Source: Stagnimonas aquatica
Lineage (GTDB): Bacteria > Pseudomonadota > Gammaproteobacteria > Nevskiales > Nevskiaceae
NCBI RefSeq assembly: GCF_003730135.1
Contig: NZ_RJVO01000001.1
Coordinates: forward strand, 310,001 to 374,000
DNA: 64,000 nt
Direction: 5' to 3'
Shown here one piece after another: positions 1 through 64,000 of this stretch. Positions within the stretch are counted from its first letter, which is position 1, and each line of letters starts with the position of its first letter. The notes beneath the pieces were generated by a model. It ran no database searches and was not told the origin of the DNA. It saw only the letters and a list, made by a program, of their open reading frames with translations. The position numbers and the translations under genes are program-made.

Positions 1-351
1 CGAGGAGGCGTTGAAGAAGCCACGGCGCACGTCCAGCCAGGCCTTGCGCACCGAGTCGTCGAGCGCGTGGACCCGATAGGTGAGTTCGATCTCGCCGCCG
101 GCCGCGCTGGCGGGCACCCGCAACCGGGACTTGTCGAGCCGCTCGACGGCCACCGCCTGCCCGCCCCGGACGGCCTGGAGATCGAACAGGTGCTTGGCGA
201 AGTCGCGCACTAAATAACTGCCGCGAATCCAGGCTGGCAGGCGGAATTCGAGGGCATCCGTACCCGCCGTGACACGCAGGCGGACCTGGTACTGATGGGC
301 GCGTGGGTCGGCTCTGACGGCGACCTGCACAGCCGGAAGGGAGACGGCCAA
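1..351 (-). CDS. M61 family glycyl aminopeptidase, N-terminal fragment (cut by window edge)
   Basis: The minus strand carries an open frame that runs off the left edge. The visible ~115 residues match the N-terminal beta-sandwich of M61 peptidases: a conserved block ending in a GSYLVRDFAKH-type segment, then LDKSRLRV, then a Y-x-V-x-A-x-D-x-SVRKAWLD segment. The family consists of aminopeptidases with this domain, a gluzincin catalytic domain and a PDZ domain; the last two lie outside the window. No ATG is present in frame near the beginning, so a TTG at 351 is the best visible start, without a convincing Shine-Dalgarno. The true start could lie a few codons further upstream. The family call rests on the motif pattern only. 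Confidence 0.7.
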   Translation of the reverse strand, partial: MAVSLPAVQVAVRADPRAHQYQVRLRVTAGTDALEFRLPAWIRGSYLVRDFAKHLFDLQAVRGGQAVAVERLDKSRLRVPASAAGGEIELTYRVHALDDSVRKAWLDVRRGFFNASS

Positions 352-541
352 AGTGTGATCGGGTTGGCGAAAAGACCGGCAGTTTACTCCCGCGCTCCGG
401 CGCCGGGCAGCCCCCTTCCATCAGCCCGATGACGGGCTTTGTAACCAAACCGTCGCCGGGCCTTCACACGGGCTTTTTAGAGTCCGCCCGCTGCGCCTAG
501 ACGCCGCCCAGATCCCAGCACCAAACCAGCAAGGAACCCCC
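352..541. other. intergenic region before the PhoX-like gene
   Basis: This 190-bp gap separates the divergent M61 and PhoX-like genes. It contains a short hairpin (AGCCCG at 423-428 with CGGGCT at 433-438) and a second CGGGCT followed by five T residues at 469-478. The first arm could pair with either copy, an arrangement resembling alternative leader structures, but it may be chance. No convincing -35/-10 pair or Pho box was seen. Confidence 0.35.
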
Positions 542-2617
542 ATGTCTCTCGACCGGCACGAACACGACACCGAGAACGTCGACCACGGCGACGTCCTGAA
601 CTCCCCCAACTACTTCGGCAACGTCCTGTCGGCGACCATGAACCGTCGCGAAGTGATGCGCGGCGGTCTCTCCGCCGCCGTGGCGGCCGGCTTCGCCGGC
701 AGCGCGCTGAGCGCCTGCGGCGGCGACGGCCCCGGCAGCGGCGCGGTGGTCGGCACCAAGAATGTCGCCCGCAGCCTCGAAGACCGCGTGCTGATCCCCT
801 CCGACTACAGCGCCTCGGTGCTGTTCGCCACCGGCGATCTCATCAACGCCGCCGGCGGCGACAAGAAGTTGCAGGACATCACCGGCGACGAGATGGCGGT
901 GCGTGCCGGTGACCACCACGACGGCATGTACTACTTCGGCCTCAACGCCGCCGGCGCGCTCGACCGCAACGGCAGCGACCGTGGCGTGATCGCCATCAAC
1001 TTCGAGAACATCAATCAGCAGTTCCTGCACGCCGCCGGCGCGACCGTGGATGCCAGCGGCAACCGCACGGTCGCCGACGAGGTGGTGAAGGAAATCAACG
1101 CCCACGGCGTTGGCCTGATCGAGGTGAAGAAGAACGCCGGCAAGTTCGAAGTGGTCGCCGGTTCGGCGCTGTCGCGCCGCATCACCCCGGAAACCGAGGC
1201 CAAGTTCGCCGGTCCGGTCGCCGGCTCCAAGTGGGTGAAGACCAAGTACTCCACCGACGGCCTGAAGAGCCGTGGCACGCTCAACAACTGCGCCTACGGC
1301 TACACCCCCTGGGGCACCTACCTGACCTGCGAGGAAAACTGGGCCGGCTACTTCGACAACGCCAGCGAGGCGGCTCCCGGCGTCGAGTACAGCCGCTATG
1401 GCATCAGCAAGGGCCAGAAGGGCAGCTACCGCTGGGCCACCGCCGGCAGCGACGACCGCTTCGCGCGCTGGCAGCTCAACAGCGTGGGCGCCGACGCCAG
1501 CGCCGACTACCGCAACGAGGCCAATACCTTTGGCTGGGTGGTGGAGATCGACCCGATCAACGCCGCCGTCACCCCGGTCAAGCGCACCACCTTCGGCCGC
1601 ATGGCCCACGAGTGCGCCTATCCCTCGATCATCACCGCCGGCAAGAAGTTCGCGTTCTACATGGGCGACGATGCCCGCTTCGAGTACGTCTACAAGTTCG
1701 TGCCGAACAAGGCCTGGGACGCGGCCGACGCCACCGGCGGCGTCAGCGCCGGCGACAAGTACCTGAACGACGGCGTGCTCTACGTCGCCAAGTACAACGC
1801 CGATGGCACGGGCACCTGGATTCCGCTGGTCGCTGGCACCGGCGCGCTGACCGCCGCCAACGGCTTTGCCGATCAGGCCGAAGTGCTGGTGAAGACCCGC
1901 GCCGCCGCCGACGCGGTGGGCGCCACCAAGATGGACCGCCCGGAATGGTGCACCGTCGATCACGGCAGCGGCGACGTGTTCATCACGCTCACCAACAACA
2001 CCAACCGTGGCGTCGGCACCAACCCCGGCGTGGACGCGGTCAACCCGCGCGCCGCCAATGCCTACGGCGAAGTGCTGCGCATGCGCGAAGCCGGCAGCGA
2101 CCCCGCCGCCACCAGCTTCGCCTGGACCATCTTCGTGTTCGGCTCGCCGGCGACGCTGGCCGCCAGCAATCTGTCGGAGCTGACCGCCGACAACGACTTC
2201 GGCTCGCCGGACGGCCTCTGGGCGGACCCGCGCGGTCTGCTCTGGATCCAGACCGACAATCCGCACGGCAACGACATGGGCAAGCTCTGCAACAACCAGA
2301 TGCTGGTCACCATCCCGCCGAGCGCCTTCGACGTGAAGCCGGTGATCAAGCGCTTCCTGGTCGGCCCAACGCAGTGCGAGCTGACCGGCATCGACATCAC
2401 CCCGGACGGCAAGACCATGTTCGTCAACATCCAGCACCCGGGTGAAGACACCGCCGCCGCCGACGTCAACGCCGCCGACAGCAATGCCGCCAGCAAGTAC
2501 AGCAGCGCCTGGCCCTACGACCGCAGCGACGCCACCAAGGCCGGCACCAAGGCCGGCCGGCCGCGCTCGGCCACTCTGGTCATCACCAAGAAGGACGGCG
2601 GCGTGATCGGCTTCTGA
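542..2617 (+). CDS. PhoX/DUF839 family alkaline-phosphatase-like Tat-exported protein
   Basis: This 691-residue protein resembles the PhoX (DUF839) family of calcium-dependent, Tat-exported phosphatases. A twin-arginine motif (NRREVMRGG, about residues 34-42) sits behind a long hydrophilic leader, as is usual in this family. It is followed by a hydrophobic stretch ending in LSAC (residue 59), which would also fit a Tat lipoprotein. The body contains family-like segments such as GYTPWGTYLTCEENW, GRMAHECAYP, MDRPEWC and FGSPDGLWADPRGLLWIQTD. AAGGAA lies 5 nt before the ATG and supports the start. A strong terminator follows, so it appears monocistronic. Substrate is unknown; many DUF839 proteins are not tested phosphatases. 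Confidence 0.85.
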   Translation: MSLDRHEHDTENVDHGDVLNSPNYFGNVLSATMNRREVMRGGLSAAVAAGFAGSALSACGGDGPGSGAVVGTKNVARSLEDRVLIPSDYSASVLFATGDLINAAGGDKKLQDITGDEMAVRAGDHHDGMYYFGLNAAGALDRNGSDRGVIAINFENINQQFLHAAGATVDASGNRTVADEVVKEINAHGVGLIEVKKNAGKFEVVAGSALSRRITPETEAKFAGPVAGSKWVKTKYSTDGLKSRGTLNNCAYGYTPWGTYLTCEENWAGYFDNASEAAPGVEYSRYGISKGQKGSYRWATAGSDDRFARWQLNSVGADASADYRNEANTFGWVVEIDPINAAVTPVKRTTFGRMAHECAYPSIITAGKKFAFYMGDDARFEYVYKFVPNKAWDAADATGGVSAGDKYLNDGVLYVAKYNADGTGTWIPLVAGTGALTAANGFADQAEVLVKTRAAADAVGATKMDRPEWCTVDHGSGDVFITLTNNTNRGVGTNPGVDAVNPRAANAYGEVLRMREAGSDPAATSFAWTIFVFGSPATLAASNLSELTADNDFGSPDGLWADPRGLLWIQTDNPHGNDMGKLCNNQMLVTIPPSAFDVKPVIKRFLVGPTQCELTGIDITPDGKTMFVNIQHPGEDTAAADVNAADSNAASKYSSAWPYDRSDATKAGTKAGRPRSATLVITKKDGGVIGF

Positions 2618-2642
2618 TTCCGGTTTAACCCCGTGGTCTCTG

Positions 2643-2668
2643 GAGCCCGCGCAAGCGGGCTCTTTTTT
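2643..2668 (+). terminator. Rho-independent terminator after the PhoX-like gene
   Basis: A perfect 8-bp stem (2643-2650 with 2655-2662, GCAA loop) is followed by six T residues at 2663-2668. It begins 25 bp after the stop codon. Confidence 0.9.
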
Positions 2669-2684
2669 GTCCGCGCTCCGGCAC

Positions 2685-4301
2685 TCAGCCGCGACGGCGC
2701 AGCCAGACCTGGTACATGCCGCCGAAGCTGCGCGGCGCGTCGGCCTCGTAGGCGTCCCACTGCGCGGCATCCAGCCGCTCGGCCGGTCGGCCCAGTCGCC
2801 GCGCGGCCTGCTCGGCGACCGGGGCCGGCGCTTCCAGTTGCAGCCAGTCGAAGCCGGCCGCCTCGGCTTCGGCCAGGAATTCCGGCAGGCGGTAGTGCCG
2901 CTCGCGGCGGTTGAACAGCAGGTCGCGGCAACCGGCGCGCGAGTAGAAGTCGATGGATCCGACGATGGCCGGATCGGGACTGCCGTAGTCGCCGCGCAGA
3001 TAGGCCGCGCGGCCTTGCCGCACCACCGCTTCATCGCCCTCGAAAGCCGGCGCTGGCCAAAGCTCGCGCAAGCGCCGGACCTCGGCGCGCGCACGGGCGC
3101 TGTAAACCGCCGCGCACAGCAGGCCGCCGGGGGCGAGTACCGAGGCCAGCGCCGCCAGTCCGGCGGCCGGGTCCGGCAGGTGGTGCAGCACGCCGATGCA
3201 CTCGACCAGGTCGTAGCGCGCGCCGCTGCCGGTGAGGCTGAGCAGATCGGCGCAACGCCATTCCACGCCGCGCAGCCCGGCGGCGGCGCAGGCGCGCTGC
3301 GCGTAGGCCAGGCTGCTGCGGGAAAAGTCCAGCGCCTGCAGGCGCGCGCCGGGATAGCGGTCGGCGGCGCGCAGCAGTTGCTGGCCGCTGCCGCAGCCGG
3401 CGATCAGCACCCGGGGCCGCGCCGGCAGAAGGCGGGTGACCCCGGCGGGTGGCGGCCAGGGACGGCGCGGCTCGGCCTGCCAGCGCGGATAGGGATCGTC
3501 CTCGTACTGGGCGGCCAGCCCGGCATCGACGGTGGTGGCGGCCGGCCATGACCGCGCCAGTTCGGCCTCCGCCAAGGGCTCGGCCAGGAGTCGGCGCACC
3601 AGTTCGCCGGCTGGTAGCCGCGCCAGCACCGGCGCCCAGTCGCCAGGCTCGGGCGCCGCCGCCAGAAAGGCCCAGGCCAGCAGCGCCTCGGGTGGTGGCC
3701 GCCCTTGCGCGGCGGCGGCGATCAGCGAGGCGTGCGCAGCGGCGCGGACGGTGGCGTCGGTCGTCGGCAGGGCGAGGCGGCCGGTCTGCTGCGCCCACAG
3801 CGCCAGCGCGACCAACAAGCGCGGGTAGCGCTGGCAGGCCGCGCCGGCCTCGATCAGGAGCCGCGCGGCGAGCGCCGCCAGCAGAGCTTCCCAGCGCGGC
3901 TGCGGCAGCGGGCTGAGCGCCAGCAGACGGTGCAGCAAGAGGTCGGCTTCCAGCGCCGCCAGCACCGCCGTCGAAACCGGATCGGGCGCCGACAGGGCGG
4001 CCGCGACCGGCGGGCTCAGCGCCAGATACTCGGCCAGCGGCGCCGCCAGTTCGGCGGGCCGCGCCCAGACTTCGTCCAGCGCCAGAACCCAGACGCGGTC
4101 GATATCGGCATGCCGCGCCGCCGGGCGGTGCGCGCGCAGGAAGTCGAGCAGGCCATCGCAGCCGGCATGCGGCCGCGCGGCGCTGTCCAGGCTGGCGAGC
4201 AAGGCATCGAACTGCGCAGCCGTCAGGCCGGCGCGCGCCGCCTGATCGGCCCGGCGCAGCAGGTCCTTGAGGGTTTCGGGCGGCGCGGCGCGGGAGCTCA
4301 C
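2685..4301 (-). CDS. class I SAM-dependent methyltransferase with helical N-terminal half
   Basis: This 538-residue protein has two halves. Residues ~1-270 are leucine/alanine-rich and look all-helical, perhaps TPR-like. A YEDDPYPRW segment follows, a hallmark that precedes the methyltransferase fold in this family. Then come SAM motif I (VLIAGCGSGQQL, about residue 300), an acidic DFSRSSL segment and a VLHHLPDP motif. Start is GTG at 4301 because an in-frame stop lies just upstream. The gene is convergent with the PhoX-like gene. The N-terminal half could recruit a protein partner, but no substrate can be named. Confidence 0.8.
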   Translation of the reverse strand: MSSRAAPPETLKDLLRRADQAARAGLTAAQFDALLASLDSAARPHAGCDGLLDFLRAHRPAARHADIDRVWVLALDEVWARPAELAAPLAEYLALSPPVAAALSAPDPVSTAVLAALEADLLLHRLLALSPLPQPRWEALLAALAARLLIEAGAACQRYPRLLVALALWAQQTGRLALPTTDATVRAAAHASLIAAAAQGRPPPEALLAWAFLAAAPEPGDWAPVLARLPAGELVRRLLAEPLAEAELARSWPAATTVDAGLAAQYEDDPYPRWQAEPRRPWPPPAGVTRLLPARPRVLIAGCGSGQQLLRAADRYPGARLQALDFSRSSLAYAQRACAAAGLRGVEWRCADLLSLTGSGARYDLVECIGVLHHLPDPAAGLAALASVLAPGGLLCAAVYSARARAEVRRLRELWPAPAFEGDEAVVRQGRAAYLRGDYGSPDPAIVGSIDFYSRAGCRDLLFNRRERHYRLPEFLAEAEAAGFDWLQLEAPAPVAEQAARRLGRPAERLDAAQWDAYEADAPRSFGGMYQVWLRRRG

Positions 4302-4339
4302 CGCGCCATGCTAGCCAGCCGGCATGACAGCTGGCGGAC

Positions 4340-4373
4340 AAAAAAATGGGGCCGCGATGCACTCGCGGCCCCC
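4340..4373 (-). terminator. Rho-independent terminator of the TonB receptor gene
   Basis: A 10-bp GC-rich stem (4348-4357 with 4363-4372) is followed on the minus strand by A and a run of seven T (A-run 4340-4346 on the plus strand). It lies 22 bp past the receptor stop codon. Confidence 0.88.
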
Positions 4374-4394
4374 AGAAAACCACCCAAGGAATTT

Positions 4395-6536
4395 TTACAA
4401 CGCGGCTTCCAGGGTCAGGCCGACACCCCGGCCACGGCCGTCGATGCCGGAGGCGTGCTCGCGGTAGCTCTTGTCGAACAGGTTTTCACCGACCAGCTGC
4501 AGGCGCAGGCGCTCGCTGGGGCTCCAGCGCAGGGCGAGGTCGACCACCGCGAAGCCTGGCGTGCCGCCGTCGGCGATGCGGGCGTCGGTCTGATCCAGGC
4601 CGTCGAGACGGTGCTGGCTGTCGTTGAACCAGACGCTGGGCGCGATCACCAGCTTGGGCAGCGCCTGCCAGTCGAGACCGAGCACGCCGTTGAGCGGCGG
4701 GATGCGGTTGCCGGGCTCCTTGCTGCCATTGGCCAGCTCCTTCTCCGCCCAGGTGTAGTTGAGCGTGGCACGGGCGGTGATCCGGGCCAGCAACTGCTGC
4801 CGCAGCGAGCCTTCGAAACCGTAGTAGGTCGCGCTCGGCAGGTTCTCGGCCTGGTAGCAGCCGGCGGCGTCGGTGCAGCCCTGCTCGCCCTGCGGCACCA
4901 CGCGGGTGGGGTTGTCGGTGGAAATCTGGTCGCGATAGCCGAAGTAGAAGATGCTGAACTCGCCGACCGTGCCGCCCGACCGGTACTTGAGGCCGGTGTC
5001 GAGCGACAGCAGGCTCTCCGGCTTGAGGTTGGTGTTGGCGACGAAGGGCCGCGCCGGGCTGCCGCCACGGTCGCCGACCAGGGCCAGGTCGAAGATGTTG
5101 GGCGCGCGATAACCACGGCCGAGGTTGCTGGTCCAGGCCAGACTCGGCGAGATCGCGTAGCGCAGGCCGAGCTGGGCGCTGTAGTCGGTGTTGTCCACCT
5201 CGCCAGCGATGGTGCGGTCGGACTCCGGCGCCGCCGGCAGCGTGGTGCTGGTGTAGTTGACGCGGCCACCGAGGTTGGCCTGCCAGGCCGGCGCGAAGGC
5301 CCAGAGGTCTTCCAGATAGACGCCGTAGTTGTCGGTGCTGGCACCGTTCGGGAAGCGGCTCTTGAAGCTGGTCGTTCCCGAGCTGGCGGTGTAGCTGGCG
5401 CCGCTGTTGCCGCTGCGCTGCTTGGTGCTGTCCACCGCGTCGCGGTACAGCTCGGTGCCGTAGCGCAGCGTGTGCTGCGGGTTCAGCACGGTCTGCGCGG
5501 CGACGGTGAGGCCATCGAGAGTCGAGCGGTTCTGCTCGCGGTCGTAGCGGGTCGGGTTGGCCGAGGGGTTGTCGAAGCGGTCGTCGTTGATGATCTGCCG
5601 GCCCAGATGCACTTCCAGACTGTCCACGAAAGCCAGCGGCGCGCTGTGCCGCCAGCGCAGGTGGTAGAAGGCGCGGTTGTTGTCGTAGATCGCCTGGATG
5701 CGCGAGGCCGGCGGCGGATTGGAGCCCGGCACCATCTCGTTGTAGCGGAACAGTTGCGGCACCTCGAAGTACTGCACCGCGAAGCTCAGTTCGTCCGCCG
5801 GCGTCGCCGCCCAGATCGCCTTGAAGTCGTAGGCGCGCGCGGTGTACTCGCCCGGCCCCACCGTGTCGCTGAGGCTGATGTTGCCGGCGCCGTCGGCGCT
5901 CTGGCCCAAGCCACCGATCTTGCGGTCGCCGTAGTTGGCGATGGTGTAGCCGGCGGCCAGTGAGAGCTTCTCGTTGCCGGCGGCGAGCTTCACCCGGCCG
6001 ACCTTGGCGGAATCGGCGCTGCCGTAGTGCAGGCGGGTTTCGGCGGCGGTGCCGATCTGGCTGCCGCTGAAACGGGTTTCCGGCGTGCGCACCTGGATCA
6101 CGCCGCCCATCGCGTCGGAGCCGTAGAGGGTGGAGCTGGGGCCGCGCACGATCTCGATCTGGTCGACGTTCCAGGGGTCGAGCAGGGCGATGTACTGGCT
6201 CGGCGCCGAGCGGAAGAAGGCATTGTTGAGGCGGAAGCCGTCGACCAGATGCAGCACGCCCGAGCCCTTGAGACCGCGGACGATGGCCATGCCCTGGCCG
6301 GGGCCGGTCTGCTGGAAGTACACGCCGGATTCGCCGCGCAGCAGCTCGCCCATCACCTGCGGGCTCTGGTTGCCGATGTCTTCGGCGCCGAGCACGGTGA
6401 CCGGTTGCGCCACCTCGAAGCTGCTGGCGCTGCCACGGGTGGCGGTGACCTGGACGGGGTCGAGCAGGACGCTATCGGCGTAGGCCGGCGCGGCCACAAG
6501 GGCGGCGGCCACGGCGAGATGACGAGGGGTGAACAT
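4395..6536 (-). CDS. TonB-dependent outer-membrane receptor
   Basis: This 713-residue protein has a signal peptide ending at AYA-DS (about residue 20), a TonB-box-like DPVQVTATR segment, and a plug domain (~40-150) with the typical QIEIVRGPSSTLYGSDAMGGVIQV block. A long 22-strand-type barrel follows, with NLGRGYRAPNIFDL and a C-terminal NLFDKSYREHAS segment. It imports a large or scarce ligand across the outer membrane using TonB energy; the ligand is not evident, and no Fur-type site was seen upstream. The gene lies 90 bp downstream of a PHP-domain lipoprotein on the same strand, so the two may act together on one substrate. The chain ends in leucine rather than the usual aromatic residue. 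Confidence 0.9.
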   Translation of the reverse strand: MFTPRHLAVAAALVAAPAYADSVLLDPVQVTATRGSASSFEVAQPVTVLGAEDIGNQSPQVMGELLRGESGVYFQQTGPGQGMAIVRGLKGSGVLHLVDGFRLNNAFFRSAPSQYIALLDPWNVDQIEIVRGPSSTLYGSDAMGGVIQVRTPETRFSGSQIGTAAETRLHYGSADSAKVGRVKLAAGNEKLSLAAGYTIANYGDRKIGGLGQSADGAGNISLSDTVGPGEYTARAYDFKAIWAATPADELSFAVQYFEVPQLFRYNEMVPGSNPPPASRIQAIYDNNRAFYHLRWRHSAPLAFVDSLEVHLGRQIINDDRFDNPSANPTRYDREQNRSTLDGLTVAAQTVLNPQHTLRYGTELYRDAVDSTKQRSGNSGASYTASSGTTSFKSRFPNGASTDNYGVYLEDLWAFAPAWQANLGGRVNYTSTTLPAAPESDRTIAGEVDNTDYSAQLGLRYAISPSLAWTSNLGRGYRAPNIFDLALVGDRGGSPARPFVANTNLKPESLLSLDTGLKYRSGGTVGEFSIFYFGYRDQISTDNPTRVVPQGEQGCTDAAGCYQAENLPSATYYGFEGSLRQQLLARITARATLNYTWAEKELANGSKEPGNRIPPLNGVLGLDWQALPKLVIAPSVWFNDSQHRLDGLDQTDARIADGGTPGFAVVDLALRWSPSERLRLQLVGENLFDKSYREHASGIDGRGRGVGLTLEAAL

Positions 6537-6626
6537 CGGGGCTCCCTGAAAATGTGATTGACGACAAGTTCAGGTCGAAAAATAGCTCTTACAACGTCAA
6601 ATATTGGTCAATTAATACCGGAATGC

Positions 6627-8282
6627 TCACGGAGAATTGAGAAATACCGGATTGCCGATCACCGTGCGGGTCTGAAGGTCGCGCAGCTCGATGCGCCAGA
6701 CCGTGCCCAGCGGCCCCTCGCCGGCCGGCCGGCGCTGCGCCGTCTGGCGATGCACGAACGGATCGGTGAGCACCGGCAGGCTGGCCACCAGTTGGCCGTT
6801 GGCGTAATAGCTGAGCCACTGGCCGGCACCGCCAGTGACGGTGGTGGTGAGCGTCGCGCTCTCGCCCTCGGCGAGCCTCAGCCGGTCGCCATAGATGCCC
6901 TGTTGACCATTGGGGCCGGAGGCCTCGAATAGCACCTCCGGCGAGCCGCTGACGCCACGGGTGCGGATGTAAGCATGGCCGGCGCGGATCGCCGCCTGCA
7001 GCGCCGGCCGTGACAGCTCGCTGGCATAGACCGCAGTCAGGCTGGAGCCATAGCCCTTGCGTAGGCGCTGGTCCTCGGCATCGACGCCCTTGCTGTCGGA
7101 GCCGCTGACGGCGGTGATCTTGTAGCCCTGCCGCAGCAGGCCTTCCCACTTCTGGATGGCGGTGCCGACGAAGGGGTTCTCGATGGAACCCACCGGCAGT
7201 GGAATCCCCAGATCGTCCGGCGTTGCCAGCATCGGGCCGTTGACCAGTTCGATGGTATCGACCTGCGACCAGTCGATGGCGTCGTCCAGCTCGAAGTAGC
7301 AACCCCGGCAGAAATTGCTGAACAGCGGCGGCGGAAAGGTGGTGGGGTGATTCACCCCGAACAGCGCACCGTCGGCCTTGCTCAGGCGCTGGATCTCGGC
7401 GGCGCTGACATCCTCGAAACCGTGACGGTATTCGAGCACCGAGGGCGTTTCACCGAAGGCCATCAGGTGGCCGTGGTAAGTGATGATCTCGCGCCCCGGC
7501 CAGATCAGCAGATCGGGATGGGCCCGCTGCACCGCGCCCAGCGTGCGCCAGTGCTGGCCGGTGACGTACTCGGTGACCATCAGGAAATCGAGCTGCGCGG
7601 TGCGCGCCTGGGCGATGAAGTCCGGCCAGTCCGGCGCGTTCGGATTGGAGTGGTAGGCGTGCATGTGGAAGTCGCCGCGATACCAGCCGGGCAGCCGCCG
7701 CGCGACATGTTGCCGGTCCACCGGATCGTCGGCCGGCGTCGCCCCGGCGGATGCGGTCTTGCACTCGACGACGACCCGGTAGTCGGCGCCGGCCGGCGCC
7801 ACCGCCGCCACACCGAGGTCGGCGTACCAGGTGCCGGGCTCGATGGCGCCGGGCACGAAGCCACGGTCGGCGCTGTCGCGCTGCACGTAGATCGGCGCCT
7901 GCCCCTGGTCGATGCGGCCCTGGCGCGAGCCGCCCCAACCGCGAAAACCCTGGGCACTGCGGTAGCCGTGCTGGTCCCAGAGACCGAGATCGAAGGTGGT
8001 GGCGGTGAGCGGTGTCGACGGCGGGTTGCCGGGCCTGTCGCTCCACTGGTAGCTCAGCTCCACCCGCTCGCTGCCCGGCGCCACCACAAAGGGCAGCATG
8101 CGATAGCTCTTGGCCTCGGTGGCGCTGGCCGTGCCGGTGAATTCCAGCGCCGGCGCGCCCGGCGCACACAGCGCCGTCCCCGGCGGTGGTGGTGACGGCG
8201 ACGGTTCGGACGACGGCGCCTGCGAACGACCGCAGGCCGCGAGCAGGACCAGCAAGAGGGACGATGCGGAGCGTAGTTTCAT
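6627..8282 (-). CDS. CehA/McbA-like PHP-domain metallohydrolase lipoprotein
   Basis: This 551-residue protein begins with a lipoprotein signal ending in LAAC (Cys17) and a proline/serine-rich linker. A beta-rich region (~45-185) comes next, then a PHP-type metal-dependent hydrolase domain from about residue 200. Visible metal-site motifs are DFHMHAYHSN, a VTEY segment, a GREI-TYHGHLMAFG block, GVNHP and SGSDSKG. The order and spacing resemble CehA/McbA-type hydrolases. The substrate is unknown; the downstream TonB receptor gene suggests hydrolysis of an imported or surface-bound compound. TAAACT lies 6 nt before the ATG, which would give a leaderless mRNA. Confidence 0.8.
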   Translation of the reverse strand: MKLRSASSLLLVLLAACGRSQAPSSEPSPSPPPPGTALCAPGAPALEFTGTASATEAKSYRMLPFVVAPGSERVELSYQWSDRPGNPPSTPLTATTFDLGLWDQHGYRSAQGFRGWGGSRQGRIDQGQAPIYVQRDSADRGFVPGAIEPGTWYADLGVAAVAPAGADYRVVVECKTASAGATPADDPVDRQHVARRLPGWYRGDFHMHAYHSNPNAPDWPDFIAQARTAQLDFLMVTEYVTGQHWRTLGAVQRAHPDLLIWPGREIITYHGHLMAFGETPSVLEYRHGFEDVSAAEIQRLSKADGALFGVNHPTTFPPPLFSNFCRGCYFELDDAIDWSQVDTIELVNGPMLATPDDLGIPLPVGSIENPFVGTAIQKWEGLLRQGYKITAVSGSDSKGVDAEDQRLRKGYGSSLTAVYASELSRPALQAAIRAGHAYIRTRGVSGSPEVLFEASGPNGQQGIYGDRLRLAEGESATLTTTVTGGAGQWLSYYANGQLVASLPVLTDPFVHRQTAQRRPAGEGPLGTVWRIELRDLQTRTVIGNPVFLNSP

Positions 8283-8288
8283 GCCCGC

Positions 8289-8348
8289 AGTTTAGTGAGC
8301 GCCGGCGGCCGCGAAATGACACCGCAGTCCGGCGAAAACCGCTAGGCT
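8289..8348. promoter_or_regulatory. divergent -10-like elements for the PHP and esterase genes
   Basis: On the minus strand TAAACT (8294-8289) ends 6 nt before the PHP gene start. On the plus strand TAGGCT (8343-8348) ends 8 nt before the esterase start. Neither gene has a Shine-Dalgarno. The spacing would make both transcripts leaderless. No clear -35 boxes were found. Confidence 0.4.
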
Positions 8349-8356
8349 TGCCAGCC

Positions 8357-9286
8357 ATGAGCATAGGCATTGATCCCAACGCACCCCTGTCCCTGCGCGG
8401 CCACCTCACCAAGCTGTTCGCAGGCCTCACCGTGAAACCGGCGCTGCACGACCCCGACATGGCGCGCAAGCGCCTGCGGGTGAACAAGCTCGCCAAACTC
8501 ACCTGGCCCGCCAGCGGCGCCACCTACACCGCCGGCGCGCTCGGCGAGGTGCCGGTGGAATGGGTGGCGCACCCCGCCAGCGGCGCGCGCGGCTTCGTGC
8601 TCTACCTGCACGGCGGCGCCTATGTCACCGGCTCGCCGCGCAGCCACCGCGTCCTCACCTCGCGCCTGGCCCGCGACGCCCGAGTCTGTGTCGCGGTGCC
8701 CGACTACCGGCTGGCGCCGGAACATCCCTTCCCCGCCGCCATCGACGACGCGCTGGCGGCCTATCGCGGCCTGCTGGCGCAGGACATCTCTGCCAACAAG
8801 ATCATCATCGCCGGCGACTCCGCCGGCGGCGGCCTGGCGCTGGCGCTGGCGCTGCGCCTGAAGAGCGAGCCGCTGCCGCAACCCGCCGGCATCGTCTGCC
8901 TCTCGCCCTGGACCGACCTGACCATGTCCGGCGACTCGGTGAGTTCACGCGCCGGGCTGGAGGTGATGCTGTCGCGCCAGCTCGGCGCCGACAGCGCCGC
9001 GCAGTACCTGGCCGGTCAGGACCCGAAGCTGCCGCTGGCCTCGCCTCTGTTCGCCGATCTCAGCGGCCTGGCGCCGCTGCTGATCCAGGTCGGCGGCCAG
9101 GAGATCCTGCACGACGACTCCACCCGCCTGGCGCAGCGCGCCAGCGCCCTGGGCGTGCCGGTGACGCTGCAGATCTGGCCGAGGCTCTGGCATGTCTGGC
9201 AGTTGCACGGTGGACTGATGCCGGAGTCCGACGCGGCGATTGCCGCCATCGCCGACTTCATCCACGCCCGCCTCACCGGCCGCTGA
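8357..9286 (+). CDS. hormone-sensitive-lipase-type esterase (alpha/beta hydrolase fold 3)
   Basis: This 309-residue esterase has the HGGAY oxyanion-hole motif (about residue 94), the nucleophile motif GDSAGGG (Ser about 154), and a late LWHVW segment that supplies the catalytic His. These place it in the bacterial HSL (type IV) lipase/esterase family, acting on short- to medium-chain esters. No signal peptide is visible, so it is probably cytoplasmic. A longer open frame reaches back into the divergent PHP gene. The ATG at 8357 is chosen because it clears that gene and starts the recognisable N-terminus. The kinase gene follows 16 bp downstream and may be cotranscribed. Confidence 0.88.
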   Translation: MSIGIDPNAPLSLRGHLTKLFAGLTVKPALHDPDMARKRLRVNKLAKLTWPASGATYTAGALGEVPVEWVAHPASGARGFVLYLHGGAYVTGSPRSHRVLTSRLARDARVCVAVPDYRLAPEHPFPAAIDDALAAYRGLLAQDISANKIIIAGDSAGGGLALALALRLKSEPLPQPAGIVCLSPWTDLTMSGDSVSSRAGLEVMLSRQLGADSAAQYLAGQDPKLPLASPLFADLSGLAPLLIQVGGQEILHDDSTRLAQRASALGVPVTLQIWPRLWHVWQLHGGLMPESDAAIAAIADFIHARLTGR

Positions 9287-9302
9287 TGGACAGCCAACGG
9301 CC

Positions 9303-10661
9303 GTGAGCAGCGAACTGACCGTCGCGCCCCGCCGCGAAGACAACGCCAGCCCGCTGCCGGCCGACGCGCCCAACCGCATCGGCAAGTACGAGATTCGCGG
9401 CGTGCTCGGCAAGGGCGCCAGCGGCCTGGTCTACAAGGGCTTCGATCCCTTCGTGCAGCGCGAGGTGGCGGTGAAGATCGCCCTGCACCTGAGCGAGGAC
9501 CGGCAGGGCGGCAACTTCGAGATGCAGGCGAAGAACTTCTTCGTGGAAGCGCGCGCCGCCGGCATGCTCAACCACCCCAACATCATCGCCCTCTACGACG
9601 CCGGCATGGAGGCCGACCTCTGCTACATCGTCATGGAGTACGTCGACGGCGACACCCTGCTGCCCTGGTGCCGGCGCAACGGGCCGCGCATGCCGCTGGA
9701 CAAGGTGCTGGATGTCGGCATCAAGTGCGCGCGCGGGCTCGACTACTCGCACGTCAAGGGCGTGCTGCACCGGGACATCAAGCCCAGCAACATCATGATC
9801 ACCAAGGACGGCGTCCCGAAGATCATGGACTTCTCGATCGCCGAGCTGAACGAGCCGCGCGAGGGCGTCGGCAGCACGGCGGTGGGCTCGCCGCTGTACA
9901 TGTCGCCGGAACAGGTGATGCGCCAGCCGGTCGGCCCCACCTCCGATCTCTACGCGCTGGGCGCGGTGCTCTACCAGTTGCTCACCGGCGAGCCGCCGTT
10001 CTACTCGCCACACCTGCCCGGCTTGTTCGCGGCGATCCGCAACCAGCCGCCGCCGGCGCTGGAAAAGAAGCGGCCGGACGCTTCCCGCGAGCTGTGCCAG
10101 ATCCTGGCCAAGCTGCTCGCCAAGAAACCGGCCGAGCGCTATCAAAAAGGCCTGGACCTCGCCTCCGACCTGATGCGCGAGCAGGAGCGCCTGCGCGAGA
10201 GCGACGCCCACTCCAACCGTCGCGAAAACCGCGACTCGCTGCGCGGCCTGGCCTTCTTCAATGCCTTCACCGAGGAGGAGATCGACGGCATCCTCGGCGC
10301 CAGCCAGCTCAAGACCTTCGCCGCCGGCACCACCATGGTCGAGGAGGGCGATGTCGAGAACGCCTTCTACATCATCGCCATGGGCCAGGCGCTGGTGCGC
10401 AAGGGCGGCAAGCCGATCCATGTGCTCGGCAAGGGTGACTGCTTCGGCGAGATCGCCCTGCTCTCCGGCATGCGCCGCACCGCCTCGGTGCAGGCGGCGA
10501 GCACGGTACTGGCGCTGCGCATCAACGCCACCCTGCTCGACAACGTCGCGCCGGAAAGCCAGTTGCGTTTCTACAAGACCTTCACCCAGACCCTGATCTA
10601 CCGGCTGACGATGTCCAACGCGCGGCTGTCCGCTGCCACGCCCTCGCCGCCGGTCACCTGA
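9303..10661 (+). CDS. Ser/Thr protein kinase with C-terminal cyclic-nucleotide-binding domain
   Basis: This 452-residue protein begins with a kinase domain (~28-285) containing a GKGASG glycine loop (~36-41), AVKIA lysine (~58), catalytic HRDIKPSN (~156-163) and GSPLYMSPEQV. A Crp-like cyclic-nucleotide-binding domain follows (~315-430), with FAAGTTMVEEGD and GDCFGEIALLSGMRRTASV phosphate-cassette motifs. The magnesium-binding DFG is DFS (~176-178), unusual for an active kinase. No transmembrane segment is seen. The GTG at 9303 is chosen because an ATG at 9286 opens only a six-codon frame and longer frames overlap the esterase gene. Substrates are unknown; cNMP could gate activity or localisation. 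Confidence 0.88.
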   Translation: MSSELTVAPRREDNASPLPADAPNRIGKYEIRGVLGKGASGLVYKGFDPFVQREVAVKIALHLSEDRQGGNFEMQAKNFFVEARAAGMLNHPNIIALYDAGMEADLCYIVMEYVDGDTLLPWCRRNGPRMPLDKVLDVGIKCARGLDYSHVKGVLHRDIKPSNIMITKDGVPKIMDFSIAELNEPREGVGSTAVGSPLYMSPEQVMRQPVGPTSDLYALGAVLYQLLTGEPPFYSPHLPGLFAAIRNQPPPALEKKRPDASRELCQILAKLLAKKPAERYQKGLDLASDLMREQERLRESDAHSNRRENRDSLRGLAFFNAFTEEEIDGILGASQLKTFAAGTTMVEEGDVENAFYIIAMGQALVRKGGKPIHVLGKGDCFGEIALLSGMRRTASVQAASTVLALRINATLLDNVAPESQLRFYKTFTQTLIYRLTMSNARLSAATPSPPVT

Positions 10662-10667
10662 GCGGAC

Positions 10668-11573
10668 TCACTCCGGCCACAGCCAGGCGGCGCCGCGCAC
10701 GCCGCTGGAGTCGCCATGCAGCGCCGGCTTCAGCCGGGTATCGACACGGTCGCTGAACACCCAGGCACCCCAGCGCTGCGGAATGCTCTGGTACAGCGCC
10801 GCCAGCTTCGACAGGCCGCCGCCGAGCACGATCACTTCCGGATCGAGCAGATTGATGACGCTGGCCAGCGCCCGCGCCAGCCGGTCCTGATAGCGCTCCC
10901 AGCTCTCGGCGCAGGCGGCGTCGCCGGCGGCCACGCCCTCCAGGATCTGCTCGCTGCGCAGCGCGCCGCCGAAGCGCTGGGCGTGGTCGCGGGCAAAGCC
11001 GGTGCCGGACAGCCAGGCCTCGATGCTGCCGCGCAGGCCGTCCCAGTGCGCCGGTCCCGGCACTTCGTCCCAGTCGGCGCGCGGCCAGGGCAGCGGGTTG
11101 TGTCCCCACTCGCCGGCGATGGCATTGGGGCCGGACAGCAGACGGCCGTGGACGACGATGCCGCCACCGACGCCGGTGCCGAGGATCGCCGCGAATACCG
11201 TGCTGGCGCCGGCCGCCGCGCCGTCGGCGGCCTCCGACACCGCCAGGCAATCGGCATCGTTGGCCATGCGTACCGCCCGCCCCAGAGCCACCTCGATGTC
11301 CTGCTTGAGCGGACGGCCGTTGAGGCAGATGGAATTGGCGTTCTTGATCAGCCCGGTGGCCGGCGAGATGGCGCCCGGATGGCCGATGCCCACCGGCAGG
11401 CCGGTGCGGCCGGCGGCAGCTTCCATGCGTCGCACCAGCTCGGCGATGGTGGCGATCTGGCCGTGGTAGTCCTCGTAGGGCGTCGGCAGACGCTCGCGCG
11501 CCAGGATCGCCGAGCCCGGCCCCATCAATACCGCTTCCGTCTTGGTGCCGCCGAGGTCGATTCCGATACGCAT
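10668..11573 (-). CDS. mak: ROK-family fructokinase, Mak-like
   Basis: The 301-residue product aligns by eye along its whole length with E. coli Mak (manno(fructo)kinase). Shared segments are IDLGGTKTEAV with the phosphate loop, NDADCLAVSEA with the catalytic Asp, GEWGHNPLPW, VIVLGGG and the C-terminal GDSSGVRGAAWLWP. It would phosphorylate fructose or a related hexose with ATP in the cytoplasm. The ROK zinc motif CxCGxxGC is missing: the corresponding stretch (PGPAHWDGLRGSIEA) has no cysteines, although the zinc-ligand His in GEWGH is kept. The gene is convergent with the kinase, with a 6-bp gap, and lies 4 bp from the monooxygenase gene on its own strand. Confidence 0.88.
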   Translation of the reverse strand: MRIGIDLGGTKTEAVLMGPGSAILARERLPTPYEDYHGQIATIAELVRRMEAAAGRTGLPVGIGHPGAISPATGLIKNANSICLNGRPLKQDIEVALGRAVRMANDADCLAVSEAADGAAAGASTVFAAILGTGVGGGIVVHGRLLSGPNAIAGEWGHNPLPWPRADWDEVPGPAHWDGLRGSIEAWLSGTGFARDHAQRFGGALRSEQILEGVAAGDAACAESWERYQDRLARALASVINLLDPEVIVLGGGLSKLAALYQSIPQRWGAWVFSDRVDTRLKPALHGDSSGVRGAAWLWPE

Positions 11574-11577
11574 GCCG

Positions 11578-13044
11578 CTATTTTGCCAGTGCGCCGGAAA
11601 ACTCCATGCTGCCGTCGTCGACCGCGCCGTAGCGCAGGCTCAGGAGATCGAACAGATAGTTCTGGTAGAGCTTCCAGGGCGACTTCGAGCCCTGCTTGGG
11701 GAAGGCTTCGATGGCGCGCTGCACATAGCCGGAGGAGAAGTCGATCAGCGGCTGCTCCTGTAGCTCCGGGTCCCGGCGACGCGGCGTGCACTGCCGGTAG
11801 CCGTGCTGGTCCATGTGCTTGAGCAGGCGGCAGAGATAGGCCGAGCTGAGGTCGACCTTCAGCGTCCACGAGGCATTGGTGTAGCCGATCGCCAGCGCCA
11901 TGTTGGGGATGTCGCTGATCATCATGCCCTTGTAGCTGAGCTTGCTGGACAGATCGACCCGCTCGCCATCGACCACGAACTCCAGCCCGCCCAGCGCCAG
12001 CAGCTTCAGGCCGGTGGCGCTGACCACCACATCGGCGGCCAGCTCCTGCCCGGACTTCAGGCGGATGCCCCGCTCGGTGAAGCTGTCGATGTGGTCGGTG
12101 ACGATGTCGGCCTTGCCCGAGCGCAGGGCGCGGAACAGATCGCCATCCGGCACCAGGCAGACCCGCTGGTCCCAGGGGTCGTAGCTGGGCGCGAAGTGCT
12201 TGTCCACGTCGAAGCCCCTGGGCAGTTGGTGGCGCACGCCGGCGCGGATCAGCTTCCTGGCCAGCCCCGGCGCGCGGCGGCAGAGGTTGAAGAAGAACAT
12301 CTGCATCAGCACGTTCTTCCAGCGGGTGATGGCGTAGGCGAGCTTGGCCGGCAGCAGGCGACGCAGGCCGTTGGCGATCGCATCCTGGCCCGGCAAGGCG
12401 AGGATGTAGGTTGGCGAGCGCTGCAGCATGGTGACCTGGGCCGCTTCGCGGGCCATCGACGGCACCAGGGTGACCGCCGTCGCACCGCTGCCGATCACCA
12501 CCACCCGCTGGCCGCGATAGTCGAGATCGGCCGGCCACTGCTGCGGATGCACGAAGCGGCCGCGAAACCGATCCAGCCCCGGATAGTCCGGCGTGTAGCC
12601 GCCGGCGTAGTCGTAGTAGCCGGCGCAGAGGTAGAGAAACCGGCAACTCAGGCGCAGGCGCTCGCGCTGCGGGCCGCGCTCCACCTCCACCGTCCAGCGC
12701 GCCTCGGGCGTGGACCACTCGGCGCCGACCACCCGGTGCTGGTAGCGGATGTGCGGCCCGAGGCCGTAGTCGCGCACCACCTCGCGCATGTAGTCGAGGA
12801 TCGCCGGGCCGTCGGCAATCGCCTTCGCCGCCGTCCAGGGGCGGAAGGAATAGCCGAGCGTGTACATGTCGGAATCGGAGCGGATGCCGGGGTAGCGGAA
12901 CAGATCCCAGGTGCCGCCGAGCGTCTCCCGCCCTTCGAGGATCGCGTAGCTCTGCTGCGGACACTGCTGCCCGAGGTGCACCGCCGCGCCGATGCCGGAC
13001 AGGCCGGCACCGACGATCAGCACATCGAAATGTTCCAGGGACAT
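11578..13044 (-). CDS. ethA: EthA-like Baeyer-Villiger flavin monooxygenase
   Basis: This 488-residue protein resembles Mycobacterium EthA throughout. It has an FAD Rossmann motif (GAGLSGIG, ~10-17), the GGTWDLFRYPGIRSDSDMYTLG block, the BVMO fingerprint FRGRFVHPQQWP (~160), an NADPH motif GSGATAV, and NPWDQR-like and GYTNASWTLK segments. It would insert an oxygen atom next to a ketone (or oxidise sulfur) using NADPH and O2. The ATG at 13044 is chosen over a GTG ten codons upstream because a GGAG lies about 8 nt before it. It may form an operon with mak. No TetR-type EthR regulator is adjacent. Confidence 0.88.
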   Translation of the reverse strand: MSLEHFDVLIVGAGLSGIGAAVHLGQQCPQQSYAILEGRETLGGTWDLFRYPGIRSDSDMYTLGYSFRPWTAAKAIADGPAILDYMREVVRDYGLGPHIRYQHRVVGAEWSTPEARWTVEVERGPQRERLRLSCRFLYLCAGYYDYAGGYTPDYPGLDRFRGRFVHPQQWPADLDYRGQRVVVIGSGATAVTLVPSMAREAAQVTMLQRSPTYILALPGQDAIANGLRRLLPAKLAYAITRWKNVLMQMFFFNLCRRAPGLARKLIRAGVRHQLPRGFDVDKHFAPSYDPWDQRVCLVPDGDLFRALRSGKADIVTDHIDSFTERGIRLKSGQELAADVVVSATGLKLLALGGLEFVVDGERVDLSSKLSYKGMMISDIPNMALAIGYTNASWTLKVDLSSAYLCRLLKHMDQHGYRQCTPRRRDPELQEQPLIDFSSGYVQRAIEAFPKQGSKSPWKLYQNYLFDLLSLRYGAVDDGSMEFSGALAK

Positions 13045-13150
13045 GCGGCGGCGCTCCGGGTCGGGAGCCGGCACTGTAGAAGGACCGGGGCACCAGCACA
13101 GTTGCCGCCGCGCCAGCCACCGGCGCAGCGCAGGTCAAGGCACCCGTGCC

Positions 13151-13176
13151 CGCCGCCGGCCCCGAGGCCGGCGGCG
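13151..13176 (-). terminator. GC-rich hairpin after the acylase gene
   Basis: An 11-bp perfect stem (13151-13161 with 13166-13176) lies just downstream of the acylase stop on the minus strand. There is no T-run, so it may protect RNA ends or assist Rho-dependent termination rather than act as an intrinsic terminator. Confidence 0.4.
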
Positions 13177-13183
13177 GACGCGG

Positions 13184-16100
13184 CTAACGGCCGTTGCGAT
13201 CACGCACGATCTCCGCCGCCTGCTGGAAGGTGGGGCGGTTGATCCAGTGGATCGCCGGCACCGGCTGGTAGGCGAAGGAGGTGTGCTCGACGGCGTCGCA
13301 ATCCTCCACCACGCCACAGTCGGCGGCCTTGGGATAGACCAGCTGCGTGCCGTCCCAGGCGGCCTGGTTGGCAAGCCCGCCGAGATCGGTCAGCGCCTGA
13401 TTGAGCGCGCTCAGCACCGCCGCGCGGCAGAGCGCAGGGTCCTCGGAGCCGGCGCACTGGAGCGCCCGGTAACTGGCATGCCCCGGAGTATCGAGCGCGG
13501 TCTGCAGCAGGCGGCGCATGTGCTGGTACCAGCCTTCCTGAAAGGCCGAGCCCTGCGCCCGTGGCGCGTCGAGACGGCCGGTCAACACCCCGGCCTTGGT
13601 CGATAGCGTTTCCAGCTGCGGGGTCAGGGTCTGCATCAGGCGCAGGTACCAGGCGTCCATGAACACCACGGCGGCACGGTGGTCGTAGACGCCGTCGGCG
13701 TCGCGGTCGCGCCGGTAGCCGCCCAGGCCCTTGCCGTTGTCGATCCACTGCCGGGAGCCGTCGTCCAGCCAGTCCTGCATCAGCGCCAGCACCGTCTGCT
13801 GGTCCTCGCTCAGAGTGCCCGCCCGGGCAAGCTCGATCAGCAGCGGCAGCAGGGTCTGGCCACGGTGGTCGGTGTAGGCGGCATCGGCCATCACCTCGAC
13901 CATGGTCGCCAGCGTGTGCTTGCGACCGCTGGCGCGGAACGCCGCGAGACGGTCGCTGAGCATGCTCACCCGATGAGTCGGTCCGTAGGTGCCGTTGGCA
14001 TCGGCCGCCCACCAGCCGGCGGCACCGGAGTTGTTCCAGTTGGCCAGATAGCCCTGCGGCGGATTCAGATCCTGGATGTGCGCCGACAGCGGCAGAAAAC
14101 CCGGCCACTCGTAGTAGCCCTGGTCGTCCATCGCGGTCGGCCGCGCGCGGCTCGGGTATGGCACCTCGCCGCCGTAGCGGCTGAAGAAGTCATCCGGCAG
14201 GTTCTGGTCGGCCACCCATTCGTAGTTGCCGTCGCCCCAGTTGGGCAGCTCCGGATGGACACCCGCCGCCCGCTGCGGATAGAGACCGGACTGGATGTAG
14301 GCGATGTCCTTGCTGTCGGCGTAGAGCCAGTTGAAGGTCGCCGTCATGCTGTTGAACAGCTTCTTGAACCGCGTGTGATCCATCGCCATGCCGGTGGTGG
14401 TGAGCAGCGCGAACGGCGCGGCGGTATCGACATCGGCGAGAAAGGTGCTGCGCTGGCTCGAAACCACCACCGGCTCGCCCTGCACGGTGGCGGTGCCCAC
14501 CACCGGTCCGTAGTGGGTGCGCAAGACGTAGCGGCGCACGGTTTCCGGATTCTGCGGGCCGCCCAGCGCGAGGCTGGCGACGGTGAGATTGGCGGTCCAG
14601 GTATCGAGCCGCTTGTACAGGCGCACGCAGCGGCCCTTGTAGAGATAGCCATCGCTATCCGGATAGCCGTCGCCGTCGGCGTCGCCGCGCGAGGCCGGCG
14701 CGCCGCTGGTGTTGCACAGCTTGGACACCCGCAGGTCGGTGAAATCGGAACCTGCCGAAGTCGGGCTCCAGGCAAAGTCGAGCCCGCGCCCGATCACGAT
14801 GTAGGGCAGGTTGACGGTGGAGATGCCGCGCGCCGCCAGCTCGTAGGGCGTGCCGCCACGCGAGACCACGGCGGCCTCCCATAGCAGCTGCGGCATGAAG
14901 TAGCTGGTCTGCGGACCGGCCACCAGGATCGGGTGACCACTTTCGGTCTGGCTGCCGGCGGCGGCGATCCAGTTGGAGCTGGTCATCGGCAGTCCGTGGC
15001 GATTGAGCAGCCGCTTGAGGCTCAGGCCGGGGTCGGCACTCGCCTGCTGCGCCACCAGGTGCGCGAGCCCCGGTCGCAGCGGCGGCCGGGTCAGCTCGGC
15101 CAGCCGATCCGCCGGCGCACGGGGCAGCAGGTTCAGACGCCCGAGGCCGCGCAGCCCCTCGACGCCGAGCGGCGCCTCGGGAACCGCCAGCGGCAAGGGC
15201 AGCGTCGGCAGCCCGGGCCCATGCGACTGCAAGCTGTGGCCCACGAAGCTGCCGACATCCCAGATCGCCGTCCCCGGCGGCAGGGTCTGCGGGCAGCTCT
15301 CGTCCACCGAGGGCGGGCTCTGGGTGGCGAAGGTTCCGGAAGCGGTGACCGGGGTATCCGGGGCATTGGCATGGCGCAGGTCGCGCCAGAGCTTGCAGGC
15401 GGCCTCCGGCAGACGGGTGGTGCCGCCGGTGATGCTGGGATCCAGCGCCTGCAACAGCTGCAGATTGCGCGCCTCGCCACCGCCGCCCAGGCCCAGCGCC
15501 GACTGGATCAGCACCGCATTGGCGACGATGTCGTTGACGGTGAAATCCGCCGGCGGGAACAGCGGCTCGCCGCCCAGGCGCAGCCCCAGCGTGGTGTATT
15601 CCAGCGGCAACTGGCTCAGCCCCGCCGGCGTCTGCAGGTAGTCGATGTAGGCGTTCATGCCGGCGACAAAGCTCTCGGTGTCCTGCAGGAACAGCGGTCC
15701 CAGCGGCCCGAGCTTGGCGACGGCCTTGTCGACGATGCCGCGGATCTCGTCCTCGCCGTAGGCGGAGGCCGAACCGAATTCCAGATCGAGGTCGTAGGTG
15801 GTCGGCGAGGGACCGAGCTTCTCCGAGGCGCGACCGCGGCCGGCGGCACGCAGCACGTCGAACAGCCACAGACGGTCGGCGGCGGCGGCATAGCCCAGGC
15901 CGAACTGCGCAGCCTGACGGTCGGCGCCGTCCACGTAGGGCACGCCCCAGCCGTCGCGGCGGATGGTCACCGGCTTGCCGTTGGGCGCGGTCAGGCTGAG
16001 GCTGGAAACCGCCTCGGCCTCGGGCAGCTCCAGGCCGGCCTGCTTGAAGTAGTTGCAGGCCTGGTCCGAGGACTTCTGGTGCGCGCCGATGTCGGCCGGC

Positions 16101-16420
16101 GGCGCGCAGCGGTCGGCGCGCAGCGGCGACCGGGCGTAGGCCAGATCGCCGTAGAGGTCGAGCTGGTCGCGGTAGTTGTCGGGATAAGCCAGCTGCGGCT
16201 GCCCCGGCAAGGGGCCACCCACGGCACCGGCCGAGTTTCCGTTCGAGCCCGGCGGGAGGATCGACAGGAAGACATTGGCGGCGTCTGCTACCGGCGGCGG
16301 CCCGCCTCCGGGCGGGGCGCCAGTCGCCGGCGCGCTGCTGCGCCCGCAGGCGGTGAGCAGACCGCAAGCCAGAACAAGGGACAGCACCGGCAGACGCCGG
16401 CGGACGTGGTGGTTCATCAT
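13184..16420 (-). CDS. penicillin-acylase (S45) family Ntn-hydrolase lipoprotein
   Basis: This 1078-residue lipoprotein has a signal peptide ending in LTAC (Cys25), then a Gly/Pro-rich linker. The alpha-chain-like region begins at about residue 125 with IRRDGWGVPYVDG. A self-processing site TSSNW at about residues 479-483 would expose the N-terminal serine nucleophile of the beta chain, followed by GSQTESGHPILVAGPQ, typical of aculeacin/AHL/penicillin acylases. It is larger than the usual ~800 residues. It would hydrolyse an amide, possibly an N-acyl-homoserine lactone or a lipopeptide, at the periplasmic face. The ATG at 16420 is selected because GGAGGAG lies 6 nt before it. It contains an EF-hand-like run, DADGDGYPDSDG. 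Confidence 0.85.
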   Translation of the reverse strand: MMNHHVRRRLPVLSLVLACGLLTACGRSSAPATGAPPGGGPPPVADAANVFLSILPPGSNGNSAGAVGGPLPGQPQLAYPDNYRDQLDLYGDLAYARSPLRADRCAPPADIGAHQKSSDQACNYFKQAGLELPEAEAVSSLSLTAPNGKPVTIRRDGWGVPYVDGADRQAAQFGLGYAAAADRLWLFDVLRAAGRGRASEKLGPSPTTYDLDLEFGSASAYGEDEIRGIVDKAVAKLGPLGPLFLQDTESFVAGMNAYIDYLQTPAGLSQLPLEYTTLGLRLGGEPLFPPADFTVNDIVANAVLIQSALGLGGGGEARNLQLLQALDPSITGGTTRLPEAACKLWRDLRHANAPDTPVTASGTFATQSPPSVDESCPQTLPPGTAIWDVGSFVGHSLQSHGPGLPTLPLPLAVPEAPLGVEGLRGLGRLNLLPRAPADRLAELTRPPLRPGLAHLVAQQASADPGLSLKRLLNRHGLPMTSSNWIAAAGSQTESGHPILVAGPQTSYFMPQLLWEAAVVSRGGTPYELAARGISTVNLPYIVIGRGLDFAWSPTSAGSDFTDLRVSKLCNTSGAPASRGDADGDGYPDSDGYLYKGRCVRLYKRLDTWTANLTVASLALGGPQNPETVRRYVLRTHYGPVVGTATVQGEPVVVSSQRSTFLADVDTAAPFALLTTTGMAMDHTRFKKLFNSMTATFNWLYADSKDIAYIQSGLYPQRAAGVHPELPNWGDGNYEWVADQNLPDDFFSRYGGEVPYPSRARPTAMDDQGYYEWPGFLPLSAHIQDLNPPQGYLANWNNSGAAGWWAADANGTYGPTHRVSMLSDRLAAFRASGRKHTLATMVEVMADAAYTDHRGQTLLPLLIELARAGTLSEDQQTVLALMQDWLDDGSRQWIDNGKGLGGYRRDRDADGVYDHRAAVVFMDAWYLRLMQTLTPQLETLSTKAGVLTGRLDAPRAQGSAFQEGWYQHMRRLLQTALDTPGHASYRALQCAGSEDPALCRAAVLSALNQALTDLGGLANQAAWDGTQLVYPKAADCGVVEDCDAVEHTSFAYQPVPAIHWINRPTFQQAAEIVRDRNGR

Positions 16421-16496
16421 TTCCAACTCCTCCAAAGGGCGCGGTACGTTGCCGGGCCTCGGTACTCATAACGGGATGGTCATGGAAGCGGTTGTC

Positions 16497-17015
16497 ATGT
16501 CGGCGGATATTTTTTCCACCGGGTCGGTACTGCCGGTTTCGGCCCTGCCCTCCGGCGCCCTGGAATCGCTCCTGGCGCCCCTGGGTCTGCGCTGGCAGCC
16601 GGTGCCGGACGGCGCCGAGATTCCCGGCAGCTACTGGGGCGACTCCGAGGCCGGGTTGATCGGCAACTGCCTGCACCTGCGCGCCGACACCCCGGTGCAT
16701 TCGGCGCTGCACGAGGCCTGCCACTGGCTGCTGGCCGACGAGCAGCGGCGCGCCGGCCTGCACACCGACGCCGGCGGCAGCGACACCGAGGAGAACGCGG
16801 TCTGCTACCTGCAATGCCTGCTGGCCGAGCGCCTGCCCGGCTATTCACGGGCGCGCTGCTTCGCCGACATGGACGCCTGGGGTTATCACTTCATCCTCGG
16901 CAGCGCCGCCACCTGGTTCGCGGGCGACAGCGCCGATGCGCAGGCCCTGCTACGCGAGCGCGGCTGGCTGCCGCTGGCCTCGGCGGCTCAGCAGATGCAG
17001 GCCCAGACCGAGTAG
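16497..17015 (+). CDS. conserved hypothetical protein with HExxH motif (possible metalloprotease)
   Basis: No named family is recognised. From the ATG at 16497 the product is 172 residues, soluble, without a signal peptide. In-frame ATGs at 16476 and 16482 are alternatives. The centre carries SALHEACHWLLADEQRR (HExxH, ~72-76), followed about 20 residues later by DTEENAVCYLQCLLAERL. An HExxH helix followed by an E-x-x-A helix is the arrangement seen in gluzincin-type zinc proteases such as ImmA/IrrE. The inferred activity is therefore a small cytoplasmic zinc peptidase, but this rests on the motif only. The gene faces away from the acylase gene and is followed by a REP pair. Confidence 0.65.
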   Translation: MSADIFSTGSVLPVSALPSGALESLLAPLGLRWQPVPDGAEIPGSYWGDSEAGLIGNCLHLRADTPVHSALHEACHWLLADEQRRAGLHTDAGGSDTEENAVCYLQCLLAERLPGYSRARCFADMDAWGYHFILGSAATWFAGDSADAQALLRERGWLPLASAAQQMQAQTE

Positions 17016-17080
17016 CGTGCACAAGAGCTGCCCATCCCCTCGCCGCAAATTGCGCGTGCTTGCCTGATCGGATCTGCCCC

Positions 17081-17147
17081 GTAGGAGCGGGCTTGCCCGC
17101 GACCCGTTTCCGGCAAACCAACCGGTCGCGGGCAAGCCCGCTCCTAC
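17081..17147. repeat. REP pair (BIME) downstream of the HExxH gene
   Basis: Two perfect 24-bp inverted copies (17081-17104 and 17124-17147) are separated by 19 bp. Each copy contains the GGAGCGGGC-TTG-CCCGC core, itself able to form a small hairpin. The same core occurs at 17662-17728 and 37873-37897, and a RAYT gene lies between the first two. Confidence 0.9.
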
Positions 17148-17191
17148 ATTGGCGAGCGGATGGATCCAGGTCGGTCGGGGCAAGGCTCCAT

Positions 17192-17647
17192 CTACAACCA
17201 GATCGCATTCCAGTACGGATAGTCTCCGAGTCGCTGAACCAAGCCCGCCCGCAGCGGATTCATCACGATATAGCGGGCCACCGCCCGCAAGTCCTCTTCA
17301 CGGCGCAGGGCATGATCGTGATAGGCCTCGGACCAAACTGGGCCTAGACGCTGCAAAGCCGCATTGGCGGAGCGCGCACTGAACGATTTAATCCGGCGGA
17401 CGACCTGCGCCAAGGCATCCCGCTCCCCTAGCTCCAGTAACCAGTGCGCGTGATCCGGCATCAGCACCCAGGCCAACAACCGGGCATCGCCGAGGCTGGC
17501 CTGCGACCCGAAGCTGCGGGCTGCGGCACGCGCGGCGGCGTCATCGCGAAACCAGGGCTGCCTTTGCAGCGTGACGGCGGTCAGCAGGTAAACCTGCCCA
17601 GCCTGAGAATGGCGCCCTCGCCGCAGCGCGCGCTGTCCGGATTCCAT
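17192..17647 (-). mobile_element. REP-associated tyrosine transposase (RAYT, TnpA_REP)
   Basis: This 151-residue protein has the Y1/HUH transposase motif in LMPDHAHWLLEL, followed by a helix (VVRRIKSFSA). The catalytic-Tyr region contains AVARYIVMNPLRAGLV, the diagnostic end of RAYTs. Such enzymes cut REP sequences as single strands and are thought to spread them. The ATG at 17647 is used because a longer frame would translate the adjacent REP. REP pairs lie on both sides (17081-17147 and 17662-17728), giving a compact RAYT-REP unit of about 650 bp. The reading frame is intact. Residual fill sequence follows at 17729-17846 with no gene. Confidence 0.9.
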
Positions 17648-17661
17648 CGCCCCATCTCCCG

Positions 17662-17728
17662 GTCGGAGCGGGCTTGCCCGCGACCGATTCTCGGCAGGCC
17701 CTCTGCTCGCGGGCAAGCCCGCTCCGAC
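17662..17728. repeat. REP pair (BIME) upstream of the RAYT gene
   Basis: Inverted 22-bp copies at 17662-17683 and 17707-17728 share the GGAGCGGGC core with the pair at 17081-17147 but have GTCGGAG rather than GTAGGAG at the outer end. The element lies 15 bp before the RAYT start codon. Confidence 0.88.
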
Positions 17729-17846
17729 TACGGCAAGCGATGGCGGAGAGCGGCTAGCGCCAGGGGATGCTCACTGCCACGCTCACCCGCAGCGGATCGT
17801 CGCGCTGGACCAACCAACATGGCCCGCCATCCTCTCCAGCCTGCCG

Positions 17847-18719
17847 CTAAAGCTCGGTGACCGTGACCTCGACGCTCATGCCCAGCGGATCGCCGGGCTG
17901 GCCGACGAAGCTGCCGGCCAGCGGCACCGCCTGTTCGGGATCGCGGGTCACCGCCACTTCGATGAGGTTATTGCCGGCGACCAGGCCATTGGTCGGGTCG
18001 TAGGCGACCCAGCCCTCGCCCGGCAGGTAGACCTGCAACCAGGCATGGGTTTCGCCGCCGCCGAGCAGATTGCCGCTGGCGCCGGCCTGGCCGGCGTCGT
18101 AGAGGTAGCCGGAGACGAAGCGGGCCGCCAGGCCCAGGCTGCGCGCCGCCTCCATCATCAGCAGGGCGAAGTCGCGGCAAGTTCCGGTGCGCTCGCTGAG
18201 CGTCGCCGAGGGGGGCCAGGTGCCGGGCTCGTCGCGACGCTGGTAGCGGAACTCCTCGCGGATCGCGGTATTGATCGCCGCCAGGCTCGCCAGGGTGCCG
18301 CCGCCATGCGCCTTGACGTAGCGACGCGCCCACAGCGCCAGCCGGTTGCCAGGATCGGGCGAGTGCCGGCGCAGGTAGGGCGCGAGGTCGATCCGCTCGG
18401 AGTCCGAGTACGCCACCGGCAGGGTCGCCGCCTGCGGGTCCAGAATCAGTTGCTCCGGATCGGCCGGATAGTGCTCGACCTCCAGCACCGACTCCAGCAC
18501 CAGCTCGGTGGCCGGCTCGTGGAAATGCAGCCAGAGCACCGAGTTGCCGAACACATCGCTGGTCCAGCGGGTTTCGGCGGCCGGCGAAACCGACAACTGC
18601 GTGTCCAGCACCCGCAACTCGTGAGTGTCGCGGGGGCGGCAGAGAAAGCGGTGCGGGTCCAGACGCACCGGGTTGGCATAGCGATAGGTGGTGCGATGCC
18701 GGACTTTCAGTCGGATCAT
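17847..18719 (-). CDS. transglutaminase-like cysteine protease
   Basis: This 290-residue protein has the bacterial transglutaminase N-terminal domain (IRLKVRHRTTYRYANPV start, beta-rich to ~150) and a transglutaminase core. The triad is visible as Cys in GTCRDFALLMMEAAR (~180), His in GETHAWLQVYLPGEGW and Asp in YDPTNG. This subfamily usually sits beside alpha-E and circularly permuted ATP-grasp genes and often with Anbu. Here those partners are 37-46 kb away in the window. The ATG at 18719 fits the conserved start; 19 upstream codons would overlap the divergent promoter. No signal peptide is seen. Peptide or amide hydrolysis or ligation is inferred. Confidence 0.88.
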   Translation of the reverse strand: MIRLKVRHRTTYRYANPVRLDPHRFLCRPRDTHELRVLDTQLSVSPAAETRWTSDVFGNSVLWLHFHEPATELVLESVLEVEHYPADPEQLILDPQAATLPVAYSDSERIDLAPYLRRHSPDPGNRLALWARRYVKAHGGGTLASLAAINTAIREEFRYQRRDEPGTWPPSATLSERTGTCRDFALLMMEAARSLGLAARFVSGYLYDAGQAGASGNLLGGGETHAWLQVYLPGEGWVAYDPTNGLVAGNNLIEVAVTRDPEQAVPLAGSFVGQPGDPLGMSVEVTVTEL

Positions 18720-18745
18720 GGGCTGTCGGTTCCGCGAGGGCCGCG

Positions 18746-18751
18746 TAGAGT
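18746..18751 (+). promoter_or_regulatory. -10-like TAGAGT before the DUF2237 gene
   Basis: TAGAGT ends 9 nt before the ATG at 18761, with no Shine-Dalgarno between. This is consistent with a leaderless transcript. The divergent transglutaminase start is only 41 bp away. Confidence 0.4.
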
Positions 18752-18760
18752 GTGCGCACC

Positions 18761-19159
18761 ATGACTGAACCGCCACTGGCTGACGAGCCCCGCAACCTCC
18801 TCGGAGGCCGGCTGCTGCCCTGCTCCTACGCGCCGCTGACCGGTTATTTCCGCGATGGCTGCTGCAAGACCGACGGCAATGACCAGGGCCGGCATCTGGT
18901 CTGCGCGCGGATGACCATCGAGTTCCTGCGCTTCAGCCTGGAGCGCGGCAACGATCTGGTGACGCCGCGCGCCGAATATCTTTTCCCCGGCCTGAAGCCG
19001 GGTGACTGGTGGTGCTTGTGCGCGCTGCGCTGGAGCGAGGCCCTGGAGGCCGGCCTGGCGCCACCAGTGAAGCTCGCCGCCACCCACGCGGCGGTGACCC
19101 GTTACGTTTCCAGAGCGGCGCTGCTGCGCCATGCGGTGGACCCGCCGGAGACGGTCTGA
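18761..19159 (+). CDS. DUF2237 family protein
   Basis: This 132-residue protein shows the DUF2237 signature: NLLGGRLLPCSYAPLTGYFRDGCC, DQGRHLVCARMT, FLRFSLERGNDLVTP, FPGLKPGDWWCLCALRWSEA and a final AATH segment. Several cysteines are conserved in the family. The biochemical function is unknown. The stop codon overlaps the start of the following 62-codon gene (TGATG), so the two are probably translationally coupled. Confidence 0.85.
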   Translation: MTEPPLADEPRNLLGGRLLPCSYAPLTGYFRDGCCKTDGNDQGRHLVCARMTIEFLRFSLERGNDLVTPRAEYLFPGLKPGDWWCLCALRWSEALEAGLAPPVKLAATHAAVTRYVSRAALLRHAVDPPETV

Positions 19160-19347
19160 TGGGCCTCAGCGAAGCCATCCGTCGCGCCGCCGAGTGCGGC
19201 TGCGAGCTGGAGCCGATCCCCGGCCGGCGCCGCTATCTGATCCGCGCCATCGGCTACGACGCCGACCCTTACGAGATCGACGAGGACGTGCTGCTGGGGC
19301 TGTCGTCGGAGGAGTTCCTGCGCGAGTGGATCCCGGCGCGGGTCTGA
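19159..19347 (+). CDS. small hypothetical protein (62 aa) coupled to DUF2237
   Basis: The gene starts with an ATG overlapping the DUF2237 stop by one base. The 62-residue product is charged and soluble (contains ELEPIPGRRRYLIRAIGYDA and an acidic DEDVLLGLSSEEFLREW end). Codon third positions are strongly G/C like neighbouring genes, which supports coding. No family is recognised. Coupling suggests it works with the DUF2237 protein. Confidence 0.65.
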   Translation: MGLSEAIRRAAECGCELEPIPGRRRYLIRAIGYDADPYEIDEDVLLGLSSEEFLREWIPARV

Positions 19348-19354
19348 AGCTCGC

Positions 19355-20917
19355 TCAGCCGGCAACCTCCAGACTGACCCGGGCGCGGCCCTCGCGCTTG
19401 CTGCGGTAGAGCGCGGCGTCGGCGCGGCTCAGCAGCTCGCGCAGGGAGTCGCCCTCGCGCGGCACCAGCGCCGCGACGCCGATGCTGCAACTGACCAGGC
19501 CCAGCGGCGAGCCGGCATGCGGGATCGCCAGCGCCCGCAGTGCCTGCTCCAGGGCTTCGGCGACGGTCAGCGCGCCCGTGCCGTCGGTTTCCGGCAGCAG
19601 CACCAGGAATTCCTCGCCGCCCACCCGCGCCACCAGGTCGGCCGGCCGGCGCAGTCCGGCCTGGAAGCAGCGCGCCGCCTGCCGCAGGCATTCGTCGCCG
19701 CCCGGATGGCCGTAGTGGTCGTTGTAGGGCTTGAACCAGTCGAGGTCGATGGCCAGCACCGCCAGCGTCTGCCGGTTGCGCAGCGCCCGCTCCCACTCGC
19801 GCTGCGCCTGCTCGTCGAAGGCGCGGCGGTTGGACAGCCCGGTGAGCGGATCGCGGTAGGCCATCTGCGCCAGCTCCAGCTGCGCATCGAGCAGCTCCTG
19901 CTCGGCGACGCGGCGGTCGTGAATGTCCTCGATGGCGCCGGTGATGCGACGGAAGCGGCCCTGCTCGTCGAATTCCGCCTTGGAGGAGATGTTGAACCAG
20001 CGCCAGCCACGGTCGGCGGTGCACAGCTGCGCGTCGACGGTGGTGACGCCGCCGCGCTCGCGTAACTGCCGGTAGATGGTTTCGCGCACCGGCAGCATCG
20101 CCTCGCCGAACAGGCGGCGGGTGCTGGCTTCGTCGGCCGGCAGCTCCGCCGGGGTGTAGCCAAGCAGCTGGTAGTAGCGCGGCGACCACCAGCGCTCGAC
20201 CAGCTGGCCCTGCTCGAAGCGCTGGTCCCAGACGCCCACCTGCAGGCTGTCGACCACCAGGTTGAAACGGCGGGCATCGGCGTCGATGCGGTCGCGCAGC
20301 TCGGCGGCCTCGCGCATGCGGGCGATCTTGGCGGTGGCCAGTTCCAGCCAGTCCTCGTAGCGCGGCAGGGCGTAGAGCAGCAGCAGGAACAGCGGATTGC
20401 CGACCAGCACCCAGAGCAGCAGCGGCAGCTCTTCCGGCCTTTGCAGACCGAAGCCGGTCAGCTGCCGGAGGCCCAGCAGCGTCAGCACCGCGACGATGGC
20501 GCCGTAGCCCCAGCAGAGGATCAGTGCCCGTCGGCTGGGCAGCAGCACCACCGCCGCCAGGTAGATGAAGGGCACGTAGGCGAACACCGGCCGGAACAGG
20601 CCGAGTCCGGTCTCCCGGAGCAGTGGGCCGAACATCGCATAGGCGATGCGCTGCAGCAGCAGTGCCGCACCCAGCAGGATCAGCAGCAGCGCCCAGCGTT
20701 GCAGGCGCGGCTGATCGCCGGCCTGGTTGGCCGCTGCCGCCCGCCACCAGATCAGCAGCAACAGCAGGGCGTCGAGAGGGTAGACCAGCCACTCGATGGT
20801 GCTGCGCACCGGCAGCTGGTAGGTGGCGATGCCACCACCCACCGCCAGCAGCAGATGGAAAGCCAGAGCGACCTGGAGGCTGCGGAAGCGCAGCCGCGCC
20901 AGGCCCGGACCGTGCAT
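19355..20917 (-). CDS. membrane diguanylate cyclase with PAS and GGDEF domains
   Basis: This 520-residue protein has an N-terminal membrane region (~15-205) of about six hydrophobic helices, a short coiled segment (~210-235), a PAS domain (~240-350, with PAC-like RRITGAIEDIHDRR) and a GGDEF domain (~355-515). The active site is RVGGEEFLVLLPE (~432). An inhibitory I-site RPAD lies five residues upstream, so product feedback by c-di-GMP is likely. It converts two GTP to c-di-GMP in response to a signal sensed by the membrane or PAS part. The ATG at 20917 is chosen because longer frames run into gpmA. It lies 14 bp downstream of gpmA. Confidence 0.9.
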   Translation of the reverse strand: MHGPGLARLRFRSLQVALAFHLLLAVGGGIATYQLPVRSTIEWLVYPLDALLLLLIWWRAAAANQAGDQPRLQRWALLLILLGAALLLQRIAYAMFGPLLRETGLGLFRPVFAYVPFIYLAAVVLLPSRRALILCWGYGAIVAVLTLLGLRQLTGFGLQRPEELPLLLWVLVGNPLFLLLLYALPRYEDWLELATAKIARMREAAELRDRIDADARRFNLVVDSLQVGVWDQRFEQGQLVERWWSPRYYQLLGYTPAELPADEASTRRLFGEAMLPVRETIYRQLRERGGVTTVDAQLCTADRGWRWFNISSKAEFDEQGRFRRITGAIEDIHDRRVAEQELLDAQLELAQMAYRDPLTGLSNRRAFDEQAQREWERALRNRQTLAVLAIDLDWFKPYNDHYGHPGGDECLRQAARCFQAGLRRPADLVARVGGEEFLVLLPETDGTGALTVAEALEQALRALAIPHAGSPLGLVSCSIGVAALVPREGDSLRELLSRADAALYRSKREGRARVSLEVAG

Positions 20918-20931
20918 GCGCTCCGGCGCGG

Positions 20932-21684
20932 TCAGCGCGCCTTGGCCTGGTTGGCGACCGCCTCGGCGGCGCGCCTGGCGGCCTCCGGATCGCCCAGGTA
21001 GCGGTGGCTCTTCACCTTCAGGTCGGCGTCCAGCTCGAACAGCAGCGGGATGGCGGTGGGGATGTTGAGTTCGAGAATCTCGGACTCGCTGACGTTGTTG
21101 AGGTACTTGTAGAGCGCGCGCAGCGAGTTGCCGTGGGCGGTGACCAGCAGGGTCTGGCCGGCCTTGAGCTGCGGCGCGATCTGGTCGTGCCAATAGGGCA
21201 GCACCCGCACCAGGGTGGTGGCCAGCGACTCGGTGCCCGGCAGCGCCGCCGCGTCGAGCTTGGCATAGCGGGGATCGTTGGCCGGATGGCCGGCGTCGCT
21301 GGCGTCCATCGCCGGCGGCGGCACGTCGTAGCTGCGGCGCCAGATCTTCACCTGCGCCTCGCCGTGCTTGGCGGTGGTCTCGGCCTTGTCCAGGCCCTGC
21401 AAGGCGCCGTAGTGGCGCTCGTTGAGGCGCCAGGTCTTGTGTACCGGAATCCACAGCTGGTCCATCACATCGAGCGCGGTGAAGTTGGTGCGGATGGCGC
21501 GCTTCAAGACGCTGGTGTGGGCGCAATCAAACTTCAGGCCCTCGGCCTTCATCAGCTCGCCGGCCCGGATCGCCTCCTGGCGGCCCGCCTCGGTGATGTC
21601 CACGTCCACCCAGCCGGTGAAGCGGTTATCGAGATTCCATTGCGACTGGCCGTGACGGAGGAGGACGAGCTTGCGGGTAGTCAT
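20932..21684 (-). CDS. gpmA: 2,3-bisphosphoglycerate-dependent phosphoglycerate mutase
   Basis: This 250-residue enzyme interconverts 3- and 2-phosphoglycerate in glycolysis/gluconeogenesis. It shows the RHGQSQWN phosphohistidine motif (~10-17), [29 protein letters not shown] and [13 protein letters not shown] with the second catalytic His. The length matches the family. The 45-bp gap to upstream scoB is filled almost entirely by five copies of a heptanucleotide, leaving no Shine-Dalgarno sequence. The gene could be cotranscribed with the sco genes and with the downstream diguanylate cyclase. Confidence 0.95.
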
Positions 21685-21686
21685 AG

Positions 21687-21725
21687 GGATTGCGGATTGC
21701 GGATTGCGGATTGCGGATTGCGGAT
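21687..21725. repeat. heptanucleotide tandem repeat in the gpmA leader
   Basis: Five perfect GGATTGC units (GCAATCC on the coding strand) at 21687-21721 plus a partial GGAT lie from -3 to -41 relative to the gpmA start. The tract occupies the place where a ribosome-binding site should be. Slippage would change the leader length in 7-nt steps. Confidence 0.9.
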
Positions 21726-21729
21726 GGAA

Positions 21730-22356
21730 TTATCCCAGAACCGGGCAGGCGGTCTTGGCGCGGACTTCTTCGGCAGTGACGCCGGGCGCCAGCTCCACCA
21801 GTTTCAGGCCGTCGGCGGTGACGTCGAGCACGCCCAGTTCGGTGATGATGCGGTCCACCACCTTCACGCCGGTCAGCGGCAGCGTGCAGGCGGGAAGAAT
21901 CTTCGCCTCACCCTTGGCGGTGTGTTCCATCAGCACGACGACGCGCTGCACGCCGGCGACCAGATCCATCGCGCCACCCATGCCCTTCACCATCTTGCCG
22001 GGGATCATCCAGTTGGCCAGGTCGCCCTGCGCCGACACCTGCATGGCGCCGAGGATGGAGAGGTTGATGTGGCCGCCACGGATCATCGCGAAGCTGTCGG
22101 CGCTGCTGAAAAAGGCCGAGCCCGGCAACGTGGTGATGGTCTGCTTGCCGGCATTGATGAGGTCGGCATCGACCTCGGCCTCGGTGGGGAACGGGCCGAT
22201 GCCGAGCAGACCGTTCTCGCTTTGCAGCCAGACATCCATGCCGGCCGGGATGTAGTTCGCCACCAGCGTCGGCAGGCCGATGCCCAGGTTCACGTAGTAG
22301 CCGTCCTGCAATTCGGCGGCGGCGCGCTGCGCCATCTGCTCTTTGGTCCAGGCCAT
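21730..22356 (-). CDS. scoB: 3-oxoacid CoA-transferase subunit B
   Basis: This 208-residue subunit carries the catalytic-Glu motif [12 protein letters not shown] (~43-54), the [13 protein letters not shown] segment and GAMDLVAG. With ScoA it forms the succinyl-CoA:3-oxoacid CoA-transferase that activates acetoacetate to acetoacetyl-CoA. It starts 3 bp after the scoA stop. HMG-CoA lyase, which makes acetoacetate, is encoded directly upstream of scoA on the same strand. Confidence 0.95.
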
Positions 22357-22359
22357 GGC

Positions 22360-23058
<699 letters not shown>

Positions 23059-23124
23059 GCGTCTCCTCGTCCATGCTCGTCGCTGCGCATTCTAGCGGCG
23101 CCGGTTTGGCTAGCTAATGGGTGA

Positions 23125-24021
23125 CTAGTTCGCCGTGATGCGGGCCAGGCGACTGGCCGGCGGCCGGCCCAGCTCGGCGCTGATCCAGCGCGCGACCTCG
23201 CAGAGCGCCTCCAGATCGACGCCGGTGGTGTAGCCGAGACCGTGCAGCAGGTAGACCAGATCTTCGGTGGCGACGTTGCCAGTCGCGCCTTTCGCATAGG
23301 GGCAGCCGCCCAGGCCGCCGACGCTGGCATCGACCACCCGCACGCCGGCTTCCAGGCAGGCGTAGACATTGGCCAGCGCGGTGCCTCGGGTGTCGTGGAA
23401 GTGCACCGCCAACCGGGGCATCGGCACTTCCGCCGCGACCGCCTTCAGCATCGCCACCGCCTTCTTCGGCGTGCCGACGCCGATGGTGTCGCCCAGCGAA
23501 ACCTCATAGCAGCCCATCGCCGCCACCGCCTTCGCCACCCGCACCACCTCGCTCACCGCGACCTCGCCCTGATAGGGGCAGCCGAGCACGGTGGAGACGT
23601 AGGCGCGCACCTTCAGCCCCTGCGCCAGCGCCTGCTCGGCGACCGGCGCCAGCCGTGCCAGCGACTCGTCGATGCCGGCATTGATGTTCTTGCGGTTGAA
23701 GGCCTCGGAGGCGGCGGTGAACAGGGCGATCTCCTGCACGCCGGCCGCCAGCGCCCGCTCCAGGCCCTGGAGATTGGGCACCAGCACCGGGTAGGACAGG
23801 CCTGGCCGCCGCTGCAATCCCGCCAGCACCTCGCCGGCATCGGCCATCTGCGGCACCCATTTGGGGCTGACGAAGCTGGTCGCCTCCACCACCGGCAGGC
23901 CGCAGGCGGCGAGCTTCTCGATCAGCGCGATCTTGGTGGCGGCGGGGACCAACTGTTTCTCGTTCTGCAAGCCGTCGCGCGGACCAACCTCGACGATCTT
24001 GATGAATTCAGGCGTGCTCAT
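23125..24021 (-). CDS. mvaB: hydroxymethylglutaryl-CoA lyase
   Basis: This 298-residue enzyme cleaves HMG-CoA to acetoacetate and acetyl-CoA, the last step of leucine degradation. It contains the VEVGPRDGLQNE motif (~11-22), SFVSPKWVPQMAD, the metal-site HFHDTRG segment and the signature GGLGGCPYAKGATGNVATED with the active-site Cys. The downstream CoA-transferase genes convert its acetoacetate onward. Genes for the rest of leucine catabolism (methylcrotonyl-CoA carboxylase) are not in the window. Confidence 0.95.
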   Translation of the reverse strand: MSTPEFIKIVEVGPRDGLQNEKQLVPAATKIALIEKLAACGLPVVEATSFVSPKWVPQMADAGEVLAGLQRRPGLSYPVLVPNLQGLERALAAGVQEIALFTAASEAFNRKNINAGIDESLARLAPVAEQALAQGLKVRAYVSTVLGCPYQGEVAVSEVVRVAKAVAAMGCYEVSLGDTIGVGTPKKAVAMLKAVAAEVPMPRLAVHFHDTRGTALANVYACLEAGVRVVDASVGGLGGCPYAKGATGNVATEDLVYLLHGLGYTTGVDLEALCEVARWISAELGRPPASRLARITAN

Positions 24022-24037
24022 CCGGCAAGTCTAAAGC

Positions 24038-24307
24038 TCAGCGCGGGGCGTAGACGCCGCGCTTGACCGGCAACCACCAGGTGAAGCCGAACAGCAGGGT
24101 GCCAATCACCAGCCGCAGCGGCGCGGGATTCAGGTGCTTGAGCACCTTGAAGGCAACCGGAATCTCCAGGGCATGGGCGCCCAGCAGCACCGCCGACAGC
24201 AGCACCAGGAAGTGCTGGGAGTGGCCCATCAGGATCAGTGCGAGGCCGGCGGCGTAGATCGCCAGGAGGGTGAGGTTCTGGGCGATCCAGAAAGGTTTGC
24301 TGTTCAT
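24038..24307 (-). CDS. small membrane protein, DUF1145-like
   Basis: This 89-residue protein has three hydrophobic helices (~8-28, 31-52, 63-80) and a HALEIPVAF segment between helices 2 and 3 that resembles DUF1145 (YhhL). It ends in a short basic tail. Function is unknown. It lies 16 bp upstream of the HMG-CoA lyase gene and 30 bp downstream of the alkyl sulfatase gene on the same strand. Confidence 0.7.
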   Translation of the reverse strand: MNSKPFWIAQNLTLLAIYAAGLALILMGHSQHFLVLLSAVLLGAHALEIPVAFKVLKHLNPAPLRLVIGTLLFGFTWWLPVKRGVYAPR

Positions 24308-24337
24308 GCGGTTGGGCGTGCTGTGGAGAAGGAAAAA

Positions 24338-26074
24338 TCAGGAGGCGGTTTCGGCTTCCAGCGGCACGAACAGCCGCATGAAGGCGATGAAGGCGAGCTT
24401 GTTGCCACTGCTCATCTCGAACTCGCGGGCGATGGTGAGGCCGGGGTTGCGCAGCTTGGCGAGCATTTCCTTGAACACCTGCGCCGGCACCCGCACCACC
24501 AGGTCGGCGGCCGGCGCGGCCTCACCGGGCGGGATGATCTCGCTGGCGCCCCGGCGAACGATGTAGGTCCAGCTCTCGCCGGCATCGGTGAACTCGAAGC
24601 GCACGGTGGTGATGCGTTCGCCGGCCGCCTCGGCGTCGAGGTTGACCGCCATGCCGTCGAAGAAGGTCGACAGCGGCATGTTGGCGAGCATCTCCGGCGT
24701 CGGCGTCACCGCGCGGCTCGGCAGCGGGTAGTCGCCGCGCAGCTCGTGCCAGGCCACCAGATACCAATGGCGGGCATTGGGATTGCTCTCGGCCTCGCCC
24801 AGCGCCTTGAGCGCGGCCAGCCGCGCCTCCTTCACCGTGGCGGCCTCCGGCCGCAGGCGCAGAGCCGCGCCGCTCAGCTCCAGCACCCACTGCCAGTCCG
24901 CCTTGGCGGCGGCGGCGCTGATCGCCGCGTCCATAGACTCGGCACCGCCGGCCAGGGCCTGCAGGCGCTCGGCCTGCTGGCGCGGCGGCAGCGGGTGCAA
25001 CTGCTCGGGCCGGCCATCGAACCAGCCGAGATTGCCGCCATAGAGGCTCTTCGCGCTCCAGCCCGGCTTGCCGTAGAACTCCTGCAAAAACGGCGCGGCG
25101 GCGAGATGCGCCGGCAGCTTGATGCGCTCGGCGATCTCGTCCGGCAGGAGGCCGATGTTCATCAGCCGGATGGTCTGGTCGTGGACGTAGCGGATGGCGT
25201 CGCGGTAGTCGGTGAGCGTGTCGTAGATCGCCTGCTCGCCAGCGAGCGGCCGGGTGTGGCTGGGCACCAGCACCGCCGGCCGCAGCGCGCGCATGCGATC
25301 CAGGCTCGCCGCCCATTTCTTCGGGTCGCGGAAGCCGGTGCCGCGAATGGTGTAGAGGTTGGGGAAGGCGTGGTAGAGGTTGTCGCCGGGCAGCAGGATC
25401 CTGCGCTCCGGCAGCCAGAGGTAGATCTGGTCCTCGGTCTCGCCCGGTGCATGCACCAACTGGAAGTGGATGCCGGCAACGGTATCGTCCAGGGTGTCGC
25501 GGAAGGTCTTGGTCGGCCGCAGGATGTTGACCGTGCTGCCCTCGTGGATGTCCAGCGCGCCACCGATACCGACATTCAGCAGCTCGTCCGGGCTAAGGCC
25601 CCAGCCGTACATGCGCAGCGAGCGTTGGGTGATGATCGGCTGCAACTCGGAACTGATCTTGTCCATGTTGCGCGCCACATCTTCCTGCGCGTAGATCGGC
25701 ACCGTCGCGCCCGCCGGGATGAAGGCCGAGGCGCCACCGATATGGTCCGGGTGCGAGTGGGTGTAGACGATGGCCTTGACCGGTTTGTCGGAGACCTTCG
25801 CGAACTCCGCCGCCACTGCCTTCGCCGACTCCACCGACTCCATGGTGTCGACCACGATGGCGCCGTCCTCGCCTTCGATGAGGATGGAGTTGGCGATGCC
25901 GAAACCCACCGCCACCCAGACTCCGGGCGCGGCCTCGATCACCGCGCGGCGGAACTCATTGCTGTGGGCCTGCAGGTCTGCGGGGGTGGCAACCGCCGGT
26001 GCCGGCGCCGGCTGGGGCTTGCCGCAGGCGGTCAGGCTCAACAGGGCCAAGGCTGCGGCCATTCCTAGCTTCAT
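24338..26074 (-). CDS. class III alkyl sulfatase-like metallo-beta-lactamase lipoprotein
   Basis: This 578-residue protein starts with a lipoprotein signal ending in LTAC (Cys17). The metallo-beta-lactamase domain (~45-320) has the metal motif THSHPDHIGG, a GETEDQIYLWLP segment and LLPGDNLYHAFPN. A helical dimerisation region (~330-480, with FYGKPGWSAKSLYGGNLGWFDG) and a C-terminal SCP2-like domain follow, the architecture of SdsA1/BDS1 alkyl sulfatases. These hydrolyse sulfate esters such as dodecyl sulfate. As a lipoprotein it would act at the envelope. Substrate is inferred from the family. Confidence 0.87.
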   Translation of the reverse strand: MKLGMAAALALLSLTACGKPQPAPAPAVATPADLQAHSNEFRRAVIEAAPGVWVAVGFGIANSILIEGEDGAIVVDTMESVESAKAVAAEFAKVSDKPVKAIVYTHSHPDHIGGASAFIPAGATVPIYAQEDVARNMDKISSELQPIITQRSLRMYGWGLSPDELLNVGIGGALDIHEGSTVNILRPTKTFRDTLDDTVAGIHFQLVHAPGETEDQIYLWLPERRILLPGDNLYHAFPNLYTIRGTGFRDPKKWAASLDRMRALRPAVLVPSHTRPLAGEQAIYDTLTDYRDAIRYVHDQTIRLMNIGLLPDEIAERIKLPAHLAAAPFLQEFYGKPGWSAKSLYGGNLGWFDGRPEQLHPLPPRQQAERLQALAGGAESMDAAISAAAAKADWQWVLELSGAALRLRPEAATVKEARLAALKALGEAESNPNARHWYLVAWHELRGDYPLPSRAVTPTPEMLANMPLSTFFDGMAVNLDAEAAGERITTVRFEFTDAGESWTYIVRRGASEIIPPGEAAPAADLVVRVPAQVFKEMLAKLRNPGLTIAREFEMSSGNKLAFIAFMRLFVPLEAETAS

Positions 26075-26147
26075 GCTGTCTCCTCAGCGGCTGGATTCTT
26101 GGTTTGCGGCACGCAGTGTGCCGCAAGACGGCGACGCTCGCCGCGAC

Positions 26148-27536
26148 TCAGGGCGCGCTGGTGGCGGCGAGCACGGCGTCGGGATTTACCGGGCAGCCCA
26201 GCCGCTCGAACTCCGCCCTGCGGTAATGCCGGCCTTCGGGGTAGTAGGCGCCCAGCACCTCGCGCTCGTGGGCTCCCGAGGGGCCGGGGATGTTCTGGAT
26301 CGCCTCGGCGAAGTCGCCGCGCGGCAGCATGTGCCGGTAGATCAGCAGGCTGTTGCTGAACGGCCCCCAGTTGAGCCAGTTCACGCCGCATTCGGCGATG
26401 GCATTGGAAGGTCGGTCCTGGGCGCGGCTGACCAGGATGATCGCGCGCGCGCCTTGCACACCTTGCACCTGCTCGTCGTACAAACAGTCGATGTAGCGCT
26501 GGCTGTTGACCTCGTTGCTGCACAGGCTCCAGTAGCGCAACTGGCCATCGCCCATCACCGGCTCGCCGCTGCGGGTCTGCGGCGTGGTCGGCATGCGCGC
26601 CACCATCACCCCGACCTCGCCGAAGCTCTGGCTGAGGCTGGCGGTCATGTAACTGTTGTGGACATTGCTGGCGAAGCCGCCGCTGTTGCTGGTGCTCTGC
26701 CCGAGTGCTCCGGAGAGCAAGGGGCCGAGCACTGGCACGGCATCGAGACGGTGCGACTGCGAACTGAGCAGATCGAAGAACTTCAGCCAGCGCAGCTCCG
26801 GGAACGCCGCGAGATTGGGCTGGGTCTCGACGGCCGGGTCGAGGCCATTGAGCAGCTCCGCCGCCGGCAGCGTTGGCAGGCGTTCCAGCGCCGAGCAGGC
26901 TTCGCTGCCGCGCAGCACCGCGCCGCCGGCCAGCGGCAGCGCCAACTGCGGCAGACCGACGCCGCCACTGAGGTCGTAACCCGCGTCCTCGACATAGACC
27001 CGGTAGATCACCACCGCCACTGGCGAGGGCAGGCGCTGCTCGCCAGCGGCTACGAAGCTGTAGAGCGTATTGGGCTCGCGCTGCGCAGGGTCCTGCGGCG
27101 GCACGGCGGCGATCACCCGCACCCGGTAGTCGCGCGCCTCGCGGTCGCGACGGGCGCCAACCGCGAACGGCTGCGTCGCCCCCGCTTCGGGCGCGATCTC
27201 GACATCGGCGAGCGCGTCGATCGGCTCCAGGCGCGGGTTGTAGAGATTGAACGAGGCGTAACGGGCGTGCGGGTAGCGCCCCTCCAGCCACAGCTCGCCG
27301 CCGGGCGGAATCGGCAGCGCGGCGACCCAGTAGGTGGCGGCACGGTCGGGGTAGAGGATGTTGAGCAGGTTGGGATCGCTGCGCAGCAGCCAGGTGCAGT
27401 CGCGCGGCAGCTCGGCGCCGCTCGCCTGTGGCGCAGCCGGCGTACCGCCATTGGTCGCGGCGGGGTCGTCGGATTGCGCGCAGGCGCCGACCAGCCCCGA
27501 CAGCATCATTGCAGCCAGCAAACCGGCTCGACGCAT
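26148..27536 (-). CDS. uncharacterised lipoprotein
   Basis: This 462-residue protein has a lipoprotein signal ending in LVGAC (Cys19). The mature part has a WLEGRYPHARYASFNLYNPRLEPIDAL-type segment and an acidic, beta-rich region with PNTLYSFVA. The second half contains YWSLCSNEVNSQRYIDCL and CGVNWLNWGPFSNSLLIYRHM. Cysteines in the C-terminal half may form disulfides. The first half resembles an uncharacterised secreted family, but no function is known. It lies upstream of the sulfatase gene on the same strand (73-bp gap), so an envelope role in the same process is possible. Confidence 0.75.
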   Translation of the reverse strand: MRRAGLLAAMMLSGLVGACAQSDDPAATNGGTPAAPQASGAELPRDCTWLLRSDPNLLNILYPDRAATYWVAALPIPPGGELWLEGRYPHARYASFNLYNPRLEPIDALADVEIAPEAGATQPFAVGARRDREARDYRVRVIAAVPPQDPAQREPNTLYSFVAAGEQRLPSPVAVVIYRVYVEDAGYDLSGGVGLPQLALPLAGGAVLRGSEACSALERLPTLPAAELLNGLDPAVETQPNLAAFPELRWLKFFDLLSSQSHRLDAVPVLGPLLSGALGQSTSNSGGFASNVHNSYMTASLSQSFGEVGVMVARMPTTPQTRSGEPVMGDGQLRYWSLCSNEVNSQRYIDCLYDEQVQGVQGARAIILVSRAQDRPSNAIAECGVNWLNWGPFSNSLLIYRHMLPRGDFAEAIQNIPGPSGAHEREVLGAYYPEGRHYRRAEFERLGCPVNPDAVLAATSAP

Positions 27537-27595
27537 CTCACTCTCCTCCCACGCTTCATTATTCCTACCCGGGCATCCGTGGCCCAGGCGGTCTG

Positions 27596-28129
27596 TCAGC
27601 CGCCGCTGGCGGCGTGGCGATTCTTGACCCGCACGTAATGCTCGGCGGAGTACTTCAGCGAAGCACGCTCGGCCTCGGTCAGCACGCGGGCCTTGACCAA
27701 GGGATTGCCACGATAAAGATGACCGGACTCCAGGCGCTTGCCGGGCGGCACCAGCGAACCGGCCGCCAGCAGCACCTCGTCCTCGATCACCGCCTGATCC
27801 ATGACGATGCTGCCCATGCCGATCAGCACGCGGTTGCCGATGGTGCAGGCATGCAGGATCACGCCGTGGCCGACAGTCACGTCGTCACCGATCTCCAGGC
27901 CGCAACCGCCGGGCGTGTAGGGGCCATCGTGGGTGACATGCAGGCAGGCGTTGTCCTGGACATTGCTGCGGGCGCCGATGCGGATGCGATTGACGTCGCC
28001 GCGCACCGTGGCCAGCGGCCAGATGCTGCTGTCGGCGCCCAGGCTGACGTCGCCGATCAGCTGCGCCGACTCGTCCACCCAGGCGCCCTCTGCCAGGCTC
28101 GGACGGATGCCCTCGAAGGCGCGGATCAA
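27596..28129 (-). CDS. gamma-class carbonic anhydrase-like protein
   Basis: This 177-residue protein folds as a left-handed beta helix, recognisable from hexapeptide repeats and GDVSLGADSSIWPLATVRGDV. Zinc ligands are visible in HVTHDG and GHGVILHACTIG. Such YrdA/PaaY-type proteins are carbonic anhydrase or thioesterase homologues. The start is inferred to be a TTG at 28129 whose TTGA overlaps the stop of the upstream hydrolase gene. This gives the family start IRAFEGIRPSL and implies translational coupling. Confidence 0.85.
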   Translation of the reverse strand: MIRAFEGIRPSLAEGAWVDESAQLIGDVSLGADSSIWPLATVRGDVNRIRIGARSNVQDNACLHVTHDGPYTPGGCGLEIGDDVTVGHGVILHACTIGNRVLIGMGSIVMDQAVIEDEVLLAAGSLVPPGKRLESGHLYRGNPLVKARVLTEAERASLKYSAEHYVRVKNRHAASGG

Positions 28130-29019
28130 GGCCTCGGCTCCGTCGCAGGCAGCGTCGCCGGTTGCGGATCCGGTTTCAGGCCGCTCTTGCGCAGCACGAA
28201 GTCCTTCACATAGCTCATCACGTCCGATTGCCCCTGCAACGGCTGGCTGAGGGTGGCGACGATCCAGCCGTGGCTCATCTTCGGATAGATCACCGTCTCC
28301 ACCGGCCCGCCGGCGGCGCGGACCTTGGCGGCGAAATTGCGGGTGTTCTTCGGCCACACCGACTCGTCGTTCTCGCCGTGCAGCAACAGCAGCGGCGGAT
28401 TGCGGCCATCGACATGGTTGATCGGCTGGGTGTCGGCATAGCGCTCGGGCGGGCCGAACATGTCCTTGATGTCGGGGTCGGTGAAGGGCATGAAGTCGTA
28501 AGGCCCGGCCAGGCCGATCATGCCGGACAGCCAGACCCGCGAGCCGCCCACCGCCGACAGATAGGACTCGTCGGCAGCGAGCATCGCCGCGTTGTAGGCG
28601 CCGGCCGAGTGCCCCATCACGAACACCCGGCCGATGTCGCCACCGTAGCGCACGATGTTGTCGTGGACCCAGCGCACCGCCTGCGCGGAGTCCTCGACGA
28701 AGGCCGGGAACTTCACCTGCGGGTACAGCCGGTAATCGGGCAGCACCGCGACGAAACCCTGCTTGGCCAGGGCGGCGCCGACAAACTCGTACAGCTCCTT
28801 GCTGCCCTCGCTCCAGCGGCCGCCGTAGAAGAACACCACCACCGGAGCGTTCTGGCTGCCGTAGGGGGTGTAGACGTCCAGCTTCAGCCCCTGGGCCGGG
28901 GCGTAGACGATATTGGTGGAGCGGCTGTAGCCGCTGGTCGGGGTCAGGCCATTGAGCAGCTGCTGGCCGGAGCAGCCTCCGAGCAGGCCCGTCAGGGCCG
29001 AAAGCAGGCCGATACGCAT
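28126..29019 (-). CDS. alpha/beta hydrolase lipoprotein (carboxylesterase type)
   Basis: This 297-residue protein has a lipoprotein signal ending in LLGGC (Cys16), an FFYGGRW oxyanion segment in place of HGGxW, the nucleophile motif GHSAGAYNAAML and a GENDESVW acid region; SHGW supplies the His. It resembles BD-FAE/kynurenine-formamidase-like esterases. The ATG at 29019 is preferred over an upstream start because GGAG lies 7 nt before it and the signal peptide then begins properly. It is coupled to the gamma-carbonic anhydrase by a 4-bp overlap. Confidence 0.85.
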   Translation of the reverse strand: MRIGLLSALTGLLGGCSGQQLLNGLTPTSGYSRSTNIVYAPAQGLKLDVYTPYGSQNAPVVVFFYGGRWSEGSKELYEFVGAALAKQGFVAVLPDYRLYPQVKFPAFVEDSAQAVRWVHDNIVRYGGDIGRVFVMGHSAGAYNAAMLAADESYLSAVGGSRVWLSGMIGLAGPYDFMPFTDPDIKDMFGPPERYADTQPINHVDGRNPPLLLLHGENDESVWPKNTRNFAAKVRAAGGPVETVIYPKMSHGWIVATLSQPLQGQSDVMSYVKDFVLRKSGLKPDPQPATLPATEPRP

Positions 29020-29118
29020 CCAAAATCTCCGAAACACAGGCGATCTCTCCAACAACGGTGCACAAACACCAATATGACGAACTATGCCTGCTTACGCCGG
29101 AGGACGGCTGGCGGAGGC

Positions 29119-29149
29119 AAAAAAGAAGGCCCTCCTTGTGGGAGGGCCT
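29119..29149 (-). terminator. Rho-independent terminator, minus strand
   Basis: The stem 29127-29135/29141-29149 (AGGCCCTCC arms, 5-nt loop) is followed on the minus strand by TTCTTTTTT. No protein gene immediately precedes it on that strand. Confidence 0.8.
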
Positions 29150-29277
29150 AAGCGGAACGGTCAAACCGTCTGGGAAGGACGGTAGGGATGAATTGCCTTG
29201 GGGAGGGCGTCAAGACCGTTCCGAAGGGAACGTTGAAGGTTTTGGGCGCGTCGCGACACTGTCTCGTGATTTTACGA
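29119..29277 (-). ncRNA. candidate small RNA with intrinsic terminator
   Basis: A minus-strand unit of ~158 nt is bounded upstream by a sigma-E-like promoter (29284-29311). Downstream it is bounded by a 9-bp stem (29127-29135 with 29141-29149) followed by TTCTTTTTT. The only frame inside is 32 codons from a GTG, without a Shine-Dalgarno and resembling nothing known. It lies 100 nt before the lipoprotein hydrolase gene on the same strand. An alternative reading is therefore a transcription attenuator in that gene's leader. Confidence 0.45.
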
Positions 29278-29283
29278 TGCGCC

Positions 29284-29311
29284 TCAGAACCGAATGGTCG
29301 CAGAAAAGTTC
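29284..29311 (-). promoter_or_regulatory. sigma-E-like promoter
   Basis: On the minus strand GAACTT (29311-29306) is followed after 17 nt by TCTGA (29288-29284). E. coli rpoH P3 has GAACTT-16-TCTGA. The match is good, but the spacing is 1 nt longer. Confidence 0.45.
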
Positions 29312-29598
29312 ATTCGCTGACAAATCCGTCTATCCGCCGCTCAACGGCGGGAAATCACGGCTCTCCCTCCCAGATTCAAGACCGTTCGTTCAAGCGATTG
29401 TTTTTGCTTTCGTTTTGGAAATTCACTACAACTTCGAAACCTGCCATTACGTTCACGCATGCCCCGGAAAGGTCGATAAAAATTTTTGCACGCACCGTTC
29501 ACAATTGCTGAATTCCGGCCTCGGAGAACGGTCGCGCCTTGCAAGCGCGCTGGCTGTCTCCATCCTCATTCCACCATTGACTGTCACGAGTATCTGCC

Positions 29599-31638
29599 GT
29601 GTCCGCGCCCTTCGTCTCTGAATTACCCGCTTTCGACCACCTGCGCCCCGAGGATTCGGCACAGGCGCTGGAACAGGTCCTCTCCCAGAACCGCGAGGAG
29701 CTGGTCAGCCTGCTGAGCCGCAGCGAGTTCCGCTGGGAAACGCTGGTGGAGCCGCTGGAGGAAATGGGCGACCGGCTATCGCGCAGCTGGGGGCCAATCT
29801 CTCACCTGTTCGGCGTCTGGAGCACCCCGGAATGGCGTGCCGCCTACAACGCCGGCCTGCCGAAGGTTACCGAGTATGGCGTCGAGGTCTCCCAGAACGA
29901 GGCGCTATACCGGGCCTACCGCTCGCTCGCCGACAGTCCGGCGTTTGCCGGCTACTCGCCCACCCGCCGCAAGCTGGTGGAGGACGCGCTGCGGGACTTC
30001 CAGCTCTCCGGTATCGCCCTGCCGCCGGCCCAGAAGGAGCGCTTCAAGGCCATCAGCCTGCGGCTGTCCGAACTCCAGGCCAAGTTCGAAGAAAACGTCA
30101 TGGACAGCGTGCAGGCCTGGCAGCTGCTGATCGCGGAAGAAGCGGAACTGGACGGCATGACCGAGGCCGCCAAGACTGCGGCGCGCGCGAAGGCCCAAGC
30201 GAAGGGGCTGGAAGGCTGGCTGCTGACGCTCGACTTCCCGAGCTACGACGCCGTCATCACCAAGAGCCGTAATCGCGCGCTGCGCCAGAAGCTCTACGAG
30301 GCCTATGCCACCCGCGCCAGCGACGTCGGGCCGCACGCCCCGGGCCACGACAACAGCGCCCTGATGTCCGAAATTCTCGCCTTGCGCCGCGAGGAGGCCG
30401 AGTTGCTCGGCTACGCCGACTACGCCGAACTGTCGCTGGCGACCAAGATGGCGGATTCGCCAGCCGAAGTGGAGCAGTTCCTGCGCGAGCTGGCCAGCAA
30501 GGCCCGGCCACGCGCGCTGCAGGAGCTGGAGCAACTGCGGCAACTGGCCGCCGCCGACGGGGTTGCCGATCTGCAGGCCTGGGACCTCGCCTACTACTCG
30601 GAGCAGCTGCGCGAACGGACCCTGGGCCTCTCCGACGAAGCCCTGCGCCCCTACTTTCCCTTCCCGCAGGTCCTGCGCGGCATGTTCGATCTGGTCGAGC
30701 GCCTGTTCGGCGTCCGCATCGCCGCGCTGGAAGGTGTGCCGACCTGGCATCCCGAAGTCAGCGTTTATTCGCTGGCGCATGCCGACGGCGAGTGGATCGG
30801 CGCCTTCTACCTCGATCCCTATTCGCGTCCCGAGACCAAGCGCGGCGGCGCCTGGATGGACGAGTGCATCGGCCGCCGCCGGCTGACCGCAGGGAGCCTG
30901 CAACTGCCAGTGGCCTATCTGGTGTGCAATTTCACCCCGCCCCAGTCCGGCGAGCCGGCGCTGCTGACCCACGACGAAGTGTTGACCCTGTTCCACGAAT
31001 TCGGCCACGGCCTGCACCACCTGCTGACCCGCGTCGAAGAAGGAGCGCTGGCCGGCATCCGCGGCGTCGAATGGGATGCCGTCGAACTGCCCAGCCAGTT
31101 CATGGAGAACTGGTGCTACGAGCCGACCACGCTGAAACTGTTCGCCCGCCACTGGCAGACCGGTGAGCCGATGCCGGACGCGATGATCGAGCAGCTGCGC
31201 GCCGACCGCCGCTTCCAATCCGGCCTCGCCACCCTGCGGCAGGTCGAGTTCGCGCTGTTCGACTTGAGCCTGCACCGTGACCAGCAGCCGCCCAGTAGCC
31301 TGCGCCTGCTGGAACTGCTCAATACCATCCGCGACGAGGTTTCAGTGCTGAAACCACCGGCACTGAATCGCATGCCCTGGAGTTTCGGCCATATCTTCGC
31401 GGGCGGCTACGCCGCTGGTTATTACAGCTATAAATGGGCGGAGGTGCTTTCTTCCGACGCCTTTGCGGCGTTCGAGGAAGCGGGATTTACCCCGGAAGTC
31501 GGCCACCGGTTCCGCGATGCCATCCTGGCGGCAGGCGGCTCGCGTCCGGCCATGGGCAATTTCGTCGAATTTCGCGGTCGCAAGCCGGTGGTGGAGCCCT
31601 TGCTGCGCCATTCCGGCCTGCTGGAATCCAGTGAATAG
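29599..31638 (+). CDS. prlC: oligopeptidase A (M3 zinc metallopeptidase)
   Basis: This 679-residue cytosolic peptidase has the M3 zinc motif LFHEFGHGLHH (~470), a downstream GVEWDAVELPSQFMENW segment with the third ligand, and the substrate-loop region FAGGYAAGYYSYKWAEVL. It degrades oligopeptides, including cleaved signal peptides. The length matches E. coli PrlC (680). Start is GTG at 29599; no strong Shine-Dalgarno is present, but the N-terminus aligns with the family. The gene is alone on its strand, following the low-GC gap. Confidence 0.95.
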   Translation: MSAPFVSELPAFDHLRPEDSAQALEQVLSQNREELVSLLSRSEFRWETLVEPLEEMGDRLSRSWGPISHLFGVWSTPEWRAAYNAGLPKVTEYGVEVSQNEALYRAYRSLADSPAFAGYSPTRRKLVEDALRDFQLSGIALPPAQKERFKAISLRLSELQAKFEENVMDSVQAWQLLIAEEAELDGMTEAAKTAARAKAQAKGLEGWLLTLDFPSYDAVITKSRNRALRQKLYEAYATRASDVGPHAPGHDNSALMSEILALRREEAELLGYADYAELSLATKMADSPAEVEQFLRELASKARPRALQELEQLRQLAAADGVADLQAWDLAYYSEQLRERTLGLSDEALRPYFPFPQVLRGMFDLVERLFGVRIAALEGVPTWHPEVSVYSLAHADGEWIGAFYLDPYSRPETKRGGAWMDECIGRRRLTAGSLQLPVAYLVCNFTPPQSGEPALLTHDEVLTLFHEFGHGLHHLLTRVEEGALAGIRGVEWDAVELPSQFMENWCYEPTTLKLFARHWQTGEPMPDAMIEQLRADRRFQSGLATLRQVEFALFDLSLHRDQQPPSSLRLLELLNTIRDEVSVLKPPALNRMPWSFGHIFAGGYAAGYYSYKWAEVLSSDAFAAFEEAGFTPEVGHRFRDAILAAGGSRPAMGNFVEFRGRKPVVEPLLRHSGLLESSE

Positions 31639-31674
31639 ATCAGGTTAAAAAATACCCGCAAAGACCAATTTCAA

Positions 31675-31717
31675 TTGGATTCAAAATATCGCAAAATAAA
31701 TAGCCGCAAATTGCGGC
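31675..31717 (+). promoter_or_regulatory. AT-rich promoter region and palindrome before the H-NS-like gene
   Basis: TTGGAT (31675-31680) and TAAATA (31697-31702) are spaced 16 bp apart in a strongly AT-rich stretch (31640-31735). A 15-bp palindrome GCCGCAAATTGCGGC (703-717 of this kilobase) covers the predicted transcription start. It may be an operator or a weak terminator stem of prlC. H-NS proteins often autoregulate through such AT-rich DNA. Confidence 0.45.
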
Positions 31718-31742
31718 GCTCACTTTATTACTGAATTCGGCC

Positions 31743-32072
31743 ATGAACGAACTCGAAAAACTCTCTCTTGAAGAACTGCTGAGCCTGCAGAAGCAGGTCG
31801 CGACGGAAATCGACAGCCGGCGTTCGGCCGAGAAAGCCAAGGCCCAGCAGGAAATCCTGGCGCTGGCCAGCCGCTATGGGCTGGCCGTGCAGTTTGCCGG
31901 CGGTAGCGCGCCCAAGGCCGCGAAGGCTCCGAAAACCGGCGGCAGCGTGGCACCGAAGTACCGCCACCCGCAGGACAGCTCGCTGACCTGGACCGGCCGC
32001 GGCCGCTCGCCGGTTTGGGTTGCCGAGTGGAAGACCAAGCACGGCTCGCTGGACGCCATCACCATCAAGTAA
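31743..32072 (+). CDS. H-NS family nucleoid-associated protein
   Basis: This 109-residue protein has an N-terminal coiled-coil oligomerisation region (~1-45, LSLEELLSLQKQVATEID), a short Lys/Ala/Pro linker and the C-terminal H-NS DNA-binding motif KYRHP-TWTGRGRSPVWV (~72-93). It would bind AT-rich DNA and silence acquired genes. The linker includes GGSAPKAAKAPKTGG. The gene is convergent with rho. It is flanked by a GC-rich hairpin (32083-32109) and a bidirectional terminator. Confidence 0.93.
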   Translation: MNELEKLSLEELLSLQKQVATEIDSRRSAEKAKAQQEILALASRYGLAVQFAGGSAPKAAKAPKTGGSVAPKYRHPQDSSLTWTGRGRSPVWVAEWKTKHGSLDAITIK

Positions 32073-32082
32073 TGGTGGGCTG

Positions 32083-32109
32083 CAGCCCCCGCAGCAACTG
32101 CGGGGGCTG
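32083..32109 (+). terminator. GC-rich hairpin after the H-NS-like gene
   Basis: A perfect 12-bp stem (32083-32094 with 32098-32109, CAA loop) begins 10 bp after the stop codon. It has no T-run. The following hairpin at 32152-32187 is the more typical terminator. Confidence 0.5.
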
Positions 32110-32151
32110 GGCGGTGAAACCAAATCAGTGCTCGGTTGGATCCGCCAGCAG

Positions 32152-32187
32152 CAATAAAAAACCGCGCCGTAGCGCGGTTTTTTATTG
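32152..32187. terminator. bidirectional terminator between the H-NS-like gene and rho
   Basis: A 16-bp perfect inverted repeat (32152-32167 with 32172-32187, CGTA loop) has A-runs on one side and T-runs on the other. It can stop transcription from both convergent genes. Confidence 0.92.
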
Positions 32188-32208
32188 CCCATGATTCGAA
32201 ATGCGCGA

Positions 32209-33849
32209 TCAATTGCGCTTCATCGAATCAAAGAAGTCGGCATTGGTCTTGGTATGCCGCAGGCGATCAAACAGGAGTTCCATCGCCGCCAGCTCATCCA
32301 TGGAATGCAGGAGTTTGCGCAGTATCCAGACCTTGTTGAGATCCTGCGGATTCATCATCAACTCTTCCTTGCGGGTACCGGAGCGGTTGATATTGATGGC
32401 CGGGAACACCCGCTTTTCGGCGATACGGCGTTCCAAGTGGATTTCCATATTGCCGGTGCCCTTGAACTCCTCGTAGATCACTTCGTCCATCTTGCTGCCG
32501 GTATCAACCAGAGCAGTGGCGATGATGGTGAGACTGCCGCCTTCCTCGATATTGCGGGCGGCACCGAAGAAACGCTTGGGCTTCTGCAGGGCATTGGCAT
32601 CGACACCACCGGACAACACTTTGCCGGAGCTGGGCGCCACGGTGTTGTAGGCGCGCGCCAGACGGGTGATGGAGTCGAGCAGGATCACCACGTCGCGCTT
32701 GTGCTCGACCAGGCGCTTGGCCTTTTCGATCACCATTTCCGCGACCTGCACGTGGCGGGAGGCGGGTTCGTCGAAGGTGCTCGCCACCACCTCGCCGCGC
32801 ACCGTGCGCTGCATGTCGGTGACTTCTTCCGGACGCTCGTCGATCAGCAGCACGATCAGGTAGGCGTCCGGATAATTGGCCGCCAGCGACTGCGCGATGT
32901 TCTGCATCAGGATGGTCTTGCCGGCCTTGGGCGGCGAAACGATCAGGCCGCGCTGGCCCTTGCCGAACGGCGCGACGATGTCCACCACGCGAGCGGTGAT
33001 GTCCTCGGTGGTGCCGTTGCCGCGCTCCATCTTGTACTGCTCGTTGGCGAACAGCGGCGTGAGATTCTCGAAGCTGACTTTCTTGCGGCTGGCTTCCGGC
33101 GGCTCGTAGTTGATCGAGTCCACCCGCAGCAGCGCGAAGTAGCGTTCGCCGTCCTTGGGCGAGCGCACCCGGCCGTGGATGGTGTCGCCGGTACGCAGAT
33201 TGAAGCGGCGCACCTGGCTGGGCGAGACGAACACGTCGTCCGGCCCGGCCTGGTAGCTGGAGTCCGGGGTGCGCAGGAAGCCGTACTGGCCATCCGGCAT
33301 CACCTCCATCACGCCGTCGGCCATGATGTGGTCGCCGCGCTTCGCCGCCGCCTTGAGCAGGGCAAAGATCAGGTCCTGCTTCTTGGTGCGGGCGATGTTT
33401 TCCAGGCCCAGCTGCTCGGCCATCTCCAGCAGCTCCGCCGCCGACTTCTTCTTGAGGTCGGCGATGTGCAGGATCTTCGGCGGCTCCAGGCTGACCGGCT
33501 GACCGCCGGCGCCGGGCACATGGCCGTTGCCATTGCCGTTGGGGCGCGGCTGACGGCGCGGCTGGTCGTCGTAATCGCCAGGCTCGTCGCTCATCTGCGG
33601 CGGCGGCGGGATCGGCGCGTCGTAACCGGGCGGGATGGCGCCCGGCGGCAGCGGCTGGCCGTTTTCATCGAGAAACACCGGCGCCTGCGCGGCAGCGGCG
33701 GCCTGCTGGGCGAGCAACTGCGCCTGGGCCTCTTCCTCGGCGAGGAAATCCTCGACATCCATCGGCAAGCCTTGCTGCTGGTGCGAGCCCTGCTGACCAG
33801 GGCCGCGACCCTTGTTGCGATGTCCGTGGAAGCGACGACGATTTTTCAT
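32209..33849 (-). CDS. rho: transcription termination factor Rho with extended N-terminus
   Basis: This is a hexameric RNA helicase ending transcription. From the ATG at 33849 it has 546 residues; a TTG at 33885, overlapping trxA, is the alternative. Core features are a Rho N-terminal helical domain ([19 protein letters not shown]), the RNA-binding cold-shock-like domain ([21 protein letters not shown]), Walker A SPPKAGKT, Walker [11 protein letters not shown] and the Q/R loops with SGGVDANAL and [10 protein letters not shown]. An N-terminal extension of ~120 residues, rich in Pro, Gln, Arg and Gly, precedes the core (E. coli Rho is 419). It is disordered by composition. Directly downstream of trxA, as in E. 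coli. Confidence 0.96.
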
Positions 33850-33877
33850 CGAGGAAGACGGCGGTTTCGGAGGTTGT

Positions 33878-34207
33878 TTAGACAAGGTGTGGAGTCACGA
33901 AAGCGGCAAGCTGGGTCTTGGCGACCGCGCCTACCTGGGTGCCGGCAGGAGCGCCGTTCTTGAACAGGATCAGAGTGGGAATGCCGCGAATACCAAACTT
34001 AGGCGGCGTACCCGGGTTTTCATCGACGTTGAGCTTGACCACCTTCAGCTTGCCGGCGTTTTCGGCGGCGACCTGTTCCAGAATCGGCGCGATCATGCGG
34101 CAGGGACCGCACCATTCGGCCCAGAAATCGACCAGGACCGGCAGGTCGGACTTCAGGACGTCCTGCTCGAAAGAGGTGTCGGTAACAGCGCTGATGTGTT
34201 CGCTCAT
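33878..34207 (-). CDS. trxA: thioredoxin
   Basis: This 109-residue thioredoxin has the active site [13 protein letters not shown], the cis-Pro loop [11 protein letters not shown] and the Lys-Leu-Asn-Val-Asp-Glu-Asn-Pro strand. It reduces protein disulfides in the cytoplasm. The ATG at 34207 is supported by GGAG about 9 nt upstream; longer frames are artefacts. The gene order trxA-rho with divergent rhlB is the same as in E. coli. Confidence 0.97.
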
Positions 34208-34519
34208 GGCAAAAACTCCGGTGGATGGGGCGCGCGGGGAGAGGGTTTTTAGGCGCAAGCCCAGAGTGGGGACCGCGCGCTTCAAACGCAACGCTAGCCA
34301 GCGCGAATCGCGATTGAATCTTTCAGCGAGTGGGATTGATTGGCTTGATGGGCTCGGTGCCACAGCGGGCGTCGGTTTGGGACTTGCCACGCGAGAGCCG
34401 TATAGTTACGAAGTATTTGAATTGATCCCGAAGCCATTTGCAAGCCGCCCGACGGCTTTGCCGAAGCCTCATACCCGCCCATGCGCCCCTGCTGTCGGCC
34501 GGCGCAGCACTCCAACTCG
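34208..34519. other. intergenic region between trxA and rhlB
   Basis: This 312-bp divergent gap contains no credible gene. On the plus strand a sigma-70-like promoter is visible at 34377-34406. Nothing else was identified, and no promoter for trxA could be pinpointed. Confidence 0.5.
34377..34406 (+). promoter_or_regulatory. candidate sigma-70 promoter for rhlB
   Basis: TTGGGA (34377-34382) and TATAGT (34401-34406) are separated by 18 bp. It predicts a leader of about 105 nt for rhlB. Confidence 0.4.
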
Positions 34520-35812
34520 ATGAAACCCGATCACTTAAGCGACGTCACCTTCGCCTCACTCAACCTCCATCCGCGCCTGCTCTCCGGCCTGGAAAAACTC
34601 GGCTACGGCCACTGCACTCCCATCCAGGCCGCCTGCCTGCCGCGTGCCCTCGCCGGTCAGGATCTCGCCGGTCAGGCACAGACCGGCACCGGCAAGACCG
34701 CAGCCTTCCTGCTCGCCACCATGCAGCACCTGCTGACCAACGCCCCGCGCTCGCCGGAAGGCGTGGTCGCTCCGGGCGCCTTCATGCTGGCGCCGACCCG
34801 CGAGCTGGCGGTGCAGATCTACAACGACGCCAAGGCCCTGGGCGCCGACACCGGCCTGTCGATGACGGTCTGCTACGGCGGCGCCGGCTACGAGCAGCAG
34901 CGCGCCGAGATCGAGCGCGGCGTCGACATCCTGATCGGCACGCCCGGCCGCCTGATCGACTTCTACAAGCAGAAGCTCTACACCCTCGACTACGTCGAGA
35001 TCATGGTGCTGGACGAAGCCGACCGCATGTTCGACTTAGGCTTCATCGACGACATCCGCTACCTGCTGCGCAAGATGCCGCCGCCGGCCGAGCGCAAGAG
35101 CTATCTGTTCTCGGCCACGCTCAGCCACCGGGTGCTGGAACTGGCCTTCGAGCACATGAAGCCGGACGTGCAGAAGATCGAGATCGAGCCCGAGCAGGTC
35201 ACCGCCGAGCGCGTGAAGCAGGCGCTGCTGCACATCTCCAACAGCGACAAGTTGCAGGCACTGGTCGGCCTGCTGCGCCAGCACGATCCGGTGCGCACCC
35301 TGGTGTTCGTCAACACCAAGCGCGACTGCGAGCAGGTGGAGAACGCGCTCAATCTCAACGGCTTTGAGGCCGCCACCCTGTCCGGCGACGTCGCCCAGAC
35401 CCGGCGTCTGAAGCTGTTGCAGGACTTCAAGGACGGCAAGCTGCCGATCCTGGTCGCCACCGATGTCGCCGCCCGCGGCCTGCACATCAGCGGCGTCACC
35501 CACGTCATCAACTTCGACCTGCCGCAGGACGCCGCCGACTACGTGCACCGCATCGGCCGCACTGCCCGCGCCGGCGCCCAGGGCGACGCCATCTCGTTCT
35601 GCTGCGAGAGCTATGTCTACTCGCTACCGGATATCGAGAACTACATCGGCATGCGTATTCCGGCGCTGCCGGAAAGCGTCGAACAGCTCAAGGCCGGCGT
35701 GCCCTACTACGTCGCCCCGCCGCGCCCGAGCCGTGACTTCCGTGGCGGCCCGCGTCGCGGCGGTGGCGGTGGCCGTCCCGGCGGCGGTCGCGGCGGACCG
35801 CGCCGCCGCTGA
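34520..35812 (+). CDS. rhlB: ATP-dependent RNA helicase RhlB
   Basis: This 430-residue DEAD-box helicase has a Q motif (FASLNLHPRLL-CTPIQ), motif I AQTGTGKT, Ia PTRELA, II DEAD (LDEADRMFD), III SAT, V ATDVAARGLH and VI HRIGRTARAG. The N-terminus aligns with E. coli RhlB, a degradosome component. The C-terminal ~35 residues form a Gly/Arg-rich tail typical of RNA-binding extensions. The ATG at 34520 matches the family start; 13 upstream codons are not conserved. Divergent from trxA. Confidence 0.95.
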   Translation: MKPDHLSDVTFASLNLHPRLLSGLEKLGYGHCTPIQAACLPRALAGQDLAGQAQTGTGKTAAFLLATMQHLLTNAPRSPEGVVAPGAFMLAPTRELAVQIYNDAKALGADTGLSMTVCYGGAGYEQQRAEIERGVDILIGTPGRLIDFYKQKLYTLDYVEIMVLDEADRMFDLGFIDDIRYLLRKMPPPAERKSYLFSATLSHRVLELAFEHMKPDVQKIEIEPEQVTAERVKQALLHISNSDKLQALVGLLRQHDPVRTLVFVNTKRDCEQVENALNLNGFEAATLSGDVAQTRRLKLLQDFKDGKLPILVATDVAARGLHISGVTHVINFDLPQDAADYVHRIGRTARAGAQGDAISFCCESYVYSLPDIENYIGMRIPALPESVEQLKAGVPYYVAPPRPSRDFRGGPRRGGGGGRPGGGRGGPRRR

Positions 35813-35834
35813 CGCGCGGCCACGCCCCCGCGAT

Positions 35835-36500
35835 TTATAGCGGCAGCAATTCCGGCAGTCGTTGGACTGCCGGGAACTCGATGATTTCGCGCGGCGGCTG
35901 TCCGCTGTCGGGATGGGCGATGGCCAGCACCTGGCCGATGCCGAATGCGCGCGCCGCGCGCAGCACCGGCAGGCTGTCGTCGACGAACAGCGCCTGCTCG
36001 CGCGGAAACGGATGGCGGGCCATCAGGCCGTTCCAGAAATCCGGCGACTCCTTCGGCGCACCGAAATCGTGCGAGCAGACGATGCGGTCGAAATAGCCGG
36101 TCAAGCCGGTGTGTTCCAGCTTCAGCGTCCAGCTATCGCGATGGGCATTGGTGGCCAGCCAGACCTGCTTGCCGGCAGCCCGCAGCGCCTTCAAAAAGTC
36201 TTCAGTGCCTTCCAGCGCGCGGATGCGCTCCCGGGTGGCGCGCTTGAGCGCGGCCATGTTGAGGCCGGTGAGGCGACTCCAATGGTCGGTGCAATACCAG
36301 GGCAGCGTGTGCTGCAGACCGGTGAAGTGCGGCTCCAGCGCGGCGCGCGCTGCTTCCACGCTCAGACCCTGGGCGGCCGCGTAGGCCTGCGGCACGTGCT
36401 CGCGCCAGAAGTAGTTGTCATAGGCGAGATCGAGCAGGGTGCCATCCATATCCAGCAGCACCCAGTCAACCCTCATCCAGTCCACGAGCTCGGTTTTCAT
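35835..36500 (-). CDS. yrfG: HAD-family GMP/IMP nucleotidase, YrfG-like
   Basis: This 221-residue hydrolase has the HAD motif I LLDMDGTLLD, motif II ATNAHRD, the lysine of motif III in FGAPKESPDF and motif IV VDDSLPVL. The WREHVPQAYA and TGLQHTLPWYCTDHW segments match YrfG, which dephosphorylates GMP and IMP. The ATG at 36500 leaves only 18 bp to the divergent cysQ start; a second ATG at 36476 is possible. Convergent with rhlB. Confidence 0.88.
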   Translation of the reverse strand: MKTELVDWMRVDWVLLDMDGTLLDLAYDNYFWREHVPQAYAAAQGLSVEAARAALEPHFTGLQHTLPWYCTDHWSRLTGLNMAALKRATRERIRALEGTEDFLKALRAAGKQVWLATNAHRDSWTLKLEHTGLTGYFDRIVCSHDFGAPKESPDFWNGLMARHPFPREQALFVDDSLPVLRAARAFGIGQVLAIAHPDSGQPPREIIEFPAVQRLPELLPL

Positions 36501-36506
36501 CCTGCC

Positions 36507-36512
36507 TATGAT
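36507..36512. promoter_or_regulatory. overlapping divergent -10 elements of yrfG and cysQ
   Basis: The hexamer reads TATGAT on the plus strand and TATCAT on the minus strand, so one site can serve as -10 element in both directions. It ends 6 nt before the cysQ ATG and 6 nt before the yrfG ATG. Both transcripts would begin at or next to their start codons. Confidence 0.5.
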
Positions 36513-36518
36513 ACGGGC

Positions 36519-37310
36519 ATGAACACCCACGACCTGCTGGACGCCGTCACCCGCATCGCGCTGGATGCCGGCCGCGAGATTTCGCGCATCTACCAATCCG
36601 ACTTCGCGGTACAGAGCAAGGGCGACGATTCGCCGCTCACCGAAGCCGACCTCGCAGCCCAGCGCTGCATCGCCGCCGGCCTCGCGGCGCTGACGCCGGA
36701 GGTGCCGCTGATCTCCGAGGAGAGCCCGCTGCCGCCGCACGCCGAGCGCCAGCGCTGGCCCTGCTACTGGCTGATCGACCCCCTCGACGGCACCCGCGAG
36801 TTCATCAAGCGCAATGGCGAGTTCACCGTCAACATCGCGCTGATCGAAGCCGGCCAGCCGGTGCTCGGCGTGGTCCACGCGCCGGCGCTCGACGTCACCT
36901 ACAGCGCCGCCCGCGGCCTGGGCAGCTACAAGGGGCTGTGCAGCGAACGGCTCGCGCTGAAGACCCGCCCCTTCCCGGCGCGCCCGGTGTTCCTGGTCAG
37001 CCGCTCGCACCGCGATCCGCGCCTGGACACCTTCCTGGCACGGGCGCCGGCGCACGACGCCGACGGCGTCGGTTCCTCGCTGAAGTTCTGCCGCGTCGCC
37101 GAAGGTATCGCCGACCTGTATCCGCGCCTGGGACCCACCAGCGAATGGGATACCGCCGCTGCCCAGTGCGTGCTGGAAGTGGCCGGCGGCGCGGTGCTGC
37201 GCCTGCCCGACCTGCAGCCGCTGGGCTACAACGGCAAGGACTCGATCCTCAATCCGGAGTTCATCGCCGTCGGCGACCGCAGCGTCGACTGGCGCGCCCT
37301 GCTCGGATGA
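36519..37310 (+). CDS. cysQ: 3'(2'),5'-bisphosphate nucleotidase
   Basis: This 263-residue phosphatase of the inositol-monophosphatase fold has the metal motifs LISEESP, WLIDPLDGTREFIKRNGEFTV and LGPTSEWDTAAAQCVL. CysQ hydrolyses 3'-phosphoadenosine-5'-phosphate, a by-product of sulfate assimilation. The start is ATG at 36519. The stop overlaps the start of the following peptidase gene (ATGA), implying coupling. Confidence 0.93.
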   Translation: MNTHDLLDAVTRIALDAGREISRIYQSDFAVQSKGDDSPLTEADLAAQRCIAAGLAALTPEVPLISEESPLPPHAERQRWPCYWLIDPLDGTREFIKRNGEFTVNIALIEAGQPVLGVVHAPALDVTYSAARGLGSYKGLCSERLALKTRPFPARPVFLVSRSHRDPRLDTFLARAPAHDADGVGSSLKFCRVAEGIADLYPRLGPTSEWDTAAAQCVLEVAGGAVLRLPDLQPLGYNGKDSILNPEFIAVGDRSVDWRALLG

Positions 37311-37876
37311 ACCGCCGGCAGGCCGGCACGGCCTACCGCGAGCGCATCGCAGCGCTGTTGGCGGAGCTGGGCCTGCCAGCCAGCCTGTTTGCCGACCGCC
37401 CGCTGCGCCTGATTGCGGAGGCGCGTCGGCTGACGCCGGTCGGCCTAGGCACCGACGGCCGCGACAAGCTGCTGACTCCCGGCGCTGCCCGCGCCTGGCG
37501 GTCTCTGCGCGCGGCGGCGGCAGGCGATGGCGTCGAACTGCTACTGATCTCCGGCTTTCGCAGCGTCGACTATCAGGCCGCGCTGATCCGCGCCAAGCTG
37601 GCGCGCGGCCTGAGCGCCGAGGAAGTGCTGCGCATCAACGCCCCGCCTGGCTACAGCGAGCACCACAGCGGCCGCGCAGTAGACATCGGCTGCACCGGGA
37701 CGGCGGCGCTCGACGAGGCCTTCGAGACCACGCCCGCCTACGACTGGCTGCGCCGGCATGCGGCGGAGCACGGCTTCCGGATGTCGTATCCGCGCGGCAA
37801 CCGCCAGGGCTATCTCTACGAACCCTGGCACTGGTTCCATGTCGGGTCCACGGCCGCCAACAAGCCCGCCATGTAG
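37307..37876 (+). CDS. M15-family D-alanyl-D-alanine/L,D-carboxypeptidase-like protein
   Basis: This 189-residue protein has the M15B (VanY/LdcB) zinc site: SGFRSVDYQ, SEHHSGRAVDIG (SxHxxGxAxD) and EPWHWFHVG. Such enzymes trim peptidoglycan stem peptides. No clear signal peptide is visible, unusual for this role. It overlaps cysQ by 4 bp. Its TAG stop codon is part of a REP element starting at 37873, so the last residues may have been shaped by REP insertion. Confidence 0.88.
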   Translation: MNRRQAGTAYRERIAALLAELGLPASLFADRPLRLIAEARRLTPVGLGTDGRDKLLTPGAARAWRSLRAAAAGDGVELLLISGFRSVDYQAALIRAKLARGLSAEEVLRINAPPGYSEHHSGRAVDIGCTGTAALDEAFETTPAYDWLRRHAAEHGFRMSYPRGNRQGYLYEPWHWFHVGSTAANKPAM

Positions 37877-37897
37877 GAGCGGGCCTTGCCCGCGACC
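37873..37897. repeat. single REP element at the end of the M15 peptidase gene
   Basis: GTAGGAGCGGGC at 37873-37884 followed by the CTTGCCCGCGACC half matches the REPs around the RAYT gene, with one extra C in the loop. It overlaps the stop codon of the peptidase gene and lies 8 bp before the convergent mtnC stop. Confidence 0.85.
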
Positions 37898-37904
37898 GCC
37901 AGGT

Positions 37905-38579
37905 CTAGACCCGCACCTCGGAAAAATCCCGCGCCGACGGGTGTTGCGGGAAGGCCTTGGCCTGGGCGTCGCGCAGCAACTGGGTGGTGGCCAGGCCGGC
38001 CTCGCGCGCGGCGTCCAGCTCCTCGCCGATGTCGGAGAGAAACAGCACTTCGCCAGCCGGCAGGCCAATCTCCGCGACGATGTGCCGGTAGGAGGCCACC
38101 TCCCGCTTGCCGCCGATGCGGGTGTCGAAATAGCCGGAGAACAGCGGGGTGAGATCACCGTAGGCGGTGTGGCCAAAGATCAGTTGCTGCGCCTCCACCG
38201 AACCGGAGGAATAGACGTAAAGCCCCAGCCCCTGCGCATGCCAGCGCCGCAGGTAGTCCGGCGTATCCGGGTAGACATGCCCCTCGAGTTCACCGGCGGC
38301 ATAGCCCTGCGCCCAGATCATGCCCTGCAGAGCCTTGAGCGGCGTTGCCTTGCGGTCCTCGGCGATCCAGCGCTCCAGCACGTCGGCGGCGTCTTCCAGG
38401 GTGAGCTGCCGGCCTTCGGCCTCGGCGACGGCGTGGACCTGCACCGCCACTTCCGGCCGCCGCGCCTGGGCGCGCAGAAAGCTGCGAAGGTGTGCCTTCG
38501 CGTAGGGGAACAGGGTCTGGTGGACGAAGTCGATCGAGGAGGTGGTGCCCTCGATATCAGTCACTATGGCTTTGATCAT
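37905..38579 (-). CDS. mtnC: enolase-phosphatase E1 (methionine salvage)
   Basis: This 224-residue HAD enzyme enolises and dephosphorylates 2,3-diketo-5-methylthiopentyl-1-phosphate. It shows the motif VTDIEGTTSSIDFVH (~7-21), SSGSVEAQQLIF, IGGKREVASY and LFLSDIGEELDAA. The ATG at 38579 gives the family start MIKAIVTDIEG. Its first ten codons use AAA, ATA, ACT and GAT, unlike the GC-rich remainder. Upstream lie a 95-bp palindromic element and a relic of another mtnC start that overlaps mtnD. Confidence 0.93.
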   Translation of the reverse strand: MIKAIVTDIEGTTSSIDFVHQTLFPYAKAHLRSFLRAQARRPEVAVQVHAVAEAEGRQLTLEDAADVLERWIAEDRKATPLKALQGMIWAQGYAAGELEGHVYPDTPDYLRRWHAQGLGLYVYSSGSVEAQQLIFGHTAYGDLTPLFSGYFDTRIGGKREVASYRHIVAEIGLPAGEVLFLSDIGEELDAAREAGLATTQLLRDAQAKAFPQHPSARDFSEVRV

Positions 38580-38589
38580 TGCATTCTCC

Positions 38590-38684
38590 GAGCCGTCCTT
38601 GGCGTTGTGTCCAGCCCGGACATCCATGTCCGGGCGTTCGCCGGGCTGGAGTGCCATTCAAGGCACTCCAGCTTCCTCCGGCTC
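38590..38684. repeat. 95-bp palindromic element between mtnC and mtnD
   Basis: The element has 6-bp terminal inverted repeats (GAGCCG 38590-38595, CGGCTC 38679-38684) and two strong hairpins: 38614-38623 with 38626-38635 (GCCCGGACAT arms) and 38645-38655 with 38662-38672. Its CATCCATG centre recurs in a palindrome at 55077-55098. It resembles a non-autonomous REP- or MITE-like element. Confidence 0.6.
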
Positions 38685-38721
38685 ACCCCTCGATGTCGGT
38701 CAGGATCGCGCGGATCGTCAC
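38683..38721 (-). pseudogene. relic of an mtnC 5' end overlapping mtnD
   Basis: A GTG overlapping the mtnD stop (GTGA) opens 12 codons encoding VTIRAILTDIEG and then TGA. Apart from the first residues this matches the MIKAIVTDIEG start of intact mtnC 140 bp downstream, with different synonymous codons. The last 8 bases before the divergence (ATCGAGGG, 38687-38694) are repeated exactly in intact mtnC (38548-38555). Confidence 0.7.
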
Positions 38722-39272
38722 ACTCCGGCTCCCGCGTATTCGGGGAAGCTCTTGGCGATGGGATCGCCGGTGAAATTGCCGACCCAGCCGTCCGGCCGGG
38801 TGAAGAAGCGGATCGCCTTGAACAGCGGCTTGGGCCCCATGTCGAACCAGTGGGTGGTGTCGGCCGGCACCTCGATCAGATCGCCGGCGGTGCAGAGGAT
38901 CTGATAGACCTTGCCGCCGGTGCGGATGTAGAACACGCCGGCACCGTCAACGAAGAAGCGGATCTCGAAGTCAGCGTGCGTGTGTTCGGCGAGAAACTTG
39001 CCGCGCGCCGCCTGCGCCTGCTCGTGCTCCGGGTGCATGGACACCACGTCCACCGACTGGAAGCCGTACTTGGCATTGAGCGCGGCAACCGAGCCCTCGT
39101 AGGCCTTGAGCACCGTTGCCGGGTCGGCGTCCGGCGCCAGTTGGGCGTCGGCGCGCCAGCGCTCCATCGGCACGCCGACCGCCGCCAGCTCGCGCTGGAT
39201 GGTGGCGAAATCGCTGCTGTGCAGCAGCACCTGGTCGGGACGGTGGTCGGGGGTGATGGTCAACGTGGTCAC
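38718..39272 (-). CDS. mtnD: acireductone dioxygenase
   Basis: This 184-residue cupin enzyme oxidises the acireductone of the methionine salvage pathway with Fe(II) or Ni(II). Metal ligands are visible in EHTHADFEIRFFVDG (His, His, Glu) and THWFDMG (His). The GTG at 39272 overlaps the mtnB stop (GTGA), which supports that start and implies coupling. The length matches the family (~180). Confidence 0.95.
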   Translation of the reverse strand: MTTLTITPDHRPDQVLLHSSDFATIQRELAAVGVPMERWRADAQLAPDADPATVLKAYEGSVAALNAKYGFQSVDVVSMHPEHEQAQAARGKFLAEHTHADFEIRFFVDGAGVFYIRTGGKVYQILCTAGDLIEVPADTTHWFDMGPKPLFKAIRFFTRPDGWVGNFTGDPIAKSFPEYAGAGV

Positions 39273-39880
39273 AGCATGGCCTCCCGCAGATGGCATTCCA
39301 GCATGAATTCGATGGCCTCGACCCGGTGCCGCGCCTGCGCCACTGTGGCGCCCCAGGCGTAGAGGCCGTGGCCGGCGATCAGGTAGGCCGGCGTCGTCGG
39401 CGCCTGCACCATGTGGGCATCGACGACCGCGCTCAAGCGGGCGATGTCCTGGTCGTTGGCGAACACCGGGATCGCGACATTGGACTGCGGATCGGGCGCG
39501 CCGGGTAGCACTTTCAGCAATTCGTAGTTGCTTAGAACGATTTGCGCATACCGCCGCGACAGCACGGTGTTGGCAGTGGAATGCGTGTGCAGCACCGCGC
39601 CGGCGTCGGCGTGACGGCGGTAGATCTGCATGTGCAGCAGGGTCTCGTAACTGGCCTTGCGCCCGGCTTCCAGGGGTTTGCCATCGAGGTCGGCGATCAG
39701 GAAGTCGGCCTCGGCCAGCTCGCCCTTGTGATTGCCGCTGGCGGTAATCAGCACCCGCTCCGAGTCCAGCCGCGCGGAAAAATTGCCGCCCGTGGCCGGC
39801 ACCCAGCCACGGGCATGGAACAGGTTTCCGGCCGCGATCATCTGGCGGGCCTGTTCGGCGATGCGGACGGAGTCGTTCAT
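39269..39880 (-). CDS. mtnB: methylthioribulose-1-phosphate dehydratase
   Basis: This 203-residue class II aldolase-fold enzyme acts in methionine salvage. It shows GWVPATGGNFSARL, TASGNHKGEL, the zinc ligands in VLHTHSTANTVLSR and AGHGLYAWG. First gene of mtnB-mtnD-mtnC. TATCCT lies 9 nt before the ATG at 39880, with no Shine-Dalgarno, consistent with a leaderless mRNA. mtnA (isomerase) and mtnN are not in the window. Confidence 0.94.
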   Translation of the reverse strand: MNDSVRIAEQARQMIAAGNLFHARGWVPATGGNFSARLDSERVLITASGNHKGELAEADFLIADLDGKPLEAGRKASYETLLHMQIYRRHADAGAVLHTHSTANTVLSRRYAQIVLSNYELLKVLPGAPDPQSNVAIPVFANDQDIARLSAVVDAHMVQAPTTPAYLIAGHGLYAWGATVAQARHRVEAIEFMLECHLREAML

Positions 39881-39889
39881 GGGGCGCGC

Positions 39890-39895
39890 AGGATA
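39890..39895 (-). promoter_or_regulatory. -10-like TATCCT before mtnB
   Basis: On the minus strand TATCCT ends 9 nt before the mtnB ATG. No Shine-Dalgarno and no clear -35 were found. Confidence 0.4.
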
Positions 39896-39941
39896 GGGCG
39901 AGGCCGATGGCGCTTCAATGAAGCGGGCTTGGCGGCAGCGT

Positions 39942-40763
39942 TCAGCGCAGGCGATCCGCGCCCGGCTGCAGGCCGATGAAGGGCAATGCACCGCCGGCCA
40001 TGGTCTGCGGCAGCACGCCGTTCCATTTGTCGATGGCCTTGCTCTGCACCTCGATCTCGCGCAGCTTGAGCAGGTCGGGGGTGATCTCCTGCTTCTGGGC
40101 ACGCAGGCTCGCCGCCTCGGCCTCGGCGGTGGCGATGCGCTGCTTGGCCTCGATCTGGATGCGCTCCAGATCGCGCTGCGCCTTCAGCGCCAACTGCTCG
40201 GCCTCCTGCTTGGACTCGATGGCCTGGCGGAACTGGTCGGAAAACCGGAAATTGGTGATCGACACCTCGTCCAGCGCCAGGGCATTTTCGGCGCGGGCGT
40301 TGATCTTCTCGGTGAGCAGCGCGCGGATGCTGCCGCGCACTTCCTCACGCCGGGTGATGAGCTCTTCGGCGGTGTACTTGGCGGTGACTGCCTTGAAGGT
40401 CTCCTGCACCGCCGGGTCGATCACCTTCTGCTCGAAACCCGGGCCGACATCCCGGTAGAGCGTGGCGGTGAGCGCCGGATTGATGCGGTAGTTGAGCGTG
40501 ATGGCGGTGTGCACCGTCTGCAGATCGCGGCTGGCGGCCTCGCCCTCGGAGTCGGCGCGCGCCACCCGCACGTCGATCTTCACCACCTGCGACAGCGGAT
40601 TGACCAGGTGCAGGCCCTCGTCCAGCGGCAGCGGATCGACCTTGCCGAACAGGGTCACCACGCCGCGATGGCCGGCCGGCACCACCGAGAACGGCGAGAA
40701 GCGCGCGAAGAACAGGATCGCGGCGATGGCCAGCACGATCCACTTGATGAACGAGGTACGCAT
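39942..40763 (-). CDS. prohibitin/SPFH-family membrane protein
   Basis: This 273-residue protein has one N-terminal transmembrane helix (~5-27), an SPFH/prohibitin domain beginning VVPAGHRGVVTLFGKVDPLPLDEGLHLVNPL, and a long charged coiled coil (~175-245, EAEQLALKAQRDLERIQIEA). Such proteins assemble into membrane-associated ring scaffolds, often controlling FtsH. The ATG at 40763 is preferred (GGAG upstream); an upstream ATG at 40826 would abut mgtE. Same strand as mgtE. Confidence 0.88.
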   Translation of the reverse strand: MRTSFIKWIVLAIAAILFFARFSPFSVVPAGHRGVVTLFGKVDPLPLDEGLHLVNPLSQVVKIDVRVARADSEGEAASRDLQTVHTAITLNYRINPALTATLYRDVGPGFEQKVIDPAVQETFKAVTAKYTAEELITRREEVRGSIRALLTEKINARAENALALDEVSITNFRFSDQFRQAIESKQEAEQLALKAQRDLERIQIEAKQRIATAEAEAASLRAQKQEITPDLLKLREIEVQSKAIDKWNGVLPQTMAGGALPFIGLQPGADRLR

Positions 40764-40829
40764 GGGAACAGCTCCGGCAGAACCAGCAGGATCAAGACGA
40801 CGGAAGCGGGCGTCGAAGGTGGCCATCGG

Positions 40830-42275
40830 CTAGACCAGGAACACCGCCGCCAGGGCCAGGAAGATGAAAAAGCCCATGCTGTCGGTGCAGGCAGTGAGCA
40901 GCACCGAGGAACCCATCACCGGATCGCGGCCGAAGCGCTGCAGGGTGAGCGGAATCAGCACCCCGGCGGCGGCGGCCACCCAGAGATTGAGCAGCACGGC
41001 AGCGGCGATCACCAGCGCCAGCGGCCACTGGTGATACAGCGCCAGCGTCGCCAGGCCCAGCACCGAACCCCAGAGCGAACCGTTGACGGTGGCGATGGTG
41101 AATTCCTTGCTGAACATCTTGCGCAACTGCGTCGGCCCGAGCTGGTTGAGCGCCAAGCCACGGATCACCAGCGCCACCGTCTGGTTGCCGGTGTTGCCGC
41201 CAATCGAGGCCACCATCGGCATCAGCGCAGCGAGCGCCACCAACTGGACGATGATGCCCTCGAAGGCGCCAATCACCCGCGAGGCGACGAAGGCGGTGAG
41301 CAGATTGAGCGCCAGCCAGGGCCAGCGGTTCTTGGCGCTTTCCATCGCCGGCGCGAACAGGTCTTCCTCCTCCGACAGACCGACCTGGCGCAGGCTCTCG
41401 CTCTGGGCGCGCTCGTTGATGGCGTCGACCACCGCATCGACGGTGATGCGCCCCACCACCTGCTTGTGCAGATTCACCACCGGCGCGGAGATGAGGTCGT
41501 ATTTCTCGAAGGCGGTGACCGCGTCGGCGATGGCATCGCCGGTATAGAAATACGTTGGATCGGCGGTCATCACGTCCTTGACCTCCCGCTCCGGCTCCGA
41601 GAGCAGCAACTGCTCCAGCGACAGCACCCCGCGCAGGTGACCACCGCGATCCATGACGATCAGCTGGTTGATTTCCGGCGGCAGCGATTTCTGCCGGCGC
41701 AGCAGGCGCAGCACCGCCTCCAGGGAGGCGTCCTCGCGCACCGACAGGAAGTCGAGGTCCATCATCGAGCCGACGCTGTTCTCCGGGAAGGACAGCACCG
41801 AGCGCACCTCGGCCTGGTCGTCCCGGTCCAGGCGTACCAGCACCTCCTGGCTCAGCTCCTCGGGCAGCTCGGTGAGCAGTTCGGCGATGTCGTCGGAGTC
41901 GAGGTGGCGGACCACCGCCGCGATCTCCTCCGGCCGCATGTCGCCGAGCAGGGCCCGCAGCACCGCCTCGTTGATCTCCAGCAGCACGGCACCGCGCCGC
42001 TCCGGCCGCACCAGTCCCCAGGCCGCCTCGCGGGCATCGGGCGGCAGGCTTTCGAGGATGAAGGCGACGTCGGCCGGGTGAAGCTGGGCGAGCTTCTGCT
42101 CCAGTTGCGCCTGTTGCTGGCGGGCAACCAACTGCGCCACCACGTCCTGGCGGCTGTTGCCCTCGGAGCGACTCACCAGCTCCCGCTCGACCGCCTGGCG
42201 CGTCAGCAGATCAATGATCTGCTCGCGCGCCTGCTCGAGGTGGCGGTGATGGAGGCGTTCCTGGGATTCGCTCAT
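40830..42275 (-). CDS. mgtE: magnesium transporter MgtE
   Basis: This 481-residue protein has an N-terminal acidic helical domain with repeats such as LHPADVAFILESLP and LDSDDIAELLTELPEE (~60-160), two CBS domains (~165-290) and five membrane helices (~315-481). The signature PMVASIGGNTGNQT is in the pore helix. It is a Mg2+ channel gated by cytosolic Mg2+ binding to the N and CBS domains. TACCAT lies 8 nt before the ATG, consistent with leaderless expression. Confidence 0.94.
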   Translation of the reverse strand: MSESQERLHHRHLEQAREQIIDLLTRQAVERELVSRSEGNSRQDVVAQLVARQQQAQLEQKLAQLHPADVAFILESLPPDAREAAWGLVRPERRGAVLLEINEAVLRALLGDMRPEEIAAVVRHLDSDDIAELLTELPEELSQEVLVRLDRDDQAEVRSVLSFPENSVGSMMDLDFLSVREDASLEAVLRLLRRQKSLPPEINQLIVMDRGGHLRGVLSLEQLLLSEPEREVKDVMTADPTYFYTGDAIADAVTAFEKYDLISAPVVNLHKQVVGRITVDAVVDAINERAQSESLRQVGLSEEEDLFAPAMESAKNRWPWLALNLLTAFVASRVIGAFEGIIVQLVALAALMPMVASIGGNTGNQTVALVIRGLALNQLGPTQLRKMFSKEFTIATVNGSLWGSVLGLATLALYHQWPLALVIAAAVLLNLWVAAAAGVLIPLTLQRFGRDPVMGSSVLLTACTDSMGFFIFLALAAVFLV

Positions 42276-42302
42276 GGCCGCGAATGGTAGCCCGGAAAAA
42301 TG

Positions 42303-42330
42303 AAAAAGCCCGCATGGAGCGGGCCTTTCG
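42303..42330 (-). terminator. Rho-independent terminator after rpmG
   Basis: Stem 42308-42313 with 42319-42324 (GCCCGC arms, 5-nt loop) is followed on the minus strand by five T and more T-rich sequence. It ends the rpmB-rpmG transcript just before mgtE. Confidence 0.85.
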
Positions 42331-42381
42331 GAAAACTGGATCCCCGCCTTCGCGGGAATGATTTCGCGCCGAGGCGCGAGA

Positions 42382-42555
42382 TCACTTGATCTTGGCTTCC
42401 TTGAACACGACGTGCTTGCGCACGACCGGGTCGTACTTCTTGAACTCGAACTTCTCGGGCGTGTTCTTGCGGTTCTTCTTGGTCGTGTAGTAGTAACCGG
42501 TGCCTTCGGTGGAGACGAGCTTGATCTTCTCGTTGTCCTTCTTCTTGCCAGCCAT
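42382..42555 (-). CDS. rpmG: 50S ribosomal protein L33
   Basis: This 57-residue basic protein matches bacterial L33: [40 protein letters not shown]. It lacks the zinc-binding cysteines, so it is the C-minus type. It lies 12 bp downstream of rpmB, and GAGAT precedes its ATG. The terminator at 42303-42330 follows. Confidence 0.96.
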
Positions 42556-42567
42556 TGCTCGATCTCC

Positions 42568-42807
42568 TTACTTGGCCACTTCGCCGCGGGCGCGGAGGTC
42601 AGCGAGCACCGGCTCGATGCCCTGCTTGTCGATGATGCGCAGGCCGTGGTTGGACACGCGCAGCTTCACGAAGCGCTTTTCGCTCTCAACCCAGAACCGG
42701 TGCGTGTGCAGGTTGGGCAGGAAGCGGGTCTTCTTCTTGACGTTGGAGTGGGAAACGGTGTTTCCCACCATCGGCTTCTTGCCAGTGACTTGGCAGACTC
42801 GGGACAT
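42568..42807 (-). CDS. rpmB: 50S ribosomal protein L28
   Basis: This 79-residue protein has the L28 sequence pattern [41 protein letters not shown] and [16 protein letters not shown]. The ATG at 42807 is the family start; a longer frame is not conserved. Operon rpmB-rpmG as in most gammaproteobacteria. Confidence 0.96.
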
Positions 42808-42924
42808 GGCTGAAAGACCTCTACGGGAGGGGTTATCCAGGCTCCCGCGAATGCGGAAACCTGACAAAAAGGGCGCGAAGTATGCCGGCCGGCCAAAGAT
42901 TAAGCAAGCGCCCGTCGCCGACGG

Positions 42925-43599
42925 CTAGAGGAGCCCGCGTTCGGCGAACGACAGGGGCGCGCCCTCGCCCACCACGAAGTGATCCAGCACCCGCACCTCG
43001 ATGGTGGCCAGCGCCTGCCGCAAGCGCTCGGTGAGCCGGCGATCCGCTTCGCTGGGATCGGGCGTTCCGGAAGGATGATTGTGAGCAAAGATCACCGAGG
43101 CCGCGCCCAGCCGCAGCGCCGCCTTCACCACCTCGCGCGGGTAGACGCTCGCCTCGCTGAGCGTGCCCTCGGCCAGCAGTTCGCAGGCGAGCAGGCGGTT
43201 CTGGGCATCCAGGAACAGACCGCAGAACAGCTCACGGTCGCGGTCGCGCAGACGGCTGGCCAGGTAGCTGCGCACCAGCGCCGGCTCGCGCAGCAGGTCG
43301 CGCTCGGCCAGGGTCTCGCCGAGGTGGCGGCGCGCCAGCTCCAGCACCGCCTGCAACTGCGCGTACTTGGCCTCGCCCAGCCCCTTGGCGACGCAGAAGG
43401 CGGCGCGCTCGGCGCCCAGCAAACCGCGCAGGCCGCCAAACCGGGCCAGCAGCTCGCGGGCCAGATCGACCGCGCTCAGCCCCGGCAGGCCGGTACGCAG
43501 GAAGATCGCCAGCAGTTCGGCATCGGACAGGCCGGCGGCACCGCGCGCCAGCAGTTTTTCGCGCGGACGCTCGCCTTCCGGCCAGTCGCGGATGCTCAT
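42925..43599 (-). CDS. radC: RadC-family JAB/MPN protein
   Basis: This 224-residue protein has an N-terminal helix-hairpin-helix-like region ([14 protein letters not shown]) and a C-terminal JAMM domain with E in [17 protein letters not shown] and the zinc motif [14 protein letters not shown]. Function is unclear despite the name. Its ATG overlaps the stop of the M48 peptidase gene (ATGA), so it is translationally coupled to it. It faces away from coaBC, its usual neighbour, with the M48-lemA pair inserted between. Confidence 0.92.
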
Positions 43600-45497
43600 C
43601 CGCCGCCGCCCGCCAGTCCTGGCGGCAGCGGGCAGTGCAGGCTGGCACAGGCCACCCGCAGCAGTTCCACTTCGCCGACGCTGACCCGGCCGTTGTGGGC
43701 CAGGGTGAGCACCAGGGCCTCCACCAGCAACTGCTTGGCCGGGGCAGCCAGTTCATCCAGGGCATCCAGCGCGGCATCCAGCACCGGCCAGGCCACCGCG
43801 CCGGGATAGCGGCGCGCCTGGCGTGGGTAGAGATGACTCCAGCCCTCGGCGTAGGCACGCCGCGCCGCCTCGGGTTCGGCATTGCCGGCCTCGGCCATCG
43901 CCGCCAGCAGGCTGGACACCGCGTCCTCGCTGCCAGCAAGCCGGCGGCGACCGCTTTCGTGCACCTGCGGCGGCGCCAGCAGGTCGGCAAGCTGCATGCG
44001 CAGCATCCGGCCGAGCACGAACTCGAAGGCGCAGACCCGACCGTCGGCCTGGCTCACCGCCGCGATCACCGCCATGGTGCGTTTCAGCTCCAGCACCGGC
44101 TGGCGGCGCAACAGCGGGAAGGCCAGCGCCGCCAGCGGCAAGCGCTGGGCCGGATGCAGATTGGCCTGGCGCTCGCGCCAGTAGCGCGCCTTGATCGCGG
44201 TCGGCTCCCCGAGCTGGGCGGCGATCAGCCGCAGTTGCTCGGCGGCCAGCGCGTCGTCGCGGCCGTGCAGCAACAGCGCCAGCAGCAGCGCCGGCGCTTC
44301 CGATGCCTCTTGCACGCCGGCGGCCAGTTCCGGCGGCAGGGTGGCGTGCAATTGCTCGGCGTAGCGGTAGTCGTCGGCGCCGGGATGGGCGACCTGGGCG
44401 ATCACCTGCTCCGGGCTCAAGGAGCCGCCGCCGGCTTGCAGCCGCGAGACCGGCAGCTCGTCCTGCTCGGAAACGTAATAGCCGGGATCGTTGACCTGCT
44501 CCGCGACTGCGCGCAGCGCCTCCGGCCTGAAGCCGGGCTCCAGGCGGCGGATGCGCGCCAGCACCGGCGGATGGGTGGCGAACAGCCAGTGCAGACCGAA
44601 ACCGTCGCCGAACAGCATGTGGCTGACCTGTTCGCCACGACCATTGGAAAGCTGCGAACCAAGGTCGTAGCCGGCAATTTTTTTCAGCGCCGTCGCCAGT
44701 CCGAGGGTCTGGCGGGTGAACTGCACCGCCGAGGCATCGGCCAGGAATTCGCGCTGCCGCGAGATGCGCGCCTTGATCAGCCGCCCGAACAGCAGCCCGA
44801 CCGCGCCGGCCGCCATCAGCCCGCCACCCAGCACCGTCAGCGTGCCGCCGCGCTTGCCGCCGCGCGGCGTCGACTCCAGCAGCTCACGGCCGATCACATG
44901 GATCACCAGCAGGCCGAACACCAGGCCCATCAAGCGGATGTTGAGCCGCATGTCGCCGTTCAGCACATGGCTGAACTCGTGGGCGATCACGCCCTGCAAT
45001 TCGTCGCGGTTGAGTTTTTCCAGACTGCCTCGGGTCACCGCGATGGCGGCATCGGCCGGCGCATAGCCCGCAGCGAAGGCGTTGATGCCGGACTCCTGTT
45101 CCAGCACATAGACCTCCGGCACCGGCAGGCCGGAGGCGATGGCGATCTCCTCCACCACGTTGCGCAGCCGCCGCAGGCGCGGGTCGCGGGTGCCTGGGTC
45201 CACCCGCACGCCGCCCAGCGACTGCGCGACCGCGCCGCCGCCGGCCCGCAGCTGGCTGATCTTGAACAGGCTGGCAAGGCTGATGACCAACAGCACCAGC
45301 AGCGCGCCGGCCGCCACCAGCGCCGGCGTCGGCAGGCGCAGGTCGGCGTAGAAGAGATCCTGGCTGCTGGCCGCCGAGACCGTGAGTGCCAGTACGCCAC
45401 CGACCAGCACGGCGACGATCAGCACCGCCACCACGAAGGCGCAGAGCATCCAGCGCGACTGCGCGCGGGCCCGCGCCTGGTGCTCGAAGAAGTTCAT
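43596..45497 (-). CDS. HtpX-like M48 membrane metalloprotease with long C-terminal extension
   Basis: This 633-residue protein begins with two transmembrane helices (~18-40, 60-80). The M48 domain has [12 protein letters not shown] (~173-184), further membrane segments (~195-235) and [12 protein letters not shown] with the third zinc ligand. The family is usually about 300-350 residues. The C-terminal ~280 residues are helical and do not match a recognised domain. It may control membrane-protein quality. lemA precedes it by 30 bp, a frequent pairing. Confidence 0.88.
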
Positions 45498-45527
45498 CGC
45501 CGTAGCGACACGAACCGCCTACCGAGG

Positions 45528-46112
45528 TCAGAAGCTGACTTTCGGCGCCTGCCTTGCTTCTGGCGTCTCCAGCTCCAACGATTGCGCCGCAGCAAAGCCG
45601 AACAGGCCGGCGACGAAGTTGTTGGGGAACACCTCGCGCTTGTTGTTGTAGCTCAGCACGCCGTCGTTATAGGCCTGGCGGGCGAAGGCGATGCGGTTCT
45701 CGGTGGACGCCAGCTCCTCGCTGAGCTGCTGCATGTTGGCGCTGGCCTTGAGTTCCGGATAAGCCTCGACGGTGGCGGTGAACCGGCCCAGAGCGCCGCC
45801 GAGCAGGCCCTCGGCGCTGGACAACTGGCGCATCGCCGCTGGATCGCCGGGATTGGCCTGCGCCGCCTTGAGCGCGCTCAGCGCGCCACCGCGCGCGGCG
45901 ATCACCGCTTCCAGCGTGCCGCGCTCGTGGCCAAGGTAGGCCTTGGCCGTTTCCACCAGGTTGGGGATCAGGTCGTGCCGGCGCTGGAGTTGCACGTCGA
46001 TCTGCGCGAAGGCGTTCTTGTAGCCGTTGCGCAGCGTCACCAGCCCGTTGTAGACGCCGATCAGGAAAAACGCCAGCAGACCCAGCACCAGCAGAAAGAT
46101 GACAGCGGACAT
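45528..46112 (-). CDS. lemA: LemA family protein
   Basis: This 194-residue protein has an N-terminal transmembrane helix (~3-22) and the LemA helical domain: YNGLVTLRNGYKNAFAQIDVQLQRRHDLIPNLVETAKAYL, YPELKAS, ENRIAFARQAYNDGVLSYNNKREVFPNNFVA. GGGAG lies 6 nt before the ATG at 46112. LemA proteins often accompany M48 or TPM-type membrane proteins; function is not established. Confidence 0.94.
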   Translation of the reverse strand: MSAVIFLLVLGLLAFFLIGVYNGLVTLRNGYKNAFAQIDVQLQRRHDLIPNLVETAKAYLGHERGTLEAVIAARGGALSALKAAQANPGDPAAMRQLSSAEGLLGGALGRFTATVEAYPELKASANMQQLSEELASTENRIAFARQAYNDGVLSYNNKREVFPNNFVAGLFGFAAAQSLELETPEARQAPKVSF

Positions 46113-46169
46113 CGCACGCTCCCTTTGATCCAGATGTCGAGGCGACCCAGCGTCGAGCATAGCGGGCCT

Positions 46170-46175
46170 TACAAT
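46170..46175 (+). promoter_or_regulatory. -10-like TACAAT before coaBC
   Basis: TACAAT ends 7 nt before the ATG at 46183 and overlaps the alternative ATG at 46174. If this is the -10 element, the mRNA is leaderless and 46183 is the start. Confidence 0.45.
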
Positions 46176-46182
46176 GCGCGTC

Positions 46183-47388
46183 ATGACTACAGCTACTCCT
46201 CGCAAGCTGCTGCTCGGCGTCACCGGCGGCATCGCCGCCTACAAGGCGGCGGAACTGACGCGCCTGTTCGTCAAGGCCGGCTGGCAGGTGCAGGTGGTGA
46301 TGACCGCCCACGCCAGCGAGTTCGTCACCCCGCTGACCTTCCAGGCGCTCACTGGCCGGGAGACGCGCGGCGCGCTGTTCGACCCCCAGCACGAAGCGGC
46401 CATGGGCCACATCGAGCTGGCACGCTGGCCGGACGCGATCCTGATTGCGCCGGCCTCGGCCAACAGCCTGGCGAAGCTGGCCCAGGGTCTGGCCGACGAC
46501 CTGCTCTCGACGCTCTGCCTGGCCACCGACAAGCCGATCTTCGCGGCACCGGCGATGAACCGCCTGATGTGGGCCAACGCCGCCACCCAGGCCAATATTG
46601 CCGTGCTCCGGCAGCGCGGCCTGCGCCTGCTCGGCCCCGGCGCCGGCGCCCAGGCCTGCGGCGAGACCGGCGAAGGCCGCATGTGGGAGCCCGAGCAGAT
46701 CTTCGAAGCGGTGGTCGCGCAGACCGGCGCCGCCGCGCCCGCCGATCTCGCCGGCCTGCACGCGGTGGTAACCGCCGGCCCCACCCGCGAGCCGCTGGAC
46801 CCGGTGCGCTTCCTCACCAACCGCTCTTCCGGCAAGCAGGGCTACGCGGTGGCCGAGGCGCTCGCCGCGCGCGGCGCGCGGGTGACGCTGATCTCCGGCC
46901 CCACCCAGTTGGCGACGCCGCGCGGCGTCACCCGCATCGATGTCGAAAGTGCCGAGCAGATGCTGGGCCTGAGCCTGGCCGCCGCCGCCGAGGCGCAGAT
47001 CTTCGTCGGCGCCGCTGCGGTGGCCGACTACCGCGCCAGCGAGGTCGCCGGCGAGAAGATCAAGAAGACCGGCGAGTCGCTGACCCTGGTGCTGAGCAAG
47101 AATCCCGACATCCTCGCCACCGTGCGCGCCGCCCAGCCCGGGCTGTTCATGGTGGGCTTCGCGGCGGAAACCGAGAAGCTCGCCGAGCACGCGCGCGGCA
47201 AGCTCAGCAACAAGAAGCTCAACCTGATCGCCGCCAACTGGGTCGGCAACGGCAAGGCCTTCGACACCGAGGACAACGCCTTGCAGCTCTACTGGCCGGA
47301 GGGGGAGCAGGAAATCCCCGCTGCCAGCAAGGCCGAGGTCGCCCGGCAACTGGTGGACCGCATCGTCTCGCTCTACCAGGCCCGCTAA
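46183..47388 (+). CDS. coaBC: bifunctional phosphopantothenoylcysteine decarboxylase/synthetase
   Basis: This 401-residue fused enzyme makes 4'-phosphopantetheine precursors for coenzyme A. The CoaC half (~1-190) is a flavoprotein with [24 protein letters not shown] and the active-site Cys in [13 protein letters not shown]. The CoaB half has the [26 protein letters not shown] motif and [20 protein letters not shown]. The ATG at 46183 is preferred over 46174 on the basis of the adjacent -10-like element. Followed by dut. Confidence 0.95.
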
Positions 47389-47419
47389 CCCCTTAACCCG
47401 CGCCTTACCCGCGCTGACC

Positions 47420-48885
<1,466 letters not shown>

Positions 48886-48900
48886 GTCGCCCGCGCGCGC

Positions 48901-49371
48901 TCAGGCGCGGTGGTAGGGGTGATTGGCGTTCAGGCTCCAGGCCCGGTACAGGGCCTCGACGACCAGCACCCGCACCAGCGCGTGCGGCAGCACCAGCTTC
49001 GACAGACCCCAGCTTTCCTCGGCGCGGGCCAGCACTTCCGGCGCATGGCCGTCCGGGCCGCCGATGGCCAGCGCGACATCGCGGCCGTCCTGCTGCCAGC
49101 GTTGCAGGCGTAGCGCCAGTTGCTCGGTGGTCCATTGGCCGCCGCGCTCGTCCAGCGTCACCAGCCGCACCTCGCGCGGCAGCGCCTTGAGGATTTTTTC
49201 GCCCTCGTCGCGCTTGAGCCGCGCCAGGTCGGGGTTCTTGCCACGCGGCGTCACCGCGATCTCGCTCAGGGCGAAGCCGTATTCCGGCGGCAGGCGGCGG
49301 CTGTAGTCGGCGAAGGCTTCTTCCACCCAGCCCGGCATGCGGGTCCCGACGGCGATCAGGCGCAGCTTCAT
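48901..49371 (-). CDS. rlmH: 23S rRNA (pseudouridine1915-N3)-methyltransferase
   Basis: This 156-residue SPOUT methyltransferase modifies pseudouridine 1915 in 23S rRNA. It begins MKLRLIAVGTRMPGWV. Conserved segments are VTLDERGGQWTTEQLA, ALAIGGPDGHAPEV and the C-terminal knot LVRVLVVEALYRAWSLNANHPYHRA. AAAGG lies close upstream of the ATG. Same strand and order (nadD-rsfS-rlmH) as in Pseudomonas. Confidence 0.96.
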   Translation of the reverse strand: MKLRLIAVGTRMPGWVEEAFADYSRRLPPEYGFALSEIAVTPRGKNPDLARLKRDEGEKILKALPREVRLVTLDERGGQWTTEQLALRLQRWQQDGRDVALAIGGPDGHAPEVLARAEESWGLSKLVLPHALVRVLVVEALYRAWSLNANHPYHRA

Positions 49372-49392
49372 GCCTTTCGCCGCCGGCCGACG

Positions 49393-50025
49393 CTAGCGCG
49401 CTTTCTTCGCCGCAGGCTTCTTGGCGACTGCTTTCTTGGCAGCAGGCTTCTTCACGGCGGCTTTCTTCGCGACCAGCTTGCTCAGCGGTTTCGGAGCGGA
49501 CTTGGCAGCGGATTTGGCGGCCGACTTGCTGGCGGCGGTCTTGGTGACTGGCGCGGCTTTCTTGGCCGGGGCCGATTTCTGGGGAGCGACGGCCTTCCTG
49601 GCCGGCACTGCCTTTTTCACAGCCGCTTTCTTGACCGGCGCTTTGGCCTTGCTCTTGACCTTGGCCTTCGCCGGCTTGGGTTCGTCGAGCACCGGCTTGG
49701 GCTGGCCCAGATCCCAGAGCTTTTCCAACTGGTAGTGGGCACGCGCCGAGGCTTGCAGGGTGTGGACCACCACCCCGTTGAGATCCACCAGCGCCCACTC
49801 GCCCTGCTCCAGCCCCTGCGAGGACAACGGCCGCACGCCGGCTTCCAGCGCCTTCTCGATGACGCTGTCGGCAAGCGCCTTGACGTGGCGGCTGGAGGTG
49901 CCGGTGGCGATCACCAGATGATCGGTGACACTGGTCAGGCCGCTGACATCAATCACCTGGATGTCGACACCCTTGACGTCTTCGAGGGCGCCGACGGCGA
50001 GCTTGGTGAGCTGGTTGGTATTCAT
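49393..50025 (-). CDS. rsfS: ribosomal silencing factor RsfS with histone-H1-like tail
   Basis: This 210-residue protein has the RsfS core in residues ~1-113 (VDIQVIDVSGLTSVTDHLVIATGTSSRHVKALADSV, GEWALVDLNGVVVHTL, YQLEKLWDL). The core binds L14 to block subunit joining in starvation. The remaining ~97 residues are almost only Lys, Ala, Pro, Val and Ser in KKAA/KPAA-like repeats resembling bacterial histone-H1 or AlgP tails. Typical RsfS is 105-120 residues. The ATG overlaps the nadD stop by one base. Confidence 0.93.
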   Translation of the reverse strand: MNTNQLTKLAVGALEDVKGVDIQVIDVSGLTSVTDHLVIATGTSSRHVKALADSVIEKALEAGVRPLSSQGLEQGEWALVDLNGVVVHTLQASARAHYQLEKLWDLGQPKPVLDEPKPAKAKVKSKAKAPVKKAAVKKAVPARKAVAPQKSAPAKKAAPVTKTAASKSAAKSAAKSAPKPLSKLVAKKAAVKKPAAKKAVAKKPAAKKAR

Positions 50026-50690
50026 CAGTGTTTGGATTGGTCGTCCTGGTCGGTGAGGGCTTGCAGATCCTGCGGGGTCAGCGCGTCGAGAATGGCGTCG
50101 GGCACCAGCCCGCGCACCGAGTGACCGGTGCGCAGCAGGCGGCGGATGCGGGAAGACGAGATTTCCAGCAGCGGCAGCGGCAGCTCCAGCCAAAGACCGG
50201 CCGGCACCGCGCGCAGCGCCTCGACGCTATCGGCATGGCGCTCGGCGAGGATGTCGGCCTCCACCGGTGGCAGCAGCGCCGAACCAGGGCGAGACACCAC
50301 CGCCAGATGGGCAAGGTCGAGAATCTCGCGCCAGCGGTGCCAGGTGTGGAAATGCGCGAAGGCGTCGGCGCCCAGCAGCAGCACCAGCGGCGTGCGCGGC
50401 CGCCATTTCTTCAGCTCGGCGAGCGTGTCGATGGTGTAGCTGGGGCCTTCGCGCTTGATCTCGCGGTCATCGGCGATCAGGCCCTTTTCCTTGGCCACCG
50501 CGCGCCGCACCCATTCCAAGCGCTTCTGCGGCGACACCCGCGAATCCGGCCGGTGCGCCGGGTGGGCGGTGGGGATCAGCCGCACCTGCGAGAGCTGCAG
50601 GCGATCCATCGCCTCCAGCGCCAGACGCAGATGACCGTTGTGGAAGGGCGCGAAGGCGCCGCCGAAGATGCCGATGGGAGCGATAGCCAC
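50025..50690 (-). CDS. nadD: nicotinate-nucleotide adenylyltransferase
   Basis: This 221-residue enzyme adenylates nicotinate mononucleotide in NAD synthesis. It has the nucleotidyltransferase motifs IFGGAFAPFHNGHLRLA (xNGH type) and ISSSRIRRLL near the C-terminus, plus LLLGADAFAHFHTWHRW. It lies between proA and rsfS in the conserved order and overlaps rsfS by one base. Confidence 0.95.
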   Translation of the reverse strand: MAIAPIGIFGGAFAPFHNGHLRLALEAMDRLQLSQVRLIPTAHPAHRPDSRVSPQKRLEWVRRAVAKEKGLIADDREIKREGPSYTIDTLAELKKWRPRTPLVLLLGADAFAHFHTWHRWREILDLAHLAVVSRPGSALLPPVEADILAERHADSVEALRAVPAGLWLELPLPLLEISSSRIRRLLRTGHSVRGLVPDAILDALTPQDLQALTDQDDQSKH

Positions 50691-50699
50691 GCGGCGGGC

Positions 50700-51980
50700 C
50701 TAGCGGACCTGCCCGTCGCCCAGCACCACCCACTTCTGCGAAGTGAGTCCTTCCAGCCCCACCGGCCCGCGGGCGTGGAACTTGTCGGTGCTGATGCCGA
50801 TCTCGGCGCCGAGTCCGTACTCGTAGCCGTCGGCGAAGCGGGTAGAGGCATTGACCATCACCGAGGCCGAGTCCACCTCGCGCAGAAACCGCCGCGCGCG
50901 TGTGTAGTTCTCGGTGACGATGCTGTCGGTGTGCTGGCTGCTGTAGTCGTTGATGTGGCGGATCGCAGCATCGAGGCCATCGACCACCCGGATCGCCAGG
51001 ATCGGCGCCAGATACTCGGTGCGCCAGTCTTCCTCGGTGGCGGGCTTGGCCTCCGGCAGGAACTTGCGGGTGCGCTCGCAGCCGCGCAGCTCCACTTTCA
51101 GGTCGCGGTAGATGCGGCCCAGTTCGGGCAGCGCGCGCGGCGCCATGCTGGCATCGACCAGCAGGGTCTCCATGGTGTTGCAGGTGCCGTAGCGCTGGGT
51201 CTTGGCGTTGACGGCGATGGCGATGGCCTTTTCCAGATCGGCATCGGCGTCGATGTAGACGTGGCAGATGCCGTCGAGATGCTTGATCACCGGCACCCGG
51301 GCGTGTTCAGCGACGAAGGCCACCAGGCCCTTGCCGCCGCGCGGGATCACCACGTCGACGAACTGCGGCATGGTCAGCAGCTCGCCGACGGCGGCGCGGT
51401 CGGTGGTGGACAGCACCTGCACCGCATCGGCCGGCAGACCGGCGCGTTGCAGCGCACGACGGATGCACAGGGCGATGGCCTGGTTGGACTGGTGCGCCTC
51501 GGAGCCGCCGCGCAGGATGGTGGCATTGCCGCTCTTCAGGCACAGCGCGGCGGCGTCGGCGGTGACGTTGGGCCGCGACTCGTAAATGATGCCGACCACG
51601 CCCAGCGGCACCCGCATCTTGCCGACCTGGATGCCGGAGGGGCGCAGCGCAAGATCGGTCATGGTGCCGACCGGATCGGGCAGCGCCGCCACCTGGCGCA
51701 CGCCGTCGGCCATCGCCTCGATGCGCGCCGGGGTCAGCTCCAGGCGGTCGAGCAGGGCGGCATCGAGGTTGTTGTCGCGGGCCCGGCGCATGTCCTCGCG
51801 ATTGGCTTCGAGGATCGCCTCGGCCTCTTCGACCAGACGCTCGGCGAGGGTGAACAGGGCGGCGTTCTTGGCGCCGGTGTCGGCCTTGGCCAGCTCGCGG
51901 CCGGCGGCGCGGGCCTTGGCGCCCAGGTCCTGCATGTAGGCCTTGAGGGCCGCTGCGGTTTCGGTTTTTGCGTTTGCCAC
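50700..51980 (-). CDS. proA: gamma-glutamyl phosphate reductase
   Basis: This 426-residue NADPH-dependent enzyme catalyses the second step of proline synthesis. It shows [62 protein letters not shown] with the catalytic Cys, and [23 protein letters not shown]. The GTG at 51980 lies 7 bp after the holA stop and is chosen because longer frames overlap holA. proB is not adjacent. Confidence 0.95.
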
Positions 51981-51987
51981 GTCGTGC

Positions 51988-53073
51988 TCAGGCGGCGACC
52001 TTGGTCGCCGGGGGCGCGGCCCCACTGGCCGCCAGGACCAATGTTAGCAAGTCCTCCCAGGCCGCCGACTCGCGGCCGGTCTTCACCGACTGGTCGACCC
52101 TGGCCAGCAGCACCAGGCCGGCGGCCGGTGAATAGCGCGCGCCACGCCGCAGCAGCGCCTCGTAAGGCTTGGCGCGGGCGCCGAACAGCTTGGCCTGGGC
52201 CAGCGCGCTGGCGACATCGCGGCTGCGCGCGTAGGCGGCGTTGACCGCCCCCCAGTTGCGCAGGGCATAGGCCAGGGCCCCGACCAGTTCCAGCGCCGAG
52301 ACGCCTTCCTCGCGCAGACGCTCCAGCGAGCGCAGCGCCGACAGGCCGTCGCCGGCGAGCATCTTGTCGACCAGATCGAAGGCCTCGTAGCGCGCCGAGT
52401 CGGCAACCGCCTGCAGCAGGGCTTCGGCATCCACCGGCGCGTCCGGGAATAACAGCGCCAGCTTGGCCAGATCCTGCGCACAGGCCAGCAGATTGCCTTC
52501 GGTGCGCTCGGCCAAGAGACGCGCCGCCTCCGGCTCCAGGCGCAGGTTCAAGACGCGGGCGCGCTGCTCGATCCAGGCCACCAGCTCCTCGGGCTTCACC
52601 GGCCAGGCGTAGACGGCGAAGCCCGCCGTCTCCAGCGCCGAGAACCAGCCGGACTCGCGGCCACGTTTGTCGAGCGCGCCGGCGACCACCACCAGCAGGA
52701 TGTCGGGCGAGGGCTTCTCGGCGAGCTGGGCAAGCGCCTTGGCACCGTCTTCCGACTTGCCGCCGGCCTCGTTATCTCCGCCCTCCTCGCCCTTGCCACG
52801 GCGATGACCGTTGGGGCCCTTGGGCAGATGCACCTCGATCATCCGCCGGCTGGCGAACAGCGACAGCGAGGCGCATTCGTCGAATACCTGCTGCCAGCGG
52901 AAACCCGGCTCCACCGTGAGCGATACCCGCTCGCTATAACCCTGGGCGCGGGCGGCGGCACGCAGCTCGTCCAGGGTTTCCTGGATCAGCAGCGGCTCCT
53001 CGCCGGCAAGCACCACCACCGGCGGCAGGCCTTTCTTCACATGGGCGGCGACTAGTGCGGGGCGCAGTTGCAT
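51988..53073 (-). CDS. holA: DNA polymerase III delta subunit
   Basis: This 361-residue clamp-loader subunit opens the sliding clamp. Matches are the N-terminal [22 protein letters not shown] segment, [31 protein letters not shown] and the C-terminal AAAL-rich domain. Residues ~86-108 form a charged low-complexity insertion ([11 protein letters not shown] and EAGGKSEDG) not typical of the family. The usual upstream lptE is missing; an alpha/beta hydrolase gene is there instead. GATAAT lies 6 nt before the ATG. Confidence 0.94.
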
Positions 53074-53079
53074 GCGCGG

Positions 53080-53085
53080 ATTATC
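53080..53085 (-). promoter_or_regulatory. -10-like GATAAT before holA
   Basis: On the minus strand GATAAT ends 6 nt before the holA ATG, with no Shine-Dalgarno. It is the closest to the TATAAT consensus of the group of start-proximal elements in this window. Confidence 0.5.
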
Positions 53086-53105
53086 GCCTGCCGGCGGTCG
53101 GGCTT

Positions 53106-54005
53106 TCAGAAGAATTGCAGCAGCGCATCGGCGGTCGCCTCCGGCGCATCAAAATGCAGCATGTGGCCGGCGCCAGGAATGCTGACCTCCTGGCGGTCCC
53201 GGAAGCAGGCGCGCCGGGCGGCCTTTTCCTCGGCGTTCAGGGTCTGTCCGAACGCCGAGCCGCCGGCATCGACAAACAGGGTCGGCGCGCGAATCTGCCG
53301 CCAGATCGCCTCGCTCTCGGCATTGCGGTAGAGCGTCGGCATGTCCAGCCGGTGCCGGGGATCGGCGAGCAGGTGGATGCGGCCGGCGCCATCGGCCGCG
53401 CCCCAGCCACGCGCCACGAACAGCGCGCGCTCGGCGCTCAGTTGCGGATGCTGCTTCTGCACCCGTTGCGCCAGCTCCTCGAAGCTCGCGTAGGTCTTGC
53501 CGCGCGCCGGCGCCTTCAACTGGTCCAGCCAGCGGCCGAAGCGGCGCGGCGCGCTCTCGGGCGGCATGTCGGGCAGGAACAGGCCGTCGAGAATCGCCAG
53601 CCGGCGGACCCGCTCCGGTCGCAGGCCGGCATAGAGGCTGACGACCTGCGCGCCCATGCTGTGGCCGGCCAGATGCACCGGCGCGGCGGGCGAGAGGTAG
53701 TCGACCAGGGCGTCGAGATCGGCGACATAGTCCTGAAACCAGTAGCCGTCGGCCGCCCATTCGCTATGGCCATAGCCGCGCTGGTCGAGCGCGACGACGC
53801 GGAAGCACTGCCCTAGCCGCTCACCGACATCGGCGAAGGTGGCGGTGGTGTCGAGCCAGCCGTGGCAGTAGATCAGCAGGGGCTTGTCACTGCCGTCGGC
53901 GGCGAGACTCTGCGCGCCAGCGCTCGCCAAGCGCGGCTCCTCGCCCCAGCAGCGCAGGTGGAAGCGCAGACCGCGCAGGCGCACATGCCGGGACTCGCCG
54001 CTCAT
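53106..54005 (-). CDS. alpha/beta hydrolase
   Basis: This 299-residue protein has the alpha/beta-hydrolase fold 1 motifs: CHGWLDTTATF oxyanion segment, DQRGYGHS, nucleophile motif LAGHSMGAQVVSLYA (Ser about 118), an acid in LFVDAGGSAF, and the catalytic His in GAGHMLHFD. Epoxide hydrolase- or lipase-like; substrate unknown. No signal peptide. It lies 4 bp downstream of the oxidoreductase gene, so the two may be coupled, and 32 bp upstream of holA. Confidence 0.88.
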   Translation of the reverse strand: MSGESRHVRLRGLRFHLRCWGEEPRLASAGAQSLAADGSDKPLLIYCHGWLDTTATFADVGERLGQCFRVVALDQRGYGHSEWAADGYWFQDYVADLDALVDYLSPAAPVHLAGHSMGAQVVSLYAGLRPERVRRLAILDGLFLPDMPPESAPRRFGRWLDQLKAPARGKTYASFEELAQRVQKQHPQLSAERALFVARGWGAADGAGRIHLLADPRHRLDMPTLYRNAESEAIWRQIRAPTLFVDAGGSAFGQTLNAEEKAARRACFRDRQEVSIPGAGHMLHFDAPEATADALLQFF

Positions 54006-54009
54006 GCCT

Positions 54010-55005
54010 TCAGACCTGGATCATCAGCTTGCCGAAGTTTTCGCCGCTGAACAGTTTGTTGAGCGTTTCCGGAAAGGTCTCCAGACCCTGCACGATGTCC
54101 TCGCGCGACTTCAGCTGGCCCTCGGCCAGCCAGGCGCCCATGGCCTGGATTGCCTCGCCGTAGCGCGGCGCCCAGTCGAACACCACCATGCCCTCCATGC
54201 GCGCGCGGTTGACCAGCAGCGACATGTAGTTGGACGGCCCCTTCACCGGCGTGGTGTTGTTGTACTGCGAGATGGCGCCGCAGATGACAATGCGCGCCTT
54301 CATGCGGATCTGGGTCAGCACCGCGTCGAGGATGTCGCCACCGACATTGTCGAAGTAGACATCCACACCCTTGGGCGCCAGCTCGCGCAGGGCCTTCTTC
54401 ACGTCCTGCGACTTGTAGTCGACGCAGGCGTCGAAGCCGAGGTCGCGCACCACGTAAGCGCACTTGTCGGCGCCGCCGGCGATGCCGATCACCGTGCAGC
54501 CCTTGAGCTTGGCGATCTGGCCGACCACCTGGCCGACCGCGCCGGCCGCGCCGGAGACCACCACCACCTCGCCGGGCTTCGGCTGGCCGATCTCCAGCAG
54601 GCCGAAGTAGGCGGTGAGGCCGGGCATGCCGAGCACGCCCAGGTACTTGGGCAGCGGCGCCAGACGCGGATCGACCTTGCTCAGGCCTTCCGGCGGCAGC
54701 GCCGCGTAGTCCTGCACGCCCCAGTTGCCGACCACGTGGTCGCCAGCCTTGAACGCCGGCGTCTTGCTCACCAGTACCTCGCCCAGGGTGCCGGCGCGCA
54801 TCACCTCGCCGATCGCCACCGGGCGGATGTAGCTCTTGCCCTCGTTCATCCAGCCGCGCATCGCCGGGTCCAGCGAGATGTAGAGGGTCTTCACCAGCAG
54901 CTCGCCATCCTTGGGCTCCGGCAGCGGCGTCTCGGCATAGGCAAAGTCGCTGCGTTTGACCAAGCCCTGTGGGCGCGCGGCGAGGGTGAACTGGCGGTTG
55001 ATCAT
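54010..55005 (-). CDS. NADP-dependent medium-chain oxidoreductase (CurA/PTGR-like)
   Basis: This 331-residue zinc-free medium-chain reductase has SLDPAMRGWMNEGKSYI, the GAAGAVGQVVGQIAKLKGCTVIGIAGG cofactor motif, YFDNVGGDILDAVL and ISQYNNT. It resembles NADPH-dependent 2-alkenal/curcumin/prostaglandin reductases that reduce alpha,beta-unsaturated carbonyls. The ATG at 55005 matches the family start (INRQFTLAARPQG). Gene symbol withheld because substrate cannot be judged. Confidence 0.9.
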   Translation of the reverse strand: MINRQFTLAARPQGLVKRSDFAYAETPLPEPKDGELLVKTLYISLDPAMRGWMNEGKSYIRPVAIGEVMRAGTLGEVLVSKTPAFKAGDHVVGNWGVQDYAALPPEGLSKVDPRLAPLPKYLGVLGMPGLTAYFGLLEIGQPKPGEVVVVSGAAGAVGQVVGQIAKLKGCTVIGIAGGADKCAYVVRDLGFDACVDYKSQDVKKALRELAPKGVDVYFDNVGGDILDAVLTQIRMKARIVICGAISQYNNTTPVKGPSNYMSLLVNRARMEGMVVFDWAPRYGEAIQAMGAWLAEGQLKSREDIVQGLETFPETLNKLFSGENFGKLMIQV

Positions 55006-55076
55006 TTGGTGTTTCTCAGTTGGTGATTGTTGACCTGCCATCCCTGGCGCAACGGCAGCCCCGTCTGTCTAGCCCT

Positions 55077-55098
55077 CGGCGGCCATCCATGGCCGCCG
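55077..55098. repeat. perfect palindrome before the oxidoreductase gene
   Basis: CGGCGGCCAT (55077-55086) and ATGGCCGCCG (55089-55098) form a 10-bp stem around CC. The CATCCATG centre is shared with the palindromic element at 38614-38635. It may also act as terminator stem for the upstream isomerase-like gene. Confidence 0.6.
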
Positions 55099-55118
55099 GC
55101 AGATCGGGACGAAGCCCT

Positions 55119-55730
55119 TCAAGGCTGTTCGTCTATTCCGATCTGCCCCTTGAGATAGGCTTCCAGCAGATTCAGACGGTCGTTGCCCCAGAACATCTGG
55201 TCATCGACGTAAAAGGTTGGCGCACCAAAGGCCCCGCGCTGGATGGCCGCCTCGGTATTGGCGCGCAAGGCCTCCTTCACCGCCGGCTCCTGGGTGGCGG
55301 CCAGCAGCGCAGCACCGTCGAGGCCGACGCTCTCGGCAATGGCGCTCACCACTTCCGGCTGACTCGGGTCCTGGCCCTCCGCCCAATAGGCCTTGAGCAG
55401 GGCCAGGCTGAACTCCACGCCCTTGCCCTGATCCGCTGCGGCCAGGCAGGCGCGGCTGGCCAGCACACTGTTGAGCGGGAAGAGCTTGGGAAACCGGAAC
55501 GGCACGCCGTAGAACTTGGCCCACATCCGGGCATCGCGGAACAGGTACTTGCCCTTGGCCGGCAGCGCCGCCGGCATCTTGTTGCCGGTGGCCTCGAAGA
55601 CCTTGCCGAGCAGGAAAGGCTTCCAGTGGACCTCGGCGCCGCAGCGCCGGGCCAGGGCTTCGATCTGGGTGGCGGCCAGATAGCTATAGGTGCTGGCCGG
55701 GTCCCAGAAAAATTCGATGGTCTTGCTCAT
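55119..55730 (-). CDS. 2-hydroxychromene-2-carboxylate isomerase family protein (DsbA-like fold)
   Basis: This 203-residue protein has the kappa-GST/HCCA isomerase pattern: IEFFWDPASTYSYLAATQIEALA with the catalytic Ser region, VHWKPFLLGKVF, PLNSVLASRACLAA and RGAFGAPTFYVDDQMFWGNDRL near the C-terminus. It probably binds glutathione and isomerises an aromatic or other electrophile in the cytoplasm. Same strand as the oxidoreductase gene, with a repeat-containing gap. Confidence 0.88.
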   Translation of the reverse strand: MSKTIEFFWDPASTYSYLAATQIEALARRCGAEVHWKPFLLGKVFEATGNKMPAALPAKGKYLFRDARMWAKFYGVPFRFPKLFPLNSVLASRACLAAADQGKGVEFSLALLKAYWAEGQDPSQPEVVSAIAESVGLDGAALLAATQEPAVKEALRANTEAAIQRGAFGAPTFYVDDQMFWGNDRLNLLEAYLKGQIGIDEQP

Positions 55731-55918
55731 GGTGATTTATCCGTGGTCTCCTCGCATACCGGCCAGTATCATGAGTCGGCCAGCGGCCGGCAAGCGGCAC
55801 GAATCCTGCAAACAGGATCGCGGGCTGACGGGAGCCGCCAGCGGCTGACGTCACGGCATCAGGGCCCTACAATCGGCGGCCGCCGCAAGCGGGCTTACGG
55901 CAAATTTCCGGTGCAACG

Positions 55919-56680
55919 ATGACGTACTGCGTGGCGGTGAAGGTCGATGACGGTCTGGTGTTCGTGGGCGATACACGGACTTCCGCCGGCGTTGATGACG
56001 TTCGCACCTACAACAAGATGCATGTCTTCGAGACCCCCGGGGAGCGGGTGTTCGTGGTGATGTCGGCCGGCAACCTGGCCACCACCCAGACGGTGCTGAC
56101 CCACCTGCGCCGCGACATGGCCGACGACAAGCCGGTCAACCTCAACAACATCCGCCATATGTTCGACGCCGCCGACTACCTCGGCGGCCTGTCGGTGCGC
56201 TCCCAGAAGGAAGCCGGCGCCCACACTCAGTACGCCAGCAATGTCGATTTCCGCACCACACTGATCCTCGGCGGCCAGATCCAGGGCGAGGACCCGGCGC
56301 TGTACCTGATCTACCCGGAAGGCAATTGCATTTCCGCCTCGCCGGAGACCCCGTATATCCAGATCGGCGAGAGCAAGTACGGCAAGCCCATCCTCGACCG
56401 CGTGATCCGTCCACAAATCTCGCTGGAAGACGCCGCCCGCTGCGCGCTGGTGTCGATGGACTCGACCATGAAGTCCAATCTCACGGTCGGCCCGCCGCTG
56501 GACCTTGCAGTGCTGCCGCGCGACGCGCTGCGCATCACCCACAAGGAGCGCTTCGACCTCGACACCCCGTTCTACGCCAACCTGCGCAAGTCCTGGGGCG
56601 ATCTGCTGATGCGCTCGTTCACCGAGCTGCCGCGCTTCGAATGGGAAGCGCAGAGCCAGGCTCAGACCCAGCTGCTCTGA
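55919..56680 (+). CDS. Anbu (ancestral proteasome beta-like) peptidase
   Basis: This 253-residue protein starts MTYCVAVKVDDGLVFVGDTRTSAGVDDV, the Anbu/BPH N-terminus in which Thr2 becomes the nucleophile after Met removal. Further matches are NKMHVFETPGERVFVVMSAGNLATTQTVL and ILGGQIQGEDPALYLIYPEGNCI. Anbu forms open helical or ring assemblies related to HslV. It is usually encoded with alpha-E, circularly permuted ATP-grasp and transglutaminase genes; here these lie 5-7 kb to the right and 37 kb to the left. TACAAT occurs ~45 nt upstream. Confidence 0.93.
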   Translation: MTYCVAVKVDDGLVFVGDTRTSAGVDDVRTYNKMHVFETPGERVFVVMSAGNLATTQTVLTHLRRDMADDKPVNLNNIRHMFDAADYLGGLSVRSQKEAGAHTQYASNVDFRTTLILGGQIQGEDPALYLIYPEGNCISASPETPYIQIGESKYGKPILDRVIRPQISLEDAARCALVSMDSTMKSNLTVGPPLDLAVLPRDALRITHKERFDLDTPFYANLRKSWGDLLMRSFTELPRFEWEAQSQAQTQLL

Positions 56681-56847
56681 AACCGGGCGGCCTCGCCGCC
56701 CAGCATTGAACGCGACTTTCGACGCAGCCGGCTGCCAAGTCCGGCGGATGCCGTTACCCTGCCTGGGTGTTCAGAACAGGGTCGCCCAGGAGCGGCCCGG
56801 CCAGCTGTACCGGCAATCCCCGTGCGCAATGGAGTGCGAACCAGGCC

Positions 56848-58125
56848 GTGTCCAACCCGCAGCAATGCCCCTATCCCGGCCCGTTTTCGCCGGCACTCTT
56901 GCAGCTGGTCGAAGGCCAGCTCGGCGATCACCAGTCCATCGTGCTGCGCATGGTCGCCTGCATGGACGCGCAGATTTCCGACTACCGCCAGCTGAGCGAT
57001 GCGGCCATCCGAGTCGACATCCAGGAGTCCCTGGACTACGTGCTGCAACTCTGGCTGCGCGGCCTGCTCGAAGACCGCTGGCCGAGCGCCCTGGAGCTGG
57101 AACCGCTGGTCGCCTATGGCCGCCGCCGGGTGCATCAGGGCATCTCCATGGAGAGCCTGTTGCAGGCCGCGCATTCCGGCGCGCGCCTGCTCTGGCAGGA
57201 AACCCTGGCGCGCGCGGAGTCGAGCCCGGAGTTGATGCAGGAACTGCTGTACCGGGTGTCGCCGCGCTTGCTGGCCTACTTCGACCTGGTAGGGCAGACC
57301 CTGTCCGGCGCCTATGCCGAGGAACGCCGCGAGCGCTTGTCCTGGCGTGACCGCCTGCGCTACGAACTGTGCCGGCTGGTCTTCAACAACCCCGAGGATG
57401 TCGACGGCTTCCGCACCCGCATGAGCGCCTTGGGCATGGACAGCAGCGCCCTGCACCTGGGGCTGGCGCTGCGCATGCAGGCGGGTGATGGCCTGGCCTT
57501 CCCCGACTCCCGCCTCGACTTGCTGTTTACCGCCATCCGGCGCCTGCTGGAAACCGACGGCGAGACCCTGCTGCGCACCGTGCGGCACGGCCACCTGCTG
57601 ATCTGGGCGCCGCTGCTGGCGGGCGAGTCGCTGATCGAGGGCGAGGCGCGGCTGGCGGCGCAGATGCAGGCCCTGCTGCGCGCCGATGCCGGCATCGCCG
57701 CGATCGGACTCGGCCTGCCCGATTCCGGGCCGCGCGGCTGGCAGCTGAGCGCCGAGCAGGCGCTCAAGGCGCTGGACCTGGGTGCCCGCCTGGAACCGCA
57801 GCAGACCTTGCGCCGCTACTTCGACTTCGCGCTCTACGACGCACTCAGCCAGTCGGACAGCGTCTGGCGCTTCCACGAATGCCTGATCGAGCGACTGTCG
57901 CGGGAGGCGCATCTGACCCGCACACTGGAGGCCTACTTCGAGCACCGCCAGCATCGCAAGGCGGTGGCCGGTGCGCTCGACATTCATCCCAACACCCTGA
58001 GCTATCGGCTGGAGCGCATCGAGACCATCCTCGGCGCCCGGCTCGACGAGGTGAACTGGCAGTCGCGGCTGTACGCCGCCCTGCGCTTGCGCCGCCTGCA
58101 CAGCAAGAACGAACCGGTCGGCTAG
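56848..58125 (+). CDS. PucR/CdaR-type transcriptional regulator
   Basis: From the GTG at 56848 the product is 425 residues; the start is uncertain because the frame is open further upstream. The N-terminal half is a helical sensor-like region (DAQISDYRQLSDAAIRVDI and VHQGISMESLLQAAHSGARLL), the middle is GGDEF-like in layout, and the C-terminus has the PucR helix-turn-helix HRKAVAGALDIHPNTLSYRLERIE. It lies directly upstream of the DUF1302-DUF1329 operon on the same strand, so it probably controls that operon. Confidence 0.87.
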   Translation: MSNPQQCPYPGPFSPALLQLVEGQLGDHQSIVLRMVACMDAQISDYRQLSDAAIRVDIQESLDYVLQLWLRGLLEDRWPSALELEPLVAYGRRRVHQGISMESLLQAAHSGARLLWQETLARAESSPELMQELLYRVSPRLLAYFDLVGQTLSGAYAEERRERLSWRDRLRYELCRLVFNNPEDVDGFRTRMSALGMDSSALHLGLALRMQAGDGLAFPDSRLDLLFTAIRRLLETDGETLLRTVRHGHLLIWAPLLAGESLIEGEARLAAQMQALLRADAGIAAIGLGLPDSGPRGWQLSAEQALKALDLGARLEPQQTLRRYFDFALYDALSQSDSVWRFHECLIERLSREAHLTRTLEAYFEHRQHRKAVAGALDIHPNTLSYRLERIETILGARLDEVNWQSRLYAALRLRRLHSKNEPVG

Positions 58126-58322
58126 CGGCGCCAAGACCCCGGAGCGCAGTGCAGCAATTTAACTGACGCGGCGCAGCAAAAACGCGCACGTCAAGATTTC
58201 GTTGTGCGGATCCACAGCGCCGGCCGTGGTTTCACCAATGGTAGTTGCAGGCTGGCTTTCCCATACTCCCGGCTGTCACTGGAGTCCCATCCGGTGACCG
58301 CAGGCAAAAAATTGCTGCGCCT

Positions 58323-58350
58323 TGCACAGCGGCCGCCAGGCTGCTGTGCA
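58323..58350. promoter_or_regulatory. inverted repeat upstream of the DUF1302 gene
   Basis: TGCACAGC (58323-58330) and GCTGTGCA (58343-58350) form an 8-bp dyad with a 12-bp spacer, 34 bp before the DUF1302 start. It is a candidate operator for the adjacent PucR-type regulator or an RNA hairpin in the leader. Confidence 0.4.
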
Positions 58351-58383
58351 GACAAATACATTGACAGCGAGAGGAGATGGACG

Positions 58384-60309
58384 ATGAGCAAGAAAAGCAG
58401 CGGCAGGCTGCGTCTCGGCGTCGGTTGTTCGCTACTGGCGGTTCCGCTAGGTGCGATGGCCTTCCCGTTCAGCTATGGCGAAATCAAAGGCAACCTCGAC
58501 ACCACGGTCTCGGCCGGCGTCACCATGCGCATGGAGGCCCCCGATCCCAGCCTGGTCGGCATCACCAACGGCGGCACCTCCCGCTCGGTGAATGACGACG
58601 ACGGCAATATCGGCTTCGACAAGGGCGACCTGGTCTCCGGCGTGCTGAAAGCGACCCACGACCTGGAACTCAAGTACCAGGACTACGGCCTGTTCACCCG
58701 CGTCAATTATTTCTACGACGCGGTCGCCTCCGATGCCAGCCATCGCGAGGACCGCTTCAACGCCGCCGGCCTGGCGGTGCAGGACCGCCCGGCCTACGAA
58801 TACGAACTGGGCAAGCGCGGCCGCGAGCGACTGGGCTCGCGCATCGACATGCTCGATCTGTTCGCCTATGGCCGCTTCGATCTGGCCGGCCACAACCTGT
58901 CGGCACGCATCGGCCGGCAGGTGGTGAGCTGGGGCGAAAGCACCTTCATCGGCAACAGCATCAACTCGATCAATCCGGTCGATGTCGCCAAGATCCGCAC
59001 CCCCGGCGCGGAGCTGAAAGAGGCCCTGATCCCCACCGCCATGCTCTGGAGCTCGCTGCAGTTGAGCGACTCGGTCAGCCTGGAAGGTGTCTGGCTCACC
59101 GCCTACGACAAGACCGAGATTGACCCGCGCGGCAGCTTCTTCTCCAGCAACGACTTCGTCTCCGACGATGGCGACAAGGCGATTGTCAGCTTTGGCCGCC
59201 GCGAGGACGACAACAAGTCGGTGCTGACCCCGAACGCCGCCAGCTCGGCCAGTGCCTGGGTACCGCGCCAGGGCGGGCCGGAGGTGGACGACGCCACCAA
59301 GCAGTTCGGTGCCGCCATCCGCTACTTCTCGGAAGCGCTGGGCAGCACCGAGTTTGGCCTCTATTACCTGACCTACCACAGCCGCACGCCGCTGGTGTCG
59401 GCGATCCGCGGCGTCGCCACCAACGCCGGCAGCGCGACGCCACTGTGCTCGGCGTCGGCAAGCACCCCCGGCTGCCGGGCCAGCTTCTTCGCGGAGTTCC
59501 CCTCCAACATCGACCTCTACGGCCTGAGCTTCAACACCGTCGGTCCCTGGGGCGTGGCTTTGCAGGGCGAGTACTCGTTCCGGCCCAACCAGCCGCTGCA
59601 GTTGTCCGGCACCGAGGTGCTGCTCACCTCGCTGGGTGTACCCAGCAGCATGAGTCCGACCCCGCTGACCTCCGGCACCTACATCCAGGGCTGGCGCGAG
59701 GTGAACATGCACCAAGCGCAGATGACCGCGACCAAGGCCTTTGGCCCGACGTTCGGGGCGCAGCAGTTCCTGGTGCTGGGCGAAGTGGGCGTGACCCAGA
59801 CCGATCTTCCGGAAGAGCTGCGCTTCAACGGCCCGGGCGCCGGCCTGCCGGCCTGCGGCTTCGCCTCGGCGGCGACGCTGGCGGCGGTTTCCAACGGCTC
59901 CTGCCAGTCGGAAGGCTTCGCCACCAACACCTCCTGGGGGTATCGCATCGTCAGCCGTCTCGACTTCGAAAGCGTGATCGGCTCGGTGCAGATGTCGCCG
60001 CGTCTGGTCTGGGCGCATGACGTCAACGGCGTCGGCCCGACCTTCAACAAGGACAGCAAGGCCATCACCCTGGGCCTGGCGCTGAACTACCTGCAGCGCT
60101 GGCAGGCGGACATCGGCTACACCACCTTCTTCGGCGGTCGCACCTATGCCGGCACCGATCCGGTGCCGCCGGGCATCGACATCAACCCCGATCCGGCGGT
60201 GACCACCCTGAGCCCGGGTGATTCCACCCAGTCGCAGTCCTTCGCCACCAGCGCGAACCCCAACAAGGACCGCGACTTCCTCGCCATCAGCGTCTCCTAC
60301 GCGTTCTAA
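58384..60309 (+). CDS. DUF1302 family outer-membrane protein
   Basis: This 641-residue protein has a signal peptide ending near GAMAFPF (~27) and an amphipathic beta-strand pattern ending in an aromatic (SVSYAF), as in outer-membrane barrels. DUF1302 features include GEIKGNLDTTVSAGVTMRME, LSARIGRQVVSWGESTFIGNSINSINPVDVAKIR and [24 protein letters not shown] lies upstream of the ATG. It forms an operon with DUF1329 (15-bp gap). The pair is associated in related bacteria with uptake or export of lipids and hydrophobic compounds; transport substrate is unknown. Confidence 0.92.
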   Translation: MSKKSSGRLRLGVGCSLLAVPLGAMAFPFSYGEIKGNLDTTVSAGVTMRMEAPDPSLVGITNGGTSRSVNDDDGNIGFDKGDLVSGVLKATHDLELKYQDYGLFTRVNYFYDAVASDASHREDRFNAAGLAVQDRPAYEYELGKRGRERLGSRIDMLDLFAYGRFDLAGHNLSARIGRQVVSWGESTFIGNSINSINPVDVAKIRTPGAELKEALIPTAMLWSSLQLSDSVSLEGVWLTAYDKTEIDPRGSFFSSNDFVSDDGDKAIVSFGRREDDNKSVLTPNAASSASAWVPRQGGPEVDDATKQFGAAIRYFSEALGSTEFGLYYLTYHSRTPLVSAIRGVATNAGSATPLCSASASTPGCRASFFAEFPSNIDLYGLSFNTVGPWGVALQGEYSFRPNQPLQLSGTEVLLTSLGVPSSMSPTPLTSGTYIQGWREVNMHQAQMTATKAFGPTFGAQQFLVLGEVGVTQTDLPEELRFNGPGAGLPACGFASAATLAAVSNGSCQSEGFATNTSWGYRIVSRLDFESVIGSVQMSPRLVWAHDVNGVGPTFNKDSKAITLGLALNYLQRWQADIGYTTFFGGRTYAGTDPVPPGIDINPDPAVTTLSPGDSTQSQSFATSANPNKDRDFLAISVSYAF

Positions 60310-60324
60310 CTGGAGAGTATTCCC

Positions 60325-61683
60325 ATGCGCAGCCCCGCAAAACTGACCGCGCTATTCGCGGCAGCCCTGAGTTCGATGACGGCCCTCGCCGCCGTCCCCG
60401 CCGCCGAAGCCGACAAGCTCGGCACCACCCTCACTCCCATCGGCGCCGAGAAGGCCGGCAACGCCGCCGGCACCATCCCGGCTTGGACCGGCGGTCAAAC
60501 CAGCGTGGTCGCCGGCTTCAAGACCGGCGGCCACTACCCCGACCCGTTCGCCGACGACAAGCCGCTGTTCACCATCGACTCCGCCAGCGCCGACAAGTAC
60601 AAGGACAACCTCTCGCCGGGCCAGCTGGCGATGTTCAAGCGCTACCCGACCTTCAAGATGAAGGTCTACCCGACCCGCCGCAGCGCCTCCTACCCGGCGG
60701 GCATCTACGCCGAGACCAAGGCCAATGCCACCAAGGTGAAGCTGGTGCAGGGCGGCAACGGCATCGAGGGCACCACCGGCGGCGTGCCGTTCCCGATCCC
60801 GCAGAGCGGTCTGGAAGCGATCTGGAATCACCTCACCGTCTACAAGGGCGACACCTACGCCACCTCCTGGGCGCAGGCGCCGGTGACCGCCGGCGGCGAC
60901 TACAACCTGGTGAAGTTCGACTACGAGTACGACTTCTCCTACGGCAACCAGAAGAAGACGCCGGAGCAACGCGACCCCAACCTGCTGTTCTACTTCCTGC
61001 AGATCATCAAGGAGCCGCCGCGTCTCGCCGGTTCGATCCTGCTGGTGGACGACTTCATCGATCAGGTGAAGACGCCACGCAAGGCCTGGACCTACAACCC
61101 CGGTCAGCGCCGCGTGCGTCTGGCGCCGACGGTGTCCTACGACAACCCCGGCACCGCCGCCGACGGCCTGCGCACCAACGACGACTTCTTCATGTACAAC
61201 GGCGCCACCGACCGCTACGACTGGAAGCTGGTTGGCAAGAAGGAGATGTACATCCCCTACAACGGCTACAAGATCAACGGTCCGTCGGTGAAGGTGAAGG
61301 ATGTGCTGATGCCGGGTCACATCAACCCCGATAACGCCCGCTACGAGCTGCACCGGGTGTGGGTGGTGGAGGCCAATCTCAAGGCAGGCACCTCGCACGT
61401 GTACAAGCGCCGCAGCTTCTACCTCGACGAGGATAGCTGGGTGATCCACGTGGTCGACAAGTACGACAACCGCGATCAGCTCTGGCGCGTCGATGAGCTG
61501 CACAGCCTCAACTACTACGACGTGCCGTTCCTGGCGCCGGGTCTGGAGCTGCACTACGACCTGCAGTCCGGCCGCTACATCGCCATGGGCCTGCGCAACG
61601 AGGAAACCAAGGTCTACGAGCCGATCGTCCGCAGCCCGGCCGACTTCACTCCCGACGCGCTGCGGACCAAGGGCACCCGCTAA
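60325..61683 (+). CDS. DUF1329 family outer-membrane-lipid-sorting-like protein
   Basis: This 452-residue exported protein has a signal peptide ending at about residue 22 (ALA-AVPAAEADKLG). The DUF1329 signature is LGTTLTPIGAEKAGNAAGTIPAWTGG, with NGIEGTTGGVPFPIPQSGLEAIWNHL, YNPGQRRVRLAPTVSYDNPG and RRSFYLDEDSWVIHVVDKYDNR. The fold is LolB/LppX-like and may bind a lipid in the periplasm. Second gene of the DUF1302-DUF1329 operon, followed by a strong terminator. Confidence 0.93.
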   Translation: MRSPAKLTALFAAALSSMTALAAVPAAEADKLGTTLTPIGAEKAGNAAGTIPAWTGGQTSVVAGFKTGGHYPDPFADDKPLFTIDSASADKYKDNLSPGQLAMFKRYPTFKMKVYPTRRSASYPAGIYAETKANATKVKLVQGGNGIEGTTGGVPFPIPQSGLEAIWNHLTVYKGDTYATSWAQAPVTAGGDYNLVKFDYEYDFSYGNQKKTPEQRDPNLLFYFLQIIKEPPRLAGSILLVDDFIDQVKTPRKAWTYNPGQRRVRLAPTVSYDNPGTAADGLRTNDDFFMYNGATDRYDWKLVGKKEMYIPYNGYKINGPSVKVKDVLMPGHINPDNARYELHRVWVVEANLKAGTSHVYKRRSFYLDEDSWVIHVVDKYDNRDQLWRVDELHSLNYYDVPFLAPGLELHYDLQSGRYIAMGLRNEETKVYEPIVRSPADFTPDALRTKGTR

Positions 61684-61706
61684 GCGGGGCGTCGCCTTAC
61701 CTGCCC

Positions 61707-61741
61707 GCCCCCGGCCGCCTTTTGGCCGGGGGCTTCTTTTT
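61707..61741 (+). terminator. Rho-independent terminator of the DUF1302-DUF1329 operon
   Basis: A 10-bp GC-rich stem (61707-61716 with 61724-61733) is followed by TTCTTTTT. It starts 24 bp after the DUF1329 stop. Confidence 0.92.
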
Positions 61742-61783
61742 GCCTGAAGGATTCCGTCCGTCGCGAACGGGCCCGCCGACCGA

Positions 61784-62713
61784 TCAGCTGCGGAAGTAGG
61801 ACTCGGCGATGGCGTCGTCGAGCTGCCCGAGACCGACCTGGATCTCGTCCATGAACAGCGCCAGGCCGTCTGGCTGCGACAGCAGCGAGCCGATGTTGGC
61901 ATCGGCGATCAGCGCCTTGGTGCGCTCGATGGCGCGCTCGACCTTGCGGCTGGGCGGCAGGAACGGCATGGTCGAACCGATGGTGGCCAACGCGAAACTG
62001 ACGCTGCGCGGGAACTGCCGGTCCTGCAACAGGAAGCGCAGCACACCAGGGCCGTTCACGCGCGCGCGCACGTGGCGACGGTACATCTGGTAGGCGGTGA
62101 GCGACTTGAGCACGCTCATCCACTGGATGTTGTCGAACGGCGTCAGGCTGGCATCGGCCTGGAACAGGCGCGAGGAGCGCACATCCAGGATGCGGGTGGT
62201 CATATCCGCCTGCTCCAGGTTGGTGCCCATGCGCAGAAACTGGAAGCCGACATCGCGGCTCATGTTCGAGGTGAGCACGCCGACGGTGGTCATGGCGCCA
62301 TTGATCACGCCCTGCAGGAAATCCTGCCGGCGGGCGCGGGTGACACTGCGCTCGCCGCGCTCCTGCACGAACAGATACAGATCGTTCAGCCGCTCCCAGG
62401 CCTCGCGCGGCAGGCAGTCGCGCGACACCCGGGCAATCTCGCGGGCGTAGTTGAGGCTGGAGAAGATCGAACCGGAATTGCGTTCGTCCATCAGCGTGAA
62501 GCGCACCACATTGTCTTCGGTGGCCTGGCCGCCGGCGGCACGGAAGGCGGCATCGGCGCCGGTGATTTCCAGCAGTGGCGCCCAGCCGACGGTGACGTTG
62601 CGCGGCAGGTCCAGCAGCAGATTGGCGTGGACGTTGATCAGGCGGGCGGTGTTTTCAGCACGCTGCACATAGCGGCCGAACCAGTAGAGGTTGTCAGCAA
62701 CACGCGACAGCAT
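61784..62713 (-). CDS. alpha-E domain protein (DUF403)
   Basis: This 309-residue all-helical protein begins MLSRVADNLYWFGRYVQRAENTARL, the hallmark of alpha-E proteins, and has LFMDEIQ and TRILDV segments of the family. The ATG at 62713 lies 1 bp after the stop of the ATP-grasp gene, implying coupled translation. Its biochemical role is unknown; it always accompanies the circularly permuted ATP-grasp protein and often a transglutaminase and Anbu, suggesting a peptide-synthesis or modification system. Confidence 0.93.
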   Translation of the reverse strand: MLSRVADNLYWFGRYVQRAENTARLINVHANLLLDLPRNVTVGWAPLLEITGADAAFRAAGGQATEDNVVRFTLMDERNSGSIFSSLNYAREIARVSRDCLPREAWERLNDLYLFVQERGERSVTRARRQDFLQGVINGAMTTVGVLTSNMSRDVGFQFLRMGTNLEQADMTTRILDVRSSRLFQADASLTPFDNIQWMSVLKSLTAYQMYRRHVRARVNGPGVLRFLLQDRQFPRSVSFALATIGSTMPFLPPSRKVERAIERTKALIADANIGSLLSQPDGLALFMDEIQVGLGQLDDAIAESYFRS

Positions 62714-62714
62714 G

Positions 62715-64000
62715 TCAGTGCTCCCCCGCCCGGGCGGCATCGGCTTTTGCCGGCGCCGCGCTGCTCTGGGTCTGGGCCTGCGGCTCGTCCTTGTCGGCCT
62801 CGACATCGACGATCCAGGTGTCCTTGGAGCCGCCGCCCTGGGAGCTGTTGACCACCAGCGAGCCCTTCACCATCGCCACCCGGGTGAGGCCGCCGGTAGT
62901 GACGTAGGCATTGCCGTCGGGGCGCGAGAGGATGAACGGCCGCAGGTCGAGATGCCGAGGCTGCACGCCTTCGCTGGTGATGGTCGGCGCGGTGGACAGG
63001 GACAAGGTCGGCTGCGCCATGTAGTTGCGGGGATTCTTCAGGATCAGGTCGCGGAACTTGTCGAGCTCGGCCTTGCTGGCGCGCGGGCCGATCAGCATGC
63101 CGTAGCCACCGGATTCGTTGGCCGGCTTGACCACCAGCTTCTCCAGATTGGCGAGCACATAGCTGCGCTGCTTCTCGTCCATGCACAGATAGCTGGGCAC
63201 GTTGGGCAGGATCGCGTCCTCACCAAGGTAGTACTTGATCATCTGCGGCACGTAGGCATAGACGACCTTGTCGTCGGCCACGCCCGCACCCGGGGCATTG
63301 GCCAAGGCCACCTTGCCGCGCATCCAGGCCCGCATCAGGCCCGGCGCGCCGAGCATGGAGTCGGGGCGGAAGGCCTCGGGATCGAGGAACAGGTCGTCGA
63401 CCCGGCGGTAGATCACGTCCACCCGCTTCAGGCCATAGATGGTGCGCATGTGCACGCAGTCGTCGTCGCCGACCACCAGATCGCTGCCCTCGACCAGTTC
63501 CACGCCCATCTGCTGGGCGAGGTAGGCGTGCTCGAAATACGCGCTGTTGTAGATACCGGGCGTCAGCAGCACCACGGTCGGGCTGTCGAGCGGGCGCGGC
63601 GACAGGGCCGCCAGCATGTCGTAGAGCTGCGCCGGATAGTCGTCCACCGGGCGGATGGTGGTGGTCTCGAACAGCTCCGGCCAGACCCGCTTGGTCACCA
63701 GGCGGTTTTCCAGCATGTAGCTGACGCCGCTGGGGACTCGCAGGTTGTCCTCCAGCACGTAGAGCGTACCGTCGCCGTCACGGACCAGGTCGGTGCCGCA
63801 GATGTGCGCCCAGATACCCCCACGCGGCTTCACCCCCACGCATTGGGGCCGGAAGTTGACGCTCTCGGCCAGTACCTCGCCAGGGAACACGCCGTCCTTG
63901 ACGATCTTCTGGGCGCCGTAGACGTCCTGGATGAAGTGGTTGAGCGCGCGGGTGCGCTGCTTCAGGCCGGCCTCGGCGCGTTCCCACTCCTTCGAGGTGA
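62715..64000 (-). CDS. circularly permuted ATP-grasp protein (5' end beyond window)
   Basis: At least 428 residues are visible; the frame stays open to the right edge, so the start lies outside. Features are [73 protein letters not shown] and [17 protein letters not shown] with the ATP-binding lysine and glycine loop. This family is predicted to make or modify peptides by ATP-dependent ligation. It is directly followed by the alpha-E gene. A C-terminal Ala/Gln-rich tail (~30 residues) is a local addition. Confidence 0.93.

Follow-up and report, generated by a model that had tools for sequence, protein, structure and literature searches.

Small mobile repeats usually avoid genes or disrupt them. 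Among the described systems, YPAL (RU-2) of Yersinia is about 168 bp long and is reported to be intergenic there, to target sites near dyad symmetry, and to have target duplications of 3 to 26 bp (PMC2229807), and the Rickettsia palindromic elements and CGTC-tagged repeats are short palindromes that lie inside conserved genes and RNA genes such as those for tmRNA and M1 RNA (PMC2229807, PMC3733652). GTAG-tagged REPs are mobilised by RAYT (PMC3733652), and the Correia/NEMIS, ERIC, and RUP MITEs carry TA ends and a TA duplication together with TIRs that match an insertion sequence (PMC2229807).

The repeat described here lies between mtnD and mtnC of Stagnimonas aquatica, in a window of 64,000 nucleotides (the whole stretch of DNA analysed, to which all coordinates refer unless otherwise stated). 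Compared by description rather than by sequence, YPAL is the nearest system in behaviour. Like YPAL, the element is not AT-rich, lacks TA ends, contains internal inverted repeats, encodes no protein of its own, and comes with a target duplication of variable length; unlike YPAL, it measures ≈95 to 110 bp, is associated with duplications of 18 to 60 bp, inserts after GG, and has its hot spots at codon 11 of mtnC and in tRNA D-loops. It resembles the Rickettsia and CGTC repeats in that a core of ≈48 nt is found in frame within genes of prophage-like contigs, the only in-frame cases seen, but it has no CGTC end and does have flank duplication, and in the window mtnC is duplicated rather than read through, with the stub ending in TGA. 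Small GC-rich hairpins, covarying stem families, and a gammaproteobacterial host range recall the GTAG REPs, from which the element differs in lacking the GTAG tetranucleotide at its ends and in not flanking the window's RAYT. As a non-autonomous small mobile repeat it is also like the TA-type MITEs, yet it shows neither TA ends nor TIRs that match an insertion sequence, and GG stands directly before it at 41 of 43 family loci. By established membership, the element is in no named family. Rfam 15 gave no match above the gathering score in the window stretch, a permissive Rfam search of five other element loci gave five scattered matches (E 0.1–1.2), all far below gathering, and the open-access literature contained no description of the element or of tRNA-gene palindromic repeats with long duplications, which is weak evidence of absence.

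All features of the window locus lie on the minus strand, in the order mtnD, a 12-codon stub of mtnC, the hairpin element, and intact mtnC. The acireductone dioxygenase gene mtnD (38718–39296) ends in GGA GTG TGA, and its stop codon (38720–38718) overlaps the relic mtnC start (38683–38721) in a GTGA overlap of the classic type. The codons of this stub, GTG ACG ATC CGC GCG ATC CTG ACC GAC ATC GAG GGG TGA (38721–38683), translate to VTIRAILTDIEG*. The left copy of the duplicated target runs from approximately CGGAG, the ribosome-binding site, to GAGGG (38687–38730) and ends exactly at the 95-bp element (38592–38686), a boundary found in relatives as well. The right copy (38548–38591) comprises a ribosome-binding site GGAG at 38589–38586, 6 nt before the ATG, the ATG itself, and the first mtnC codons to GAGGG; from ATGATCAAAGCCATAGTGACTGATATCGAGGG at 38579 onward, intact mtnC (37905–38579) encodes a 224-aa enolase-phosphatase E1 of the HAD family. 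The sequence-only reading had proposed that a palindromic element disrupted the original mtnC, which was then restored, and our analysis supports this for a once-functional start: the remnant overlapping mtnD is confirmed on the minus strand and agrees with the mtnC starts found in four genus mates, and an intact gene beginning MIKAIVTDIEG does lie beyond the element. The exact stretch that it had noticed in both starts is ATCGAGGG, although weaker similarity extends ≈40 bases further upstream and takes in the CGGAG ribosome-binding site. Its element length of 95 bp also holds, but what it had read as one palindrome consists of two or three hairpins formed from inverted repeats.

The window element is composed of GTGAGCCGG, a stem GCTGGAGTGCC-TTGAAT-GGCACTCCAGC, CCCGGCGAACG, a second stem CCCGGACATGGATGTCCGGG, a spacer, and ..GCCAAGGACGGC, with GTGAGCC and GGACGGC as its ends, and the family consensus is GTGAGCCGG–hairpin–CCCGGCGAACG–hairpin–spacer–GCGCCAnGGAYGGC. 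Its predicted fold has an energy of -59.3 kcal/mol (z = -6.1), which none of 200 shuffles equalled. The ends GTGAGCCGG and CCGGCGAAC are able to pair with a tandem G.A mismatch so as to enclose one hairpin, beyond which come the second hairpin and then ..GCCAAGGACGGC. Used as a query, the window stretch has 12 matches within its own genome, and of 58 family genomes searched with an exact element pattern, 20 contain it, with 45 copies in all (reversed control pattern, 0). Inner stems of at least 6 bp are present in 36 of 37 distinct copies, as against 33% of shuffles, and are built from 29 different arm sequences, so it is the structure and not the sequence that is conserved. A second copy in the window (55037–55148, minus strand) lies downstream of a DsbA-like ORF (..EAYLKGQIGIDEQP*); here the outer arm, CCGATCTGCC, lacks the usual ends and is instead the complement of GGCAGATCGG in the host gene itself, a pattern suggestive of palindrome correction through template switching.

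To see how the junction is arranged elsewhere, we searched 60 relatives, obtaining 30 mtnC loci, and later added further family genomes; mtnC homologues are present in 56 of the 61 genomes searched. Within family f1 (the Solimonas/Hydrocarboniphaga group), stub, element, and start occur, intact or degraded, at the same mtnC codon in 16 of the ≈56 junctions read (L009, which is the window, and L018, L020, L021, L030, L031, L036, L038, L108, L109, L112, L113, L117, L118, L119, and L122), and fragments of the arrangement are left in L032 and L116. Two tandem units are present in L109/L143, and L031 retains traces of two. With stub, element, and start found in this order at one and the same codon in many other genomes, the stub is more than chance. 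Four genus mates (L010–L013) have an empty site, at which mtnD runs straight into one continuous mtnC start, and it is these starts (SIRAIVTDIEG, SIRAVLTDIEG, and the like) that the stub matches at the protein level. When 84,980 species genomes were scanned with a pattern, the mtnC arrangement turned up in Solimonas, Hydrocarboniphaga, and one Nevskiales MAG; three of the ten matches (L139, L141, and L147) were chance occurrences in unrelated sequence. On an mtnC tree from which the start region was left out, presence and absence of the arrangement require at least nine changes, and the carrier L036 has a near-identical sister that lacks the element. GGAYGG lies 44 to 45 nt from the insertion point in mtnC in most carriers, across several genera, and this uniformity is easier to reconcile with a single shared allele, either ancestral or spread horizontally, than with many separate insertions; similarity among the mtnC-inserted elements themselves is ambiguous between single and multiple origins. 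The arrangement at mtnC is not a private accident of this genome, and the same element is found in many bacteria, most often in tRNA genes.

Comparison of each stub with the live start beside it shows 0 of 32 differences in L038 and L108 and 1 of 32 in L119, and the sequences differ between these genomes. Stubs are closer to their own genome's start than to permuted starts (P ≈ 5e-5; the L117 row was off by one base, which counters the effect in absolute distance only). In the window, stub and live start have diverged at 9 of 32 positions, and the stub is no closer to its own start than to those of other genomes; the window is a case of an old insertion, and we infer the duplication there from the relatives. 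Stubs in other genomes have decayed, being degraded in L113 and L118, broken by an in-frame TAG in L117, and without the TGA in L018, L020, and L031. Matching pairs in some carriers and decayed relics in others fit duplication on insertion followed by decay. The middle stub of L109 and its live start differ only at synonymous third positions, which counts against simple decay, as decay alone does not predict such a pattern. In L034, which has no element and a non-overlapping mtnC start, the start is likewise AT-rich, and the AT-rich codons of the live start therefore need no donor; we infer that weak mRNA structure may be selected at an uncoupled start.

Flank duplication was assessed at 43 family loci by alignment anchored at the left boundary of the element, using a cross-locus null at the 99% level. 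At 15 of these loci, a direct duplication of 18 to 60 bp ends exactly at the element's left end, and about two thirds of the family elements have no detectable duplication. Duplicated targets comprise mtnC, a second HAD gene (L045/L004), a nirB-like start (L089), a tRNA (L076), terminators (L133 and L136), and gene 3' ends. Apart from mtnC and mtnD, genes are named here from their translations and not from database calls. Further duplications are found at L125, L126, L128, and L092, the last with a copied stretch of 52 bp, whereas L082 (nirB-like) is a weaker case that rises above a shuffle null in one analysis only. Given duplications at such unrelated loci and stubs identical or nearly identical to the start in relatives, the earlier proposal that the gene was restored by recombination with a divergent start is probably wrong or unneeded. 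A within-genus comparison at one non-mtnC locus, L133, revealed a degraded element and not a clean empty site at the orthologous place in G000. At L004/L045, in the window's own genome (C5:219371-219448), the element stands with a relic start, MSRPYDLLIFDWG* (MSRPYDLLIFDW), before a HAD phosphatase gene and after an rluC-like ORF, and most of the differences between its relic and live start are synonymous.

Beyond the family, the exact element core occurs in 14 of 369 genomes of other gammaproteobacteria, mostly after ..TAGCTCAGYTGG, which is a tRNA from its 5' end as far as the D-loop, with a complete tRNA downstream. The D-loop copies measure 15 to 39 bp, clear duplications being of 25 bp (L215), 28 bp (L167/L223), 34 bp (L214), and ≈38 bp (L225), and at L164 the element lies in the variable loop of a tRNA-Met with a copy of 47 to 48 bp. 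Because the copies of L214 and L223 extend upstream of the tRNA, copying is not restricted to the mature tRNA. Several tRNA-type pattern matches proved to be chance matches in coding sequence. At L229, two nearby tRNA genes each have their own D-loop element, with stems that differ in sequence, and in another gammaproteobacterium (L161, near 1542) an apparently duplicated 3' piece of tmRNA, near an intact ssrA, is followed by a shortened version of the element. A plasmid search returned one partial match (Xanthomonas) and a phage search no match to the element; the 22 matches in viral contigs (L191–L212) are a 48-nt core without flank duplication, or chance. This core, GTGAGCCGG..GGTCCGGGGGACC..CCCGGCGAACG, is found inside genes of Rhodobacterales-like prophage contigs, sometimes in frame, as in L196, which reads ..AELKGEPGQETVRGTVSPANGDPY...

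We consider it probable that insertion of a non-autonomous hairpin element with target duplication, followed by drift, explains the arrangement at mtnC. A small mobile element would have entered mtnC directly behind codon 11 (GACATCGAGG^G), with a GG adjoining it on the 5' side and with ≈30 to 45 bp of the mtnC target duplicated on insertion. The upstream copy would have lost the rest of the gene and become a dead stub, its TGA supplied by the left end of the element, and the downstream copy would hold the ribosome-binding site, the start codon, and the first codons, leaving mtnC whole; duplication at insertion would thus restore the gene at once. Presumably the duplication arose in the act of insertion, by staggered nicking followed by repair and with an enzyme acting in trans, and it implies cuts 20 to 50 bp apart on the two strands or an equivalent copying step. 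Both copies would then have drifted, the stub being free to decay and the live start keeping most of its amino acids while gaining AT-rich synonymous codons, plausibly since it had been uncoupled from mtnD translation. Unequal recombination between the alike copies could add units, as in L109/L143, or remove the element, which would explain both the tandem units (L109 and L163) and the patchy distribution. We give roughly even chances to the wider proposition that the element represents an undescribed gammaproteobacterial hairpin family that favours tRNA D-loops and, in a small number of protein genes, conserved 5' ends, copies 18 to 60 bp of its target, and can thereby enter essential genes that survive the insertion. 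With so long a duplication, an insertion into an essential 5' end or a tRNA would do almost no harm, and this would explain how the repeat persists and why genomes contain stub starts of genes and truncated halves of tRNAs. Both the recurring mtnC site and the tRNA sites are natural experiments on how transposase-less palindromic repeats move.

Alternatively, element and downstream start may have arrived together in one piece, donated by a different Nevskiaceae species through homologous recombination whose crossovers fell within the conserved stretch GAYATCGARGG / GGCACCACCTCCTCGATCGA, so that the recipient's start became the stub and the donor's divergent, AT-rich start took over. Such an import agrees with the live start of the window, which is within 3 of 32 positions of several Solimonas-group starts and 7 to 13 of 32 from those of its genus mates, as well as with the stub, which differs from L010 and L011 by 7 of 32 where the live start differs from the same two by 10 to 13. 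It also agrees with a ribosome-binding-site block resembling that of L117 (GGACGGCTCGGGAGAACCAATG) and with a 44- to 45-nt spacing common to several genera, and it would account for L109. However, the best match of the window element is one from its own genus that lies outside mtnC (L134) and outranks every mtnC element, and the hairpin type of the window element is seen again at L002 and L004 in the same genome; stub and start match each other within many carriers; and an imported allele leaves both the first origin of the duplicated arrangement and the pattern at unrelated loci unexplained. On balance we regard import as rather unlikely, with insertion and target duplication remaining the preferred account.

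Site-specific integration, in which a carried attP consisting of the 5' part of a gene or tRNA would recombine at GG and replace the target's 5' end, is disfavoured and in our judgment quite improbable. The element is indeed flanked by direct repeats, tRNA genes are classic targets, and its GTGAGC completes the D-stem GCTC..GAGC of the left tRNA copy, but what is copied is simply the unique host sequence present at the site, including terminators, gene 3' ends, and the 52 bp of L092, which a carried site could not supply, and the element has no recombinase gene within its ≈95 to 110 bp. Still less credence is due to a functional leader, that is, a short ORF and RNA structure regulating mtnC, despite a window stub that reads to an in-frame TGA, a strongly structured element, and a recurrent position. 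The sequence-only reading had allowed for relatives with the same arrangement and a functional short ORF, and the arrangement does recur; judged from the degraded, nonsense-bearing, and TGA-less stubs of other genomes, however, the relics are not a conserved leader ORF. The whole arrangement is also absent from the genus mates, hairpin sequences vary widely between genomes, and tRNAs and terminators harbour this element too.

When RAYT and reverse transcriptase genes were checked against the carriers, no mobilising enzyme for the element was found. RAYT was rejected as the mobiliser: the window RAYT has GTAG repeats of its own, and RAYT genes do not track the element across the family, with no element beside the RAYT gene at L159 and no Y1_Tnp (RAYT) match in G025, which carries seven elements. 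Reverse transcriptase genes, as would serve a TPRT-like insertion, likewise showed no association with the element; G000 and G025 carry elements and have no RVT_1 match, and the enzyme may since have been lost or be of another type. The window's RAYT-like Y1 transposase (17192–17716, minus strand) has classical GTAGGAGCGGGC- and GTAGGAGCGGGCTTGCCCGC-type repeats on both sides, unrelated to the mtnC element. In G147 (L170, L179, L183, L185, and L187–L190), at least 16 near-identical copies of the element are nested in a larger repeat with flanks ..GGCGTTGGCGGCAGGG, a good place to seek current mobility. At the window locus, an open frame begins at an ATG within the element and continues into mtnC (37905–38657, minus strand; 250 aa, MALQPGERPDMDVRAG..MIKAIVTDIEG), and as a practical warning, automatic annotation may assign mtnC a false N terminus here.
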